64,000 nt of DNA, from assembly GCF_019393635.1 (NCBI RefSeq), contig NC_057864.1:446542822-446606821 (forward strand), read 5' to 3'. A program made the position numbers and the translations under genes. Origin of the DNA: Dromiciops gliroides (lineage: Eukaryota; Chordata; Mammalia; Microbiotheria; Microbiotheriidae). The notes under the pieces were generated by a model that searched no databases, had not been told where the DNA came from, and worked only from the letters and a program-made list of their open reading frames with translations. Shown here one piece after another: positions 1 to 64,000 of this stretch (positions within the stretch are counted from its first letter, which is position 1; every line of letters starts with the position of its first letter).

Positions 1-1231
1 TGGGGTAGTGGCTGACCAGGATCAGTTAAGGCAAAAAGAGTTTGTTATTCAGTTGCTCAGTTGTGTCCAATTCCTCTTGACCCCATGGACCATAGAAGGC
101 CAGGCCCTTCTATCCTCTACTATATTCTGAAGTCTAAGTTCATGTTCATTATTTCCCTGATGCTATCTATCCATCTTCTCTGCCATCCCCTTTTCATTTT
201 TCCCAACACCAGAGTATTTCCCAACTAATCCCATCTTCTCATTATGTGACCAACATATTTAAGCTTTGGCTTCAGTATTTGATCTTAAACTGAATAGCCT
301 GAATTAATTTCTTTAAGTATTGGCTGATTTAATCTCCTTCCTGTCCAAAGGACTCTCAGAAGTCTTCTCTAGCACCACAATTTGAAAGCATTGATTCTGA
401 AAGTCCAACTCTCAAAGCCATACACTGCTACTGGAAAAACCATAGCTTTGATCATACAGACCTTTGTCAACAAGATGATATTTCTGCTTTTTAGTATGCT
501 GTCCAGATTTAACATCACTTTCCTTCAAGGGAGTAAGCATCCTTCAATTTCATGACTACAGTCACCTATCTGCAAAGATTTTTGAGCCCCAGACAATATT
601 CAACTTTGCAGTACTCCTTTTCTATTCTTAAACCAATCAGTTGTTCCATGTTTGGTTCTAACTGTTGCTTCTTAGCCCATGTATAGGTTTCTTGACAAGT
701 AAGATGATCTGGTGCTCCTGTCTCTTTGAGAACTTGCCACATTTTGTTGTGATCCACAGTCAAAGAATTTAGTGTAATCAATGAAGTCAAAGTAGAAGTT
801 TTTCTGGAACTATCTTGCCATTTCCATAATCCAGTGAATGTTGGCAATTTGGTCTCTAGTTCCTCTATTTCTTTGAAAACTAGCCTGCTCTTTTGGTAAT
901 TCTCAATTCATATATTTCTGAAGCCTAGCTTGCAGAATCTTAAGCATAACCTTGCTGGTATGTGAAATGAGCACAATTGTTTGGTAATTTGAACGTTCCT
1001 TGGCATTGCCCTTCTTTAGGACTGGGGTATAAATCCAGTGGACACTGTTGTGTTTTCCAAATTTGCTGATGTATTGAGTGCAGCACTTTAACAGCATCAT
1101 CTTTTAGATTTTTAAATAGCTCAGCTGGGATTCTACCACTTCTACTAGCCTTATTGTTGGCAATGCTTTTTTTCTTCACTTTAAAATTTAATAGTATTTC
1201 ATTTTCCACAATTACATGTAAAGGCAATTTT

Positions 1232-1388
1232 CTTTTTCTTTTTCTTTTTTTTTGTGGGGCAATGGGGGTTAAGTGACTTGCCCAGGGTCACACAGCTAGC
1301 AAGTGTCAAGTGTCTGAGGCCAGATTTGAACTCAGATCCTCCTGAATCCAGGGCCAGTGTTTTATCTACTGAGCCATCTAGCTGCCCC
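1232..1388 (-). mobile_element. WSINE-type CORE-SINE
   Basis: A full-length antisense copy with a T-rich tail. Target duplication TAAAGGCAATTTT at 1219-1231 and 1389-1401. Confidence 0.9.
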
Positions 1389-1414
1389 TAAAGGCAATTT
1401 TCAACATTCATTTT

Positions 1415-1563
1415 GTTTGTTTTTTTTAGTGAGGCAATTGGGGTTAAGTGACTTGCCCAGGGTCACACAGCTAGTAAGTGTTAAGTGTCTGACACTGGAT
1501 TTGAACTCAGGTCCTCCTGACTCCAGGGCCAGTGCTCTATCCACTGTACCACCTAGCTGCCCC
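1415..1563 (-). mobile_element. WSINE-type CORE-SINE
   Basis: A full-length antisense copy. Target duplication CAACATTCATTTT at 1402-1414 and 1564-1576, only 13 bp beyond the end of the previous SINE insertion. Confidence 0.9.
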
Positions 1564-1950
1564 CAACATTCATTTTTGAAAGATTTTTGAGTTCCAAATT
1601 TTTTCCCTCCCTTCCCTCTCCCATCCCCAAGATGGCAAGCAATCTGATATAGGTTAAACATGTACAGTTTTGTAAAACATATTTCCACATTAGTAATGTT
1701 GTATAAGAAAAAACAGAACAAGAGAAAAAAAGTATAGAAAAAACAAAAATAAATAAAAATAGTATGTTTGATCTACATTCAGCCTCCATCAGTTCTTTCT
1801 CTGGATTTGTGTAGCATTTTCCATTATGAGGCTTTTGGAATTGTCTTGGATCATTGTATTGTTGAGAAGAGCTAAGTCAATCATAGTTGATTATCACACA
1901 ATGTTACTGTTATTATGTACAATGTTCTCCTGATTCTAGCCATGCTTTTT

Positions 1951-2144
1951 GTTTGTTTGGTTGGTTTTTTAGTTTTTTTAGTTTTTAGTTTTTTTTTTTT
2001 TTTTAGTGAGGCAATTGGGGTTAAGTGACTTGCCCAGGGTCACACAGCTAGTAAGTGTGTGTTAAGTGTCTGAGGTCATATTTGAACTCAGGTCCTCCTG
2101 ACTCCAGGGCCAGTGCTCTATCCTCTGAGCCACCTAGCTGCTCC
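1951..2144 (-). mobile_element. WSINE-type CORE-SINE at the L1/RTE junction
   Basis: An antisense copy with a long T-rich tail. Target duplication CTAGCCATGCTTTTT at 1936-1950 and 2145-2159, which lies on the right flank of the older L1 insertion. Confidence 0.88.
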
Positions 2145-2224
2145 CTAGCCATGCTTTTTAAGGCCCATTTGACTTCCTTCTCCAGGATGTCTGGCTCTAG
2201 ATCAGTGGTTAGTGGTGATGTTAA

Positions 2225-4243
2225 GAACAACAGAACAACCTGTAACAGCAAGGATGCTGAAACAGAGCATCGGGACAGGACACACTAGGGCAGAAGGGGA
2301 TCTTAGGGCATCCCTGAATTAGTACTGGGTGCCAGAATAAATGACATCTGGCAACTCAATTGCCCATTTCTGGGTTCTCAGATCCAGAGCAGCGAGGAGA
2401 AGTTAGAGGGAACATAGGCCTGCCCTAGGTGTGTACTGTGAAAGGAACAAGTTCCAGAGATGTAGCTATGTGTCTTTGAGCCTAGGAACAGAGCAACAGA
2501 GACTCAGTTCTAGATTTCAGCCCGGCATCTATATTTTCAATGGAGTAACCAGAAAAGGAGTCAGAGCAAAGAGGAGTCTGAAACTCAACCACACATAGAT
2601 CATCTGATCCAAACTTGTGTTAGGGACTTGCAGAGCTCAGACCAGGAGGGGAATAAAGAGACTTCCTTTGGATTACACTAATTTGGGAGCCTTGTAGGCC
2701 TCCAGACTGAGTTTCAAAGATGGCAGAAGGACAGAAAAGGACAGAAAATCTGGCCAAACATCCCAGCCCCCACCCCTACTCCAGAAGAACACAGAACTCA
2801 ACACTAGCATAAAGTCCAAAATAAAAAAGTAGGTTGGAAGAATGAGCAAACAAACCAAAGCAAAATAAATTATGATGACTGGGAAACTTAAGACACAGAC
2901 ACAAAAGAGAATGACAAAGATGTCTACTAGCAAATCCTCAAAAAAGTATAGATTTGACATAAATCCAACAAGAACTTTTAAGAGTTAAAGAGGTTTTTTA
3001 AAAAATATTTTAAAAAACCAAATGAAAGTTAAGAAAGAAAGATATGAAAAGAGAATTAACAGCTTGGTAAAAGAGGCACAAACCCTTACTAAAGAAAATT
3101 GCTCCACAAAAATTAGAATTGACCAAAGGGAAACTAATGACTCCTTGAGATATTAAGAAATAAAGAAACAAAGTAAAAAGGCTAAAAAAATAGAAGAAAA
3201 TGTGAACTATCTTATAGAAAAAAATCAAACAATTGACCTGGAAAACAGATCAAAGGAGAGAGAATTTAAGAATTATTGGATTACCTGAAAGCTATGAAAA
3301 AAAGAGTCTAGATGTCATCAAGAAATTATAAAAGAAAGCTGCCCAGATATTTAAGAACCAGAGGGCAAAATAGAAACTGAAATAGAAACCCCAGAATGAA
3401 AACTCCTAGAAATATTACAACCCAAATCCAGAGCTCCCAGGTCAAAGAAAAAAAATACTGAAAGTATCCAGAAAGAAAGAATTCAAGTACCAAATAGCCA
3501 CAGTCAGGATAACAACAGATTTAGCAGCCACTACTCTGAAGAATGGACTGCTTAGAATATTATATTCTAGAAGGCAAAGAATGTAGGCTTACAACCAAGA
3601 ATAATCTAACTAGGTAGACTGAGTAGAATTGTACAGAGGGGAAAAATAGATCTTTAATGAAATAAAAGACCTTTGAGTATTCCTAATGAAAGACCAGAGC
3701 TTAGTAGAAAATTTAATAGGCAAACATAGTACTCAAGAAAAACATAAAAGGTAAAAGTGAGGGAGAAATCATAAGAGATTAAACAAGGTTTAATTTAAAT
3801 TGTTTGCATTTTTACATGGGGAGATGATACATGCAACTCCTCAGAACTTTACCATCACTAGGGGTCTTAGAGAGAATCTAATTAGATAGAGGGCCTGGGT
3901 ACGATTCCATTACATTTGGACAGTCTCAAAAGAAGAATAGAAGTGGGAGTGGGGAGAAGAATGCCCTGGGAGAGGGGGGGAGGGAAAAGAATAATGAGGA
4001 AAATTATCTCCTAAATGGAGTGTACAAGGAAGAATTAATACAACAGATAGGGCAACATGGAGAGAGCTGACATTTGAACTTCACTCTCATCTGAACTGGT
4101 TAAAGGTGGGAAGAATACTCATACACACAGCTGGGTACAAAAATTCATCTTACCCACTGGGGAAGTAGGAGGAGAAGGGCCTAAGGGAAAAGTGGGAAAT
4201 AAGAGGGAGGCTAGATTAAAGGAGACAGTAGTCAGAAGCAAAA
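2225..4243 (+). mobile_element. L1-related element with ORF1 and no reverse transcriptase (half-L1-like)
   Basis: About 2225-2720 resembles the marsupial L1 5' leader. About 2900-3250 is lysine- and glutamate-rich and corresponds to the ORF1 coiled coil. From 3237 the RNA-binding part is readable despite decay (DLENRS, then LRIIGLPES), and the C-terminal domain runs to about 3745. The sequence then continues into a purine-rich non-coding part and stops at about 4243. No ORF2 sequence is present. ORF1 is broken by many stops and frameshifts. It could be a HAL1-type family or a 3'-truncated ordinary L1. Confidence 0.72.
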
Positions 4244-4345
4244 GACTGTAAGCTCCTTGAGGGGAGGGCCTATTTTTGCTCTTATTTGTATCCCCAAACA
4301 CTTAGCAGTTTCTGGCATATAGTCAGTACTTAACAAATGTTTGTT
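4244..4345 (+). mobile_element. L2 3' end
   Basis: It carries the L2 tail landmarks CTGTAAGCTCCTTGAGG, TGTATCCCCAA and ACTTAACAAATGTTTG. Confidence 0.8.
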
Positions 4346-4374
4346 TTCTTAACTTACTGGTTGACTACAGTATC

Positions 4375-5340
4375 AACAATGAGTAGTCATCTAGCCTCTG
4401 TTTCAGTACCTTACCAAGCAACCTGTTCTATATTTTTGACAACTCTTGTAAGGAAGTCTTTCCTTATATTGAGGTCAAATCCATCTCTTTGCCTCTTCCA
4501 ACCTTTGGTCCCATTTTCCCTTATGGAGTTATTCAGAGTATATCTAATACCCATTCTACATGGAATCCAATGAATATTTGATGACAGTGGACATATTTTA
4601 ATTCTTCTCATCCTCCTTGGTTGTCCATCTTTGAATATCTCCAGCTTGCCAAAATCTCTCTTGAAATGTGGTACCCAGGGCAGCTAGGTGACGCAGTGGA
4701 TAAAGCACCCACTCTGGATTCAGGAGGATCTGAGCTCAAATCTGGCATCAGACACTTGACACTCTCTACTTGTGTGACCCTGGGCAAGTCACTTAACCCT
4801 CATTGCCTCAAAAAAAAAAGTAGTAGCCAGAACTGAATATTATACTTTACATAGAGTCTGACTAGGGTAGAACACAGTAAAATTTTTTACTTTACTTTTT
4901 TTGAATCTTATTCTTCTATAGTTATAGTCCAAGACCACATTAGCTTTTTTTTGGCTGCCAAGTCATCTTATTAAATTTATTATCAGCTACAATGTCTAAT
5001 ACGTTTTTTTATAAGAACAGCTGTCCAAAAAGGAAAAGAAAAGAACAGCTGTCCAGATAAATCTTCCCATTCTGCATTTGTACTGTTGATCTTTTAAGTG
5101 TAAGAGCAACATTTTTCATTTATCCCTCTCAAATACCATATTATTTGATTTAACTCACTTTATTTCTAATCTTATTAAATTATACAAATTAATTATTCAA
5201 TATTAAACACTATTATACTAATATTATTCGATTTAACTAATCTCTCATTCCTGGTTCTATCATCTTGAATCCTGAATCTGTCATTTAAAGTATTAGCTAA
5301 ATAACATATTCTGAAGGGATAGGATCCTGTCAGTTTCCAT
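4375..5340 (-). mobile_element. L3/CR1-like LINE
   Basis: The plus strand gives the complement of the CR1/L3 3' region: GTGGTACCCAG, interrupted by a SINE, then CCAGAACTGAA, CACATTAGC with TTTTGGCTGCCA, TGCATTTGTAC and TTATCCCT. It is strongly diverged. Confidence 0.78.
4678..4822 (+). mobile_element. WSINE-type CORE-SINE
   Basis: A sense copy inserted in the L3/CR1 element. The flanks GTACCCAG and GTAGCCAG are the probable duplication. Confidence 0.88.
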
Positions 5341-5548
5341 AGTTTTCATAGATCTTCAGATACCTCTACTCAGTCTGGGCTAAACCTTCTTGTCTCTCCC
5401 CTAACTTTCAAAACAATTACTCCCCTGCATCTCACCTCATACTTTATTGAGAAAATGGAGGCTTCTCACCTTGAGCAACCTCTTCTCTTACACTTTGAAT
5501 TTATCCCTCATTCCTTCCTTTCCTTCCTTCTTTCCTCCGGTATCTTTT

Positions 5549-5703
5549 ATTAATTTTTTTTTTTTTAGTGAGGCAATTGGGGTTAAGTGACTTGCCCCGG
5601 GTCACACAGCTAGTAAGTGTTAAGTGTCTGAGGCTGGATTTGAACTCAGGTACTTCTGACTCCAGGGCCAGTGCTTTATCCACTGCGCCACTTAACTGCC
5701 CCT
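5549..5703 (-). mobile_element. WSINE-type CORE-SINE
   Basis: An antisense copy. Target duplication CTCCGGTATCTTTT (5535-5548), repeated with one change at 5704-5717. Confidence 0.9.
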
Positions 5704-6072
5704 CTCCAGTATCTTTTGAAGAGATGACTCCTCATTGCCAATGTCAAACTCTACTTGTACATTTTATCTTATCCTCTCTTGTCTCTTCCTAGAGAATTTC
5801 CTTCAATTATACCCCATCTTTTGCTAATCTGCAGTCTCTCCTTATATACTAGCTCCTAAAAACATCCCCAGGTTTTCTCCATCTTTAGAAAATCTTTGAT
5901 GCCATGATCCTCTTAATCCTACATCTCTCCACCCTTTCAAAGACAAATTCCTAGAAAAAAGCTGTCTACACTTTTTGTCCCTACTTTCTCTAATGCTCGC
6001 TTCTTGACCTCTTGAAATATAGCTACCAACCTCATTACTGAACTGGAACTGTTCTGCCCAAAGTTACCAGTT

Positions 6073-6237
6073 CTCTCTCTCTCTCTCTCTCTCTCTTTTG
6101 ACGAAGCAATTGGGATTAAGTGACTTGCCCAGTGTCACATAGCTAGTAAGTAAGTGTTAAGTGTCTGAGGCCGGATTTGAACTCAGGTCCTCCTGACTCC
6201 AGGGCTGGTGCTCTGTCCACTGCACCACCCAGCTGCC
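6073..6237 (-). mobile_element. WSINE-type CORE-SINE with (TC)n tail
   Basis: An antisense copy whose tail side is a (TC)n run (about 6073-6098). The flanks share ACCAGTT at the left and right edges. Confidence 0.85.
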
Positions 6238-6439
6238 CCACCAGTTATCTCGTAATTGCCACCTGTTCCTGTGACATTCTTACACCAAAATACCTGTTCA
6301 CCATGCTAGTCCCCTTCTCCAATTGATACATTCCTCCCAGGACCTCCATTTTTGGGAGGGACCCAGCCAGCCAAGCTTCATTCCCCTCCTGGCTATACTT
6401 CTGACTTTCTGAACTTCAATACCACGGCCCCAAGAAGAT

Positions 6440-6640
6440 ACACTTTCTCCTCTTAGATCTTTTTTTTAGCATGTTGTCTCCCCTGGCCCATTAAAATGTA
6501 AGTTGCTTGAAGAGAGGGGTTATTTTCCTTTTTGCTCAGATTTTTATCGCCAGCTCTTATCAATCAATCAATCAACCAACCAACATTCCCGTGGTGCCTG
6601 GCACAGAGTAAATGCTTAATAAAGACATTTGTTTTTGCCT
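6440..6640 (+). mobile_element. L2 3' end
   Basis: It holds TAAAATGTAAGTTGCTTGAAG, GTGCCTGGCACAGAGTAAAT and GCTTAATAAA, the usual L2 tail. The CAATCAATC run inside is a small expansion. Nothing could be named in 6245-6440. Confidence 0.75.
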
Positions 6641-6658
6641 TACTTCTTTATCCTTCAC

Positions 6659-6673
6659 ACAAGTTATAGTCTT
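6659..6673 (+). repeat. Left target-site duplication of the L1-PRMT1 insertion
   Basis: ACAAGTTATAGTCTT here matches ACAAGTGATATTCTT at 9704-9718 in 13 of 15 positions. The right copy was later duplicated again when a SINE landed in it (9529-9543 and 9704-9718). Confidence 0.75.
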
Positions 6674-6732
6674 TTTTGAAAAAAAATAGTTTTTTTCCAA
6701 TTACATGTGAAGATAGTTTTCAATATTCATTT

Positions 6733-6874
6733 TTTTTGTGAGGCAATTGGGGTTAAGTGACTTGCCCAGGGTCACACAGCTAGTAAGTATCAAGTGTCTG
6801 AGGCCGGATTTGAACTCAGGTCCTCCTGAATCCAGGGCCGGTGCTTTATCCACTGCGCCACCTAACTGCCCCTC
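6733..6874 (-). mobile_element. WSINE-type CORE-SINE
   Basis: An antisense copy inside the L1 3' UTR. Target duplication TCAATATTCATTT (6720-6732) versus TCAATATTGATTT (6875-6887). Confidence 0.9.
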
Positions 6875-7328
6875 TCAATATTGATTTAAAAAAATTTTTA
6901 GCTCCAAATTTTTCCCCTCCCTCCCTTCTCTCCCCCCCCCACCCCAAAGCCAGCAGGCAATAAGTTATACAGTACAATCATGTTAAACATATTTAAACAC
7001 ATTAGTTATGTTGTGAAAGAAGCTTCAGAACAAAAAGGAAAAGCCACAAGAAAGAGCAAACAAACAACAACAACAACAACAACAAAAGTGAAAATAGTAT
7101 GCTTTGATCTGCCTTCAGACTATATAGTTCTTTTTCTGGATGTGGAGAACATTTTCCATCATGAGTCCTTTGGAATTGTCTTGGACCATTGTATTACTGA
7201 GAAGAGCTAAGCCTAACACAGTTGATCATCACACAATGTTGTTGATACTGTGTACAATGTTTTCCTGGTTCTGCTCATTTCACTCAGCATCAGTTCATGT
7301 AAGTCTTCCCAGGTTTTTCTGAAAGCTG

Positions 7329-7502
7329 CCTTTTTTGTTGTTTCTTTTTTTAATTTTATTTTATTTTTGCAAGGCAATGAGGGTTAAGTGATTTGCCCAG
7401 GGTCACACAGCTAGTAAGTGTCAAGTTTCTGAGGCTGGATTTGAACTCAGATCCTCCTGAATCCAGGGCTGGTGCTTTATCCACTGCACCACCTAGCTGC
7501 CC
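7329..7502 (-). mobile_element. WSINE-type CORE-SINE
   Basis: An antisense copy splitting the L1 3' end between its CTGAAAGCTGCC and CTCATCATTTCTTA. No clean duplication was seen. Confidence 0.85.
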
Positions 7503-7928
7503 ACCCCCCTCATCATTTCTTACAGCACAAAAGTATACCACTACATTCATATACCACAATTTGTTCAGCCATTCTTTAATTGATGGGCATCCCCTCAATT
7601 TCCAATTCTTTGCTACCACAAAGAAAGCAACTATAAATATTTTTGTCCATGTGGGTTCTTTTCCCTTTTTTATAATCTCTTTGGGATATAGACCTAGTAG
7701 TGGTATTGCTGGGTCAAAGGGTATGCACAGTTTGATAGTCCTTTGAGCATAGTTTCAAATTGCTCTACAGGATGGCTGGATCAGTTCACAATTCTACCAA
7801 CCAATTCACTAGTGCTCCAATTTTTCCACATCTCTAGTATTTATGATTTTCCTTTTTTGTCATAATAGTCAATCTGACAGGTGTGAGGTGGTACCTCAGA
7901 GTTGTTTTAATTTGCATTTCTCTAATCA

Positions 7929-7988
7929 CTTCTTTTTTTTGTAGGGCAATGAGGGTTAAGTGACTTGCTCAGGCTCACATAGCTGGTA
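7929..7988 (-). mobile_element. Severely 5'-truncated WSINE-type SINE
   Basis: Only about 60 nt of the 3' half, with its T-rich tail, was inserted. It has a perfect 17-bp duplication TTGCATTTCTCTAATCA (7912-7928 and 7989-8005). Confidence 0.9.
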
Positions 7989-8239
7989 TTGCATTTCTCT
8001 AATCAATAGTGATTGAGAACATTTTTTCGTATGACTATAGATAGTTTTGATTTCTTTGTCTGGATACTGCCTGTTCATGTCTTTTGACCATTTCTCATTT
8101 GGAGAATGACTTGAATTCCTACAAATTTGATTCAGCTCTCTATATATTTTAGAAATGAGGCTTTTATCAAAAACATTGGCTGTAAAAATTATTTTCCAGC
8201 TTTTTGCTTTCCTTCTAATCTTGGTTGCATTGGTTTTGG

Positions 8240-9527
<1,288 letters not shown>

Positions 9528-9543
9528 TACAAGTGACATTCTT

Positions 9544-9703
9544 TTTTTTTTTTTAATTTTTTTTAAAGTGAGGCAATTGGGGTTAAGTGACTTGCCCAGG
9601 GTCACACAGCTAGTAAGTGTCAAGTGTCTGAGGCTGGATTTGAACTCAGGTCCTCCTGACTCCAGGGCCAGTGCTCTATCCACTGCACCACCTAGCTGCC
9701 CCT
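9544..9703 (-). mobile_element. WSINE-type CORE-SINE
   Basis: An antisense copy that landed in the right-hand duplication of the L1-PRMT1 insertion, copying it again (9529-9543 and 9704-9718, one difference). Confidence 0.9.
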
Positions 9704-9718
9704 ACAAGTGATATTCTT
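9704..9718 (+). repeat. Right target-site duplication of the L1-PRMT1 insertion
   Basis: This is the partner of 6659-6673. It runs straight into L2 sequence, so the target was an old L2 copy. Confidence 0.75.
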
Positions 9719-10200
9719 AAGGCACAGATGTGACCATATTATTCCCCTGCTCAAAAAGATCCAGTTCTCCCTATTGCCTCTAAGTTAATATATAAACACT
9801 TTTGTTTGTCATTTAAAGTCCTTCACAATATGGTTCCATCCTACCTTTCCAAACTTATGACACATTATTTTTCTTCATACACTCTATGGTCTAACCAAAC
9901 TACTTACTGTTCCTCATACATAGTCTTTCACCTCCACTCTACATGATCTCTCTTGCTGTTATTGCCTCCACCACTGAAATTGACTAGAGTTTATTTTGTG
10001 TATATTTTAAAATTTATTGAAGATATATTATTGATGTATTAACATATGTGTGTATATATATGTGTGTACCTATATACATATATATTTACTTAAATGTGTA
10101 TATATTGTTCCTGCCACAAGTAAATTATAATCTTTAGCACAAGAACTTTTAAATTGTCTTTGTATATTACCTGTGGCCACTTAATAAATACTTGTAGATT
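9719..10200 (+). mobile_element. L2 LINE, ORF2 C-terminus to 3' tail
   Basis: It starts with GGCACAGATGTGACC and ATTATTCCCCTGCTC, the L2 segment encoding DHVTPLL, and ends with CACTTAATAAATACTTGTAG. An AT-rich (TATG)n patch lies at about 10025-10095. This is the right half of the L2 into which the L1-PRMT1 chimera was inserted. Confidence 0.78.
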
Positions 10201-10349
10201 AATTGACTAAATCTAGGGGTTGCTGTTCTGTGACCCTTCTCTATTCTATGGTTCTACCAATCTGCCCAGTACTGAGGCTTAATACTCCATTACATTTGTA
10301 TCTTTACTCTCCTGCCAGATTTTTGTTCATATCAGGTATGTCTGCTCCT

Positions 10350-10612
10350 GGGCAGCTATGTGGGGCACTAGATAGAATGCAAAACCTGAAGTCAGGAAAA
10401 CTCATTTTCCTGAGTTCCAATCTGACCTTAGATATTTCCTCTTTGTGTGATCTTGGGCAAGTCACTTACCTCTGTTTGCCTCTATTTCTTCATCTGTAAA
10501 AATGAGCTGGAAAGGGAAATGGCAAACCAATCTAGTATCTTTGCCCAGAAAACCCTAAATGTTCATCATAGAAAGAGCAGACACGATTGAAATGACTGAA
10601 AAACAAGTCTGC
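10350..10612 (+). mobile_element. MAR1 SINE (CORE-SINE with RTE-like tail)
   Basis: It has a tRNA-like head, a CORE segment, then AATGAGCTGGAAAGGGAAAT, GGCAAACC and an AGCAGACACGATTGAAA tail of the RTE type. Confidence 0.8.
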
Positions 10613-11195
10613 TCAGCTAGATATCCATTCTTTTTCTCCCTAATAAGCCCCAAGAACCACTGGATTTTAAGGTAGGGATTTCTTTATAAGGGAAGGGCAA
10701 AGTTCACAGCATCTTTAAGAAATATATGACCAGTATACTTGACTGGAACTCACCTTTGTAGTTTCATGTGTTTTTTCTTAGGCTAAGGGCCCCAGAACCC
10801 CCATGCCCTCTGACATGCAGGAAATAGGAGCTTACATGAATCTATGCTCACTCAGTGTGTCCTAAAGTTGGGGAGGTGTCCTTCCAGGAAATTCTGGCTA
10901 CTTACCTTCTATCTTGCCTCACCTGGCTCATTAGTAGGGGGAAATATACCCCGTCTCTCATCTGAGTCAATAAGGGATAACCATGCCTGGATCTGCCCTG
11001 TTGCCTACATATTTCTAAATGTTCACTATGGTAACCCCATTATCCCATAGCTTCTCCATCAGAGGGCATCACAGAAACACCACACTGGTTATTGCATACA
11101 ACAGGGATAGGTACTAGATCTATGATTTTCATTGGCATATGGAAATCCTAGGTGAAGAAAGTCCCTCTGCCAATGCAGTAAAGCATCTTCTTTGA
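10613..11195. other. Unique sequence, nothing recognised
   Basis: There is no repeat family, no convincing open frame and no RNA gene that I can name. Confidence 0.5.
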
Positions 11196-11210
11196 AATTT
11201 ATAGTCTTCT

Positions 11211-11361
11211 GGGCAGCTAGGTGGCGCAGTGGGTAGAGTACTGGCCCTGGATTCAGGAGGACCTGAGTTCAAATTCGACCTCAGACACTTAACACTTACT
11301 AGCTATGTGACCCTGGACAAGTCACTTAACCCCAATTGCCTCCCCCACCCCCAAAAAGAAA
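11211..11361 (+). mobile_element. WSINE-type CORE-SINE
   Basis: A sense copy. Target duplication GAAATTTATAGTCTTC (11194-11209 and 11362-11377) is perfect. Confidence 0.92.
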
Positions 11362-11865
11362 GAAATTTATAGTCTTCCAGAGATGCCTAGAACAGCTTAA
11401 ATGACTTAGTGAGAGCTTAAGTGACTGCTCAGAGTTACACGGGCTGTATGTGTCAGAGTCTGGCCCCACACCCAGGTCTTGCTGGTTTTGAGACTGGCTC
11501 TCCATCTACTAGGACACATTAACTCTCCATTGTACACACTATCTATTACTAATTCTCTGTACATTTCCTAAAGAGAACTCACCTTCGACAGTTAAACATA
11601 ACAAAGTCCATTCCCTCTTCCACATCATATTCCTTCAATTACTTGGCCAACTATTATGTTCTCTCATTCTTTTCTTCTCTGGACTTAACCCTCGCCAATT
11701 CCTTCTACCTGTCCACTTACTGTGTGGGGAGGAAAAGCCTTTTAATTGGCTGCTGAATTGTAATGAGACCTCACACATCCCAGCACACAGATAATAGAGA
11801 GTAATTTGTATGTTAATGTCTTTGGGGAAAGAGTTTTTTCAGAAGATGTGCATTTCAAAATTTCC

Positions 11866-11985
11866 CCATAAATGGAACAATCCCCAGGGCTGCTCAGTGT
11901 GTTTTTGATAGGCTCTGGGAATACCAAGTCTGGCCTAATGGGGGAGAATGTGAGTCAGACAGATTCATGTTAACTCACACAACTG
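11866..11985 (+). repeat. Diverged direct repeat, copy 1
   Basis: It shares AATCCCCAGGGCTGCTCAG, TAATGGGGGAGAATRTGA and a TGTTAAYTCACA end with 14566-14667, with an 18-base gap. The rest of 11362-11865 and 11986-12200 is unnamed apart from a possible L3 remnant (about 11570-11720). Confidence 0.7.
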
Positions 11986-12204
11986 GTGGGTGGGGAAGTC
12001 CCACTGCCTACTCCTTGCTATGTCTAACTTACATAGGTCTCTCAGGATAAAGGGAACAGAATAGGTTGTACTGTGTGAACAGTGGAAACTTCTAAAAGGA
12101 AAGCAGCTACTTCCTTTGAGGCCCACAGATAGAGAGACCATAGAGGCCTTAAGAATTCAGTTTAATTCAGTTTTTAAAACTATGTATTATACACCTACTA
12201 AAGT

Positions 12205-12375
12205 CCTTGAAAACATGATCTATTTCATTTTTATCCTTGTCTCTCAGCACCTAACACAGTCCCTGGCACATAGTAGGCACTTAATTGCCTATTGATTGTT
12301 TCATTCTCTGTTATTTGCATTCCTGGTGCCTAGCATAGCCCCGGGCACCACAGTGGCTATGTAATAAATGCTTGG
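12205..12375 (+). mobile_element. L2 3' ends
   Basis: Two L2-like tails follow each other: CTGGCACATAGTAGGCACTT, then a second with GGTGCCTAGCATAGCC and GTAATAAATGCTTGG. Confidence 0.65.
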
Positions 12376-12395
12376 GGGGCGGGGGTGGGGTGTGG

Positions 12396-12545
12396 GGGGG
12401 GGCAGCTAGATGGTGCAGTGGATAAAGCACCGGCCTTGGATTCAGGAGGACCTGAGTTCAAATCCGACCTCAGACACTTGACATTTACTAGCTCTGTGAC
12501 CTTGGGCAAGTCACTTCACCCTCGCTGCCCTGCTCAAAAAAAAAT
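12396..12545 (+). mobile_element. WSINE-type CORE-SINE
   Basis: A sense copy following a G-rich run and ending in an A-run. The flanks are too simple to prove a duplication. Confidence 0.87.
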
Positions 12546-12569
12546 GGTTGGTGTATGATTGATTCATTG

Positions 12570-13085
12570 TTCAATCATGTGCAAGGAACTATGCTAAATT
12601 GGGGGGATAAAAAATGAAAAATCTGAAATAGTCCCTTCCTTCAAGAGGCTTATGTTGTACTACAGGAATATAAGAGAAAAGCAGAAAAGTATAATCCAGG
12701 GCAAGAAGTGGAGGGAGGCAAAGGAGAGATCAGATAAAGGTTTGGGGAATGTTTGAGTAGGGACAGAGGACGGATAGCCCAGAGGAGGTAGCACATATCT
12801 GGGCCTTGAAGCAGAGTGAGGGTTCTTTCTCAAAGTCAGATCAAGCCATCAGGCATTTATTAAGTGCCTACTATTGCCAGGCTGTGCTAAGCATAAAAAG
12901 GTAGAGAGTGCATTCCAGCCCTGGGGGACAAATTGCATGGAGGGAGGAGATGACATGTCCACCTGGGGGAATAATTAATGAACAACTCCTAGAGGGTAAT
13001 AAAATGGGATAAGCCTGGAGAGATAGATTGTATCCAGAAGGTCTGAGGAATTTGTATTTTATCCTAAAGAAGAAGACAGTGGAGT
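12570..13085 (-). mobile_element. L2 LINE
   Basis: The plus strand is antisense to L2: CAGGCATTTATTAAGTGCCT (the 3' end) and TTGTATTTTATCCTAAAG (ORF2 C-terminus) are readable. It is old and rearranged. Confidence 0.6.
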
Positions 13086-13570
13086 TCCCCAGAGCACTTG
13101 AGGAGATGTTGGAATTTCTCCTCCAGAGATTCACCATTGACTGCTCTGATGCCCTATTACCCCATTCCTTTGTCAGTCATCTGATGCTCATGGACATAGA
13201 GGGAGACCTGGCCAGGAGTGACCGCTGTCAGAATACGGTGGAAGACACAAACGAAGATGGGAAAAAGGCAAACAGCTCCAAATACATTGGCAGATCACCT
13301 GCTCCAAACACGAAGAGCCATTATCAGTGAGTTATGGAATATGATAAGGCGAGGGAGGCAGGCAGGCCCTTAGGTGAGGTGAGGTAAGCTGTTTTCTCCG
13401 TCTCGGAATTCATGCTTTTTTCTCTGGTGCCAAACCCAGTCTTGGAAACATCAGCTGCTAAGAGGTCAGCTTCCATCTGCAGTAGGAAAGCATTCGATTT
13501 AGGAATAGTGCAAGACCGACTTCAAACAAGGCACAAGATCCTTAGCCCAGTCATGGGCTAGAGGGGACAT
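13086..13570. other. Unique sequence, nothing recognised
   Basis: A 100-codon frame lies at 13028-13330, but it begins inside L2 and shows no recognisable domain. I do not call it a gene. Confidence 0.4.
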
Positions 13571-13571
13571 A

Positions 13572-13696
13572 GTGGTGTGAAAAGAGTTCCTGATTTGGAG
13601 TCCTGGCTTCGAATACCACTTAGAACCCGTGTAACCCTGGACACAGGTCTCTAGACCTCAGGTCCTTATCCATAAAAGTTAGAGGCTGGATTAGAT
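13572..13696 (+). mobile_element. MIR-type SINE, split by a MITE
   Basis: GAGTCCTGGCTTCGAAT and GTGTAACCCTGGACA mark a MIR. It continues after the MITE at 13908 with TAGATAATCTCTAAAGTG. Confidence 0.7.
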
Positions 13697-13907
13697 CAAG
13701 GGTTCTTAACCTGAGATCCACGAATAAAAAAAAATATATTTTGACAATCATATTTCAATATAATTGTTTCCCTATGTAATCCTATATATTTTATATATTT
13801 AAAATAATCATTCTAAAAAGATCCCCTTTAGATTTCCCCAGACTGCCAAAGGGGTCCATGATGTACGGTGACACCCCCCACCCCCCAAAAAAAGTTAAGA
13901 ATCCTTA
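13697..13907 (+). mobile_element. hAT-type MITE, 211 bp
   Basis: The terminal inverted repeats CAAGGGTTCTTAAC (13697-13710) and GTTAAGAATCCTTA (13894-13907) match in 12 of 14 positions. The 8-bp duplication GATTAGAT (13689-13696) versus GACTAGAT (13908-13915) is the length typical of hAT elements. There is no coding capacity; a transposase would have to come from elsewhere. A fragment of a similar element may lie at 34805-34870. Confidence 0.82.
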
Positions 13908-13919
13908 GACTAGATAATC

Positions 13920-14565
13920 TCTAAAGTGTGCTCCTGGTGAACACCTGTGGTCCTGAACCTCTTCAGAAACACACAGGATGTGATATGATTTTATTCTCTA
14001 TAACAGAACATGATGTCAGGAGCTATGAGTAAAATGGAGTTAAAATCTAGAGTGAGATGGGAGCGTAGTGAGCAAACAATTCTTGCAGACACCACATCCT
14101 GGCCACCACACACCTAGTTCCTGTTTCTGTGTGGTCAAGTCCCTGGCTGCCTGCAACCCTAACTACCCTTACAAACTCCCTTCACTTCTTAGGTTGGTTT
14201 ATAGAGCTATTATTGGTATTCTTCTTCCTGAGCCTGTTGCTTATGGATTTTTAATCTGATCCGGTTTCCTTCTAGAACATTCACTACCTTCCATTTTACC
14301 CTCTGGCTTGATTGGTTGATGGTCTCCTTATCTGATGAAGATCCCCTTTGCCCACAATTAAAAATGGCTCCCAATGGCAGGGCCCTGAAATATAGGCTTA
14401 TATAGATTTAATGACAAAATATATAATCTAGCAGAGCAAACATTCCTCAGCAAAAATTAGGTGACAAACTGAATTTTCCTACTTCCCCACCAGACCCATT
14501 CCTAGTTGGACATGACTTTCTCAAGTGAGGTTTTCTCCCATTACCACCAAATCTGTGGATACCCT
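13920..14565. other. Unique sequence, nothing recognised
   Basis: No repeat family or gene could be named. A 63-codon frame at 14068-14259 has no recognisable content. Confidence 0.45.
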
Positions 14566-14667
14566 CATAAGTAGAATAATCCCCAGGGCTGCTCAGAGTG
14601 TAATTTCAATATGCTCTGGAGTAATGGGGGAGAATATGAATCAGATGGATTGATGTTAATTCACAGA
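14566..14667 (+). repeat. Diverged direct repeat, copy 2
   Basis: This is the partner of 11866-11985, 2.7 kb away. The flanks of the two copies are unrelated, which points to an unnamed dispersed element rather than a segmental duplication. Confidence 0.7.
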
Positions 14668-15079
14668 CCTGGGAACTCACAGATTCCATTGCATGTCCAC
14701 TGCCGGTTTGGCAGTGATTTGGAGGTTATTAAAAGGTTGGAAAACAAGGCTTACAAAGTGAAAAGAACCGTGATTATGAAATTTAGAGAAGGGAATTATA
14801 GCGTCATAGAACCTTATTTAATCTATCAATTCAATATATTTTAATTAAGTACCTACTTGCTAACTCAGTTGTCTTCTAACCCTAGAACTTTTCTTAGTGC
14901 CTGAGGCCTGCTCACTGCCGTTAACATCCCTCCACTCTGGCCCTTTTTTCCCCCATTGTCCAGTTCCTTGGGGGAAGGGGGGGGGTCTCCAATTTGTGAA
15001 GAGGCTTAAGTCAATCATCCTAATTTGCTTCCTCATTCCCCAGTGGGGTACCTTCTCTCTAAGCTCTTCACTTCCCTTT

Positions 15080-15210
15080 TAGGTATTATTTCCCCCATTA
15101 GAATGTAATCTCCTTGAGGGCAGGGACCGTCTTTATTTTTGCTTGGGCTAGTATCTCTAACATTTAGCATAGCACTGGGCAAATAGTAGGCTCTTAATAG
15201 ATGCTGTCTG
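15080..15210 (+). mobile_element. L2 3' end
   Basis: GAATGTAATCTCCTTGAGGG, GGGACCGTCTTT and GCTCTTAATAGATGC mark the L2 tail. Confidence 0.78.
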
Positions 15211-15359
15211 CTTATTTCAAGGCCCCTAATCTGCATTCTGGGGTACAGAGCTTACCGTCTTTGGAGGGGAAACAACACATACATGGATAAATGAAAGTAA
15301 GGTTGACAACGAAAGTAGAGTTTATCTAGTCTAACCTCTATCTGATCATGAACTTTCTC

Positions 15360-15524
15360 TTTTTTTTTTCCCTTTTCTTTTTTTTTCTGGGTGGGGCAAT
15401 GAGGGTTAAGTGACTTCCCCAGAGTCACACAGCTAATAACTGTCAAGTGTCTGAGGCTAGATTTGAACTCAGGTCCTCCTGAGTCCAGGGCCAGTGCTTT
15501 ATCCACTGAGCCACCTAGCTGCCC
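15360..15524 (-). mobile_element. WSINE-type CORE-SINE
   Basis: An antisense copy with a long T/C-rich tail. Confidence 0.88.
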
Positions 15525-15534
15525 TCGAGCTCAC

Positions 15535-15790
15535 TCTCTAATGTTCTCAACAAGTGGTCATCTAGTTGCTTCCTTGAACGTCGTTGGTGATGGGGACCTT
15601 CACTATCCGTTTTTGGACAATTCTAATTATTAGAAAGTTCTTCCTTATACTGAGTTGAAATCTGTCTTTATACTTCTATTCACTGAGCCTGGCTCTCTCC
15701 TCTGGGGACTGATCTTTCTTTAGTTACTTAGATATTTGAAAACAGTTATTATCTTTACCTCTTCCTTCCCAAATCTTCTCTCTTCCAGGC
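15535..15790 (-). mobile_element. L3/CR1-like LINE
   Basis: The plus strand shows the complement of L3: GTGGTCATCTAGTTGC, AGAAAGTTCTTCCTTATACT and TCTCTCTTCCAGGCTAAAT. It ends in a (TTCC)n run at 15797-15835. Confidence 0.75.
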
Positions 15791-15839
15791 TAAATACCTT
15801 CCTTCCTTCCTTCCTTCCTTCTTTCTTTCCATTCTGTAT

Positions 15840-16220
15840 AGGTACTTGCTATGTGAGGATAGGCAAATAACTTTAATATCGCAATGCCTCAGCCAGCCCT
15901 CTTATGTTATATAAAGCTACAAATGAGCCACCAATCCACACTGGTAGAAATTTTGAGGTGTTCCCTGAGCAGATAAAAATATGGATCTAGACCAAAGAAA
16001 AAGAAAATACAGGAATAGCAGTTAGCTTGTTTTCATTTCAATTGTTTTGTTTTCCTGAACAAACAGGAGAACACATTTTTTTTTAAACAGAAATGATTAG
16101 GTTTAGACAGAAAGAAGTGTTTTTTTTCTGACAATGGTGATTGTGAAACATTGAAAAGAGATCCCAAGGGGGTGTGGAATCTCTTGCACAATAATTCCCC
16201 ATATCTGCATTTTCAAGGTT
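15840..16220. other. Unique sequence, nothing recognised
   Basis: AT-rich sequence without a nameable element or open frame. Confidence 0.45.
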
Positions 16221-16935
16221 TTCGTGTGTACCATTTCATTCGATCCTGAGGTATCAATAAGGTAATATGGGCAAGTATGATTTCCCCATTTCGCAGGTGA
16301 AGGAACAGATTTAGAGAGGCTAAATTGTTTGCCTAAGGTCACCAAGAGTGCTGAGACTAGAGCCAAGCTTGGTGGCTCATTTCCTGTACACTTCCCTCTC
16401 TACCATCCCTGAGCTTGCTGGGGGGGGGGGGCGGGTAGTGGTAAGAGCATTCTGTTTGGAGCCTGGGGATCTGGGTATAAATTCTGGCTCTGTTTCTTCC
16501 TACCTGAGTAACTATGGGCAGGTCTCAGGACTTCCATATACTCATTTTATTTATAAGATGAGGGGGTGGGCAGACTGGATGACTTCTAAATCTCCTTCCA
16601 ACGTTAAACCTATAAGCTTATAATTAAATGAACCCTTGAGGTCACTTTTAGCTTTAAGGTCTCTATTGTGTTCTGATTTCAGAAGCATCTGACTTGACTG
16701 AGGAAAAAGGAAGGGAATAAACATTTATATTCACCTTCTATGTGCCAGGCATTTTGCTAAGTGCTTTACAATTGTTGTCTCATTTGATCCTCACAAGAAC
16801 CCTTATTCCCATTTTACAGTTGAGGAAAATGAAGCAAACAGAGGTTTAAGTGACTGGCTCAGGGTCATACACCTAGTAAATGTTCTGAAGCCAGATTGAA
16901 ATTCAGGTCTTCCTGACTCTAGTCCCACTTCTCAG
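16220..16935. mobile_element. Three MIR-type SINEs
   Basis: The copies are antisense at about 16220-16365 (TTCGCAGGTGAAGGAACAGA), sense at 16438-16612 (GAGCCTGGGGATCTGGG) and antisense at 16700-16935 (CTATGTGCCAGGCATTTTGC, GAAATTCAGGTCTTCCTGAC). Confidence 0.7.
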
Positions 16936-17275
16936 ATCACACCATGGCCATCCCTGTGTTAATAGCCTGCAGTGAACTGGGAAAAACAGGAAACAGCTGA
17001 ACAACCTGCCTTTTGTCTTCACAAAATTAAAAAAAAAATGAGGGAGACCTGTCACAAAGTAACTGCTAGGCACCATATAGATCCATGAGGTACAAGGGGA
17101 TGGTACACTGGCCCAGACCACATATGATGGATTAATTCTTGCTAGGGTATCCCAACCTAGATATCCTATAAATATGTTCCTTGGATCAATATGCTGCTAA
17201 TGAAGGGAGATAGCAGTGGACCAAAAGGAGGAATCAAAAGCAATTCACGGACTTAGAATTTCTGATGTTCATTTC
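16936..17275. other. Unique sequence, nothing recognised
   Basis: No repeat family or gene could be named. Confidence 0.4.
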
Positions 17276-17352
17276 TGCTGCTAGGTGGTTCAGTGGATGG
17301 AACACACAGAGTGAAGACACACAGTAAGGGCTTTTATAAATTCATGCTATTG

Positions 17353-17488
17353 GGGCAGCTAGGTGGTGCAGTGGATAGAGAACCAGCCCTGGAGTCAGGA
17401 GGACCTAAGTTCAAATCCAGTCTTAGACACTTGACACTTACTAGCTGTGTGATCCTGGGCAAGTCACAACCCCAATTGCCTCACCCAA
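17353..17488 (+). mobile_element. WSINE-type CORE-SINE with expanded tail
   Basis: A sense copy whose A-rich tail grades into the AATG/AATA tetranucleotide array that follows. A short SINE-head fragment lies at 17280-17312. Confidence 0.88.
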
Positions 17489-17656
17489 AATCAATCAATC
17501 AATGAATAAATGAGTGAATGATTAAATAAATGAATGACTAAATATATGAATGAATAAGTAAATAAATAGATAAATGAATGAATGAATAAATTAATTAATA
17601 AATAAACAAATGAATGAATGAATAAACAAAGAAGTAAATAAATAAATGAGTACATG
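17489..17656 (+). repeat. (AATG/AATA)n microsatellite
   Basis: About 165 bp of interrupted tetranucleotide units starts where the SINE tail ends, so it was probably seeded by the tail. Confidence 0.9.
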
Positions 17657-17814
17657 CTATTGTTCATTCAGTACATGATTCTTCAGTCTGTGTCTCCAGA
17701 CTATTGACTTCTTCCTGGCATTTTCCTCTATAAGGAGTATTTTGTGACATCTCTATTGGGAGGGCAAATGGGAGAAAAGAAGGGTGAGGGAGTTTGGGAT
17801 TCTGCTGAGGAAGT

Positions 17815-18500
17815 AGTTTAGTTCACTGGAAAAAGTACAGCCTCTGGGACCAGAGAACATGGGTTCGAATTCTTCCTCTCATGCTTCCTACCTGTGTGAC
17901 CTTGGGAAAAATATTAATCTTCCTTGCCTTCAGCTTCTTTATCTGTAAGATGAGAGTTAGCCTAGATGGCGGTCTCTTCCAGATGCAGATCTAGAATTCT
18001 TGAGTGGAAAGAGAATAAATTTGCAGTTAAAGGTCTAGGTCTGTCTCAGCATTGATCATTATCTGCTATGTGAGTTAATTGTGTCATCTTTCTAAGCCTT
18101 GGTTTCTCTATTTGTAAAATGGGGAGAGTAGAATATTTACTATCTCATGACACATTCCAATCAATTAATAATATTTATGAAGTGCCTGCTATGTGCCAGG
18201 TACTGGGCTATTCCATGCAGGTAAAAATACAGGAGGAAGACAATCCCTCCTCTAAAAGAGTTAACATTCTAATGGAGGAGACAAGGGCGTATAGAAGCAT
18301 ATACATAAAAATATAAATAAAAAACTACTAATAAATACAAAGTACTTAAATACAAGGTAGGTTGAGAGGAAAAACTGTCAGGAAAAAGAATTTGTAAATC
18401 TTAAAGCAGCAGGCAAATGTGAGTTATTAATATGACATTAATCTATTTTACTATGAACTATAGTGGAAAGAATACTGGACCTGGTGTAAGAATTCCAGAC
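17815..18500 (+). mobile_element. MIR-type SINEs and an antisense L2 3' end
   Basis: MIR copies at about 17815-18000 and 18005-18135 are in sense. About 18155-18330 is antisense L2 (TGCCTGCTATGTGCCAGGTA, AACATTCTAATGGAGGAG). A further MIR starts at 18440 and resumes after the L1 at 18763. Confidence 0.65.
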
Positions 18501-18508
18501 CTACTTTT

Positions 18509-18753
18509 CTTTTTTTAAAAAATATTTTATTTCTTCCCCAGTTACATGTAAAAATGATTTTTAGCATTTGTTTAATTTTTATTGATGTTTTCCTTTTTTG
18601 TCACCTAGATTTCTCTATGGATTTCTTCCTCTCCCACAGAGCCATCCCATATAACAAAGCATCTATAAAAGAAAAATAATTAATTACAATGAAAACATTT
18701 TTTAAAATGTGAAAATATAAGCAATGTTCCTCATCTCTGCAAAGGAGTAAAGC
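18509..18753 (-). mobile_element. L1 3' UTR fragment inserted in a MIR
   Basis: CAGTTACATGTAAAAATGA and the GAGCCATCCCATATAACAAA block are marsupial L1 3' UTR. The duplication CCTACTTTT (18500-18508 and 18754-18762) flanks it, and the MIR resumes directly after. Confidence 0.8.
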
Positions 18754-19015
18754 CCTACTTTTATTGTATGAACTTGCATAGATTACTTGAACTCTCTGGA
18801 TCTCAGTTTCCTTGCCTACAAAATGGGTAAAATAGTATTTGGACTCCCTATCCCATAAGGTTGTCTTGAGAACCATATGAGACCATATATGTAGAAGTGT
18901 TCTGTCACCTTAAAGCAATGTATAACTGAATTGTTACTATTCTAGGTAAGACTTTGATGGAGACAGGCATTTGAAACCATGGCTTGAAGTATCTTCTCTG
19001 GATTTTAGTTCTCCC

Positions 19016-19760
19016 TGTTCTGTTGCTGTTGTTCGTCCTTTGTTTTCAAAGAAGACTAATAACATCACATGTGATGTCTTGGCTTGTGGGTAATTGGCTT
19101 GAGGTAGAATTGCACAAGGTCATCCTCTTCACTCTGTCTTCCAGAGTCATGGAAGTCCAGTAGCAAGACAAAAGTCAGAACAACTGGTGATGGCCCTGGG
19201 ATGGAGTGGGTGACCTTGGCATTTCTGATGTTTGATCAAGCTCTGCTTCAGCTGCCTTCAAACCTGTTGGAACAGATTGTTTTCATCCACTCATTCTGCT
19301 GGTAAGTCTTCACATGCTTGGGGTAGACACCCCTCTAACTCATCAGCAGGTTTGAGGTTCATCAATTCCCCTCAGCCTGGTTTTGCCCATCTGCTGAGAT
19401 GGTTCTTCTGGGTGTGCACATGCTACCGCTTCTTGGAGTCATGGGGGAGAGTCAGATGAAGGTAGACACCAAAGATGGATGAGCAGCCCTGAAAAGGCTC
19501 AGCAAGCCTTCACACCAGAGGTGCTAGTCCTCCCTGAGCACCCCATATAGTCCAGCCCTATTTGAATGTTGATGGGTAGATAGCAGATGGAGGGTTCCAT
19601 GGCCATGGGGGAAGCAGCCCAGAGATAGACATGTCTAAATACTGTTGAAGGGAACTTGAGCACATGCCAGTGATTGATGTCTTGCCCTATTCTTGAGCAT
19701 GTTAATGTGGTACAGATGTGTGCTTGAGAGACTTCAGACTGTGCAGTCTCCATTAACTGT
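19016..19760 (+). repeat. Long unclassified dispersed repeat
   Basis: The first 170 bp (GTTCGTCCTTTGTTTTCAAA to GATGGCCCTGGGATG) is related to the heads of the composite repeats at 27430 and 35035. The remaining 570 bp has no partner in this window. It may be the longer parent of that family. Confidence 0.6.
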
Positions 19761-19914
19761 TGCCTTCATTCTTTTAGGCTCTGTTACACAACAACAAGAT
19801 AACTTGTGACATAGCAAAGAGTGTAAGCAGCCCAGCACTTCCTTTCTTAGTGGTGGTGCTGGTACTTGGGCACTGGAGGGGATTTCTTGTGTGGGATGGG
19901 TGTAAAAGCATACA

Positions 19915-20060
19915 TTTAGAGGTAGAAAGGACCTGAGAAGCTATCTGACCCAACCTCTTTATTTTATAGATGAGAATCCTGAGGTCCAGAGAGGATAAGT
20001 ATCTCATCCAAGCAAGGTCAAGGTAAGATGGTTCAGAATCTGGACTTGAACTCAAATCCA
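19915..20060 (-). mobile_element. MIR-type SINE
   Basis: AGATGAGAATCCTGAGGTCC and the following segment are an antisense CORE region. Confidence 0.6.
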
Positions 20061-20099
20061 TCCTTCTGCATGACTAAACAGGAGTGAAAGTCATGGGAG

Positions 20100-20243
20100 G
20101 GGCAGCTAGGTGGTGCAATGGATAAAGCACTGACCCTGGACTCAGGAGAACCTGAATTCAAATCCAGCCTCAGATACTTGACAATTACTAGCTGTGTGAC
20201 TCTGGGCAAGTCACTTAACCCCCATTGCCCCACCAAAAAAAAG
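20100..20243 (+). mobile_element. WSINE-type CORE-SINE
   Basis: A sense copy. Target duplication AGTCATGGGA at 20089-20098 and 20244-20253. Confidence 0.92.
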
Positions 20244-20301
20244 AGTCATGGGAATTGAGGAGGTTGATGAACTGATAGGCCATTTGAGGGGACATTAAAT
20301 T

Positions 20302-20466
20302 TTTTTTCTTTCTTTCCTTCCTTCTTTCTTTCTGGGGTGATGAGGGTTAAGTGACTTGCCTAGGGTCACACAGCTAGTAAGTGTCAAGTGTTTGAGATTG
20401 GATTTGAACTCAGGTCCTTCTGAATGCAAGGCTGGTGCTTTATCCACTGTGCCACCTAGTTGCTTC
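20302..20466 (-). mobile_element. WSINE-type CORE-SINE
   Basis: An antisense copy with a T/C-rich tail. It lies 58 bp after the sense copy at 20100-20243, tail to tail. Confidence 0.88.
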
Positions 20467-20519
20467 TATTAAATTCTATATTAAAGTCTCCAAGGATAAG
20501 TCAGAGAACAGGGAGGAGA

Positions 20520-20760
20520 GAAAGTAGATCAGTTCCTAGAATGAAGGGCTTAGAGTTATGAAGACCTGAGTTCAAATCCAGCCTCAGACATTTATTATCT
20601 GTGTGATCCTGAGCAAGTCACTTCACCTCTGTTTGCTTCAGTTTCCTTAACTGCAAAAAAAGGATAAAAATAGCTTTGTCACCGGGTTGTTGTGAGGATC
20701 AAATGAGATATTTGCAAAATCACTCAACATGGTGCCTGGCACATAGTAAACACTATAAAA
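20520..20760 (+). mobile_element. MIR-type SINE
   Basis: CTGAGTTCAAATCCAGCC, TGAGCAAGTCACTTCACC and GGTTGTTGTGAGGATC are in MIR order. Confidence 0.75.
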
Positions 20761-20903
20761 ATGCTTATTCCCTTCCCTTTTTTGAAACAAAAAAAGGAGA
20801 AATAACTCGTGGTACAGTATTTGATTATAATTAGGATGGGTGTATGTGAAATGGATGAAGTAAAGCTCAAAGGAGGAGATACTATCAAATAATGATGGAA
20901 GAG

Positions 20904-21030
20904 GGGGCAACTAGGTGGTGCAGTGGATAGAGCACTGGCCCTGGAGTCAGGAGGACCCGAGTTCAAATCCAGCCTCAGATACTTGACAATTACTTACCCC
21001 TCATTGGCCCACCACCACCCCCTAATAAAA
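20904..21030 (+). mobile_element. WSINE-type CORE-SINE with internal deletion
   Basis: A sense copy that jumps from ACTTGACAATTACT to TACCCCTCATTGG, missing the usual AGCTGTGTGACCCTGGGCAA segment. Confidence 0.88.
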
Positions 21031-21079
21031 AAAATCAAGCAAGTAAGTAGGAATCAAACCCCAGTCAAAGGGTAACAGA

Positions 21080-21240
21080 ATTTAGAATTGGAAGAAAACT
21101 TAGAAATCATCTAGTTCAAGTTTCTAGTTTTACAAATGAGGAAATTGAGGTTCATACAATTAAAAACTCTTGTCTAAGGTCACATAGATGACAAGTTTTG
21201 GAGTTAGAATTTGAACCCAGGTCCCAAGAGTCAAGTCTAC
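21080..21240 (-). mobile_element. MIR-type SINE
   Basis: AATGAGGAAATTGAGGTTCA and GAATTTGAACCCAGGTC are antisense CORE. Confidence 0.65.
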
Positions 21241-21479
21241 TTTTTTTCTTATATCATGCTTTCATGTTTCTGAAAATCAAAATTGATCTCTGTCTCTATT
21301 TCTCTCTCCTCCCCGCTAATTTATTTGTCAAAATTTTGACATTGGAAAAAAATACCACAACTTTCCTATCTCTCCTTGTCCGTCCCCACCCCCCATCTCT
21401 CCCAGCTGAAAGATATGATGGCTATCAGTTACTTTGCAGATGTACATCAAATGATTTATGCTTCACAAGGAAGACAAAC

Positions 21480-22090
21480 ACCATGTTTCAGGAAGAGTGA
21501 GTCATTTGAAAGTTCACTGTATCAGGTCTAGATCTTCTTGCTCCTCATGGAGATCTGTCTTGTCTTTTTCAAAGTCCATTTCCCTCTATCTTCTACCTTG
21601 AGAACTTAGATGTTTACAAACCGAGAAACACTAGCATAGCCGGTGGGAGCTGTCCACAGCTGAAGCTGATGCACAAGATCAAGGAGGGAAGGGGCTTTAA
21701 GAATTAACACTAACCTCAATTGCTAGGGCACAAAGAAGGTGGAGACAGAGTGACAGTGTTTCACTAGGTGAATCAAATTAGGAAACAGGCCATTTGTAAA
21801 AATTTGAACCGTTTGCATACAAGGTTCTTTGAACTCTTTGCCTGATCTTAGACCGCGCTTGCCTGTTTTGAAAAGAAAAATAAAGACACTTTCCATGCTT
21901 CAGTTACCTAAGCTTATCTATTATGAGGCAGGGAGCAGTGTAGAAATTAGATGGGAGGTAATACTTCATGTTGCTAAACACTATTGTGGATGTCTTATTT
22001 GAAAATTATTGGAAATTATTGGAAAACTCAAAATCAAAACCAACTTTTTCCTGAAAGTGTCAAAATTGATGCTTGTCTGATTCTTAATAT
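21480..22090. other. Unique sequence, nothing recognised
   Basis: No repeat family or gene could be named. Confidence 0.45.
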
Positions 22091-22145
22091 GAGATCCTAG
22101 CTTTTTAAAGTTGGAAGGGACCTTAGAAATCAGCTCACCTTACTC

Positions 22146-22299
22146 TCATTTATTTTTGGGGGGGGCAACAGTCGTTAAATGACTTGCCCAGGGTCACACA
22201 GCACAGGGTCACTTGACACAAGTGTCAAGTGTCTGAGGCCAGATTTGAACTCCTGAAATCAGGGCCAGTGCTTTATCCACTGCTCCACCTAGCTGCCCT
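22146..22299 (-). mobile_element. WSINE-type CORE-SINE
   Basis: An antisense copy with a small internal duplication of CACAGGGTCAC around 22195-22210. Confidence 0.85.
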
Positions 22300-22419
22300 T
22301 CTAATATATATTCTTAAAAGAGGTTGCTATTATTATAACTATGTAATGAACAGAAAAATCAAGACACCCTGGAAATAAATCTTATAATAACTCCTGACAA
22401 TGTATCTTAATCCCATTCG

Positions 22420-22840
22420 ATTGAGAATGGTATATGAGAAAGAACACTGGATTGGGGGTGGGGAGGGCAATGCTCAGAAGACCTGGCTCTTGCACCTGGT
22501 GTCAAATCACTTCATCTTGTTGAGTCTCAGCTTCCTGATCTGTAAAATGGGGCCAGTACTACTTACACTCCCTACCTCACAGGGTTGTTGTGAGGATTAC
22601 ATTAGATAATTCATGTGAATGTAGAGTGCTGTATACATTTGAGCTATTATTACTAATTATAGGGTACTTTTCTAGAAAAATTCAGAGTCTGTAATCTCCC
22701 TTTTACCCTCCCCCTCACAGCTGATTTGACAAATTCTCTGGGCGTCAATTTCCTCCTTCATAAAATGACATGGTTGGACTGGATGATCTCTGAAATCCTT
22801 TCTATGTCTCATGTTCCATTTATAATTGTAAGTAATTTTA
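22420..22840 (+). mobile_element. MIR-type SINEs
   Basis: A long sense MIR at 22420-22650 (GTAAAATGGGGCCAGTAC, CAGGGTTGTTGTGAGG) is followed by a shorter one at about 22690-22830 (GGTTGGACTGGATGATCTCT). Confidence 0.65.
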
Positions 22841-22929
22841 GACCAGTTTTCCAACTTCTAGCTAAGCATCTCTCCACTGACCTAACCTATGTCTGGGTCT
22901 GTAGTTGGGTCAAGATAATGTGGACAAAG

Positions 22930-23640
22930 ATGATCCTTCTGGGCTCTAAAAGATCCTCATGAATAAAGCGATTTGGTTTGGGGTTGGATTAACTTGAGAG
23001 GCACAATGGACAAGCCTGGCCATTTTCAATCCAGGAAGACAGCCAGATACCCAACAGCCAGCCATTTTTCCAGGATGCACTGAGCACAGAACTATCCGAA
23101 GATCTGAGGATGGACAGGGTAGCTTCTCAACATGTCTTCAAGAGTCATGCTTTCCCCTTTGTATGTTAAACCTCACAACTTTAAGAATAATAAAGGAGAA
23201 AGTGTTATTGCTTTTACATGTCTAGAATGACCAAAAAAATCATCAGAGATACTGTCTTTTTTTAAAAAAAAAGTCTTCTATAACCACAACCCAAGGAATG
23301 CCATAGTCATTGCCTAGGTTTGTGTATTTCCACAAAGAAGTGGAGTTAAGCTTGATCCGCCTGAATCCTCTGGTTTCACAATGATTAAAAGCCAATTGTT
23401 TGGAAAATAGAGAAGGAACTGACTCAGGGAAGAGACCAGACTAAAAGACTTCCGGATCCAACTCCCTCAATGGGTAAGTCTGTGTCTCATTCCCCATTGG
23501 TAAAATGGGACTAAAGACACACCCAGAACCTGGCTCAAATATCAGGAGGATTAATGAGATAAACACCTACAGGCTTCTCTGAATTCTTAAAGAGATTAAA
23601 GAAAAAGGAAGAAATATATTATCATGGTTTGGTTTTAAAG
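22930..23640. other. Unique sequence, nothing recognised
   Basis: No repeat family or gene could be named. A weak antisense L2 end lies just after it, at about 23650-23760. Confidence 0.4.
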
Positions 23641-23869
23641 AAATATTTTAACCTTTTCCTAAGCACCCATCATATGCCTGGCACCCTCACTGGTGTGAGA
23701 GAGGTAAAGAAAAATGGAAAAGAAGTCCTCACCCTCAAAAACTTTCTACTGTCCTGGACTGGGGGGGGGGATTTGGAATACAAGATATAAAATGGTACCC
23801 CACCTCTGGGTCCCTAGGCTCTGATGGGCTAGCTTTTGCCCTCTCTTGCTGGGGCCCAGGTTTCCCCAA

Positions 23870-24035
23870 ATGTTCCACCAACATATCACCTTCCTTCCAG
23901 TTCTCTTTCATGTGCTATCTTCCCCCACTAGAGTATAAGCTCCTTGAAGACAAGAATACTTTTTCTTTGTGTATATGTGTTTGTCATCATAGTGTGGAGG
24001 ATATAGTAGGCACTTGATACATGTTTAAGAAATGA
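23870..24035 (+). mobile_element. L2 3' end
   Basis: GAGTATAAGCTCCTTGAAGA and ATAGTAGGCACTTGATACAT mark the tail. Confidence 0.72.
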
Positions 24036-24039
24036 GTAA

Positions 24040-24660
24040 GGGAACTATTCTCCTAGTTCTCAGAGCTTGATTGCATAATGGCACAATGCAAGAAAGAAAT
24101 AATCAAGAATCCAAGGCTAAGTAGCACAGATGGAAGAGGAGGGGACTGATACCGCTTGGTTAATATGCTTGTTGGGTAAATCCATCCTCCTTTGAACCAT
24201 GACCTCTAAGGCTCAATGATTGGATCATGGAAGAAAACCAAAGGGTCACTTGTGGGGGGAGGGAGAAAAGCGAAAGAGGGGATTTGCTGGGGGAATGGAG
24301 GGGAAGCAGGAAGGCCTGCGATCTCTGGCTACTTTATCACCACAGAAGGAAACCCACAAGCAAAAACATTGACCCTCAACCATGGTGATTTGTGCTCAGG
24401 AAGCCAATAGTCCCCACTGGAGGTTCTAACAGATGCAATGTTTTTTTCCATTTTCTTCTCCTGTTACATTTATTATATACTTTTGCTGATGTTGTGACAG
24501 CCTAATTATAGACTTCACTCCAACTTAGCAAGCAGCCAAGTCTGCTTATTATGCAAAACCCTTCTTTGAGACTTTGTCTCCATACAGACAGAGCCTGTTC
24601 TTATAATGTGCCAAGGGGGCACTACTGCTCATTCAGCTCCTAGAATATTAGAGGGAGGGG
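24040..24660. other. Unique sequence, nothing recognised
   Basis: A purine-rich patch lies at 24230-24320. No element or gene could be named. Confidence 0.4.
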
Positions 24661-24674
24661 ATGAACCTTAAAAT

Positions 24675-24895
24675 AATAACAATTCATGTTTTTGTAGTGC
24701 TTTCAAGTTCATATAATACTTTCCTCAAAACAGACCAGGGAGACAGGTAATGCAAGTGTTGCTATTTCCATTGTACAGATGAAGAAACTGAGGCATAGAT
24801 AGGTGAAATGATTCACCCAGGGTCCCACAGTTAGCAGAGGAATGAGGATTAGACACCAGATCCCATGTCCTTTAAGTTCATCTAGTCCAAGACTC
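24675..24895 (-). mobile_element. MIR-type SINE
   Basis: GATGAAGAAACTGAGGCATA and GGGTCCCACAGTTAGCAGAG are antisense CORE. Confidence 0.75.
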
Positions 24896-24954
24896 TTGTT
24901 TTACAGATGAGGAAGAAGAGACATAGGGCATAGAAAGGACTCATTAAAAGAGAG

Positions 24955-25218
24955 TAGTGATGTGGTGCAGTGGATAGAATGTCAAGCTTAGAGTCAGAAA
25001 GACTCATCTTCCTGAGTTCAAATCTGGCCTTAGACACTTACTAGCTGTGTGACCATGGGCAAATCACTTCACCCTGTTTGCCTCAGTTTCCTCATCTGTC
25101 AAATGAGCTGGAGAAGGGAATGGCAAACCACTCCAGAATCTCTGCCAAGAAAGCCCCAAATGGGGTCATGAAGAGTCAGACACAACTGAAAAACAACTGA
25201 ACAACAATAACAACAAAA
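24955..25218 (+). mobile_element. MAR1 SINE, best copy in the window
   Basis: It has the head GTGGTGCAGTGGATAGAATG, a CORE segment, AAATGAGCTGGAGAAGGGAA and GGCAAACCACTCCAGAATC. The tail GTCATGAAGAGTCAGACACA resembles the RTE 3' end at 42-90 of this window. It ends in an (AAC)n-like run. Confidence 0.88.
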
Positions 25219-25604
25219 GAAAGAGGACTGATAAAGGACAGAGCGCAGATTTCAGTCTAGTATTCATTTCTCTCTACCATTCTATCTCTTTGGGGGATAC
25301 TAGGGTTCCACCTGGAAGATTGAAAGAAATAGCAATGGTCAAATGAGTTTAGAACTAGAATTATAGCTTTCAGTTTCTTGTAGTTCAGCAAGAGGCAGCA
25401 TGCTATGATGGATGGGTAGAGAGCTGACCACAGAACCAGGAAGATATGGACTTTTACCTTAGTTGATCATATTTGAGCTAGCCAGGCACCTTGGGAGGTG
25501 GTGAGGATAGAAGACACCATGAGGAATAGGTCTCAGGTTGGAGGGGGAAACCTGAAATTGGGTTGGGGGTCATTACCAGAATGGGGACTTTGGGTCTGTC
25601 ATAC

Positions 25605-25733
25605 TGAGGGTTAAGTGACTTGCCCAGGGTCACACAGCTAGTAAGTGTCAAGTGTCTGAATCAGGATTTGAACTCAGGTCCTCCTGAATCCAGGGCCAGT
25701 GCTTTATCCACTGTGCCACCTAGCTGCCCCCTT
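25605..25733 (-). mobile_element. WSINE-type CORE-SINE, lacking its tail
   Basis: An antisense copy beginning at GAGGGTTAAGTGACTTGCCC without a T-rich tail; no duplication seen. Confidence 0.8.
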
Positions 25734-26023
25734 GTAAATCTGAAAGTACTATCTAAATGCAAGTATTCAGTACTGTCACATTAGCCCCTGTCATATCAGA
25801 GCCCACCTCCCTAACTCTTGTACCCACCTAATCTGACTATAGTAAGCCTTAAATCTCAAGACCTTTCCCACTGAATCTGACCACAGTAAGTCTCTCAACC
25901 TTAAGACCTTTCCCAATCCTCCATCAACACCTACAGGCTCCCATCCCTTCTCTCACAGCCTCACAAGATGCCTGGTTAGGTCAAATCTGATAAATGAAAT
26001 TACAACTAACACACTGAAGTTTT

Positions 26024-26278
26024 GCTGTTCAATCGTTTCAGTTGTGCTTGACTCTTTGTGACCTCATTTGGAGTTTTTCTTGGCAGAGATACTGGAGTGG
26101 TTTGCCATTTCTTCCTCCAGTTCATTTTACAGATGAGAAGACTGAGGCCAGCAGGGTGAAGTGACCTGCCCAGGGCCACACAACTGGGAAGTGTTTGATG
26201 CCAGATTTGAACTCAGCGAGTAGAGATTTTCCTGACTCCAGTCCTGGACTTCTGTCCACTGTGTCAGCTAGCTGCCTG
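26024..26278 (-). mobile_element. MAR1 SINE
   Basis: An antisense copy, RTE-like tail first (CAGTTGTGCTTGACTCTTTG), then GAGATACTGGAGTGGTTTGC and the CORE. Confidence 0.85.
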
Positions 26279-26289
26279 CACACTAAAGT

Positions 26290-26475
26290 AGCCTGATATA
26301 ATGGGGGAAAGTACTAGACTGGGAGTCAGAATGAGATCTATTTCAACTCCCTTATTTTATAAATGAGGAAACTAAGGACCAGGGAGATTAAGATTTAGCC
26401 TAAAGTCAGGATAAATAATCATTAGAGGCAGGATTTGAACCCAGGTCCTCTGATATGATTCCAGAGGCAGTGCTC
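26290..26475 (-). mobile_element. MIR-type SINE
   Basis: AAATGAGGAAACTAAGGACC and TTTGAACCCAGGTCCTCTGA are antisense CORE. A short L2 3' end, also antisense, lies at about 26815-26900. Confidence 0.65.
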
Positions 26476-26899
26476 CATGCCACACTTCCTCCCCAGACCG
26501 GAATGCAAGTGTCAAGTTTGGCTACTATCTCTCTGTATGATTTTGGCCAAGTCCCTGCCAAGTCTTTGGGCCTTGACTTCTTTCTTACTCTACAAAATGA
26601 AGCCTGAGGCTTAGATGTCCCTTATAGGTACTTGAATCATGACATTCCAAGGTCATAAGGATTTCATGTTTTCTCTTTTCTATGGGGCATTAGCTTTGAA
26701 ATAGGGTACTCCTATGGGACAATTTGCTTAACCCTAGGGAATGGTAGGAATTCCAGGCTCTGTGACAGGCTAGTTGGAGAGCCATTTGGGGATCTCAATG
26801 TAATTCAATTTAACAAACATTTATTCACTGTCTCTTGTGTGCTAAGCACTGTACTAGGTGCTGGATGGATGTCAGGCCCTTCCCGAATGGCCTTAGCTG

Positions 26900-27420
26900 T
26901 CACTCATGAGATATGAAGTGAACAAACAACAATGATCATGCCTTATAGCTTATACTGTCACGGCATCTTTCTTCCCAGTAGAAGGATTTGAGAACCATTA
27001 ATCCTTAGATCCTTAGCCTAAGGGATCAAAGGAGGTAAGTCAGCTATGTTGGTGATAAAAGCTTACTTTCCCCAGCTCTTTCCTTTCTGGAAGTGAGGGA
27101 AAGAAAGGTAAGGCGAGATGGCAGGAGGAGTCATGTTCTTTACATACTCCACTGTTGGAAGTTGAGGGGAGAGTAGCTGGGGACTTGGAGTTGGATAAAT
27201 TAAGGAGGGAGAATTTTACTTTGGGCATTCCCCTTTCCCTAGTGGTACCACTTCAGATCTTATCAATGAAGCAGATATTTATTGGGCACTTCCTATGGGC
27301 AAGGCAGTGTTCAGTCCCTTCACTTTGGGGGTGAGGGGGGGATGTTTAATGTTTTCATACTGCTTGTCCATTATGGAATCCTTCTCCATCCTCCCACCTG
27401 GAAGTGATCTCTCCCTTATC
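26900..27420. other. Mostly unique sequence
   Basis: No gene or repeat could be named, apart from a short antisense L2-like end near 27265-27310. Confidence 0.4.
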
Positions 27421-27429
27421 TGAATTCAT

Positions 27430-27920
27430 GCTGTTTGTCCTTTGTTCTCCCAGAGAACCATGACATTGGGGGTGATGTCATGACTTCCAGGGAATTGAAG
27501 TAAGAGAGGGCTGTGCAAGATCACCAACCTCACTCTCTTCTCCAGAGCCGTCTGGGTCCAGTGGCAAGATATATATCAGGATAGGGAGCAGATAGGTGGC
27601 ACAGTGGATAAAGCACTGGTTCTGGATTCAGGAGGACCTTAGTTCAAATTCGGACTCAGATACTTGACACTCACTAGCTGAGTGACCTCGGGCAAGTAAT
27701 TTAACCCCCATTGCCCTGCAAACACTCCCCCCCAAAAGCCCCAAACAAAGAAAAAACTCTAAGATATGTATTAGGATGACTGGAGATGGCCCCAGATGTT
27801 TAAGGCAATTGGGGTTAAATGACTTGCCCAGGGTCACACAGCTAATAAGTTTCAAAGGTGAGATTTGAACTTGGGCTTTCCCAACTGTAGGACCAATACT
27901 TTATCCACTGTGCCATCTGA
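27430..27920 (+). repeat. Composite SINE-like repeat, copy A
   Basis: The head runs from TTTGTCCTTTGTTCTCCCAG to GATGGCCCCAGATG and is fused at TTTAAGGCAATTGGGG to an antisense CORE-SINE body. A later WSINE splits it at 27583-27760. The same junction occurs in copy B (34904-35215), so this is a family, not a chance neighbourhood. Confidence 0.78.
27583..27760 (+). mobile_element. WSINE-type CORE-SINE
   Basis: A sense copy. Target duplication AAGATATATATCAGGAT (27566-27582) versus AAGATATGTATTAGGAT (27761-27777). Confidence 0.9.
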
Positions 27921-28021
27921 GCTCATATTACTGTATTCTCCCTTTAAAAAACAAACAATTCAGACAGCTCCTTAAGTTTTATAGAACAGCTCTTGAAGAA
28001 AGGAAGTGCAAATATTCTTTT

Positions 28022-28175
28022 TTTTCTTTTTTTTTTTTTAGTGAGGCAATTGGGGTTAAGTGACTTGCCCAGGGTCACACAGCTAGTAAATGTTAAGTGT
28101 CTGAGGCCGGATTTTAATTCAGGTACTCCTGACTCCAGGGCCGGTGCTCTATCCACTGCACCACCTAGCTGCCCC
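28022..28175 (-). mobile_element. WSINE-type CORE-SINE
   Basis: An antisense copy. Perfect duplication CAAATATTCTTTT at 28009-28021 and 28176-28188. Confidence 0.92.
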
Positions 28176-28589
28176 CAAATATTCTTTTATAATTAAGGAA
28201 ACTAAGGCTGAAGAGGGGAATAATCTGCCTGTGGTCATACAATAACAAGTGTCATTTACAATAGAATTTATTTCTATTATTTTATTTGTTCATTTTTATT
28301 TACGTATTTTACTTATTTATATTCCTTACCACTGCTACTAAGTACAAACCTCTTAAGAATGGGTAACTTGTATCTCCCCTAGCTGCTCTCATTACTTAAT
28401 GGGTTTGTTAAATGAATTAATATGAATCAAATCCACTCAGTGCTTCCTTACCCACGTTAAAGCTGACCTTTGCCTCAGCTCCACCTGACCTTACTCTCTG
28501 CTGAGTAATGGCTAGTCAATTTGTAATGAGGCAATTTGTGGTATAGACAGAAGAGCATACAGAAGAGCATAGGATTATCTGGAGTCTGG

Positions 28590-29127
28590 ATATTCAATCA
28601 ACCAATCAATAAACATTTATTAAGCATCTACCATGCGCCAGGCACTGTGCTAAGTGCTGGGAATGCAGAAAAAGACAAAAGACAATCCCTGCCCTCAAGG
28701 AGCTTACAATCTAATGGGGGAGAGAACATGCTAACAAATATATACAAGATAAGTAGGAAATAACAGAGAGAAGACACTGGTAGCAGATAGGGAAGGATTC
28801 CTATAGAAGGAGAGATTTTTGTTGGGACTTTAAGGAAGTCAGGGAGCAGTAGTCAGAGTAGAGAATGGAGAACATTTCAAGAATGGAGAACAGTGTCAAA
28901 GAACATCAACAGTTGAAAGATAGAGTGTCTTGTTCCTGTAAGAGCCAGGAGCCCAGTGTCACTGGACTGAGGAGTACAAGGCAAGGAGCAAGGTGTCAAA
29001 AGACTGTAGGGCAGGGCTACATTATGAAGGGCTTTGAATGCTAAATAGGGCATTTTGTATTTGTTCCCAGAGGCAATACGGAGCCATTGGAGTTTGGGGG
29101 GGGGGGGAGTGTGATGGTCTTTTAAAA
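28590..29127 (-). mobile_element. L2 LINE, 3' part of a copy split by an L1
   Basis: The plus strand reads the complement of the L2 3' end (AATAAACATTTATTAAGCAT, GGCACTGTGCTAAGTGCTGG), then the ORF2 C-terminal region (GAAGGGCTTTGAATGC, GGCATTTTGTATTTG). It resumes at about 30151. Antisense L2 ORF2 carries no open frame here. Confidence 0.82.
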
Positions 29128-30150
29128 AATATTAATCATTTAAAAGAAATCTTAATAGTATTTTATTTTTTCCAGTTACATGTAAAGATAGTTTTCAACA
29201 TTCCTTTTTATAAGATTTTGAATTTCAAATTTTTCTCCCTCTATTCCTTCCCTCCCCCCTCCCCACGAAATCAAGCAATCTGATATAGGTTATATAGTAC
29301 AATTATATTAAATGTATTTCTACATTAGACATATTGCGAAAGAAGAATCAGAACAAAAGGGAAAACCTCAAGAAAGAAAAAAAAGTAAAAATCATAAGGT
29401 TCAATCTTCATTCAGATGACATAGTTCTTTTTCTGAATATGGAGAAATATTTTCCATTTCCATCATTAATCCTTTGGAATTGTCTTGGATCAGTGTATCA
29501 CTGAGAAGAGCTAAGTCTATCACAGTTGATCATTACACAATGTTGCTGTTACTGTGTATAATATTCTCCTTGTGCTGCTCACTTCACTCAGCATCAGTCC
29601 ACTTAAGTCTTTCCAGGTTTTCTGAAATCTGCCAGCTCATCATTTTTTATAGCACAACAGTATTGCATTACATTCAAATACCACAACTTGTTCAGTCATT
29701 CCCCAGCTGATGGGCATCCCCACAATTTCCAATTCTTTGCCAACACAAAGAGAGCAGCTATAAATATTTTTGTATATGTGGGTCCTTCCTCCCTTTTGTA
29801 TGATCTCTTTGGGATATAGACCTAGTGGTGATATTACTGGGTCAAAGGGTATGTACAGTTTTATAACCCTTTGGGCATAGTTCCAGATTGTTCTTCAGAA
29901 TGGTTGGATTAGTTCACAACTCCACCAATGATGCATTCCAATTTTTCCACATCTTCTCCAACATTTATCATTTTATTTTTTTTGTCATGTTAGCCGATCT
30001 GACAGGTACAAAGTGGTACCTCAGAGTTGTTTTAATTTACATTTCTCTAATCAATAGTGATTTAGAAAATTTTTTCATATGGCTACAGATAGCTTTAATT
30101 TCTTTATCTGAAAACTGCTTGTTCATATCCTTTGATCATTTCTCAACTGG
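29128..30150 (-). mobile_element. L1 3' fragment inserted in L2
   Basis: It holds the L1 3' UTR followed by the end of ORF2, in the same order as 6674-8239, and ends at TTTCTCAACTGGGG. The L2 halves abut it on both sides (GAGTGTGATGG before, CCAGACTTGGATTT after). No clear duplication was seen. Confidence 0.88.
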
Positions 30151-30460
30151 GGCCAGACTTGGATTTGAGGAAAAACACTTTAGTGGCTGAGTGAAGGATG
30201 AAATTGAGTGAGGAGAGACTTGAGGCATGTAAACCCACCAGCAGGCTATACCAATAATCTAGGCATGAGGTGATGAGGGCCTGCCCCACAGGGGTGGTAC
30301 TGTCAGAGAAGAGAAAGGGGAGAACATTTGAGAGATGTTGCAGAGGTGATACCATTAGGCCTTGGCAACAGCTTTGATATGGGGGGGGGGTGAGAGAAAA
30401 TGAGGGAGTCCAGGATGACTCCTGGGTTGTAAACCTGAGAGACTGGGAAGATATTCAGAT
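30151..30460 (-). mobile_element. L2 LINE, 5' part of the split copy
   Basis: It continues the L2 with AATCTAGGCATGAGGTGATG, AGGGCCTGCCCCACAGG and GAGTCCAGGATGACTCCTGG. A further weak antisense L2 remnant lies at about 30600-30850. Confidence 0.82.
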
Positions 30461-30999
30461 TAGCCAATTCTATTTCATTTGCCTGCTGTAAATGTAAATG
30501 TAATGCTGGAAATGATTTGCCTTGGGTAAGTCACTTGATCTCAGATTCAATTTCTTCCTCAGTAAAATAGGAATAATCATACATGTATTGTGCTGATACA
30601 TTTTACAGTTGAGGGTGGAGCACATTATCTAGGAGGTGAGGAAATCAGGAAAGGTAGGGGGTGCCATTTTCACTGAATGATCAAGGGAATTAAGGATTCC
30701 TCTAGGGGAGATGAAAAGGGAGTAAATTCCAAAGCTAGGAAATAGCCTGTACAAGGACATGGAGACTGGAATGGAAGATTGAGTACTGGGGAATAACCAG
30801 TAGGCCAGTCTGGCTTGAATGTGGAGTTGGAGCATAGGAATAATGTGAAATCATCTTGGGATGTTAAGTTGGAATGAGACTAGCTGACTTTAACTTCTCA
30901 GTCTACCCTCATCCTCATAATTCTCAGCACATGGACCCTACCCTCAGCCTTCTTAAGGTCATGTCTTTGTCTTTCATGAATATCCCAATCCCGTTCTTT

Positions 31000-31287
31000 C
31001 ACTAATTTTGCTTCTCTTTTCTAGAATAGTCTCCCTCCCTTCTGCCCTCTATCAAAACCCTACCCAGCCTTTAAGACATAGCCTTTCCCCACCTCCTCTG
31101 TGAAGTCTTCGTTCCTCCGCTACCCCAACCAGCATGGTTTCTTTCTTCTCTGAATTCTGCCAGCACTCAGAGTCTATAGTGGACAATGTGGTCTGTACTA
31201 ATCTTCCAGTAGAGTATAAACTCCTTGAGGACAAGGACTGTTTTCCTTGCTTGTATTTGCAAACAGTGCTCAGCACAATGCCTGGCT
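31000..31287 (+). mobile_element. L2 3' end, interrupted by MAR1
   Basis: CCTCTGTGAAGTCTTC, GAGTATAAACTCCTTGAGG and CAGCACAATGCCTGG mark the tail; it resumes at 31515 (CACAGTGCCTACTACAGG). Confidence 0.78.
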
Positions 31288-31514
31288 TTTGTTGTTATTG
31301 TTCAGTTATGTTGGATTCTTTGAGACTCCATTTGGGGTTTTCTTGGCAAAGATACTGGAGTGGTTTGCCCTTCTCCAGCTCATTTTACAGATGAGGAAAC
31401 CGACGCAAACAGGACTTGCCCAGAGTCACACAGCTGGTGTCTGAGGTCAGATTTAAAATCAGGTCTTCCTAACTCCAGAGCAGGCACTCTATCCACTGCA
31501 CAATCTAGCTGCCC
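31288..31514 (-). mobile_element. MAR1 SINE
   Basis: An antisense copy in the L2 tail. The flanks CACAATGCCT and CACAGTGCCT are the probable duplication. Confidence 0.83.
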
Positions 31515-31639
31515 TCACAGTGCCTACTACAGGTTTTTTTTTTTTTAAATCCCATTTACATACAACTCTTGTTCTAAGGTTTTTGGAGTCAAAACCTCAG
31601 CAAATTTAAGTTACAATTTTTTTCCTAAACTGCAGACCT

Positions 31640-32315
31640 GAACATGACACTCCCATACTTATTAAATTCCCATGGCTCTCATTGACTTTAAGATCAAATA
31701 TATTTGGCTTTTAAAGTTATTCACAACCGGGCAGCTAGGTGGCGCAGTGGTAGAGCACTGGCCCTGGAGTCAGGAGTACCTGAGTTCAAAACCAGCCTCA
31801 GACACTTAACACTTACTAGCTGTGTGACCCTGGGCAAGTCACTTAACCCCAATTGCCTCAGTTAAAAAAAAATAAAAAATAAAGTTATTCACAACCTGGT
31901 CCCAATATACTTTCCCAACCTTGTTATATCTCCCTCCCTCCCTCAGATTGTCCTTCTCTCAGTTCCTTATACACAACACCCTGTCCTGTCCCATACCAAT
32001 GCCTTTGCAATGTACTCAAAATACATTCCTTTCTCCCTTCTGCATCTTGGCATCTTTTGTTTCCTTAAAAACCCAACTCAAATGTCATCTTCTACATGGT
32101 CTTTCCTGATCCACACCCCTAGTTGCTACTTCCCTTTCAACTACCTTATAGCTTTAAAAAATATATTTATATATGTACATGCTGACTTCTCCCTCCCTCC
32201 CTCCCTCTGAATGTAAGCTGCTTGAGGATAGGGACTATTTCTTATTCTTTGTCTCTCAACTTCTAGCACAGCCCCTGGTACATAGGAAACACTTAAATAC
32301 CTGCTTGTTGATTTC
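31640..32315 (+). mobile_element. L2 LINE, C-terminus of ORF2 to 3' end
   Basis: GACACTCCCATACTTATTAA, TTAAAAACCCAACTCAAATG and GAATGTAAGCTGCTTGAGG are in L2 order. A SINE splits it. Confidence 0.78.
31729..31879 (+). mobile_element. WSINE-type CORE-SINE
   Basis: A sense copy. Perfect duplication TAAAGTTATTCACAACC at 31712-31728 and 31880-31896. Confidence 0.93.
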
Positions 32316-32519
32316 CTCATTGAGTGATTCTTATCAATCTAACATTGATGTCATCATTCAGCAGAACCTGTAGTGTCTGGAATACTGTGCTCCCCTCTGT
32401 CCTATACCTAGGCATGTGGGTTGGTCTAGATTTAGTACCAGGGAATCTGCCCTTGGTGAAGGGGTTGGTCTCCCTTTTTCCTACACTCACTAAGCTTCCC
32501 ACTGCAGCATCCTGGGAGT

Positions 32520-33585
32520 AATTTTTATGATGGTAAATTAGATTACAAGCTATAATAACCTATAATGCAGATGTCTAAGGGATTCCCCAAAAGGAAGGTA
32601 TAAAAATATTCAATGTACATTATTCATTGGCTATTGGAAAGTGAATTTATTCCTACAAATGAAAAAGTAATCATAAAGTAATAAATTGCATTAACAGAAT
32701 TAAATAAATCAACAAGATGCTGTAACTTAACTTTTAGCCATGATTGCAATCATCGAGGATGCTCATATTTAAATCTTATTGGAACATTAAGCAATTTTGT
32801 AAGCCTATTAATGTCATTTTACATTTCATCTTGGCTTGTTGCAGTCCTATCAAATGGTTAACCTAGCTTGAGTCTTTCCTTTTTCTTGATGGCTGAACTC
32901 TCCAATGCAGAATCTTCTTCTTCCTCCAGCTAGTTCCAACCCAGGACTTCTGGATCTTTCAAACTTAAAAGGTCTCCTCCAATCCTGGACACAAATACTC
33001 TGAGATTCTAATTTACTTAAGATCAGAAAAGGGGCAAAGGCAGTCAGGTCCCAAGAGAAAACCTATCTAGTCTACTCTATGATCTCCATATGAGAAATAT
33101 TGGCAGGTTGATCATGGCTAAAGAAGTGACCCATTCTTCTTCATGGAAGATGCCAGCCACATCCAAAGGCATTGAGCAGAAAGGTTTCTTTTCTTTGAAC
33201 AAATGCAAAATCCTTTCCCCTCCTTCCCAATCCCCCATTGCTGTCACCTTGTGGGGAATGGTAGACCTTAATCCATGATCATTTGCCACGCCAATCTAAA
33301 ATGCTAAGTTTTTTTCAGCATTGGGCCACCACATAGCCCCCAAAAGCCAGGAAGTTTGCTATTGCCAAAAGGCTCACATCACAACACAATGTCCTTGGAG
33401 TCCCCAGAATTTTATAGGGGATCTTTGGAAGCATTTTACCTCAATTGTTCCTTATTGGTCAATTCAAGTTTGCTAAGTAAGTTGCCTAAAGATTCTTCTC
33501 CAAAGTGTATATCCCCATTCATCTTGTCAGCTAGGCCAAAGTGAAGAACCATCTAAGATTCAAAAATCATCATTAGTGGAAAGCA
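32520..33585. other. Repeat-free stretch upstream of TENT5C
   Basis: More than 1 kb without any recognisable repeat in a very repeat-dense region, about 8-9 kb before the TENT5C start. No coding frame is convincing. It may be constrained non-coding DNA. Confidence 0.45.
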
Positions 33586-33587
33586 CT

Positions 33588-34048
33588 TCTTTTTTTTTTT
33601 AAATTAATATATTAATTTCTCCCCAATTATATGTTAAAACAATTTTAAGGTGTTTTTTTAAAAGTTTTGAGATCCAAATTCTATTTCTCTTCTCCATCCA
33701 CTAAGATGGTAAACAATCAGATATAGATACATATGCAATCATATAAAATATTTCCATATTATTCATGACCCAAATCAAAGAAAAAGAAAGTGAAAAACAG
33801 TGTGTTTCAGTCTATATTAAACAATAATAGTTCTTTCTCTGGAGGTGGATAGTATGCTTTATCATTAAGTCTTTGGAGTTGTCTTAGATCATTTTCTTGC
33901 TGAGAATCACTAAGTAAGTCACAGTTCATCATACAATATTGCTGTTACTGTAAACAATGATATCCTGGTTCTACTCACTTCACTTTGCATGAGTTCATGT
34001 AAGTCTTTTCCGGTTTTTCTTAAATCAACCTGCTTGTCATTTCTTAGC
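33588..34048 (-). mobile_element. L1 3' UTR fragment
   Basis: CCAATTATATGTTAAAACAA, GAGATCCAAATTCT and CTTTGGAGTTGTCTTAGATC follow the order of the other L1 3' ends. It is older than the copies at 6674 and 29128, to judge by divergence. Confidence 0.8.
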
Positions 34049-34078
34049 AAGCCTGCTATATGCCATATATTCTTGGGG

Positions 34079-34097
34079 CGGGGGGGGGGGGGGGGCG
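34079..34097 (+). repeat. Poly-G run
   Basis: Eighteen or so G with one C. Shorter G-runs occur at about 16420, 29097, 30380, 34365-34397 and 36289. Confidence 0.85.
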
Positions 34098-34099
34098 TA

Positions 34100-34600
34100 A
34101 TTCCAGAATCAAAAAAGACTTCCATGGCTCTCCCAGCCTAGGTATAGGTTTTGAGGGTCAGGGGCTTCAAGGATACCAGCTCAGAACTGTAAAGATCTAA
34201 GGGCTATTGGAACTTTACCACATAGTACCAATATCCAGAAGGTGTGTTTCTTCTCTATGGTAATTCTTCACCAGCCTTGTGCCATGTGGCATTACCTTGA
34301 AGGGTCCCAATCTTTTCCTAGAAATCATCTTTCCCCACTATTATGTCTCTTCCTCTTCCAAGGGGTTGGAGGGTTGGGGGGTGGGGGTGGGGGTGGGTCA
34401 CAGGAAGCCTTATGGTTTTTTTTTACCAGGTCTTCCTCCCTTTGAATCAGGTGATGGAATTCCTAGTTAAGGCTCTGTTATCAGGGGTGTTCTGAAGATA
34501 ATCTGATAAATTGCCAAAGAAATAATAATCAAGAGGATTTCAGGCATTGCATTAGGTTTTGTTTTTTTGGGTTGTTTTTTTTTTTGTCATTGCATTAGGT
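34100..34600. other. Unique sequence, nothing recognised
   Basis: No repeat family or gene could be named apart from G/T-rich simple sequence. Confidence 0.4.
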
Positions 34601-34903
34601 TTATGGAGATCAGTCATAGGATGTTAGAGAGGAAACATCATATCCAATCTAGCACTTTCATTTTATCAATGACTAAACTGTGGGCTGGAAAAATAAAGAG
34701 AAATGACTGGCCCTAGGGCCTATAGATTTGGGATTAGATCCTGGGTATTCTGGGTAGGGCAGATGATAGATATGTCATTGTTTTCCTAAACCACACATTT
34801 ATTCTGATAATGGGTGGGTAGGCTTTACCACACTTCAAAAGGGGTCCATAACACCAAATAAGTTGATTGTAAACCTCTGATTTAGACCTATCCCAAAGTG
34901 GTG

Positions 34904-35215
34904 GGGGGGCAGCTAGGTTGCACAGTGGATAAAACACTGGCTCTGAAGTTGGGAGGACCTGAGTTCAAATTTGACCTCAGATACTTACTAGCTGTGTGAC
35001 CCTGGGCAAATCACTTAACCCCAATTGGCTTAAATATCTGGGGCCATCTTCAGTCATCCTGATATATATCTTGACACTGGACCCAGATGGCTTCGCAGAA
35101 AAGAGTGAGGTTGGTGACTTTGCACATTCCTCCTTCACTTAAATCCAATTCACTTCAAGTCATTACATCACCCCAATGTCATGGTTTTCTTTGAGAAAAA
35201 AAGACAAACAACAAC
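34904..35215 (-). repeat. Composite SINE-like repeat, copy B
   Basis: The reverse of copy A at 27430. The CORE-SINE body (34904-35030) is joined to the complement of the same head (ATCTGGGGCCATCTTCAGTC to ATGTCATGGTTTTC) through an equivalent junction. Confidence 0.78.
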
Positions 35216-35319
35216 AACATCCCAAATTGGAATGTACTGTCTGCTATGATTATGAGTTTGATCTTAATGAAAATCTTCAAGAAGACTTTAATAATATTAA
35301 TAGCTAATAATAATATTGA

Positions 35320-35525
35320 ATAATATAAAATATCCTCACAACAGCCTTGGAAAATAGGTACTATTATTACCCCCATTTTAGAGATGAGAAAATTGAGGCA
35401 AGGATAGGTTAAGTGACTTGCCCCGAGTCACATAGGTAGTAACTGTCAGGGACTGGATTTGAACTCAGGTCTTCCTGACTCTCCAAGTCTGGTGTTCTAT
35501 CTATCCACTGAGCCATCTAGCTGAC
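35320..35525 (-). mobile_element. MIR-type SINE
   Basis: GAGATGAGAAAATTGAGGCA and TTTGAACTCAGGTCTTCC are antisense CORE. Another antisense MIR remnant lies at about 34610-34745. Confidence 0.75.
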
Positions 35526-35819
35526 TATAACCACTGTGGGGGTATGTTATGTAATTCTGGTACTGGTTGGACTAGATGGCTCCCTGGTATTGCTACCAAC
35601 ATTGGACTTCTTCCAGTTCAGCAATGTCACCATTCCTTCATAAAGCCTACTCGGACTTCCACAGTCTCCAGTGACCATGTCTTTATTCCTCTGAGCTTCT
35701 GCAATATTTGTGGCTTGTTCCATTCACCTGGGGCAGCAAGATGGCTCAGTGGAGTCAAGAAGATCTGAGCCTCAGACCCATGTGACCCCTGGCACATCAC
35801 TTAACCTTGTGTTTTTTAA

Positions 35820-36380
35820 ACTTGAAGCCAAACTGTATTTTATAAATTAATTGATTGCTATTATACCTTTTTGGGTAGTAAGCACTTATTATTAATATTA
35901 TATATCAGTAAAGTATTGACTGCATATCTCTTTAACTTCTCGTGGTCTCAGGCTATCATTCCTTAGCTGTCCTAAGAGGAAGAGCATTCAGCCAAGAGAG
36001 TTGGTAAAAAAAGAGCAACCCTGGCATGTCCAAGGGTTTTATCCTCTTTTGATAGAGGCAGGTCATTATGCATTGATTAAAGCTACTTGGTTAGCATCAT
36101 TCAATTCTATTGGTTGACATGACTTGCGGGCAGTCTAAATTAAAATTAACTCTACAGATGACCTTAGGGAAGAATATTGGAAGTATCCAGTATCTAAGTG
36201 TGGTTCTTCACTGAACTAGACAAGAGTCTATCTCCATTTCTTTTGTTCCCTTGGACTTGTCCTAGACAAGTGCTGAACTTTCTGGAGTGGGGGGGGGGGA
36301 GGAGAAGAAAAGACTGAAAATGATCTCTGGGTCCCCCCCCAAGAAATCCATTATTACTAATTATTATCTCACAATCTGTC
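35820..36380. other. Unassigned stretch
   Basis: No element could be assigned with confidence. Part of it (about 35940-36280) has a faint long-terminal-repeat look but no matching ends, so no claim is made. Confidence 0.35.
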
Positions 36381-36384
36381 TTTG

Positions 36385-36480
36385 CCTTAAGGAAGGAAAT
36401 GGTTTACCACTCTAGTATCTTTGCTAAGAGAACCCTACAGACATGATGATCCACAGGGTCATGAATAGTCAGACAGGACC
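36385..36480 (+). mobile_element. MAR1 tail fragment
   Basis: GGAAATGGTTTACCACTC and GGTCATGAATAGTCAGACAG are the 3' half of MAR1. Confidence 0.7.
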
Positions 36481-36499
36481 CAACACTATTCACCTGTCA

Positions 36500-36700
36500 C
36501 TTAACATAAGCTGTCCTTATGTAATATATTAACAAATAACATTGTTATTGATCTATCTACATTTATGTTATGGTTCCTCAAGTATATTCTAAGTTCTTTA
36601 AGGCAGGGACCACATAATATGTCCATTATATCACTAGCACCTAGCAAATGCCCTGTACCATGCTCAGTGAATGTTTTGGTTGTAAATTCAGTGTCCAGAT
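36500..36700 (+). mobile_element. L2 3' end
   Basis: TTCTTTAAGGCAGGGACCAC and CTAGCACCTAGCAAATGCCC mark the tail. Confidence 0.7.
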
Positions 36701-36736
36701 GTTTGTGCATCCTTGAAGGTGTATTAGAAAATTAGG

Positions 36737-36893
36737 TGGCAGCTAGGTGGCACAGTGGATAGAGCACTGGCCCTGGAGTCAGGAGTACCTGAGTTCAAAT
36801 CCGGCCTCAGACATTTAACACTTACTAGCTGTGTGACCCTGGGCAAGTCACTTAATCCCAATTGCCTCATTAAGAAAAAAAAAAAAGAAAGAA
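36737..36893 (+). mobile_element. WSINE-type CORE-SINE
   Basis: A sense copy. Duplication AGAAAATTAGG at 36726-36736 and 36894-36904. Confidence 0.92.
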
Positions 36894-36904
36894 AGAAAAT
36901 TAGG

Positions 36905-37540
36905 AGATGAGGTGGGTCCTACCCTGAAGAGGCACAGTAGGTAGCAGCAAGGGTATATTAGAGATCTCTGCCTGGGTAGGAATTAGAAGGCCCAGGTTCC
37001 AGCCCAGCCATTGCCAATGACTTCCTGGCATGCTTGGGTGAGTCTCTGTGCTTCCTGTGTTCCACCTATAAAATGGGAATAATGAAAGGCAGCTTTGCAA
37101 CAGTTTTATGATGCCAGCATGCTATTTACAAAAAGACAAGGAACTCTTTGGAAAATGTTTCATTATTTTTAAGAAAGGTAAGACATATTTTAGGAGGAGT
37201 TTTCTTACATGGGGATACCAGCTTTAAGACAATCATATATATATATACACACACACACACACAATACCCAAGCTTTAAAAAAAATCATAAGCCTGGGGAT
37301 AATTCTTTATTTGACATATCAAAAACTGTTTTCTCAAGTCCATTGAGATAGAAATCTATTTGCCCTCAACTTGTATCTTTGATGTAAAATGAAGCACACG
37401 TTCTCTTCCCTTTGCTCAATTAATCAACAAAAATGTATTGGATAACTATTGGTCTAGAATATAATGTGAAGTCTGATTAAGATGAATTCATCTAATGAAT
37501 AATTACTGTTTTGGGGAAAGTCACTTCTGATCCCTGGGAG
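36905..37540. other. Mostly unique sequence
   Basis: A (TA)n(CA)n run lies at 37235-37263. Otherwise nothing could be named; a MIR follows at about 37545-37665. Confidence 0.4.
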
Positions 37541-37736
37541 AACTGTGATGTATAGTGGAGAAAGACCTACGTTTGGTATCAAAACACCTTGGAAAACCTA
37601 AATTTGAATCCCTGCACCTGCTATTGACTAGCTAGATGATCGTGAATGAATCATTTAACCTTTAGAAAGAATCTCAGAACCCATCAGATAAGGCAAACAC
37701 CAGGGTGTGGCCTGGACTAGATTAAAATGTAATTGG

Positions 37737-37886
37737 CAGGGGGTGGGGAAGCTAGGTAGTGCAGTGGATAAAGTACCTGCCCTGGATTCAGGAGGACCTG
37801 AGTTCAAATCCTGCCTCAGACACTTGACACTTACTAGCTGTGTGACCCTAGGCAAGTCACTTAACACTCACTGCCCCCCCCCCAAA
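37737..37886 (+). mobile_element. WSINE-type CORE-SINE
   Basis: A sense copy ending in a C-run. The flanks share GTAATTGG on both sides. Confidence 0.88.
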
Positions 37887-38009
37887 GTAATTGGGAAATG
37901 TTTAACAAAATAAGTAAAATGCAATTCAACATAGATATTGTTAATTTGTGTTTTCCTCAATCAATTGGCAGCCAGTAGGGATCTGTTTCTTTTTGCATTT
38001 GACTCCATA

Positions 38010-38090
38010 GATCTAGTCCAGCCCATATATGAACAAGAGTCCTCTCTATAAATATACTGAATGAATGGTCATCTAGAGCTCCTGAATAGG
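38010..38090 (-). mobile_element. L3/CR1-like fragment
   Basis: TCCAGCCCATATATGAACAA and GAATGGTCATCTAG are the complement of L3. Confidence 0.55.
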
Positions 38091-38194
38091 AAGGAGAAAT
38101 CCTGAAAAATGGCATCTTAAAAAGCCTAAATAACTACTACCCACTAAGATGATTCTTCTGACAACATATGATACCACCAGGTGGAACCGAAGAA

Positions 38195-38762
38195 GGCTTG
38201 CTGAGGATTAGTAGTGCTGTTAAACATTTGTATCAATGACTTGGAAAAAGGACATAGATTTCATGCTTATTAAATTTGCAAATGGTACAAAGGTAAGAGG
38301 GACAGTCAGTACACTGGGTAACAGTCAGGATCCAGAAAGATCTTGACAGGCCAAAACGTTGGGCCAAATCTAATAAGATGAAATTTAATAGAGATTAAAG
38401 TCAGACTTGGGTTCAGAAAGTCAACTTAAAGGATCATTGGATCAACTTCAGAAGAACAAGATGAAGGAAACATGCTATACTGAAAAAAAAATCTGGAGGT
38501 TTTAGTGGCTTGTAAGTTAAAAATGCTTAAGTAGAAAATGTAATACGGTAGCCAAAAAAGGCAAATGTAATTTTAGGCTTTGCTTATTATACAGATGCAT
38601 TAGAGTGTCTAGGGCAAGGGAAATCATCATCTCATCAAACTCTGCACTGGTCAGACCATATTGGAGTATTGTGTTCAGTTTGGGGTGACACATTTTAAGC
38701 AGAACATTGACTGGAGAGCAGAGATGGGATAAGATGAATTCAGGGGTGTGCTGGAGCCAGCT
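38195..38762 (+). mobile_element. L3/CR1-like LINE, sense
   Basis: It holds TTTGTATCAATGACTTGGA, GATCTTGACAGGCCAAAACG, GGGCCAAATCTAATAAGATG and CATATTGGAGTATTGTGTTC, the readable end of CR1-type reverse transcriptase. It is broken by frameshifts. Confidence 0.82.
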
Positions 38763-38803
38763 CAAATAGGCTCCAAAAAGTCAATTATTAAAAAGTAATA
38801 TAG

Positions 38804-38959
38804 GGGCAGCTACGTGGCACAGTGGATAAAGCATACCCCGGGGAGTCAGGAGGACCTGAGTTCAAATCTGACCTCAGACATTTGACACTAGCTGTGTGAC
38901 CTTAGGCAAGTCACTTAACCCTCATTGCCCTGCAAGAAATAACAAAAAACCAACCAAAC
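38804..38959 (+). mobile_element. WSINE-type CORE-SINE
   Basis: A sense copy. The flanks share AAAAGTAATATA. Confidence 0.9.
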
Positions 38960-39332
38960 AAAAGTAATATATATCAAAACCATAAAGTCTTGGGGTAGCA
39001 AAAGGGTACTTAAAATTATCTTTCTCTCATGAAAACAGGGAATTCCCAAGTCCTTATTTTGATTTTCCCCCCTTATAAAATGGGAGTCTGATAAGATAAT
39101 TTTCAAAAGAAGTGCCTTTAAGTATGTTGCATTGTGGTTTAAAATAATCAATGTGTTCTGGAGGGGAAAAAATTCATCTGAATTTTAAGTTTTTATTAGA
39201 TTTAAGTGGATACAAAATATCTTGTTTCTTTATGGATGAATTGTGGAAAGGGATTGGGTGGGGAAAGTATTTTGTAGAGCTATCAATGTCCAAATAATAA
39301 AAAGAAATATATAATAAAGGTAAAAAAAGTAA

Positions 39333-39712
39333 TATATTTTTTGTTATATTTTAAGTTTTGAACTGTCTCCCTCTTTTCTCCACATCACATACTAAAGAAT
39401 ACCATTCGAGGTACATATGTATATACGTGTGCATGTGTTTTATATAAATAGCTATAGCATATATAGTACATACATATATACATATAAATATGCATACACA
39501 TATGCAAAACTATGGTAAGAATACTTCTATTTCTCAATTCTTTCTCTGGAGGTGGATAGTATCTTCCTTTCTTCGTGGGTCCTTTGTAGGTTGATTTGAA
39601 TATTTATAATACTCAGAATAACCGTCATTCAGTTATTCTTTGAACAATATTGTTACTGGATAGAAAGTTCTCTTGGTTCTGCTTATTTCACTCTTCAATT
39701 ATTCAGTGTGAG
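39333..39712 (-). mobile_element. Old L1 3' UTR fragment
   Basis: TTTCTCTGGAGGTGGATAGT and TCTTGGTTCTGCTTATTTCA follow the L1 3' end order. A (TATACA)n patch at 39410-39500 lies inside. Confidence 0.65.
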
Positions 39713-39782
39713 CATTTACACCTTAGAAATCTGTAAATGCTATGAATCAGGCCTTGATTTATTGTTTTGTCGGTTTTCTAGA

Positions 39783-40027
39783 TATGTTCAGACATTTCAG
39801 ACATGTCTGACTCTTCAGGATCCCGTTTGGGGTTTTCTTGGAAAAGATATTGGAGTAGTTTGCCACTTCCTTTTCCAGCTTATTTTACAGATGAGGAAAT
39901 TGAGGCAACCTGGGTAAAGTGACTTTCTCAGGGTCATACAGCTACTTAGTATCTGAGGTCAAATTTGAACACAGGTCTTTCTGACTCCAGGTCTAGTGCT
40001 CTATCCACTTTGTCACCTAGTTGCCCT
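39783..40027 (-). mobile_element. MAR1 SINE
   Basis: An antisense copy with GTTTGGGGTTTTCTTGGAAA, GATATTGGAGTAGTTTGCCA and a CORE to TTGCCCT. Confidence 0.82.
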
Positions 40028-40187
40028 GTAAGTGTTAATAATGCAAATTAAACTTTAAAGTGTCTTGTTAATATCTTCCTCCCCTTAGCAGATTGTTAAA
40101 CATTTAACAGTATATCACTGGATATATGCTCTTATGACAAGAAGGAATCTTCACAGGATGATGACAAATACAATGTTTGAAAGATCT

Positions 40188-40307
40188 ATGGAAGGATAGA
40201 GTATAGGCCCTGGAGTCAGGAGGACCTGAATTCAAATATGACCTCAGATGCTTATTAGCTGTGTGACCCTGGGTAAGTCACTTAACTCAAATGCCTAAGG
40301 GGGGAAA
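40188..40307 (+). mobile_element. WSINE-type CORE-SINE, 5'-truncated
   Basis: A sense copy starting inside the head. The flanks share ATCTATG. Confidence 0.83.
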
Positions 40308-40309
40308 AA

Positions 40310-41539
40310 TCTATGAAGAGAAGACTTAGGAGGGACTTGTTAAGTATCTTCCAAGTGTTTGAAGGATTGTCACATGGAAGAGGAAATAATCTTATTATAT
40401 GAACTTGGTGCCAGAGGATAGAACTGGAAGTTTCAGAAAGGTTAATTTAGGTTGGATTTATGGAAAAACTTCACAAAAATTACAGCTATCCAAAAGAAGA
40501 AATGCTTTAAAAGGTGCTAGTCTTCAACCTCTGTTTCCTCTTTTATAAGATGAAAGGACAAAAAGTAACCGACTACCTTGCTAACCACCTTCCACCAAGA
40601 AGAAAATGTTTGGCTTTACAAAAATACACAAAGCAAATTTGTCATAGGAAAAATTTGGAAACAAACTATAGCTAATTTTGTGGGAAGATGAATAAATCAT
40701 GATATCTAAGCACAATTTATTTTGGTACAAAGAAATATGAATATGAAAATTCAAAGAATTATGTGAAGATTTCTATGAACTGATGAAGAATGAAGAAATT
40801 CCCTCAGACAACAAATATGCTCTTATGAGGACTAAAAACTCTTTACATTAACTTTTTCTTTATTATAAGGGTGGGTTTTATGCTCTGAGTGGAATGGTTT
40901 TGAAGAGTGATTTCTATAAAAAACAACTATTAGCATTAAAAAATTAAGTCAAGGTGAAATCTCTTTACAGCAAACTGTAAATTCCAAAGAACTATCTTCT
41001 GTGTTAGAGGTTTTTAGGGAAGTGCCTTTGGGCTGTGGTTTTTGTGATTATATTTGTCAGCTGTGTTCAATCACAATTTATCAACAAAAAATTTTAAAAA
41101 ACCTTCAAAAGTTACTGAATTTATAATATCTTTTTATTTTGTGTTTCTTCAATCAATGGACACTTAGATGCAGCTTCTAGTACTTTTTAATTAAAAAAAA
41201 AAGAAGAGGAAATGAGACTGGATCTATATGCTTCCTTTTCGACTTTAAAATACTAAACTCACTATGATCTCTAGGTCATCTTAAAGCCCTGCTAACTCCA
41301 AATCTTTGATTTGAGGGACAAAGAGAATTTGGACTGAGGAGAGGAGGGTTAGTTAGTTAGAGGGAAGGGGCAAAGAGAGAGGAAGAATAGGAAATAATAG
41401 AACTAAGTTGTAGCTTAGATGAGTTAGTATGTAATAGATATCACTGGGGCTAAATGAGGGGGAAAGGTTGTAAATTAATTCTATGGCTAGGGATACTGCT
41501 TTCCTCAACTGAGACAACCCCCGCCCCCAACACTTTTAG
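40310..41539. other. Proximal upstream region of TENT5C
   Basis: Largely free of recognisable repeats, apart from possible L1 remnants around 40640-40830. AT-rich until about 41440, where it grades into the CpG island. Confidence 0.5.
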
Positions 41540-41826
41540 TTACCACCACGCCTGCGCAGCTCTTTTTCTCTCTTCCTTGTCCCTCTCCCTCCCCCACTTC
41601 ATTCTTTCCCCTCCTCTCTCTCCCGATAATTTACGCGTTTCTGGGCAACCATTGATCTCGTGCAGCCAATCAGAGAGAGTATTATCTCTGCGCCCCTACT
41701 CCGTCATTACCCCTGCGGAAGGATCCCTTTTGGGGCAGCTCCGCCCTAGTCCCGCCTCTGGCTATGATCGGAAAGGCCGACTTAGGGGCGGAGGCAGCGC
41801 AGCGGGGCGGGGCGTACTGAGACCGG

Positions 41827-41833
41827 TATAAGA
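41827..41833 (+). promoter_or_regulatory. TENT5C: TATA-like box of TENT5C
   Basis: TATAAGA lies about 30 bases upstream of a pyrimidine-rich initiator-like CTCACTC (41858-41864). A TATA box inside a CpG island fits a gene that is strongly induced in some cell types. The start position is predicted, not measured. Confidence 0.6.
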
Positions 41834-41857
41834 GCGGAGGGGGCGGCGGCGGAGCGG

Positions 41858-41995
41858 CTCACTCGGTGCCGGTGCCCGGGGTTTGTAGTTACCGAGCCCC
41901 TCCCGCCGGGGCTACCGACGGCTAAGACGTGCTAATACCATCATCGCCGTCTCCTCCTCGCCCTCCTCCTAACAACAACTCCACCCACCGTCCAG
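41858..41995 (+). other. TENT5C: TENT5C exon 1 (non-coding 5' UTR)
   Basis: The exon is predicted from the TATA-like box to a strong splice donor, CCAG followed by GTGAGC at 41996. It has no ATG, so with the 26 nucleotides of 5' UTR in exon 2 the leader is about 165 nt without any upstream AUG. The first AUG in the mature message is therefore the TENT5C start. The 5' edge is uncertain by some tens of bases; the donor edge is firm. Confidence 0.75.
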
Positions 41996-42147
41996 GTGAG
42001 CGAGTCCTGGGTTGCCAGGTGCCTCCCACTCTTATTCGTCGCCCCCCGCTCCTTCCCTGCTTTGCCCCCGGCAGGGTTGAGGCGGTAAGAGAGCCCGGTG
42101 TGGGGTCTGCGAGCTGCTGGGCGCCGAGGCTGGTTGCAGCGCTCCCC

Positions 42148-42187
42148 GGGGGTTGGGCGGGGGGAGAGGGGCTGTAGGGGGTGGGGA
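42148..42187 (+). other. G-quadruplex-prone G-run cluster
   Basis: Six runs of three or more G, separated by one to six bases, lie within 40 bases on the transcript strand, 150 bp into intron 1. The sequence meets the usual G4 pattern. Whether it folds, or promotes an R-loop behind the promoter, is inference. Confidence 0.6.
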
Positions 42188-42349
42188 CAGGTGCCAACCC
42201 CGGAGAAGGGCAGTGCTTGTGGGGGGTGGTGGGCGACCCCCTGGAAGGGGGGGCCTCCACCTTCTCTCTCCCCCTCTTCTTGAGGCTGACTGCATCTCTC
42301 CGAAACCGCGACTCTCCGCTACTTACTCCGAACCCGAAGCGGAGCTGCG

Positions 42350-44100
42350 TCTCTGAGTTGGCAAACTTTTAAACTACCCAGCACTCAGTGCTCCGCACTG
42401 TGCCAGGCGCTTGTGGGGAGGAGGATTACTAACTGCCCCAGTAGGGCGGTTTAAGGAAAGTGCTTTGGAAGCTGCCTTCCTGCGTTTTCGAGATGTGAGC
42501 GCCTCCAATTTTCCTGGGCTTTCACCGCTGGCTTCGCCACCCCCTCCCTCCTGCCACTCCGGGCCTTCCCACTCTGACCTTTCCCTAGTTCTGAGACGTC
42601 CCGCTCCTAGGCAGCCGGGGGCGGCTTGGTCACCTTCCTTCCCCCCACTGACAGATGAGAGAATTGAATCCAGCCGGCCTCGAATCAGGAAGACCTGGCT
42701 TTTCATATCCTTGCCTTCAACCCTGGCTGGCCGGGGGACTTGTGAGCAAGTGACTTAACCAACTTCTCAGTAGGACGTCCAGGCAATAGGAGTACTAGCT
42801 GTTGAGCAGTTAACTTTCTGCGTTGGAATTAGTGGATGGAATTTCCTCACTGAGTTCCCTAAACCGAAATTGCGGGTCGGGACCACAAAAGGAAAAGAAA
42901 AGCGCAGTTAATTTTGGGCTCGGTACTGTGCGGGGCTCAAAAATATAGAAATGATACTGCAATCGAATAGCGTTGTTTACCTGATGATGATCTGGGGCTT
43001 CCGTGGAAACTATTAGGAGGAATGAGACCTCTTTTTTTTTTTTTTTTCCCTTTGACATGAACTTTTTTTGTTTTGTGAATACTGCCGGGTCAGCTGTAGC
43101 TATCCTGGGCTTATCAAACACAGCTCAAACCACAGTTGGTTAGGAACCTGTTTGGGCTGAATCCATTAGGATATTTTTTTTTCTTAAGTCGCAGTTTCCA
43201 CGTTGATGTAGTTAAATATTAGTTCGGTCTACATTTTCTCCTTTAGGGATCTGGGTTTAGTAGTTGGGGGAACGGAAAGATGCACAGCATCCTTACTGAT
43301 GAGGGGGAGAGTAAGAAACATAGCATTTAGTAAAAACAGACCACAGAATAAAACCCCCAAAGTGACCTGAAGGAACGTTTTTGTCTTGTGGTTCCCTACG
43401 AAGAAACAAAAGAGTTTAAAACTGCAGATACATTTTAGGAAACAATATTATTTAGCCCTCTAGGGGAAAAGGCCTTTTTTCTTTACAAAAACATAGTGTC
43501 TGACCCTACCCTCATAGACCCATAGAGTGTTAGAGTTGGAAGGAACTAACCTCCTCACTCTTTCAAATGAGTACAAGGGCTTGAGAACTAGATCTACCCG
43601 GCCAGGCACTGATCCATTTCTACTCAATTATAATAGACAAGAGTTACTCAACAAAGGTGTTCATTTTTAGTAAAGCCTAATTTCTTGTGATTGTTTTGTG
43701 TTATCACAGCTTGGCACCAGATAAAATATGGGGAGTGGGAGAAATGACCCACCCTGCCTTTTGGCAGGAAATTAGCACTGGAAAGGTAACATCTTTTTTT
43801 AAGTATGAAGTTCAGGAGAAAAGATGGGAAGAGGTAGGTGGTGGTGGTAAGGAAAGAAAGAGCAGCAGCATTACTATTTTTTTAAAGAGTAAAAAAAAAT
43901 TTCCATTAGGAAAAGACTGTGGCTTCAGAACACACAAACAGCCTAAGCAGTTACTATTTCCACTTAATTCTTAGTCAAGTTCCATATTGCCTATGGGACC
44001 TGTGTTCAAAGTTTACATTTTGTAATCCCTCCCTGACCCTAGAAGTAACTTCACTTCCTCACTTAGTATTCTTAATCTGGAAAATGAGGGGGTTAGTCTA
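42350..44100. other. Repeat-poor start of TENT5C intron 1
   Basis: Apart from MIR-like remnants near 42650-42750 and 43505-43600, no repeat is seen. Several frames at 41922-42758 are only GC-rich sequence without stops. Candidate for intronic regulatory DNA. Confidence 0.5.
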
Positions 44101-44109
44101 GATGTATAA

Positions 44110-44169
44110 TTTAGCATCCATAGCAGCTTGGTTTTTTGTTTTATTGTTGTTGGTGGTGGTGGTGTTGTT

Positions 44170-44217
<48 letters not shown>

Positions 44218-44349
44218 GTAAGGCAATTGGAGTTACGTGACTTGCCCAGGGTCACACAGCTAGTGTCAAGTGTCTGAGGTTGGATTTGAACTCGGGACCT
44301 CCTGAATCCAGGGCTGGTGCTTTATCCACTGTGCCACCTAGCTGCCCCC
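44110..44349 (-). mobile_element. WSINE-type CORE-SINE with (GT)n tail
   Basis: An antisense copy. Its tail side is T/G-rich and contains a (GT)n run of about 44 bases (44170-44213). Confidence 0.87.
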
Positions 44350-44519
44350 CACATGACTTTAAACCACAGAAACACCAGTGTACAGAAACATGTAGGTGGG
44401 ATTGAGATGTGTGTTGTGGGGGAAATGGTGGTTGATATATGCCAGACTGAGAGTGTAAACTGGAGCTCCATTCACCATTATGTAGTGTGTCAAACATTGA
44501 TCTAACAATAAAATCCCTT

Positions 44520-46250
44520 TGGGTTTTCCAAAAAATCCCAGCTATTCAGTATAGCAATTAAGGAAAATTAAGAAGTGCTATGTTTAACTTTGGGCATATA
44601 GATGTACAAACTACCACATAATCATTGAAATAAAGTAGATTCAGTGAGGTGAAGGAATATTCATTACTTCTGTAGGTATAAGTTTCCTTGAAATTAACAC
44701 TAGTGAAATAATAGCCTTAAACACTTTGAAGTGATCAAGATGTTAATGTGTCAAAGACCATTTTCAAATTAAAGCCACATCTAACAACAACAAAAAAAGA
44801 GTTTTTACATAAGGTACAATAGTTGTCGATTTAAATATTGTATGTTGTGGTTTTGTATCCGGGTAAGGCTGGGTTCTCATAATCAAGACTTAAGCTCATT
44901 TGTCTGCTTCCTGCTAACTCTGTGGGCCTGTTGTGATAGGTTTGTATATGGAACACTCCAATTTTTAAATGTTACTTGCTTTAATGAGGGGAGTGTTTAT
45001 ATTGTTTTCTGAGTCTTCACTGAACTCTGTGTAAAGCTAACAAGGAAGAGTTTATAATGGTTTATCCTTTTTTTTTTTTTTTTTTTGGTATCACCATAAA
45101 CTTGGCATAGTGTTTTCACCTTAGTAGGTGCTTAAGAAATGTCTTAATTTTGTTGAATTAACTAATTCAATAGCCATTTAAAGTCTATGTCCCAGGGATA
45201 TGTTACAAAGATAATCTGTGAGATACTAAAGAAGAATTACACTGTATCCAAGAGACAAGAATGTTACTTTGGAAAACACTTTAAAGATGAATCAAAGCAT
45301 CAGCATGCTACCAAGAAATGTCAAAAAGGTTTTTAAGTTGCCATGAATTTGGATGAGGCAAAAGTGTTGACTCCGTAAGAGTTTTGTCAATCAGATTTCT
45401 TCGGAAGTACTCCAAGTTATTTTATCTGACATGAGTAGAATTGCTCTTATATCTGGATTTTAAATAAGCTAACCTGAAGTAAATAAACATTTTTAGGAAG
45501 GGCTTAAAGAAAACTGAGGGCTTTCTTAAAAAAAAAAAAACACCAGCGACTTTTAAAATCTGTCTTGTATCATACAGATAAACTTATTGACTTAATATAG
45601 CAGCCATGGTAGCCTTGCTAGTACTAGAGAGTACTAGACTTGGATGTATTTGTAAAGCTTTGTAGAAAGGAGAGAAGACATGGTGGGGAAAGTACTCAAG
45701 TTGAACCCATTCAAAAAACCAGACCCTAAAAACAAAATCCTGTGTACCATTATGGCCAAAGATGATAATTACCCTTTTGTATGGAGGGTAATGATCTTTA
45801 TGTTAATGATGAAATGGTTTACTTTTATAGCATGTTAATGTATGTAAGAGAAAGCAATTTGGAGCCTTATCTCTTGTTCACAGTTTATCTTTACTTTTGT
45901 GGTCCTTGGGAGCAAGATTCAGGGCCATTCATATTTCATAGCTCATTGACTTTTGGGGATAGTAATTATTATTTTAACACCGTGCTGGGTTGTTGAGACA
46001 AAAGTAACAGACTGAAGGCAATAGTGAGGATAATGAATGAACTTATTCTGGCTGGCCTGGAATCTGAGTTGTTGGATAGTTTTATAGACATTATTTTGCT
46101 ATTGTGCTTTCCCCCTAGCTGTGGTCTCTGCTGTTAAGCTTGCCACAGTCCCTTTTATATATAATTGGTTGTTAAAGATCCAGTACCTACCCATTCCTTA
46201 CATTCTTACCAATGTCATTCAGTTTTTCTCTATTGTTGATGTTATCTCTG
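44520..46250. other. Repeat-poor stretch of intron 1
   Basis: About 1.7 kb in which only a short L2-like tail (about 45100-45170, after a T-run) is recognisable. Confidence 0.5.
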
Positions 46251-46254
46251 AATC

Positions 46255-46690
46255 TTTTTCTTTGTTGGATAAAGCACTGGACCTGGAGTCTGGAAGATTT
46301 GATTTCAAGTTCAAATTTTGCTTCTGACACCTACTAATTAGCCGTTTGACTCTGGGCAAGTCATGGGACTACTTTCTGGTTTGTTTGTTCTGGGCATGAG
46401 GGTTAAGTGACTTGCCCAGGGTCACACAGCTAGTAAGTAAGTGTCAAGTGTCTGAGGCTGGATTTGAACTTGGGTCCTCCTGAATCCATGGCCGGTGCTC
46501 TATCCACTGGGCCACCTAGCTGCCCCATGGGACCACTTTCTGACTTATTTTCTTCTTCTGTAATGGGGATAATAAAAACACCTACATCATGGGGTTGCTG
46601 TAAGGATCTAATGCCATATTATATAAAGCACTTTGCAAACCTTGAAAGCAGGATTCAAATGCTAGATACTGTTATTACTAACTCTTCTGT
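46255..46690 (+). mobile_element. MIR-type SINE split by a WSINE
   Basis: AAGCACTGGACCTGGAGTCT before, and GGGGTTGCTGTAAGGATCTA after, the younger insertion. Confidence 0.78.
46379..46525 (-). mobile_element. WSINE-type CORE-SINE
   Basis: An antisense copy. Duplication CATGGGACTACTTTCTG (46362-46378) and one-base variant at 46526-46542. Confidence 0.92.
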
Positions 46691-46729
46691 GTATTCTTGA
46701 ATATTTGACCTGTCCTAATTCTTACTGCC

Positions 46730-47480
46730 ATTTAGGTATCCTAGCCTCTCCCACACCTAAAAACTGCTCCCTGCTTTTAATTCTTTATAGAACACTGCCT
46801 AATTAATCTCCACCCAATCAGTCTCAATCAGTCCCCTACTGCCAGTGATTATCTTCTTAATCCATCTGCCATCCCTTGAACACATTTTACTACTACATCT
46901 AGCTTTGCTTTATACTAATAATCCCCAGTCTAGCTCAAAGCCAGGGTCTTTGCCTAATACTTTTCTTATTCTGTGTTTCCTTCAATTGGTTAATGTTCTT
47001 TTTGCATTATAATTCTCTGGTTCCTCTCTACTATGAAGGAGAGGAAGGGTTCCACATTCACAAATTTGGTCCTTCTCCCTCACATTTTAAGAAGAAAACA
47101 GAACTTTTTTTTCCACATGATATCCTCCCACCCACACGTTACTTTCCCCCCTGCTTTGAAACAGCAATTGTGTGCCAGCAGAAGCTTCTCTAAACAGAAC
47201 ATCCTTGTGTCTTGCTAGGGTAGACAAAGGGTTATTAAGGGAGTGGTTGGCACCTTGCCATGGTCAGGGTGGGGGTGGGGGAGCTGGTCAGCATTCACTT
47301 CCCCCACTCCCATCTTTGCCTTCCCTTTCTGCTGCTTTTGGGGGGGTCCCCTGTACCCCAAACTGTGATTTGACTGGCTTTCCTACTTTCAGTTCTTTGC
47401 AAACCATAGAACTTTAGTTTAATCTGGAACACAAAACCAAGAAGACTCTTCTGTGGTATAACAGTGTATCATCCAGCCTT
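46730..47480. other. Mostly unique sequence
   Basis: Only faint L2-like pieces (about 46740-46960). No gene could be named. Confidence 0.4.
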
Positions 47481-47910
47481 TTCTGGGATACCTGCAATGA
47501 TGAGTGTATTTCCTAAAAAGACGGCCCTTTCAACCTATTGTTGGATAGCTGTATTTCTTTATGCAGAGCCCCAATTTTCCTCTCTAACTACTGTCCATAT
47601 ATACTTTCTGGGATCCCACTGAAGAATTGTGATTACAATTCAAGGCACTTTAGTGCTTACTAAATATTAGGCACTGAGCTAGGTCTTAGGCCCTTGGGGA
47701 AAACTCAACATGAAAACCCTTCAAATACAGCAATCATAACTCCCTCCCAAATTCTTTCTTTTCTAGGCTAAATACCATAATTCCCATGGTATGGGATGAG
47801 ACTCCTCACTATCTCTGGTTGCCTTCTTCTGGGTTGTCTTTGTCATTGTTTTTAAAATGTGACCCCAGAATAGAACTTATACTAATACTGTTATCTGTCC
47901 AATGCAAGCA
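47480..47910 (-). mobile_element. L3/CR1-like LINE
   Basis: CTTTCTTTTCTAGGCTAAAT, GTTGCCTTCTTCTGGG and AAATGTGACCCCAGAATAGA are the complement of L3. Confidence 0.7.
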
Positions 47911-47929
47911 CATACAACAAGAAGAGGAA

Positions 47930-48185
47930 GAGAAGGAAGCAAATGTTTATTAAAGTACCTACTATTTACCAGGAACGGTGCTAAGTGCTTTACACATATT
48001 TTCATATTTGATCTATACAATAAACCTGTCAGGTAGTTGCAATCCCCCTTTCACAGTTGAGGAAACTGAGGCAGACAGAGGTTAAGTGACTTGCCTGGGA
48101 TACCTCAGCTGATAACATATGAAGCTGGATTTAAATTCAGTTATTCTTGATTCCAGGACCAGTGATATCTTCTGCACCAATGAGT
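47930..48185 (-). mobile_element. MIR-type SINE
   Basis: GTGCTAAGTGCTTTACAC, GTTGAGGAAACTGAGGCAGA and GGTTAAGTGACTTGCC are antisense CORE. Confidence 0.78.
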
Positions 48186-48632
48186 TACTTTAACCTTCCT
48201 TTCTCCCAAGTCTCTCACAGTCTTGCCTGCTTCGATATCTTATGCTCTAAGTAGAAGTGAAGAATTACAAGAGAGAGAAATGATTATGGTGTAAACTAGG
48301 ATGCAAGGGCTGAATTAAGCACTGTCAAGGATATTTGATAGCAGTGGACCCAGGGCTCTCATGTGCCTGAAATCCCTTCTCCACACCCCCCCTTACCATT
48401 AATGTTTTTACTTTTCAGAAAATTATAGTAAGGGAAGGGAGACATTAATGAGGCGCTCAAGAGAAGACGACCTTGAATAGAAAATGTTTGAATGAATCAG
48501 TTGTCATCCTTAAAGGATTGTACTCAAGACCTTGAGTAAACCCCCAAATCTGAGGAACTTCTGTTAAGTGAGTGACTAAAAAAAGAATTAACTCAAAAAC
48601 TAAAATTGTCATGCTCTCCCAGAAACTTGTGG

Positions 48633-48740
48633 TGTGTGTGTGTGTGTGTGTGTGTACGAGCACACGTGCGCGTGCATGTGCATGTGTGCACATGCATATT
48701 CAAGCATGCTTGTGTGAACATGTGTGCACATATACACATA
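48633..48740 (+). repeat. (GT)n microsatellite with degenerate CA/CG-rich continuation
   Basis: A pure GT run at about 48633-48654 is followed by alternating purine-pyrimidine sequence to about 48740. It gives long but meaningless open frames on both strands. Confidence 0.88.
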
Positions 48741-48904
48741 TACACTTGGAGTGGGAAATGGAGAGCATTGTTATAGTAATTTATCCCAGGTCCTCTTGCA
48801 TTTTTCTCAGGATATTCAAATTCTTAGGGAAAATGGTATCATTGCCTAATTTTATTAGTATACTTTTAAAATGCCAATTATCTTCTGTTAGAAAAAATGG
48901 CCTT

Positions 48905-49064
48905 GGGGCAGCTAGGTGGCACAGTGGATAAAGCACCAGCCCTGGATTCAGGAGGACCTGAGTTCAAATCTGGTCTCAGACACTTGACACTTACTAGCTG
49001 TGTGATCCTGGGCAAGTCACTTAACCCCCCTTGCCCTGCAAACAAACAAAAAAACAAATAAAGA
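48905..49064 (+). mobile_element. WSINE-type CORE-SINE
   Basis: A sense copy with an (AAAC)n-like tail. The flanks share AAATGGCCTT / AAATAGCCTT. Confidence 0.9.
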
Positions 49065-49254
49065 ACAAATAGCCTTTTTCTCTACTAAATAAGCACATGG
49101 AGATATAATTTCTGGTTTTTCTAAATATCTCACACAAACATAGCCGATGTTAATGAATGTTAATGCTAGGACTCTTATCATCAAAAAGTAATTGAGAATT
49201 TTTTAGATCATGGTATTTCCTCTCATGGAAATGCCTAATATGCTCTGACTTAGA

Positions 49255-49800
49255 ACAAAGATGCTCCATCTCCCAACAATGGGCGTTTTCTTTGGCTGTC
49301 TCTCATGCCTGTACTGCTCTGCTCTCCCTCCTTATCCCTCCTCACTTCCACCTCCTGCCCTTCCCCTGCTTCCAGCTAAAACCCCACCTTTTCTACCAGA
49401 AGCTTTTCCTGATTCTCCTTCATGCCTAGTGCCTGTTTGATTATCTCTAATTTATCCTGTATATTACTAAGTTTTATGTGGTTGTTTGGATGTTGTCTCT
49501 TCCATTAGACTGAGGGCTCCTTGAGGGCAGGGACTATTCGTACCTTTCTGTCTTTTTTTTTTAGTGAGGCAATTGGGGTTAAGTGACTTGCCCAGGGTCA
49601 CACAGCTAGTAAGTGTTAAGTGTCTGAGGCCGGATTTGAACTCGGGTCCTCCTGACTCCAGGGTCGGTGCTCTATCCACTGTGCCATCTAGCTACCCCCT
49701 TTCTGTCTTTTTAAACTTTTTTTTTCTTTGGCTCAGTGCTTAGCAGAGTGCCTGGCAACATAATAGATGCTTAATAAATATTTATTGACTGACTAACAGT
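49255..49800 (+). mobile_element. L2 3' region split by a WSINE
   Basis: ACCAGAAGCTTTTCCTGATT, GAGGGCTCCTTGAGGGCAGG and, after the SINE, TTAGCAGAGTGCCTGGCA with GCTTAATAAATATTTATTGA. Confidence 0.85.
49558..49697 (-). mobile_element. WSINE-type CORE-SINE
   Basis: An antisense copy. Duplication CCTTTCTGTCTTTTT at 49543-49557 and 49698-49712. Confidence 0.92.
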
Positions 49801-51775
49801 TAATTTGAACTGCCTGCAAAGGTGAATCTGAGGCATTTAATTTCTTTAGTGTCTCCTGATTATGTTGCTGCTGGGTTTGGTGCTGATTCTGTTTCCACTC
49901 CTCACAACTCCGAATCGATGCTCTGCAGTAACCGTGTTGCAATTCCTTCCAGTCTTATCTCTTCAGCCATGTTACTTTCAGCTCGATACTTTGAGGGACT
50001 GGCCAGATATCATTTTAGAACTTACTGCAACACATACATCTCTAGTTGGCTAGAGTTCTCCTAGGGAAGGTATCTCTATGGGTGTGGTTTTCAACATAGT
50101 TTAAAAAAAACAGTTTGCTAGAATTGTTCATATAAGTATATGTGGAATATAACCCATTTCATCCACTGCATTTGACATTGCTTAGCCAACTTCTTTGACT
50201 TTGAACCCATGAAATTGTACCCCTTTTGGGGCTAGCTGGCTGGGTTTCATTTTGGACTAGGATCCTCCATTAAATCAAGCTGTATATCAATCGCTAACTG
50301 AATTTTTTGACTCCTAAGTACACATTGATGTCAGATGGTGGAGTAAATACTGATAAGTCTGAGAAAATTCACTGATGACTGAATTCTATAAAGGGTTTAA
50401 CTGAGAAAGGACCATCTGTGGACTGTCACTTGGGCTGACTTTTTTTCCACAATGTATTGCTTTATAATATGGGAAACTACTTCCTATGGATGTGGAACAT
50501 GAGTTTGGGACATGTAAGTGGGTAATTCTGGAACATGAGCTTCCTGGAAAACAATCGTGAGTAACTTTCAATCTGAATGGGTCAAATAACTTAAATTTTA
50601 AAGAGGAGAGTAGAGGGAATGCAGTGTGCTCTTTTTGCTGTTTTAGTCCTGATAATCAAAATAATTTGTCTTGTACTATAAAAAAGATGATTATTGTATG
50701 CCTCAAGTCATTTATATTAGAAATTTAGTGTTCCTAGGAATCATTAAAACTTTATTGAATCCTATAGGTAAGTACCTGGGTGGGGAATTTTGGTCAGATA
50801 CTGAATTGGTATGACTAATAGGCTGCACTCCCTAAAATTGGTTCTCTGAAAGGAAAAGACATTAAACTGATAGACTGAAAGTAGTTGAAATAAAATAACA
50901 ATACTAAAAAAGAACTATAGAGAAGTTTACTCTTTTACTAAAGGTAAATAATATCAAATGAAATAATTGTAAAGCTTTTAGTGCAGTGCTGGACACTTAT
51001 AAGCACTATAGAAATGTTAACTATTTTTGTTAACTTCTGCCACAGAAGCAGGCAACACAAGTATAAAGAAAAGTCAGAGAAGTTGGGAATTTGAAGAGTA
51101 AAAAGTATGTTCTATCCAGAGCTGGTGGGAGCTGGGGAGAGGGAAGAATTGGGAAGACATGCTTCGGAAAAAATGTTTTGCCAACTCTCCTTTCTCTTTA
51201 AACTCCCACCCTCCCCACACACAAACAGAATAGGGAAATCAAGATTCTCCATCCTCTTCCTTGTTCCCTACTTCCTCTCCTAGTGACAGCATTCACACAC
51301 TGTTTTGCAAAGATCATCCTACTATCACACCACAGGCTGGGTAGACCTCAGCCCAAGTAGCACATGTTAACTTTTGTGCCCTGCCTATATACTTGACTTG
51401 CTCTTAGACCGACCTAATTTAAAACAAGACCAGCTACCCTACTTTCTAGACTGAATGCTTAGATGCCTGAATTTTGGAATTTGGGGACTAATTTAACCCT
51501 TGGATCACCATCACTTGCTTTCCTATATCTTCTCTGCCTTCAGAGGTACCAATCCCTTGGAAACTCACTCCTCCATGTGATATCCCATTCTGCTTCCTTT
51601 CCCAGATACCTTTCTGCCCTTCTGTTTCATCAGGCTCCATGGAGTTACTTCTGTAGCTGCCAGGGTGGTTAAAACCTCCCAGAAGTTGGGCTGGAGGACA
51701 CAGTAAACCATCTTGGGAGGAAGACAGATCTTCCTCCTCTTCTGCCTCACCCTTAAATGGGCCTTTTAAGATTTT
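49801..51775. other. Longest repeat-free stretch of intron 1
   Basis: About 2 kb with no recognisable repeat and no convincing coding frame. In a locus this dense in retroelements that suggests constraint or a domain where insertions are not tolerated. Confidence 0.5.
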
Positions 51776-51788
51776 AAAAAGGATTGGG

Positions 51789-51940
51789 AGGGCAGCTAGG
51801 TGGCGCAGTGGATAAAGCACCTGCCCTGGAATTCAGAAGGACCTGAGTTCAAATCCAGTCTCAGACACTTGACACTTACTAGCTGTGTGACCCTGGGCAA
51901 GTCACTTAACCCTCATTCCCCCCCCCAAACAAAACAAAAC
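51789..51940 (+). mobile_element. WSINE-type CORE-SINE
   Basis: A sense copy. The flanks share AAAAAGGATTG. Confidence 0.9.
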
Positions 51941-51959
51941 AAAAAAGGATTGAGAAAGG

Positions 51960-53035
51960 GAGGAAAATTAATGGCCTTTGCAAGTAAGATCTCTGGGGGT
52001 AGTGAAAATGGGTGGGATTATTCCTTTTGTCTTGCAAGAGTGTTTCTCCAAGTGTGCATGCAAGCTAATGGGTAAACTTTTTCTTTAAATTTTTTTTAAA
52101 AGTGAACTTAACCAACTGGAGAAGCTCTTATTCTTTCCTCTCCACAGGATAGGCAGAAATAAAAGGTTGAATAAAATAGTAAGCAAGCCTTAACCCGATT
52201 ATCTATATATCTATATCTATATACACACATGTATACATACATATACATACATACACACATCATAATGTGTGAAGAAAGTTACAAACATAATCTCACACTA
52301 GCTTAACTCGGTACAGGTTTAAAGTACTCTATAGTCTACTCCAAGCTGTCTTTATTTTCATTCTTCAGTCAGTTAACCATTAGCTGTGACCCTTGTGGTC
52401 ATTGCTCCTTTTTAATAATTCAGGTTGAATAATGCTCAGGTAGAACCCTTTCCTCTTGCCTCAAGCTTTGGGTCATTTTCTTTCCTGGCCCTGGGCCCAC
52501 TACTTTAGTCTCAGATAAAAAATACTCTTGTCAAATTTCAATTCAGCTGGTATTGGATATCCTGAAGATTCTACCCATATAAATTCTTCCTTTCTTGTTT
52601 AGAATTTACAGCACTATACTAATTTTCTACAAATTAATCTAATCCTTTCCTCTTAATTCCCAAGTTTCTCTGAGCTCTAACTCTGACTGCTTTCTTAAAA
52701 GGCAGATTATCCCAGCCCCTTTGTTCATTATCTGATCATCCTAGACTTTTGCTTCTTTCTGCACCCCAAAGAGCCCTGAAGTCAGTTCTTCAGCTGATCC
52801 TCCCTGCATGATTGGATGCACCCATTAGGGCTTGTCATATGCCTTCTCTAAGGAACTCGGGTTTTCAGACCTCATCTCTAAGCCATTGTTTCTTTAAATA
52901 AAGAATAGAAACACTCACACCATAGTTAAATTTTCTGGCTCCAGCTAGGCTGGATATGCCCCCAAATCTAGTGTTTTGTTTTGTTTTGTTCTTAAGAGGA
53001 AATTTTTTTTAAAAAAAAGCTACATGGGGAAGGGA
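51960..53035. other. Mostly unique sequence
   Basis: A (TATC/TACA)n patch lies at about 52200-52262. Faint L2 remnants may be present at 52620-52760; nothing else could be named. Confidence 0.4.
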
Positions 53036-53039
53036 GCTC

Positions 53040-53815
53040 TTTGAAACTTTCAATAGCTTCCTGTTACCTACAGTATCAAATCTCAGCTTCTCTGCCAGGC
53101 TTTTAAAGCTCTCCATAGTATGACCTTAGTATCTTTAACTGTTTTCCCTATTCTTTTCATACACAAACCCTTTCCTATAGTCAAAATATTGTCCCTTCAT
53201 TTTATTATGAATACCATTATTATTTCTTATTATTAGTTTACATGTAGATTTCTTTAAAGCTTAGAAAACACTTTCTCATCCTCACCCACTCTAGTTTGTT
53301 CTGGTCTCCATTCTTTATCTGGTTCTGATCTAGACCTAGAATGACCTCTGCCTTTCCCAACCTTCACTGACTTTGACTCAAGTCTCACTTCCTTCATAAT
53401 TCTTTTCTCATCCATGGTATTCTCCTTGATATTGTGATATCTTGCCTTCTTTTTTTTGTTTGTTGTTGGTTTTTGGAGGGTGGGGGTGGGGCAGTGAGGA
53501 TTAAGTGACTTGCCCAGGGTCACGCAGTAAGTGTCAAGTGTTTAAAGCTGGATTTGAATTCAGGTCCTCCTGAATCCAGGGCCTGTGCTTTATCCACTGT
53601 ACCACCTAGCTGCCCCCGTGCCTTCTAAGCATCTCTGTAGAAACTAGTGCTGGTATTTCTGTCTTCAATGTTCTATACTCATGCTTAGTCTTCTCTACTA
53701 GATTGTAAGTTCCTTCTGATAAGGCTTATTTATGTCTTCCTTCTATCTCCCATGAAACATCTAATGATGCAGTCTTGGACACACAGTGGATGCTTATTAT
53801 GTGCTTGTTTGCATT
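53040..53815 (+). mobile_element. L2 LINE, ORF2 C-terminus to 3' end
   Basis: CAATAGCTTCCTGTTACC, TTTAAAGCTCTCCATAGTAT and, after a SINE, CTAGATTGTAAGTTCCTTC are in L2 order. Confidence 0.75.
53452..53617 (-). mobile_element. WSINE-type CORE-SINE
   Basis: An antisense copy in the L2. The flanks share TGCCTTCT. Confidence 0.88.
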
Positions 53816-53819
53816 GGTT

Positions 53820-54440
53820 AAAAAATGTAAAAAAGAGTTGAAGATTTATCGAACCCTTTATTTGCTGATGGAACTGAATACTCCGAAACAGCTTATATAC
53901 CAGTATCAACTTGTCATCATCCAAGAGCTATAATCAGGGATTAAATTCCTGTAGCACATATTTATAATCCGTGAAATTGTGTTTATATATTCTTTGATTT
54001 CATGTGCACAGATAGATCTTCTTTCCCATTGTATTGTAAGTTCTTTGGCTCCAAAGACCAGAATTTTCTAACTTAAAAAAAAATCATCACTCAAAATGCT
54101 GGGTTGACAGGAGATGCTCCTCAAGTACTTTTTGACTGAACCTAGTCTCCCGATTGAAGGATTTATCTGTCTTTACACCTACCATGTTATATATCTGTTC
54201 TCTCCATCTTCTCTGTCTTCATGTATCCCCTTAAAACTTCTAAAATGTTCTATTCAGATTTTGAGGCCAGATGGGGTTAGCCTAGGAGGTAGAAATAAAT
54301 GGGAAAAATGTCTGGCTCTTTCTAGAGCTAGAACCCATTTTCTTGTGGGTTCTCTTATATGTGATAATTTCCTTTACCATTGTGACATGGTGTGGTAATA
54401 ACTGGAGGTGAGGGGAAGGGGGGGTACAAATATAAAAGGG
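53820..54440. other. Unique sequence, nothing recognised
   Basis: No repeat family or gene could be named. Confidence 0.4.
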
Positions 54441-54640
54441 GTCAGAAAAAAGGAAGGAAATAATCATTAAGTATCTACTATGTGTCATTTAATCAGTACA
54501 ACCCTTGGAGGGGGAGGTGCTTATTACAGTTGAGGAAACTGAGGCAAAGAAAAGTTAATGACTTTCTCAGTGTTCCACAGCTGGTAAGAGTCTGAGGCTA
54601 GATTTGAACCTGGGTCCTTCTGGCTCCTGGCTGAACAAAT
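54440..54640 (-). mobile_element. MIR-type SINE
   Basis: AGTTGAGGAAACTGAGGCAA and TTTGAACCTGGGTCCTTCTG are antisense CORE. Confidence 0.75.
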
Positions 54641-54649
54641 TCACCCAGA

Positions 54650-55412
54650 GTTGTATCAACTGTAGTAGGATCTGTGGTTGCTCGGCACCTGAGCTACAGC
54701 TTGGTGACTCCCTGACTTTGTAATAAAAATGTTGTGTCTAATAAGGATCCATGAATTGAATAATCGGCTCCCTCTTCCCACCTCATTGCACATGAATATT
54801 TAACTTGATTATAGGGGCTCTTTAAGCCGTATGGAAATAACAGTGGACATTTTAGTTCATGTGAATCTACTTGACTTCAGACTCTCAATCTGGTCACTAT
54901 TGTACATATTAATCCTATTAATTGGAATTCCCCTATTAGTGAACAGAGCCTTTTATGAGCTGGGAGTGCTTCACATGACTCTTTTATGCAGGGATTATCG
55001 TAGTTTTGAACCAAAGTAGTTAGAACCCAAACTATGAGCCGAATCCAGCTTTTTGGCATGTTTCCTGAAATCTACCCTACTATCATCATTGTTGACCTAA
55101 CTTTAAATATGTTAAACCTGTTACCATGGTGGTGAGGGGGAGGATGGAGATTAGGGAAATCATTTTTCGCCTAACAAGGACTAGTTAGTAATTGTTAATT
55201 GCATTATTTAGTAGTGATGATGATAGCAATAGTAGCAACAAATTCATGACTTAGTGTGATGTCAACCTAATTCTTGAGCAGCTTTTGTATTTTAAATAGT
55301 TTATGGTGAAAATGATGAGAAACTAGGAAGTACAACTTGATGGTGATTAGAATTACTTATACTCTTATAGGAACATAGTTATGAAAGGCTAGCTATGATG
55401 TGGAAAATCACT
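54650..55412. other. Unique sequence, nothing recognised
   Basis: No repeat family or gene could be named. Its last bases lead into the hairpin. Confidence 0.45.
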
Positions 55413-55560
55413 CTTTGGGACTCAAAAAAGCTATCTCAGAGTTATCTATTAGCCTCTTATAAGTAGAATTTCATTTGAATAATAATGATACTATTCAAAT
55501 GAAATTCTACTTATAAGAAGCTAATAGATAGCTCTGAAATAGCTTTTTTGAGTCCCAAAG
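55413..55560 (+). repeat. Near-perfect hairpin, 69-nt arms, 10-nt loop
   Basis: The left arm 55413-55481 and the right arm 55492-55560 are reverse complements in 66 of 69 positions, with loop 55482-55491. The three differences are C55435 against A55538, T55442 against G55531 and C55454 against A55519. On the transcript strand these are two A-C mismatches and one G-U wobble. The right arm ends exactly where a truncated SINE starts. The left arm is the original flank; the right arm belongs to the inserted DNA (see findings). Confidence 0.95.
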
Positions 55561-55696
55561 GTGGTGCAGTGAATAGAGCACCAACCCTGGAATCAGGAGT
55601 GCCTGAGTTCAAATCCGGCCTCAGACACTTGATACTTACTAGCTGTGTGACCTTGGGCTAGTCTCTTAACCCCAATTGCCTCACCAAAACAAATAT
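55561..55696 (+). mobile_element. WSINE-type CORE-SINE, 5'-truncated, joined to the hairpin arm
   Basis: A sense copy lacking the first GGGGCAGCTA. Duplication TAATAATGATA occurs at 55480-55490 and 55697-55707, so the right hairpin arm lies inside the duplication pair with the SINE. Confidence 0.88.
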
Positions 55697-55734
55697 TAAT
55701 AATGATATTAATATATCTATATAGTTTCTATTAT

Positions 55735-56345
55735 AAAATATATAGTGCCTATTTGTGCCAGTGTTAAGCACTTTACAGGTTATCTCTTTTGATCTTCACA
55801 ACAACCCTGGAATGTGTAGGTGTTATCATCCCCATTTTCACAGTTTAGGAAACTGGCAAATAGGTTTACGAGACTTGGAAAGGTCACACAGCTAATGAGT
55901 ATCTAAGGCTGGATTTGAATTCATGTCTTCCTGAGGCTCAGGGATCTATCCACTGTACCACCTACCTGCTTATTAATAATACTACTTATTGGTACCTGCA
56001 AGGCTCTTTGGATAATTTCATGATAAGCATGTAGTATAATTACAATTATTATAAATATAAGCATGAATAATAACCTCCTAGGATGTGTATTGAGAAGGTT
56101 CCCCTAGGGTTATTCAGTGTATTGCTGCCTCCAAACCATCTTCCAACTAACATGATAGGGATAAGGGACAGAGAGTAGACCTGTGATTTCACAGATGAGG
56201 ATGTTGCTTCTAACAGTGCCATTGGGCACCTTTTCTCTAACTTAGACTTAAGTGCCCAGAGTGCTCAGGTAAAGTGACTTGCCCCAAGGTCACAAAGAAT
56301 ATATGTCAGAGACAGGTCAATGCTTGAACCAGGTTAAAAAAACAA
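55735..56345 (-). mobile_element. Two MIR-type SINEs
   Basis: Antisense copies at about 55735-55970 (GTGTTAAGCACTTTACAGG, GGATTTGAATTCATGTCTTC) and 56200-56345 (GGTAAAGTGACTTGCCCCAA). Confidence 0.65.
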
Positions 56346-56692
56346 CTCTCTTTTTGGGGGGAGATAAACTTATTCAAGGACTAGTAAATATCCAGTTCTT
56401 GAATATCTTAGAATGAGAAATAGCAATCAAGTAAAACTGCAAAAGCTTCTCAGGAATACAGAGCATTTAGAAATATAAAATCTAGATTGGGACTATGATA
56501 ATGATGGGTACTCTGTTGTCTAAAGGGTTTTTTTCCCTAAATTTATTTTATTTTATTTATTTTTGTAAATAGGCATCTTGCTGTTAAAATAGTACTGAAT
56601 ACACAAATGGAAGCTTGGCCAAAGACCATTGTGGGTAAAGAGAATTTTGACCTCAAACATACCTAGAATGACATTAAAAATACTTAATGTTT

Positions 56693-56693
<1 letters not shown>

Positions 56694-56731
<38 letters not shown>
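56694..56731 (+). repeat. (GT)n microsatellite
   Basis: A nearly pure run of about 38 bases with no SINE attached. Confidence 0.92.
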
Positions 56732-56734
<3 letters not shown>

Positions 56735-56829
56735 GGTGGGAGCTCTCAGTATGAAAGTCAGACAATCTATTTGTCATGAAGCATAGAAGTAGGAAATTCA
56801 GTCCTTCATACATTTTGTCCCAAGTTGTG

Positions 56830-57860
56830 TGGTGTTAGGTCCTATATTGGGGATGCAAAGAACAATTCAGTACAAAACATTAAGGCATTAACAGTTCCAG
56901 TCCTTTCCAGCCTATGAGCTAGGTGGTAAAGGAGTTATACACATTCCTGGAGTGATACAAGGGAGCACATGGGGACACAAGGAGGGGATTCATAAAGTGC
57001 CGTAGGAATCTGAGACTAGCACTTTGGCCTGGTGTGGAGGTGGGGGGAGGGAGCACATGAAGAGGCTTTGTGAAGCTTGTATCTGCCCCAGAGCAGGTGG
57101 GACCTTTAAAAGAACTCTTTGAGGGGGAACAGATTGTCTTTCATTCTGTCTTTGCTTCCTTAGACCCAGCACTGAGCTGCGCATGTTGTTGGTATTTATT
57201 AAATACTTAATATATTGGTTTGAAATGAAACTGGTAGAGCTGGAGAAAGCACACATCCCAGATATGGAGGTGGTGATGGTAGTAGGGAATAGAGGGGGAA
57301 TCTTGTACAGAATGAGATAAGGAAATAGCTAGTAGTAGTCTAGTTTGGCTGGAAAAGTAGGTTGGTGCCACATTATAGCAGATTTTAAATGCCAGGCTGA
57401 GGAGTGGGGTATTTTATCCTAAATATAGACAAAAGGGAGGAACTAAAGACTTTTGTTCAGGGAATTGACAAAGCGTGATCTTTGTATTAAGATGACTTTG
57501 GCTATTCTGTGAAGGATGCATTGGAGGAGGCAGAGACAAATTAGGAGACGATTACACTAGGCAAGGAGTTGAAGGCTTAGTCTGGGGTAACTGGTAGTAG
57601 CAGTGAATGAAAAGATGGGGCAGGTGATAGGTATTCTAGAATTAGGACCAGTGAAAGAAGACAGCAGGATGACACTGAGGTTTTCAGCCTGGCTGATTTA
57701 GGAAATTGATACATACATGCCCTCAACAACAAGTTGGGAGAAAAGTTTAGTTCAACACATTGAATTTGAGGTTGTGGTGGAAAGAACATCCCATGAGAGA
57801 TGTTAAGCAAACCTTCTCAATGAATGGGTTGGGCAGTGGCTGGAGGGAGGACAAGAATTG
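56830..57860 (-). mobile_element. L2 LINE, diverged
   Basis: The plus strand reads the complement of L2: GGGTATTTTATCCTAAATAT, AAGATGACTTTGGCTATTCT and the CCTCAACAACAAGTTGGGAG region. The part before 57150 is only loosely assigned. Confidence 0.65.
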
Positions 57861-58607
57861 GAACTCAGCATTTAAAAATAATTTAATGCTAAAATGAAGC
57901 ATATTTGAAAAGAGAGAGAGATGTCAAGCAAGCAGTAATATATTACTGAGGAGGGGTCTTAGCTACATGTAGAAGCTATCTCTAGTGACAGTTGGAAATC
58001 ACACAAGCAGATGTGACCACTTACTGGGGAGAGTATGTGGAAAGGACTGGGAGCCATAGGGGGCTTCCATCTTTTTTCTTCTCTTGTTCCTCTATATCTT
58101 ACCTTCAGGGCTGATATGATAATGTTTATGGAAATTAAGGAGGAGAATAAGGAGGGAAGGCTACTCAGTAGTATCAGACACTGAAGGAAAGTCAAACAGG
58201 GGTCATTCAGAAGGATTTTGGGGATCTAAGCATCAAAGTTACTGTTTTAGTAAAGTGATTATTAAATATTTTAAAAAACGTATTCATAATCTTTCTTCAC
58301 TAAAATTGTTACTCGGGTGTTTTTCCCCCCCAATATTAATCTTGCTACTTTAGAATACTGAAGTAGGTTGTACATCAGGTGAAGGTCTCCCCCCTTCCAT
58401 GATGTAACCATAATACTGTGTCTTTAGAGAGAAGGAAGTATGGTACAATGGAAAGAATTTAGGATTTTTAGGAAGATGGAGGTTTTATTAAAGCTCTGCT
58501 GCTGTCATGTGACCCTGGAAAAAATCTCAATGTCTGGGCTTCAGGAGATTTGAACTTGATCCACTCTATGGTTCCTTGTAAGTTTCTGTGGTATGTAATA
58601 CTCTTTC

Positions 58608-58765
58608 TTTTTTTGTGGGGGGGGGGTGGGGAGCCATGAGGGTTAAGGGTCTTGCCCAGGGTCACACAGCTTGTAAGTGTCAAGGGTCTTTGAGGCCAGA
58701 TTTGAACTCAGGTCCTCCTGAATCCAGGGCTGGTGCTCTATCCACTGCGCCACCTAGCTGCCCCC
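58608..58765 (-). mobile_element. WSINE-type CORE-SINE
   Basis: An antisense copy. Duplication TGTAATACTCTTT (58594-58606) and TGTAATACTCTCT (58766-58778). Confidence 0.9.
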
Positions 58766-58805
58766 TGTAATACTCTCTCAGTAGGCATTTAAAAAATGTC
58801 CACCC

Positions 58806-58950
58806 AATGGGGTGGCTAGGTGGTGAAATGGATAAAGCCTTGGATTCAGGAGGACCTGAGCTCAAATCTGGCCTCAGACCCTTGACACTTACTAGCTGTG
58901 TGACCCTGGGCAAGCCCTCATTGACCTAAAAAAAATTTTTTTTAAATTTA
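58806..58950 (+). mobile_element. WSINE-type CORE-SINE
   Basis: A sense copy with a shortened head-to-core part and a truncated end. Duplication AAATGTCCACCC / AAATGCCCACCC. It lies 40 bp after the antisense copy, forming an inverted pair. Confidence 0.88.
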
Positions 58951-59599
58951 CAAATGCCCACCCTGAGCAGAGCATTGGGGTGTGAAGCACAGATGAGATA
59001 AGACCAGGTTTCCTGCCCTAATGGGATTTATCAAAGATATAACCCTATAGAAATAACTAAATGCTCATGTGAGATGCTGTATGAAACCTTTTGGGCAGAG
59101 GTAAAAGATGTGATTTTACTTCTTCGTGGGTCCTTTGCACAGCTATCTCAAGGAATGGGCAGGAAGCAAGACAATCCTGGAAACTAGTGTGAAATGGGAA
59201 GATAGGAACTGTGCCACTTGAAGTTAGTGTCTGCTGTTGGATTCCTCAATAGTAACTTGCCATCAAATCTGAGAGATGTGCAATGAGTCAAAAACAGTTT
59301 AATTGTTTTATTATAGTAGTGCAAGTAGTGGTCACCTTGGCTATGCAATATTGTACCTAGAGTAAATAAAGACAACTCACCAGTGTGTCCTGTGATAAAA
59401 CAATAGGTAAACATTTGGTTTATAAGGGAGGGATACAATACTGCATATTTGGAAGATCCAGGTCTTGTTAAAAACTAAAAAATCCTTTCTGCAGAAAATC
59501 CTCTTTAAAAACTCCACCCCTGTCAGATGGATCTTGAAGCATGATTATGGTCAGAAATCTTCATCAGCTCTCACTCCATTGCTTGCTGAAAGAAAGTCT

Positions 59600-59968
59600 A
59601 AATAAGCTTGCACTTGAGGTCTGCTCCTCCCCAGTCTGGCCTCTCCAGTCCATACTATTACAGCCTTTCCCTGAACATTTGCTGCACTTGCATACCACTG
59701 ATTGCCACTTCCTTCCCTCTCACCTCTTCAGATCAATGACAAATGGTGCCACTTTCCCAATGCTTTTCCTGACCACCCCGGCTACAAATGGTTTTCTTTT
59801 TCAATCATTTTGTACTGCTAATGGTGCTTATCATATTGTTTCATATTGGTGACAAGCATGTGCCCTCTGCCCTGCCATATGGTAAGTTCTGTGAGGCACA
59901 GGCCTCCTCTTTGCAGCCACAGGACACCTCCCATAGAATATAGACCACTCAATAAAAATTTGTGAAAT
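59600..59968 (+). mobile_element. L2 3' end
   Basis: AGTCTGGCCTCTCCAGTCCA, GGTAAGTTCTGTGAGGCACA and CACTCAATAAAAATTTGTG are the L2 3' region. Confidence 0.75.
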
Positions 59969-60119
59969 GGGGGCAGCTAGGTGGCGCAGAGGATAGAGCA
60001 CCAGCCCTGGAGTCAGGAGTACCTGAGTTCAAATCCAGCCTCAGACACTTAACACTTACTAGCTGTGTGACCCTGGTCAACTCACTTAACCCCAATTTCC
60101 TCACTAAAAAAACAAAAAC
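59969..60119 (+). mobile_element. WSINE-type CORE-SINE
   Basis: A sense copy. Duplication AAAATTTGTGAAAT (59955-59968) and AAAATATGTGAAAT (60120-60133). Confidence 0.92.
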
Positions 60120-60133
60120 AAAATATGTGAAAT

Positions 60134-60620
60134 TAATGGAAATCATTATTTCATTCACCTCATAGCCATTTTCAAAATCAAAATCAGCACTGTAGGGGGA
60201 AAGTCTGAGATAACCTTAGCCCAAAGACTGTTACTTAAAAGCTGTTGGTTTCCAACAAAAGAAAAATGCTTTAGAAACCTTGGAAAGGTTTGGCATATAT
60301 CAGTTGAGCCCTAAATTAGACTGAGTAGGGTGGGAAACCTACTATCTGATGTTCACAGCAAGTACAGTAAGATCATTGTAAGGTATTTGAAGGTCAGATT
60401 AGCTACATGCAATATACTTGAACCTATTTTTTTCTCATTTCTGTTTTCTTACCTCTGTAGATTCAATAGTCAAGGTTTATTGAGGAGATATAGAGGCACT
60501 ATGAGAAATACTATTTTTTTAAAAATCACTAATTTAATACTACTTTACCAAGTACTTTATAGTACCTTATGTTTTTCAGAACCATCTCTAGCTTCTTATT
60601 TTCTAATTGTGTCATTTTAA
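60134..60620. other. Unique sequence, nothing recognised
   Basis: No repeat family or gene could be named. Confidence 0.45.
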
Positions 60621-60635
60621 AAATAACTCACTTTT

Positions 60636-60779
60636 TTTTTTTTTGCGGGGCAATTGGGGTTAAGTGACTTGCCCAGGGTCACACAGCTAGTAAGTGTTAA
60701 GTGTCTGAGGCTGGATTTGAACTCAGGTACTCCTGAATCCAGGGCTGGTGCTCTATCCACTGGGCCATCTAGCTGCCCC
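60636..60779 (-). mobile_element. WSINE-type CORE-SINE
   Basis: An antisense copy. Duplication AATAACTCACTTTT at 60622-60635 and 60780-60793. Confidence 0.92.
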
Positions 60780-61139
60780 AATAACTCACTTTTCAGTGAA
60801 TAATAAAATTTTCTATGCAAAGCTTTGGGGGAGTAACTTTCATGTTCTTTCTAGATCCATTCCACTTCAACCCTAGAGACAATCTTAACTTTTATATTTA
60901 CCATTTCTTAAAATAATAATTGGAAGATCAAACAGAAAACCATTTGGGAGATAGCCATACCTCAGTGGTGCTGAAGGCATCCCGCCCTTTATGCTGGGGA
61001 TTCTCTGTATGGAAGTTTAACTTTATACAGGGATTGATGAGCAACAGTTAAAATGAATACTTGGCTGAGCAGACCACCCTTCTCAGACTCTACTGGATCA
61101 CAGATCTAGGTTCTGGATGGAATCTCAGTTTAATCCAGT

Positions 61140-61140
<1 letters not shown>

Positions 61141-61206
<66 letters not shown>

Positions 61207-61380
61207 TATATATACACACACATACGCACACATATATACACACACACATATATATGCATACACACACGCACACACACGCGCACGCACACACACATGCATA
61301 CACACGCATACGCACACACACGCATACACACGCACACACACACACGCGCACACACACACGCGCACACACACACACATACG

Positions 61381-61414
<34 letters not shown>

Positions 61415-61416
61415 CA
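61141..61416 (+). repeat. Compound (TC)n(CA)n(CACG/TA)n microsatellite
   Basis: About 275 bp made of TC units to 61167, then CA units with scattered CG and TA dinucleotides, ending in (TA)n. It is almost wholly alternating pyrimidine-purine after 61168. All six frames are open by composition only. Confidence 0.95.
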
Positions 61417-61425
61417 CACTCAAAA

Positions 61426-61482
61426 GTCACAACCTCCCTGGATCTAATAGATCAGGAAACTGAGATCCAGGGAGGTTGTAAC
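61426..61482 (+). repeat. Small hairpin after the microsatellite
   Basis: GTCACAACCTCCCTGGATCT (61426-61445) and its complement at 61463-61482 match in 19 of 20 positions, with a 17-nt loop. The right arm is part of an antisense MIR (about 61445-61565); the left arm is an extra inverted copy. Confidence 0.9.
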
Positions 61483-61569
61483 TTGTCCAAGGACAAGGTC
61501 CTAGGTAGGATTTGATCCCGAGTCCTCTTCCTGCAGAGCCAGTACTCTTTAACAAGCACCACCTCCTTC

Positions 61570-62116
61570 ATAATATATAGATTGATTAGAAGGGAGGATT
61601 GTAGGGAAAGATGTTGGAGGCAGCATTTTTGCTCAGTCTTGCAGTATGGCCGAACCTGGTCTCTATCTCTAAATCTGCTGCCTTCTTGTACCAAATTAAA
61701 GGAGAAGTATGGTTCCTAGTTTTCTGTTATTCTAAAATAACCTGCAGAGGTTGTAGTAAAATTACCTACTATTGCAAGATGTAACACAAGAATGTGAGGA
61801 TCTGAGGGCCCAGAACCCTACTGTTATAGGATGATCTTTAAATGCGAGAGGTGTACGGCCATTCCTGGGAATGTTTTTGTTCCATGGGAAAAGAGGAAAG
61901 GAATGAAGCCATTTAATTTGCTGATTTCTGAGCTCCTAACTGGTTATAATGTATGTGCAGTTTAGGTGGCTCTTCTCTACCCCTTATGTAGTCACCACAC
62001 ACTATCCATTGATCCTCCCTCCCTGAGGAAGTATTCTTAATTTATGGTGGTGTTGGAAAGAGATGAATGTATCATATGCAGCTGTTAGAAGTACAATTTT
62101 TATGCATGGAAATAAG
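61570..62116 (+). other. TENT5C: End of TENT5C intron 1
   Basis: Repeat-free sequence leading to the branch point and acceptor. No other feature could be named. Confidence 0.5.
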
Positions 62117-62148
62117 TGCTAACTTCCATTTCTCACCCCTCCTTTCAG
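62117..62148 (+). promoter_or_regulatory. TENT5C: Branch point, pyrimidine tract and acceptor of TENT5C exon 2
   Basis: TGCTAAC at 62117-62123 matches the branch consensus. CTCACCCCTCCTTTCAG follows directly. This acceptor fixes the coding start by removing the upstream in-frame ATGs. Confidence 0.85.
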
Positions 62149-62174
62149 TTTCCCTGGAAAGACTAAACCCCAAG

Positions 62175-63347
62175 ATGGCAGATGAGACAAACACCAGGGA
62201 TTGCATGTCCTTCAGTGTGCTGAACTGGGATCAGGTCAGTCGGCTGAATGAAGTTTTGACTGAGGTCGTACCAATCCATGGACGGGGCAATTTCCCCACC
62301 CTGAAGATCACACTGAAGGATATTGTTCAGACTGTCCGCAACAGGCTGGAGGAGGCAGGAATCAAGGTGCAGGATGTCCGACTGAATGGCTCTGCGGCTG
62401 GTCACGTCTTGGTCAAAGACAATGGCTTGGGTTGTAAAGACCTGGACCTAATTTTTCATGTGGCTCTTCCAACAGAGGCAGAGTTTCAGCTTGTGCGAGA
62501 TGTTGTTCTGTGTTCTCTTCTGAACTTCTTGCCAGAGGGAGTCAACAAGCTAAAAATCAGTCCAGTGACTCTTAAGGAGGCCTATGTGCAGAAGCTGGTA
62601 AAGGTCTGCACAGACACTGACCGTTGGAGCCTGATCTCCCTCTCCAACAAGAATGGAAGGAATGTGGAACTCAAGTTTGTAGATTCCATTCGTCGTCAGT
62701 TTGAGTTTAGCGTGGACTCCTTCCAAATCATTCTGGACTCTTTGCTTTTGTACTATGACTGTTCAAGCAATCCCATGTCTGAACACTTCCACCCCACTGT
62801 GATTGGGGAGAGTGTGTATGGTGACTTTGAGGCAGCCTTTGACCACCTCCAAAACAGACTGATTGCTACCAAGAACCCAGAAGAAATCAGGGGTGGGGGA
62901 CTCCTGAAGTATAGTAACCTTCTGGTACGGGATTTCAGACCCACAGACCAAGAAGAAATCAAGACCCTGGAGCGTTACATGTGTTCCAGGTTCTTCATCG
63001 ACTTTCCAGACATTCTGGAGCAGCAGAGGAAGTTGGAGACCTACCTCCAGAACCACTTCGCTGAAGAGGAGAGAAGCAAGTATGACTACCTCATGATCCT
63101 TCGCCGGGTCGTGAATGAGAGCACTGTGTGTCTCATGGGACACGAACGGAGGCAGACCCTCAACCTCATCTCCCTCCTGGCCCTGCGTGTGCTGGCAGAG
63201 CAGAACATCATCCCGAACGCCACCAACGTCACTTGTTACTACCAGCCTGCTCCCTACGTCAGTGATGGCAACTTCAACAACTACTACGTTGCTAACACTC
63301 CCGTGCCCTACAGCCAGCCATATCCCACCTGGCTGCCCTGTAACTAA
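62175..63347 (+). CDS. TENT5C: Terminal nucleotidyltransferase 5C (non-canonical poly(A) polymerase)
   Basis: This encodes 390 residues, near-identical to human FAM46C/TENT5C as I remember it (391 residues). The family adds adenosines to mRNA 3' ends in the cytoplasm, notably messages for secreted proteins at the ER; in humans it is a plasma-cell tumour suppressor often lost in myeloma. The nucleotidyltransferase signature is intact: GS at residues 72-73, the metal-binding pair D89 and D91 in CKDLDLIF (human D90/D92), and E165 in NVELKF (human E166). The C-terminal helical region (about 260-345) and the PTWLPCN end are also conserved. The start at 62175 has a strong context (A at -3, G at +4) and is the first AUG after the splice acceptor. 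The frame stays open upstream to an ATG at 62067, but that stretch is intron. The protein is one residue shorter than human near the N-terminus ([10 protein letters not shown]). There is no stop or frameshift. Confidence 0.97.
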
Positions 63348-64000
63348 CTAATCTTTTGACTTGAGGATTTCTGAAAAGGAAACCTCAAAAGGGCAAGGGC
63401 TTTGAGGAGGTAGGGGAGCCTTTCTAGATGCAGGTGTTTGGCTTTTAAAGGGGAACTCAGCTCTGATTCTGCTTATTTTCTTTGTGTACCCATCGAATGG
63501 GTCTACAGTCTAGCATGAGAAAACTTTTAAAGGGACCCTTATTACAGTGCCACTTTGGAAACTGACCTGTCCAAAACACACTTAACACTTCATGGTCCTG
63601 AACCTTACGCACTTGTGGATTTGAGCCCTGTTGCAGTGCAGTTACTTAGAATGGAAAATAACTTGGGCAGTGTATGAGAAGCCTTAAGCCAACTGTCTTC
63701 TCACTTCAATCTTGTATCTAAACTAGGCTGTGTTTTAGCCCTTGTCCAGAGTCCTTAGCAGCTAACACTTGGGCAAAACTGTTTTTTTTGAATCCATGCA
63801 GAATGACAAAGGTGAGGGTCTTCTTGGGTGCTTTTGTTCTTGTTCCAAGGGGATTGTGAGTAAAGGCCAAGTTGCTTATGTTTGCTGACTAATCCCCTTT
63901 CAGCAGAGCTGAAGGTTTCCTTCATCAATTAAACCAAAGCCAACAGCTTCAGAATTGAGGTCTGGTTAGACGTGGCATATGTGGCTTAGATGCTGTGCTA
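63348..64000 (+). other. TENT5C: TENT5C 3' UTR (start)
   Basis: The sequence follows the TAA stop directly. No interspersed repeat is recognisable, in contrast to the intron, which suits a conserved 3' UTR. The end lies outside the window. Confidence 0.8.

Follow-up and report, generated by a model that had tools for sequence, protein, structure and literature searches.

How does a SINE come to be preceded by an inverted copy of its own left flank, and were the inverted copy and the SINE acquired together or one after the other? Both questions are raised by positions 55413-55707 of the window, i.e., of the whole stretch of 64,000 nt of Dromiciops gliroides DNA that was analysed here. The structure at this locus is real, well preserved, and uncommon, and most likely represents a SINE example, in a marsupial reference genome, of a rare junction type that is already known and in print. 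The interpretation offered in an earlier note on this DNA is partly supported: it is right in outline, with a single-event origin and one of two possible primer strands being favoured, and it is not new as a class.

Hairpin Arms and Loop

The left arm of the hairpin (55413-55481, forward strand) consists of the left flank of the insertion, which would have been the template of the foldback. It is complementary at 66 of 69 positions to the right arm (55492-55560, reverse strand), which is the inverted copy of this flank and a part of the inserted unit. The arms enclose a loop of 10 nt (55482-55491). If pairs within the target-site duplication (see below) are included, the arms match at 68 of 72 positions and the loop is reduced to 4 nt (55485-55488). 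Outside of 55413 and 55560 the match breaks off sharply. Thus the arrangement described in the earlier note, a flank of 69 nt followed by a loop of 10 nt and the inverted copy, was confirmed. Folded as single-stranded DNA, the hairpin stretch reaches -66.2 kcal/mol, compared to a mean of -11.9 kcal/mol for its shuffled versions (z -20); none of 200 shuffles equalled it, and the inverted arms are therefore not a product of chance.

The left flank was searched against the genome (3.3 Gb in 17 contigs, at least seven of them large), and neither a second copy nor an empty site was found. Due to the 3-4 substitutions that separate the arms, a foldback artefact of sequencing or assembly is disfavoured. 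A structured RNA gene was rejected as well, with all 16 Rfam matches (E <= 1) staying below the gathering scores; all of these matches overlap the hairpin because long hairpins attract them.

SINE and Its Junction with the Right Arm

The SINE occupies 55559-55696 on the forward strand with 91% identity to the typed consensus and is presumably of the tRNA type, judged by its box-like motifs. Its first 9 consensus bases are missing, so that the match opens at base 10 of the consensus, corresponding to window position 55559. At the 3' side it ends in a short and impure A-rich tail (CACCAAAACAAATAT), a feature of target-primed insertion. Full-length copies of this SINE in the genome start with GGGGCAGCTAGGTGG or nearly so, and read against these copies, the AG at 55559-55560 (forward strand) closes the inverted copy and at the same time belongs to the SINE, i.e., the two are joined at a microhomology of 2 nt. 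The junction with the truncated 5' end, placed previously at 55561, was thus located correctly to within 2 nt. Just to the right of the insertion, a SINE-like stretch in the opposite orientation is situated at 55740-55970. By eye it appears older; inverted pairs I2 and I3 link portions of it to the young SINE.

Probable Target-Site Duplication and Nick Site

A direct repeat of 11 nt, TAATAATGATA, has its first copy at 55480-55490, reaching from the inner end of the left arm into the hairpin loop, and its second copy at 55697-55707, directly after the SINE tail and followed by TTAATATATC (both forward strand). The two copies, situated as previously described, agree at 11 of 11 positions and by-eye extension yields 13 of 14 (TAATAATGATAYTA). 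Since both stretches are AT-rich, the rate of chance matches was measured. When the two stretches were dinucleotide-shuffled, 257 of 30000 shuffles gave a match of at least 11 nt; among genomic pairs, this length was reached by 152 of 30000 AT-rich ones, 91 of 100000 random ones, and 63 of 39255 with the same spacing. With about 0.5-0.9% in the AT-matched controls, the repeat exceeds chance expectation at a level that is well supported, though not overwhelming. We infer that it represents the target-site duplication of an L1-type, target-primed insertion.

One copy of the duplication is thus located at the hairpin loop, with the hairpin axis inside of it, and the other one at the 3' end of the SINE. 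The loop copy lies 68 nt away from the SINE 5' end, which places the inverted copy within the inserted unit. Accordingly, the earlier view that this unit is composed of inverted flank and SINE was borne out, with one copy of the duplication to be added.

Duplications were surveyed for 179 SINE matches, of which 168 were usable, 153 had a near-complete 3' end, and 77 received a duplication call of at least 9 nt, some of these calls being due to chance. Nick scoring was based on 60 other SINE copies with flush duplications, which have a median length of 13 nt and a T|AAAA-type start; their median nick score is 4.5, a value obtained with a matrix built from these very sites. Among 17 positions tried at the locus, TTGAAT|AATAATGA at 55480/55481 scored highest (4.88), compared to -0.14 for the left end of the 11-mer, one base further left. 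Because of this difference, the real duplication may consist of AATAATGATA plus up to three more bases.

Age of Hairpin and SINE

The comparison of ages is equivocal and depends on which SINE differences are counted. The arms show mismatches at 3 of 69 pairs (138 lineage sites), and against 5 rare differences in 128 SINE positions this is compatible with one age for hairpin and SINE (Fisher p 0.49). All differences from the majority consensus taken together amount to 13 of 128 (10.2%), more than in about 80% of 129 other copies, and on this count (3/138 versus 13/128, Fisher p 0.008) the hairpin appears to be the younger of the two. Eight of the 13 differences are bases that are present in at least 9% of the other copies, and for this reason we judge them to be inherited from the source copy. 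Arm-to-arm correction could be another way in which the difference between the arms was lowered.

Frequency of Comparable Structures

A random sample comprised 25 of 180 drawn regions (250 kb), with ten other contigs and the last few per cent of C1 and C2 outside the draw. It contains 136 SINE matches, of which the 124 with 400 nt of upstream sequence were tested for an exact inverted match of at least 13 nt between the 40 nt and the 400 nt preceding the SINE. None of these 124 SINEs is preceded by an inverted flank copy of the window type; two passed the threshold, neither of them with a flank copy as in the window. When 166 SINE matches were put to the same test, three passed, namely the SINE of the window and those of loci L018 and L019. 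In case of L018, the match of 14 nt is a perfect self-palindrome (TGAAGATATCTTCA) located 15 to 2 nt before the SINE (start 7141, forward strand), and in case of L019, the match of 15 nt is located 364 nt away; both are probably due to chance. The samples of 166 and 124 SINEs overlap (L009-L028) and are not additive.

Inverted repeats were scanned without gaps, so that old foldbacks with indels were missed. The window and 26 further loci (283 kb), six of which were chosen for holding a related SINE, yielded five inverted repeats with arms of 20 nt or more and loops of at most 100 nt: the hairpin described here, two pairs of SINEs in opposite orientation, and one foldback each in L014 and in the window. 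The random 250 kb contain a single arm pair of at least 20 nt that is not a pair of SINEs. The foldback in L014 (8919-8988) is near-perfect (32 nt, 97%, 6-nt loop), has no adjoining SINE, and gave no second copy in the genome; it looks like the product of a replication template switch. The other one, at 61424-61484 of the window, is an inverted repeat of 22 nt with a loop of 17 nt that abuts a long CA/TA simple-repeat array.

Eight other duplications situated at least 18 nt away from their SINE were inspected as well (two in L027 and one each in L023, L004, L013, L020, L011, and L026). None of them was accepted as a foldback, because the longest inverted match within the last 130 nt is only 6-10 nt, compared to 27 nt in the window; in case of L004, 266 nt of upstream sequence only were available. 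For L023 and L011, the gap contains part of the SINE itself. At L020 (918-1374), a target-site duplication cannot be defined because the SINE lies within a tandem array of units of approximately 37 bp.

Comparison with Known Junctions

Twin priming of L1, reportedly described by Ostertag and Kazazian in 2001, likewise leaves an inverted segment at the 5' side of the inserted retroelement. There the inverted sequence is derived from the element and here from the target flank. Twin priming was therefore rejected, since the inverted segment is local flank, for which no second copy was found, and not element sequence.

The closest relatives of the locus are human somatic L1 insertions with a foldback inversion at the 5' side, for which Nam et al. 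(2023; PMC10191854) list three events, i.e., a frequency of 0.3%, and one further case in combination with an internal inversion, with an extra synthesis of about 52-220 bp. As in these cases, an inverted duplication of the flank lies just upstream of the target and at the 5' end of a target-primed element; in the window, the duplication matches at 66 of 69 positions, its axis falls within the left copy of the target-site duplication, and the 69 nt copied are inside the human range. The lack of a flank copy among the 124 SINEs of the random sample is not in conflict with a frequency of 0.3%. Unlike the human somatic events (PMC10191854), the structure described here involves a SINE in a marsupial reference sequence and has arms that differ by 3-4 substitutions, by which it appears to be old and heritable.

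Snap-back 5' junctions, some of them on nearby target DNA, were furthermore observed by Zhang et al. (2024; PMC11371274) in R2-based transgene insertion (PRINT). Those junctions differ in that synthesis appears to be primed by the cDNA 3' end, in most cases on the cDNA itself, and in that the insertions were made site-specifically into rDNA of cultured cells. Considering the architecture reported for L1 (PMC10191854) and the R2-based junctions (PMC11371274), the statement of the earlier note that no named class exists can no longer be upheld.

Local foldback inversions at yeast double-strand breaks (Yu et al. 2024; PMC11724301) resemble the locus in that an end folds via microhomology, copies its own flank, and is joined with a median microhomology of 2 bp. 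They differ in that most are approximately 5-34 bp long (range to more than 150 bp), in an imperfect 10-bp match and a loop of 41 nt, and in that the break was made by an endonuclease in the absence of a retroelement, with completion by regular NHEJ as inferred by the authors (PMC11724301). Short-range replication template switches (Walker et al. 2021; PMC7954356), with a median fragment of 12 nt, likewise leave near-perfect inverted repeats beside the switch point, and differ in that they need neither an insertion nor a target-site duplication.

In the available text of a long-read study of 1,019 genomes (PMC12350158), inverted duplications and twin-priming inversions are covered and a foldback class of mobile elements was not seen. 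Nothing on a flank foldback structure was seen either in the corresponding parts of a survey of human and chimpanzee L1 and Alu junctions (PMC2912911) and of an end-joining review (PMC12426944). A report of such a foldback for a SINE was not found in a literature represented mostly by titles and beginnings of abstracts and by few subscription journals, and no priority is claimed.

Origin of the Structure

The position of the duplication outside of the inverted arm and the joining of this arm to a truncated SINE 5' end support a single event in which the left flank served as template for foldback synthesis. The favoured reading, to which we assign a probability of roughly 0.6, is a target-primed SINE insertion that was accompanied by a foldback of the top-strand 3' overhang. 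In its favour are also the nick score at 55480/55481, close to the median of the 60 flush copies, the agreement of ages on rare SINE differences, the lack of a like structure among the 124 SINEs of the random sample, the L1 precedent with a range of synthesis that includes 69 nt (PMC10191854), and the yeast foldbacks captured with a median microhomology of 2 bp (PMC11724301). The SINE would have entered by L1-type target-primed reverse transcription, with a nick in the bottom strand near 55480/55481 priming synthesis of the SINE cDNA from the tail. A cut of the top strand 10-14 nt further to the right would have left the duplication as a 3' overhang. This overhang would then have folded on itself, its terminal TA (or TTA or ATTA in case of a longer stagger) pairing with TA, TAA, or TAAT at its base, whereupon a host polymerase, which as a guess might be of the theta or delta type, would have used the left flank as template for about 69 nt of strand-displacing synthesis. 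The 3' end so formed would have met the SINE cDNA via the AG, 9 nt short of the SINE 5' end, and repair would have completed the junction. The order of these events, the primer strand, and the polymerase are what we infer. The mechanism put forward in the earlier note is supported as regards foldback synthesis on the left flank in one event, which fits the anatomy; its top-strand primer is favoured only, as priming by the cDNA gives the same product.

Several observations count against the foldback of the overhang. The direct repeat is AT-rich, with a chance rate of up to approximately 0.9%, its left end scores poorly as a nick site (-0.14), the SINE appears older than the hairpin when all of its 13 differences are counted, the match by which the overhang would prime comprises only 2-4 bp, compared to the imperfect 10-bp match of the yeast foldbacks, and the simplest reading of the loop requires one substitution, the C at 55491. 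Moreover, a 32-nt foldback that is devoid of a SINE (L014) occurs in the random sample.

Hairpin and SINE would also have arrived together if the same insertion had used the other primer. Here the 3' end of the SINE cDNA would switch, through CT/AG, to the left flank and copy its bottom strand for 69 nt until run-off at the first-strand nick; the run-off end would then be joined to the top-strand overhang. The copy starts at the inferred nick or no more than a few bases from it, as predicted by run-off, and in the R2 system priming by the cDNA 3' end seems to take place on the cDNA and, less often, on nearby rDNA (PMC11371274). We nevertheless regard priming by the cDNA as rather unlikely: it requires a second, essentially unpaired joining step, the self-pairing overhang already accounts for the inner junction, and the L1 cases are ascribed by Nam et al. 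to additional synthesis, potentially by DNA polymerases (PMC10191854). An origin in two events, in which an ordinary SINE insertion was followed by a template switch during replication, with a foldback in the left duplication, copying of 69 nt of flank, and re-entry into the SINE 9 nt from its 5' end, appears unlikely. It is in agreement with the SINE-free foldback at L014:8919-8988, with the greater age of the SINE when all its differences are counted (p 0.008), and with short-range switching documented in apes, where inverted fragments reach up to 128 nt (PMC7954356). The median fragment in apes, with 12 nt, is far below 69 nt (PMC7954356), the ages agree when only rare SINE differences are considered (p 0.49), and the axis would have to land by chance in a duplication of about 14 nt, as is expected for approximately 0.8% of random foldbacks (136 SINEs per 250 kb). 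If the L1 rate of 0.3% is applied (PMC10191854), a single event predicts about 50 times more such structures, an estimate that rests on one observed foldback and a rate borrowed from human somatic L1.

Two further explanations were considered. The overhang may have been ligated at the nick to the 5' end of the bottom strand, which would cap the left end as a hairpin, and this hairpin may have been opened later at a distance of 69 nt, resembling the formation of P-nucleotides in V(D)J joining. Such a course of events would give the same product, with a copy starting exactly at the nick. The opening of a hairpin 69 nt away would be unusual, and we consider this route very improbable. That the palindrome existed before and the SINE landed beside it has the least credit of all, even though a SINE-free foldback palindrome does occur (L014). 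An insertion beside the right arm would have left a duplication directly adjoining the SINE 5' end; the best one is situated 68 nt off, in the hairpin loop, and on account of this position the order was rejected.

Implications for Retroelement Insertion

Little is as yet understood of how LINE and SINE insertions become joined to the chromosome at their 5' end. The present locus, which belongs to a reference genome and has breakpoints that can be read, suggests for a SINE and in the germ line that the end of the target itself can be extended before joining. The precedent of human L1 (PMC10191854) makes a single example less surprising than it was at first thought. Furthermore, one mobile-element insertion provides a simple route to a long hairpin of unique sequence. 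It is a speculative and rather unlikely proposition that a minor share of germ-line SINE insertions is regularly sealed by foldback of the target end, and, given a copy that starts at or near the nick, that the reverse transcriptase of the element itself may have copied the displaced target strand until run-off. If true, every wave of SINE insertion would leave thousands of long, near-perfect hairpins of single-copy sequence, and these would feed new hairpin RNAs as well as fragile palindromes.
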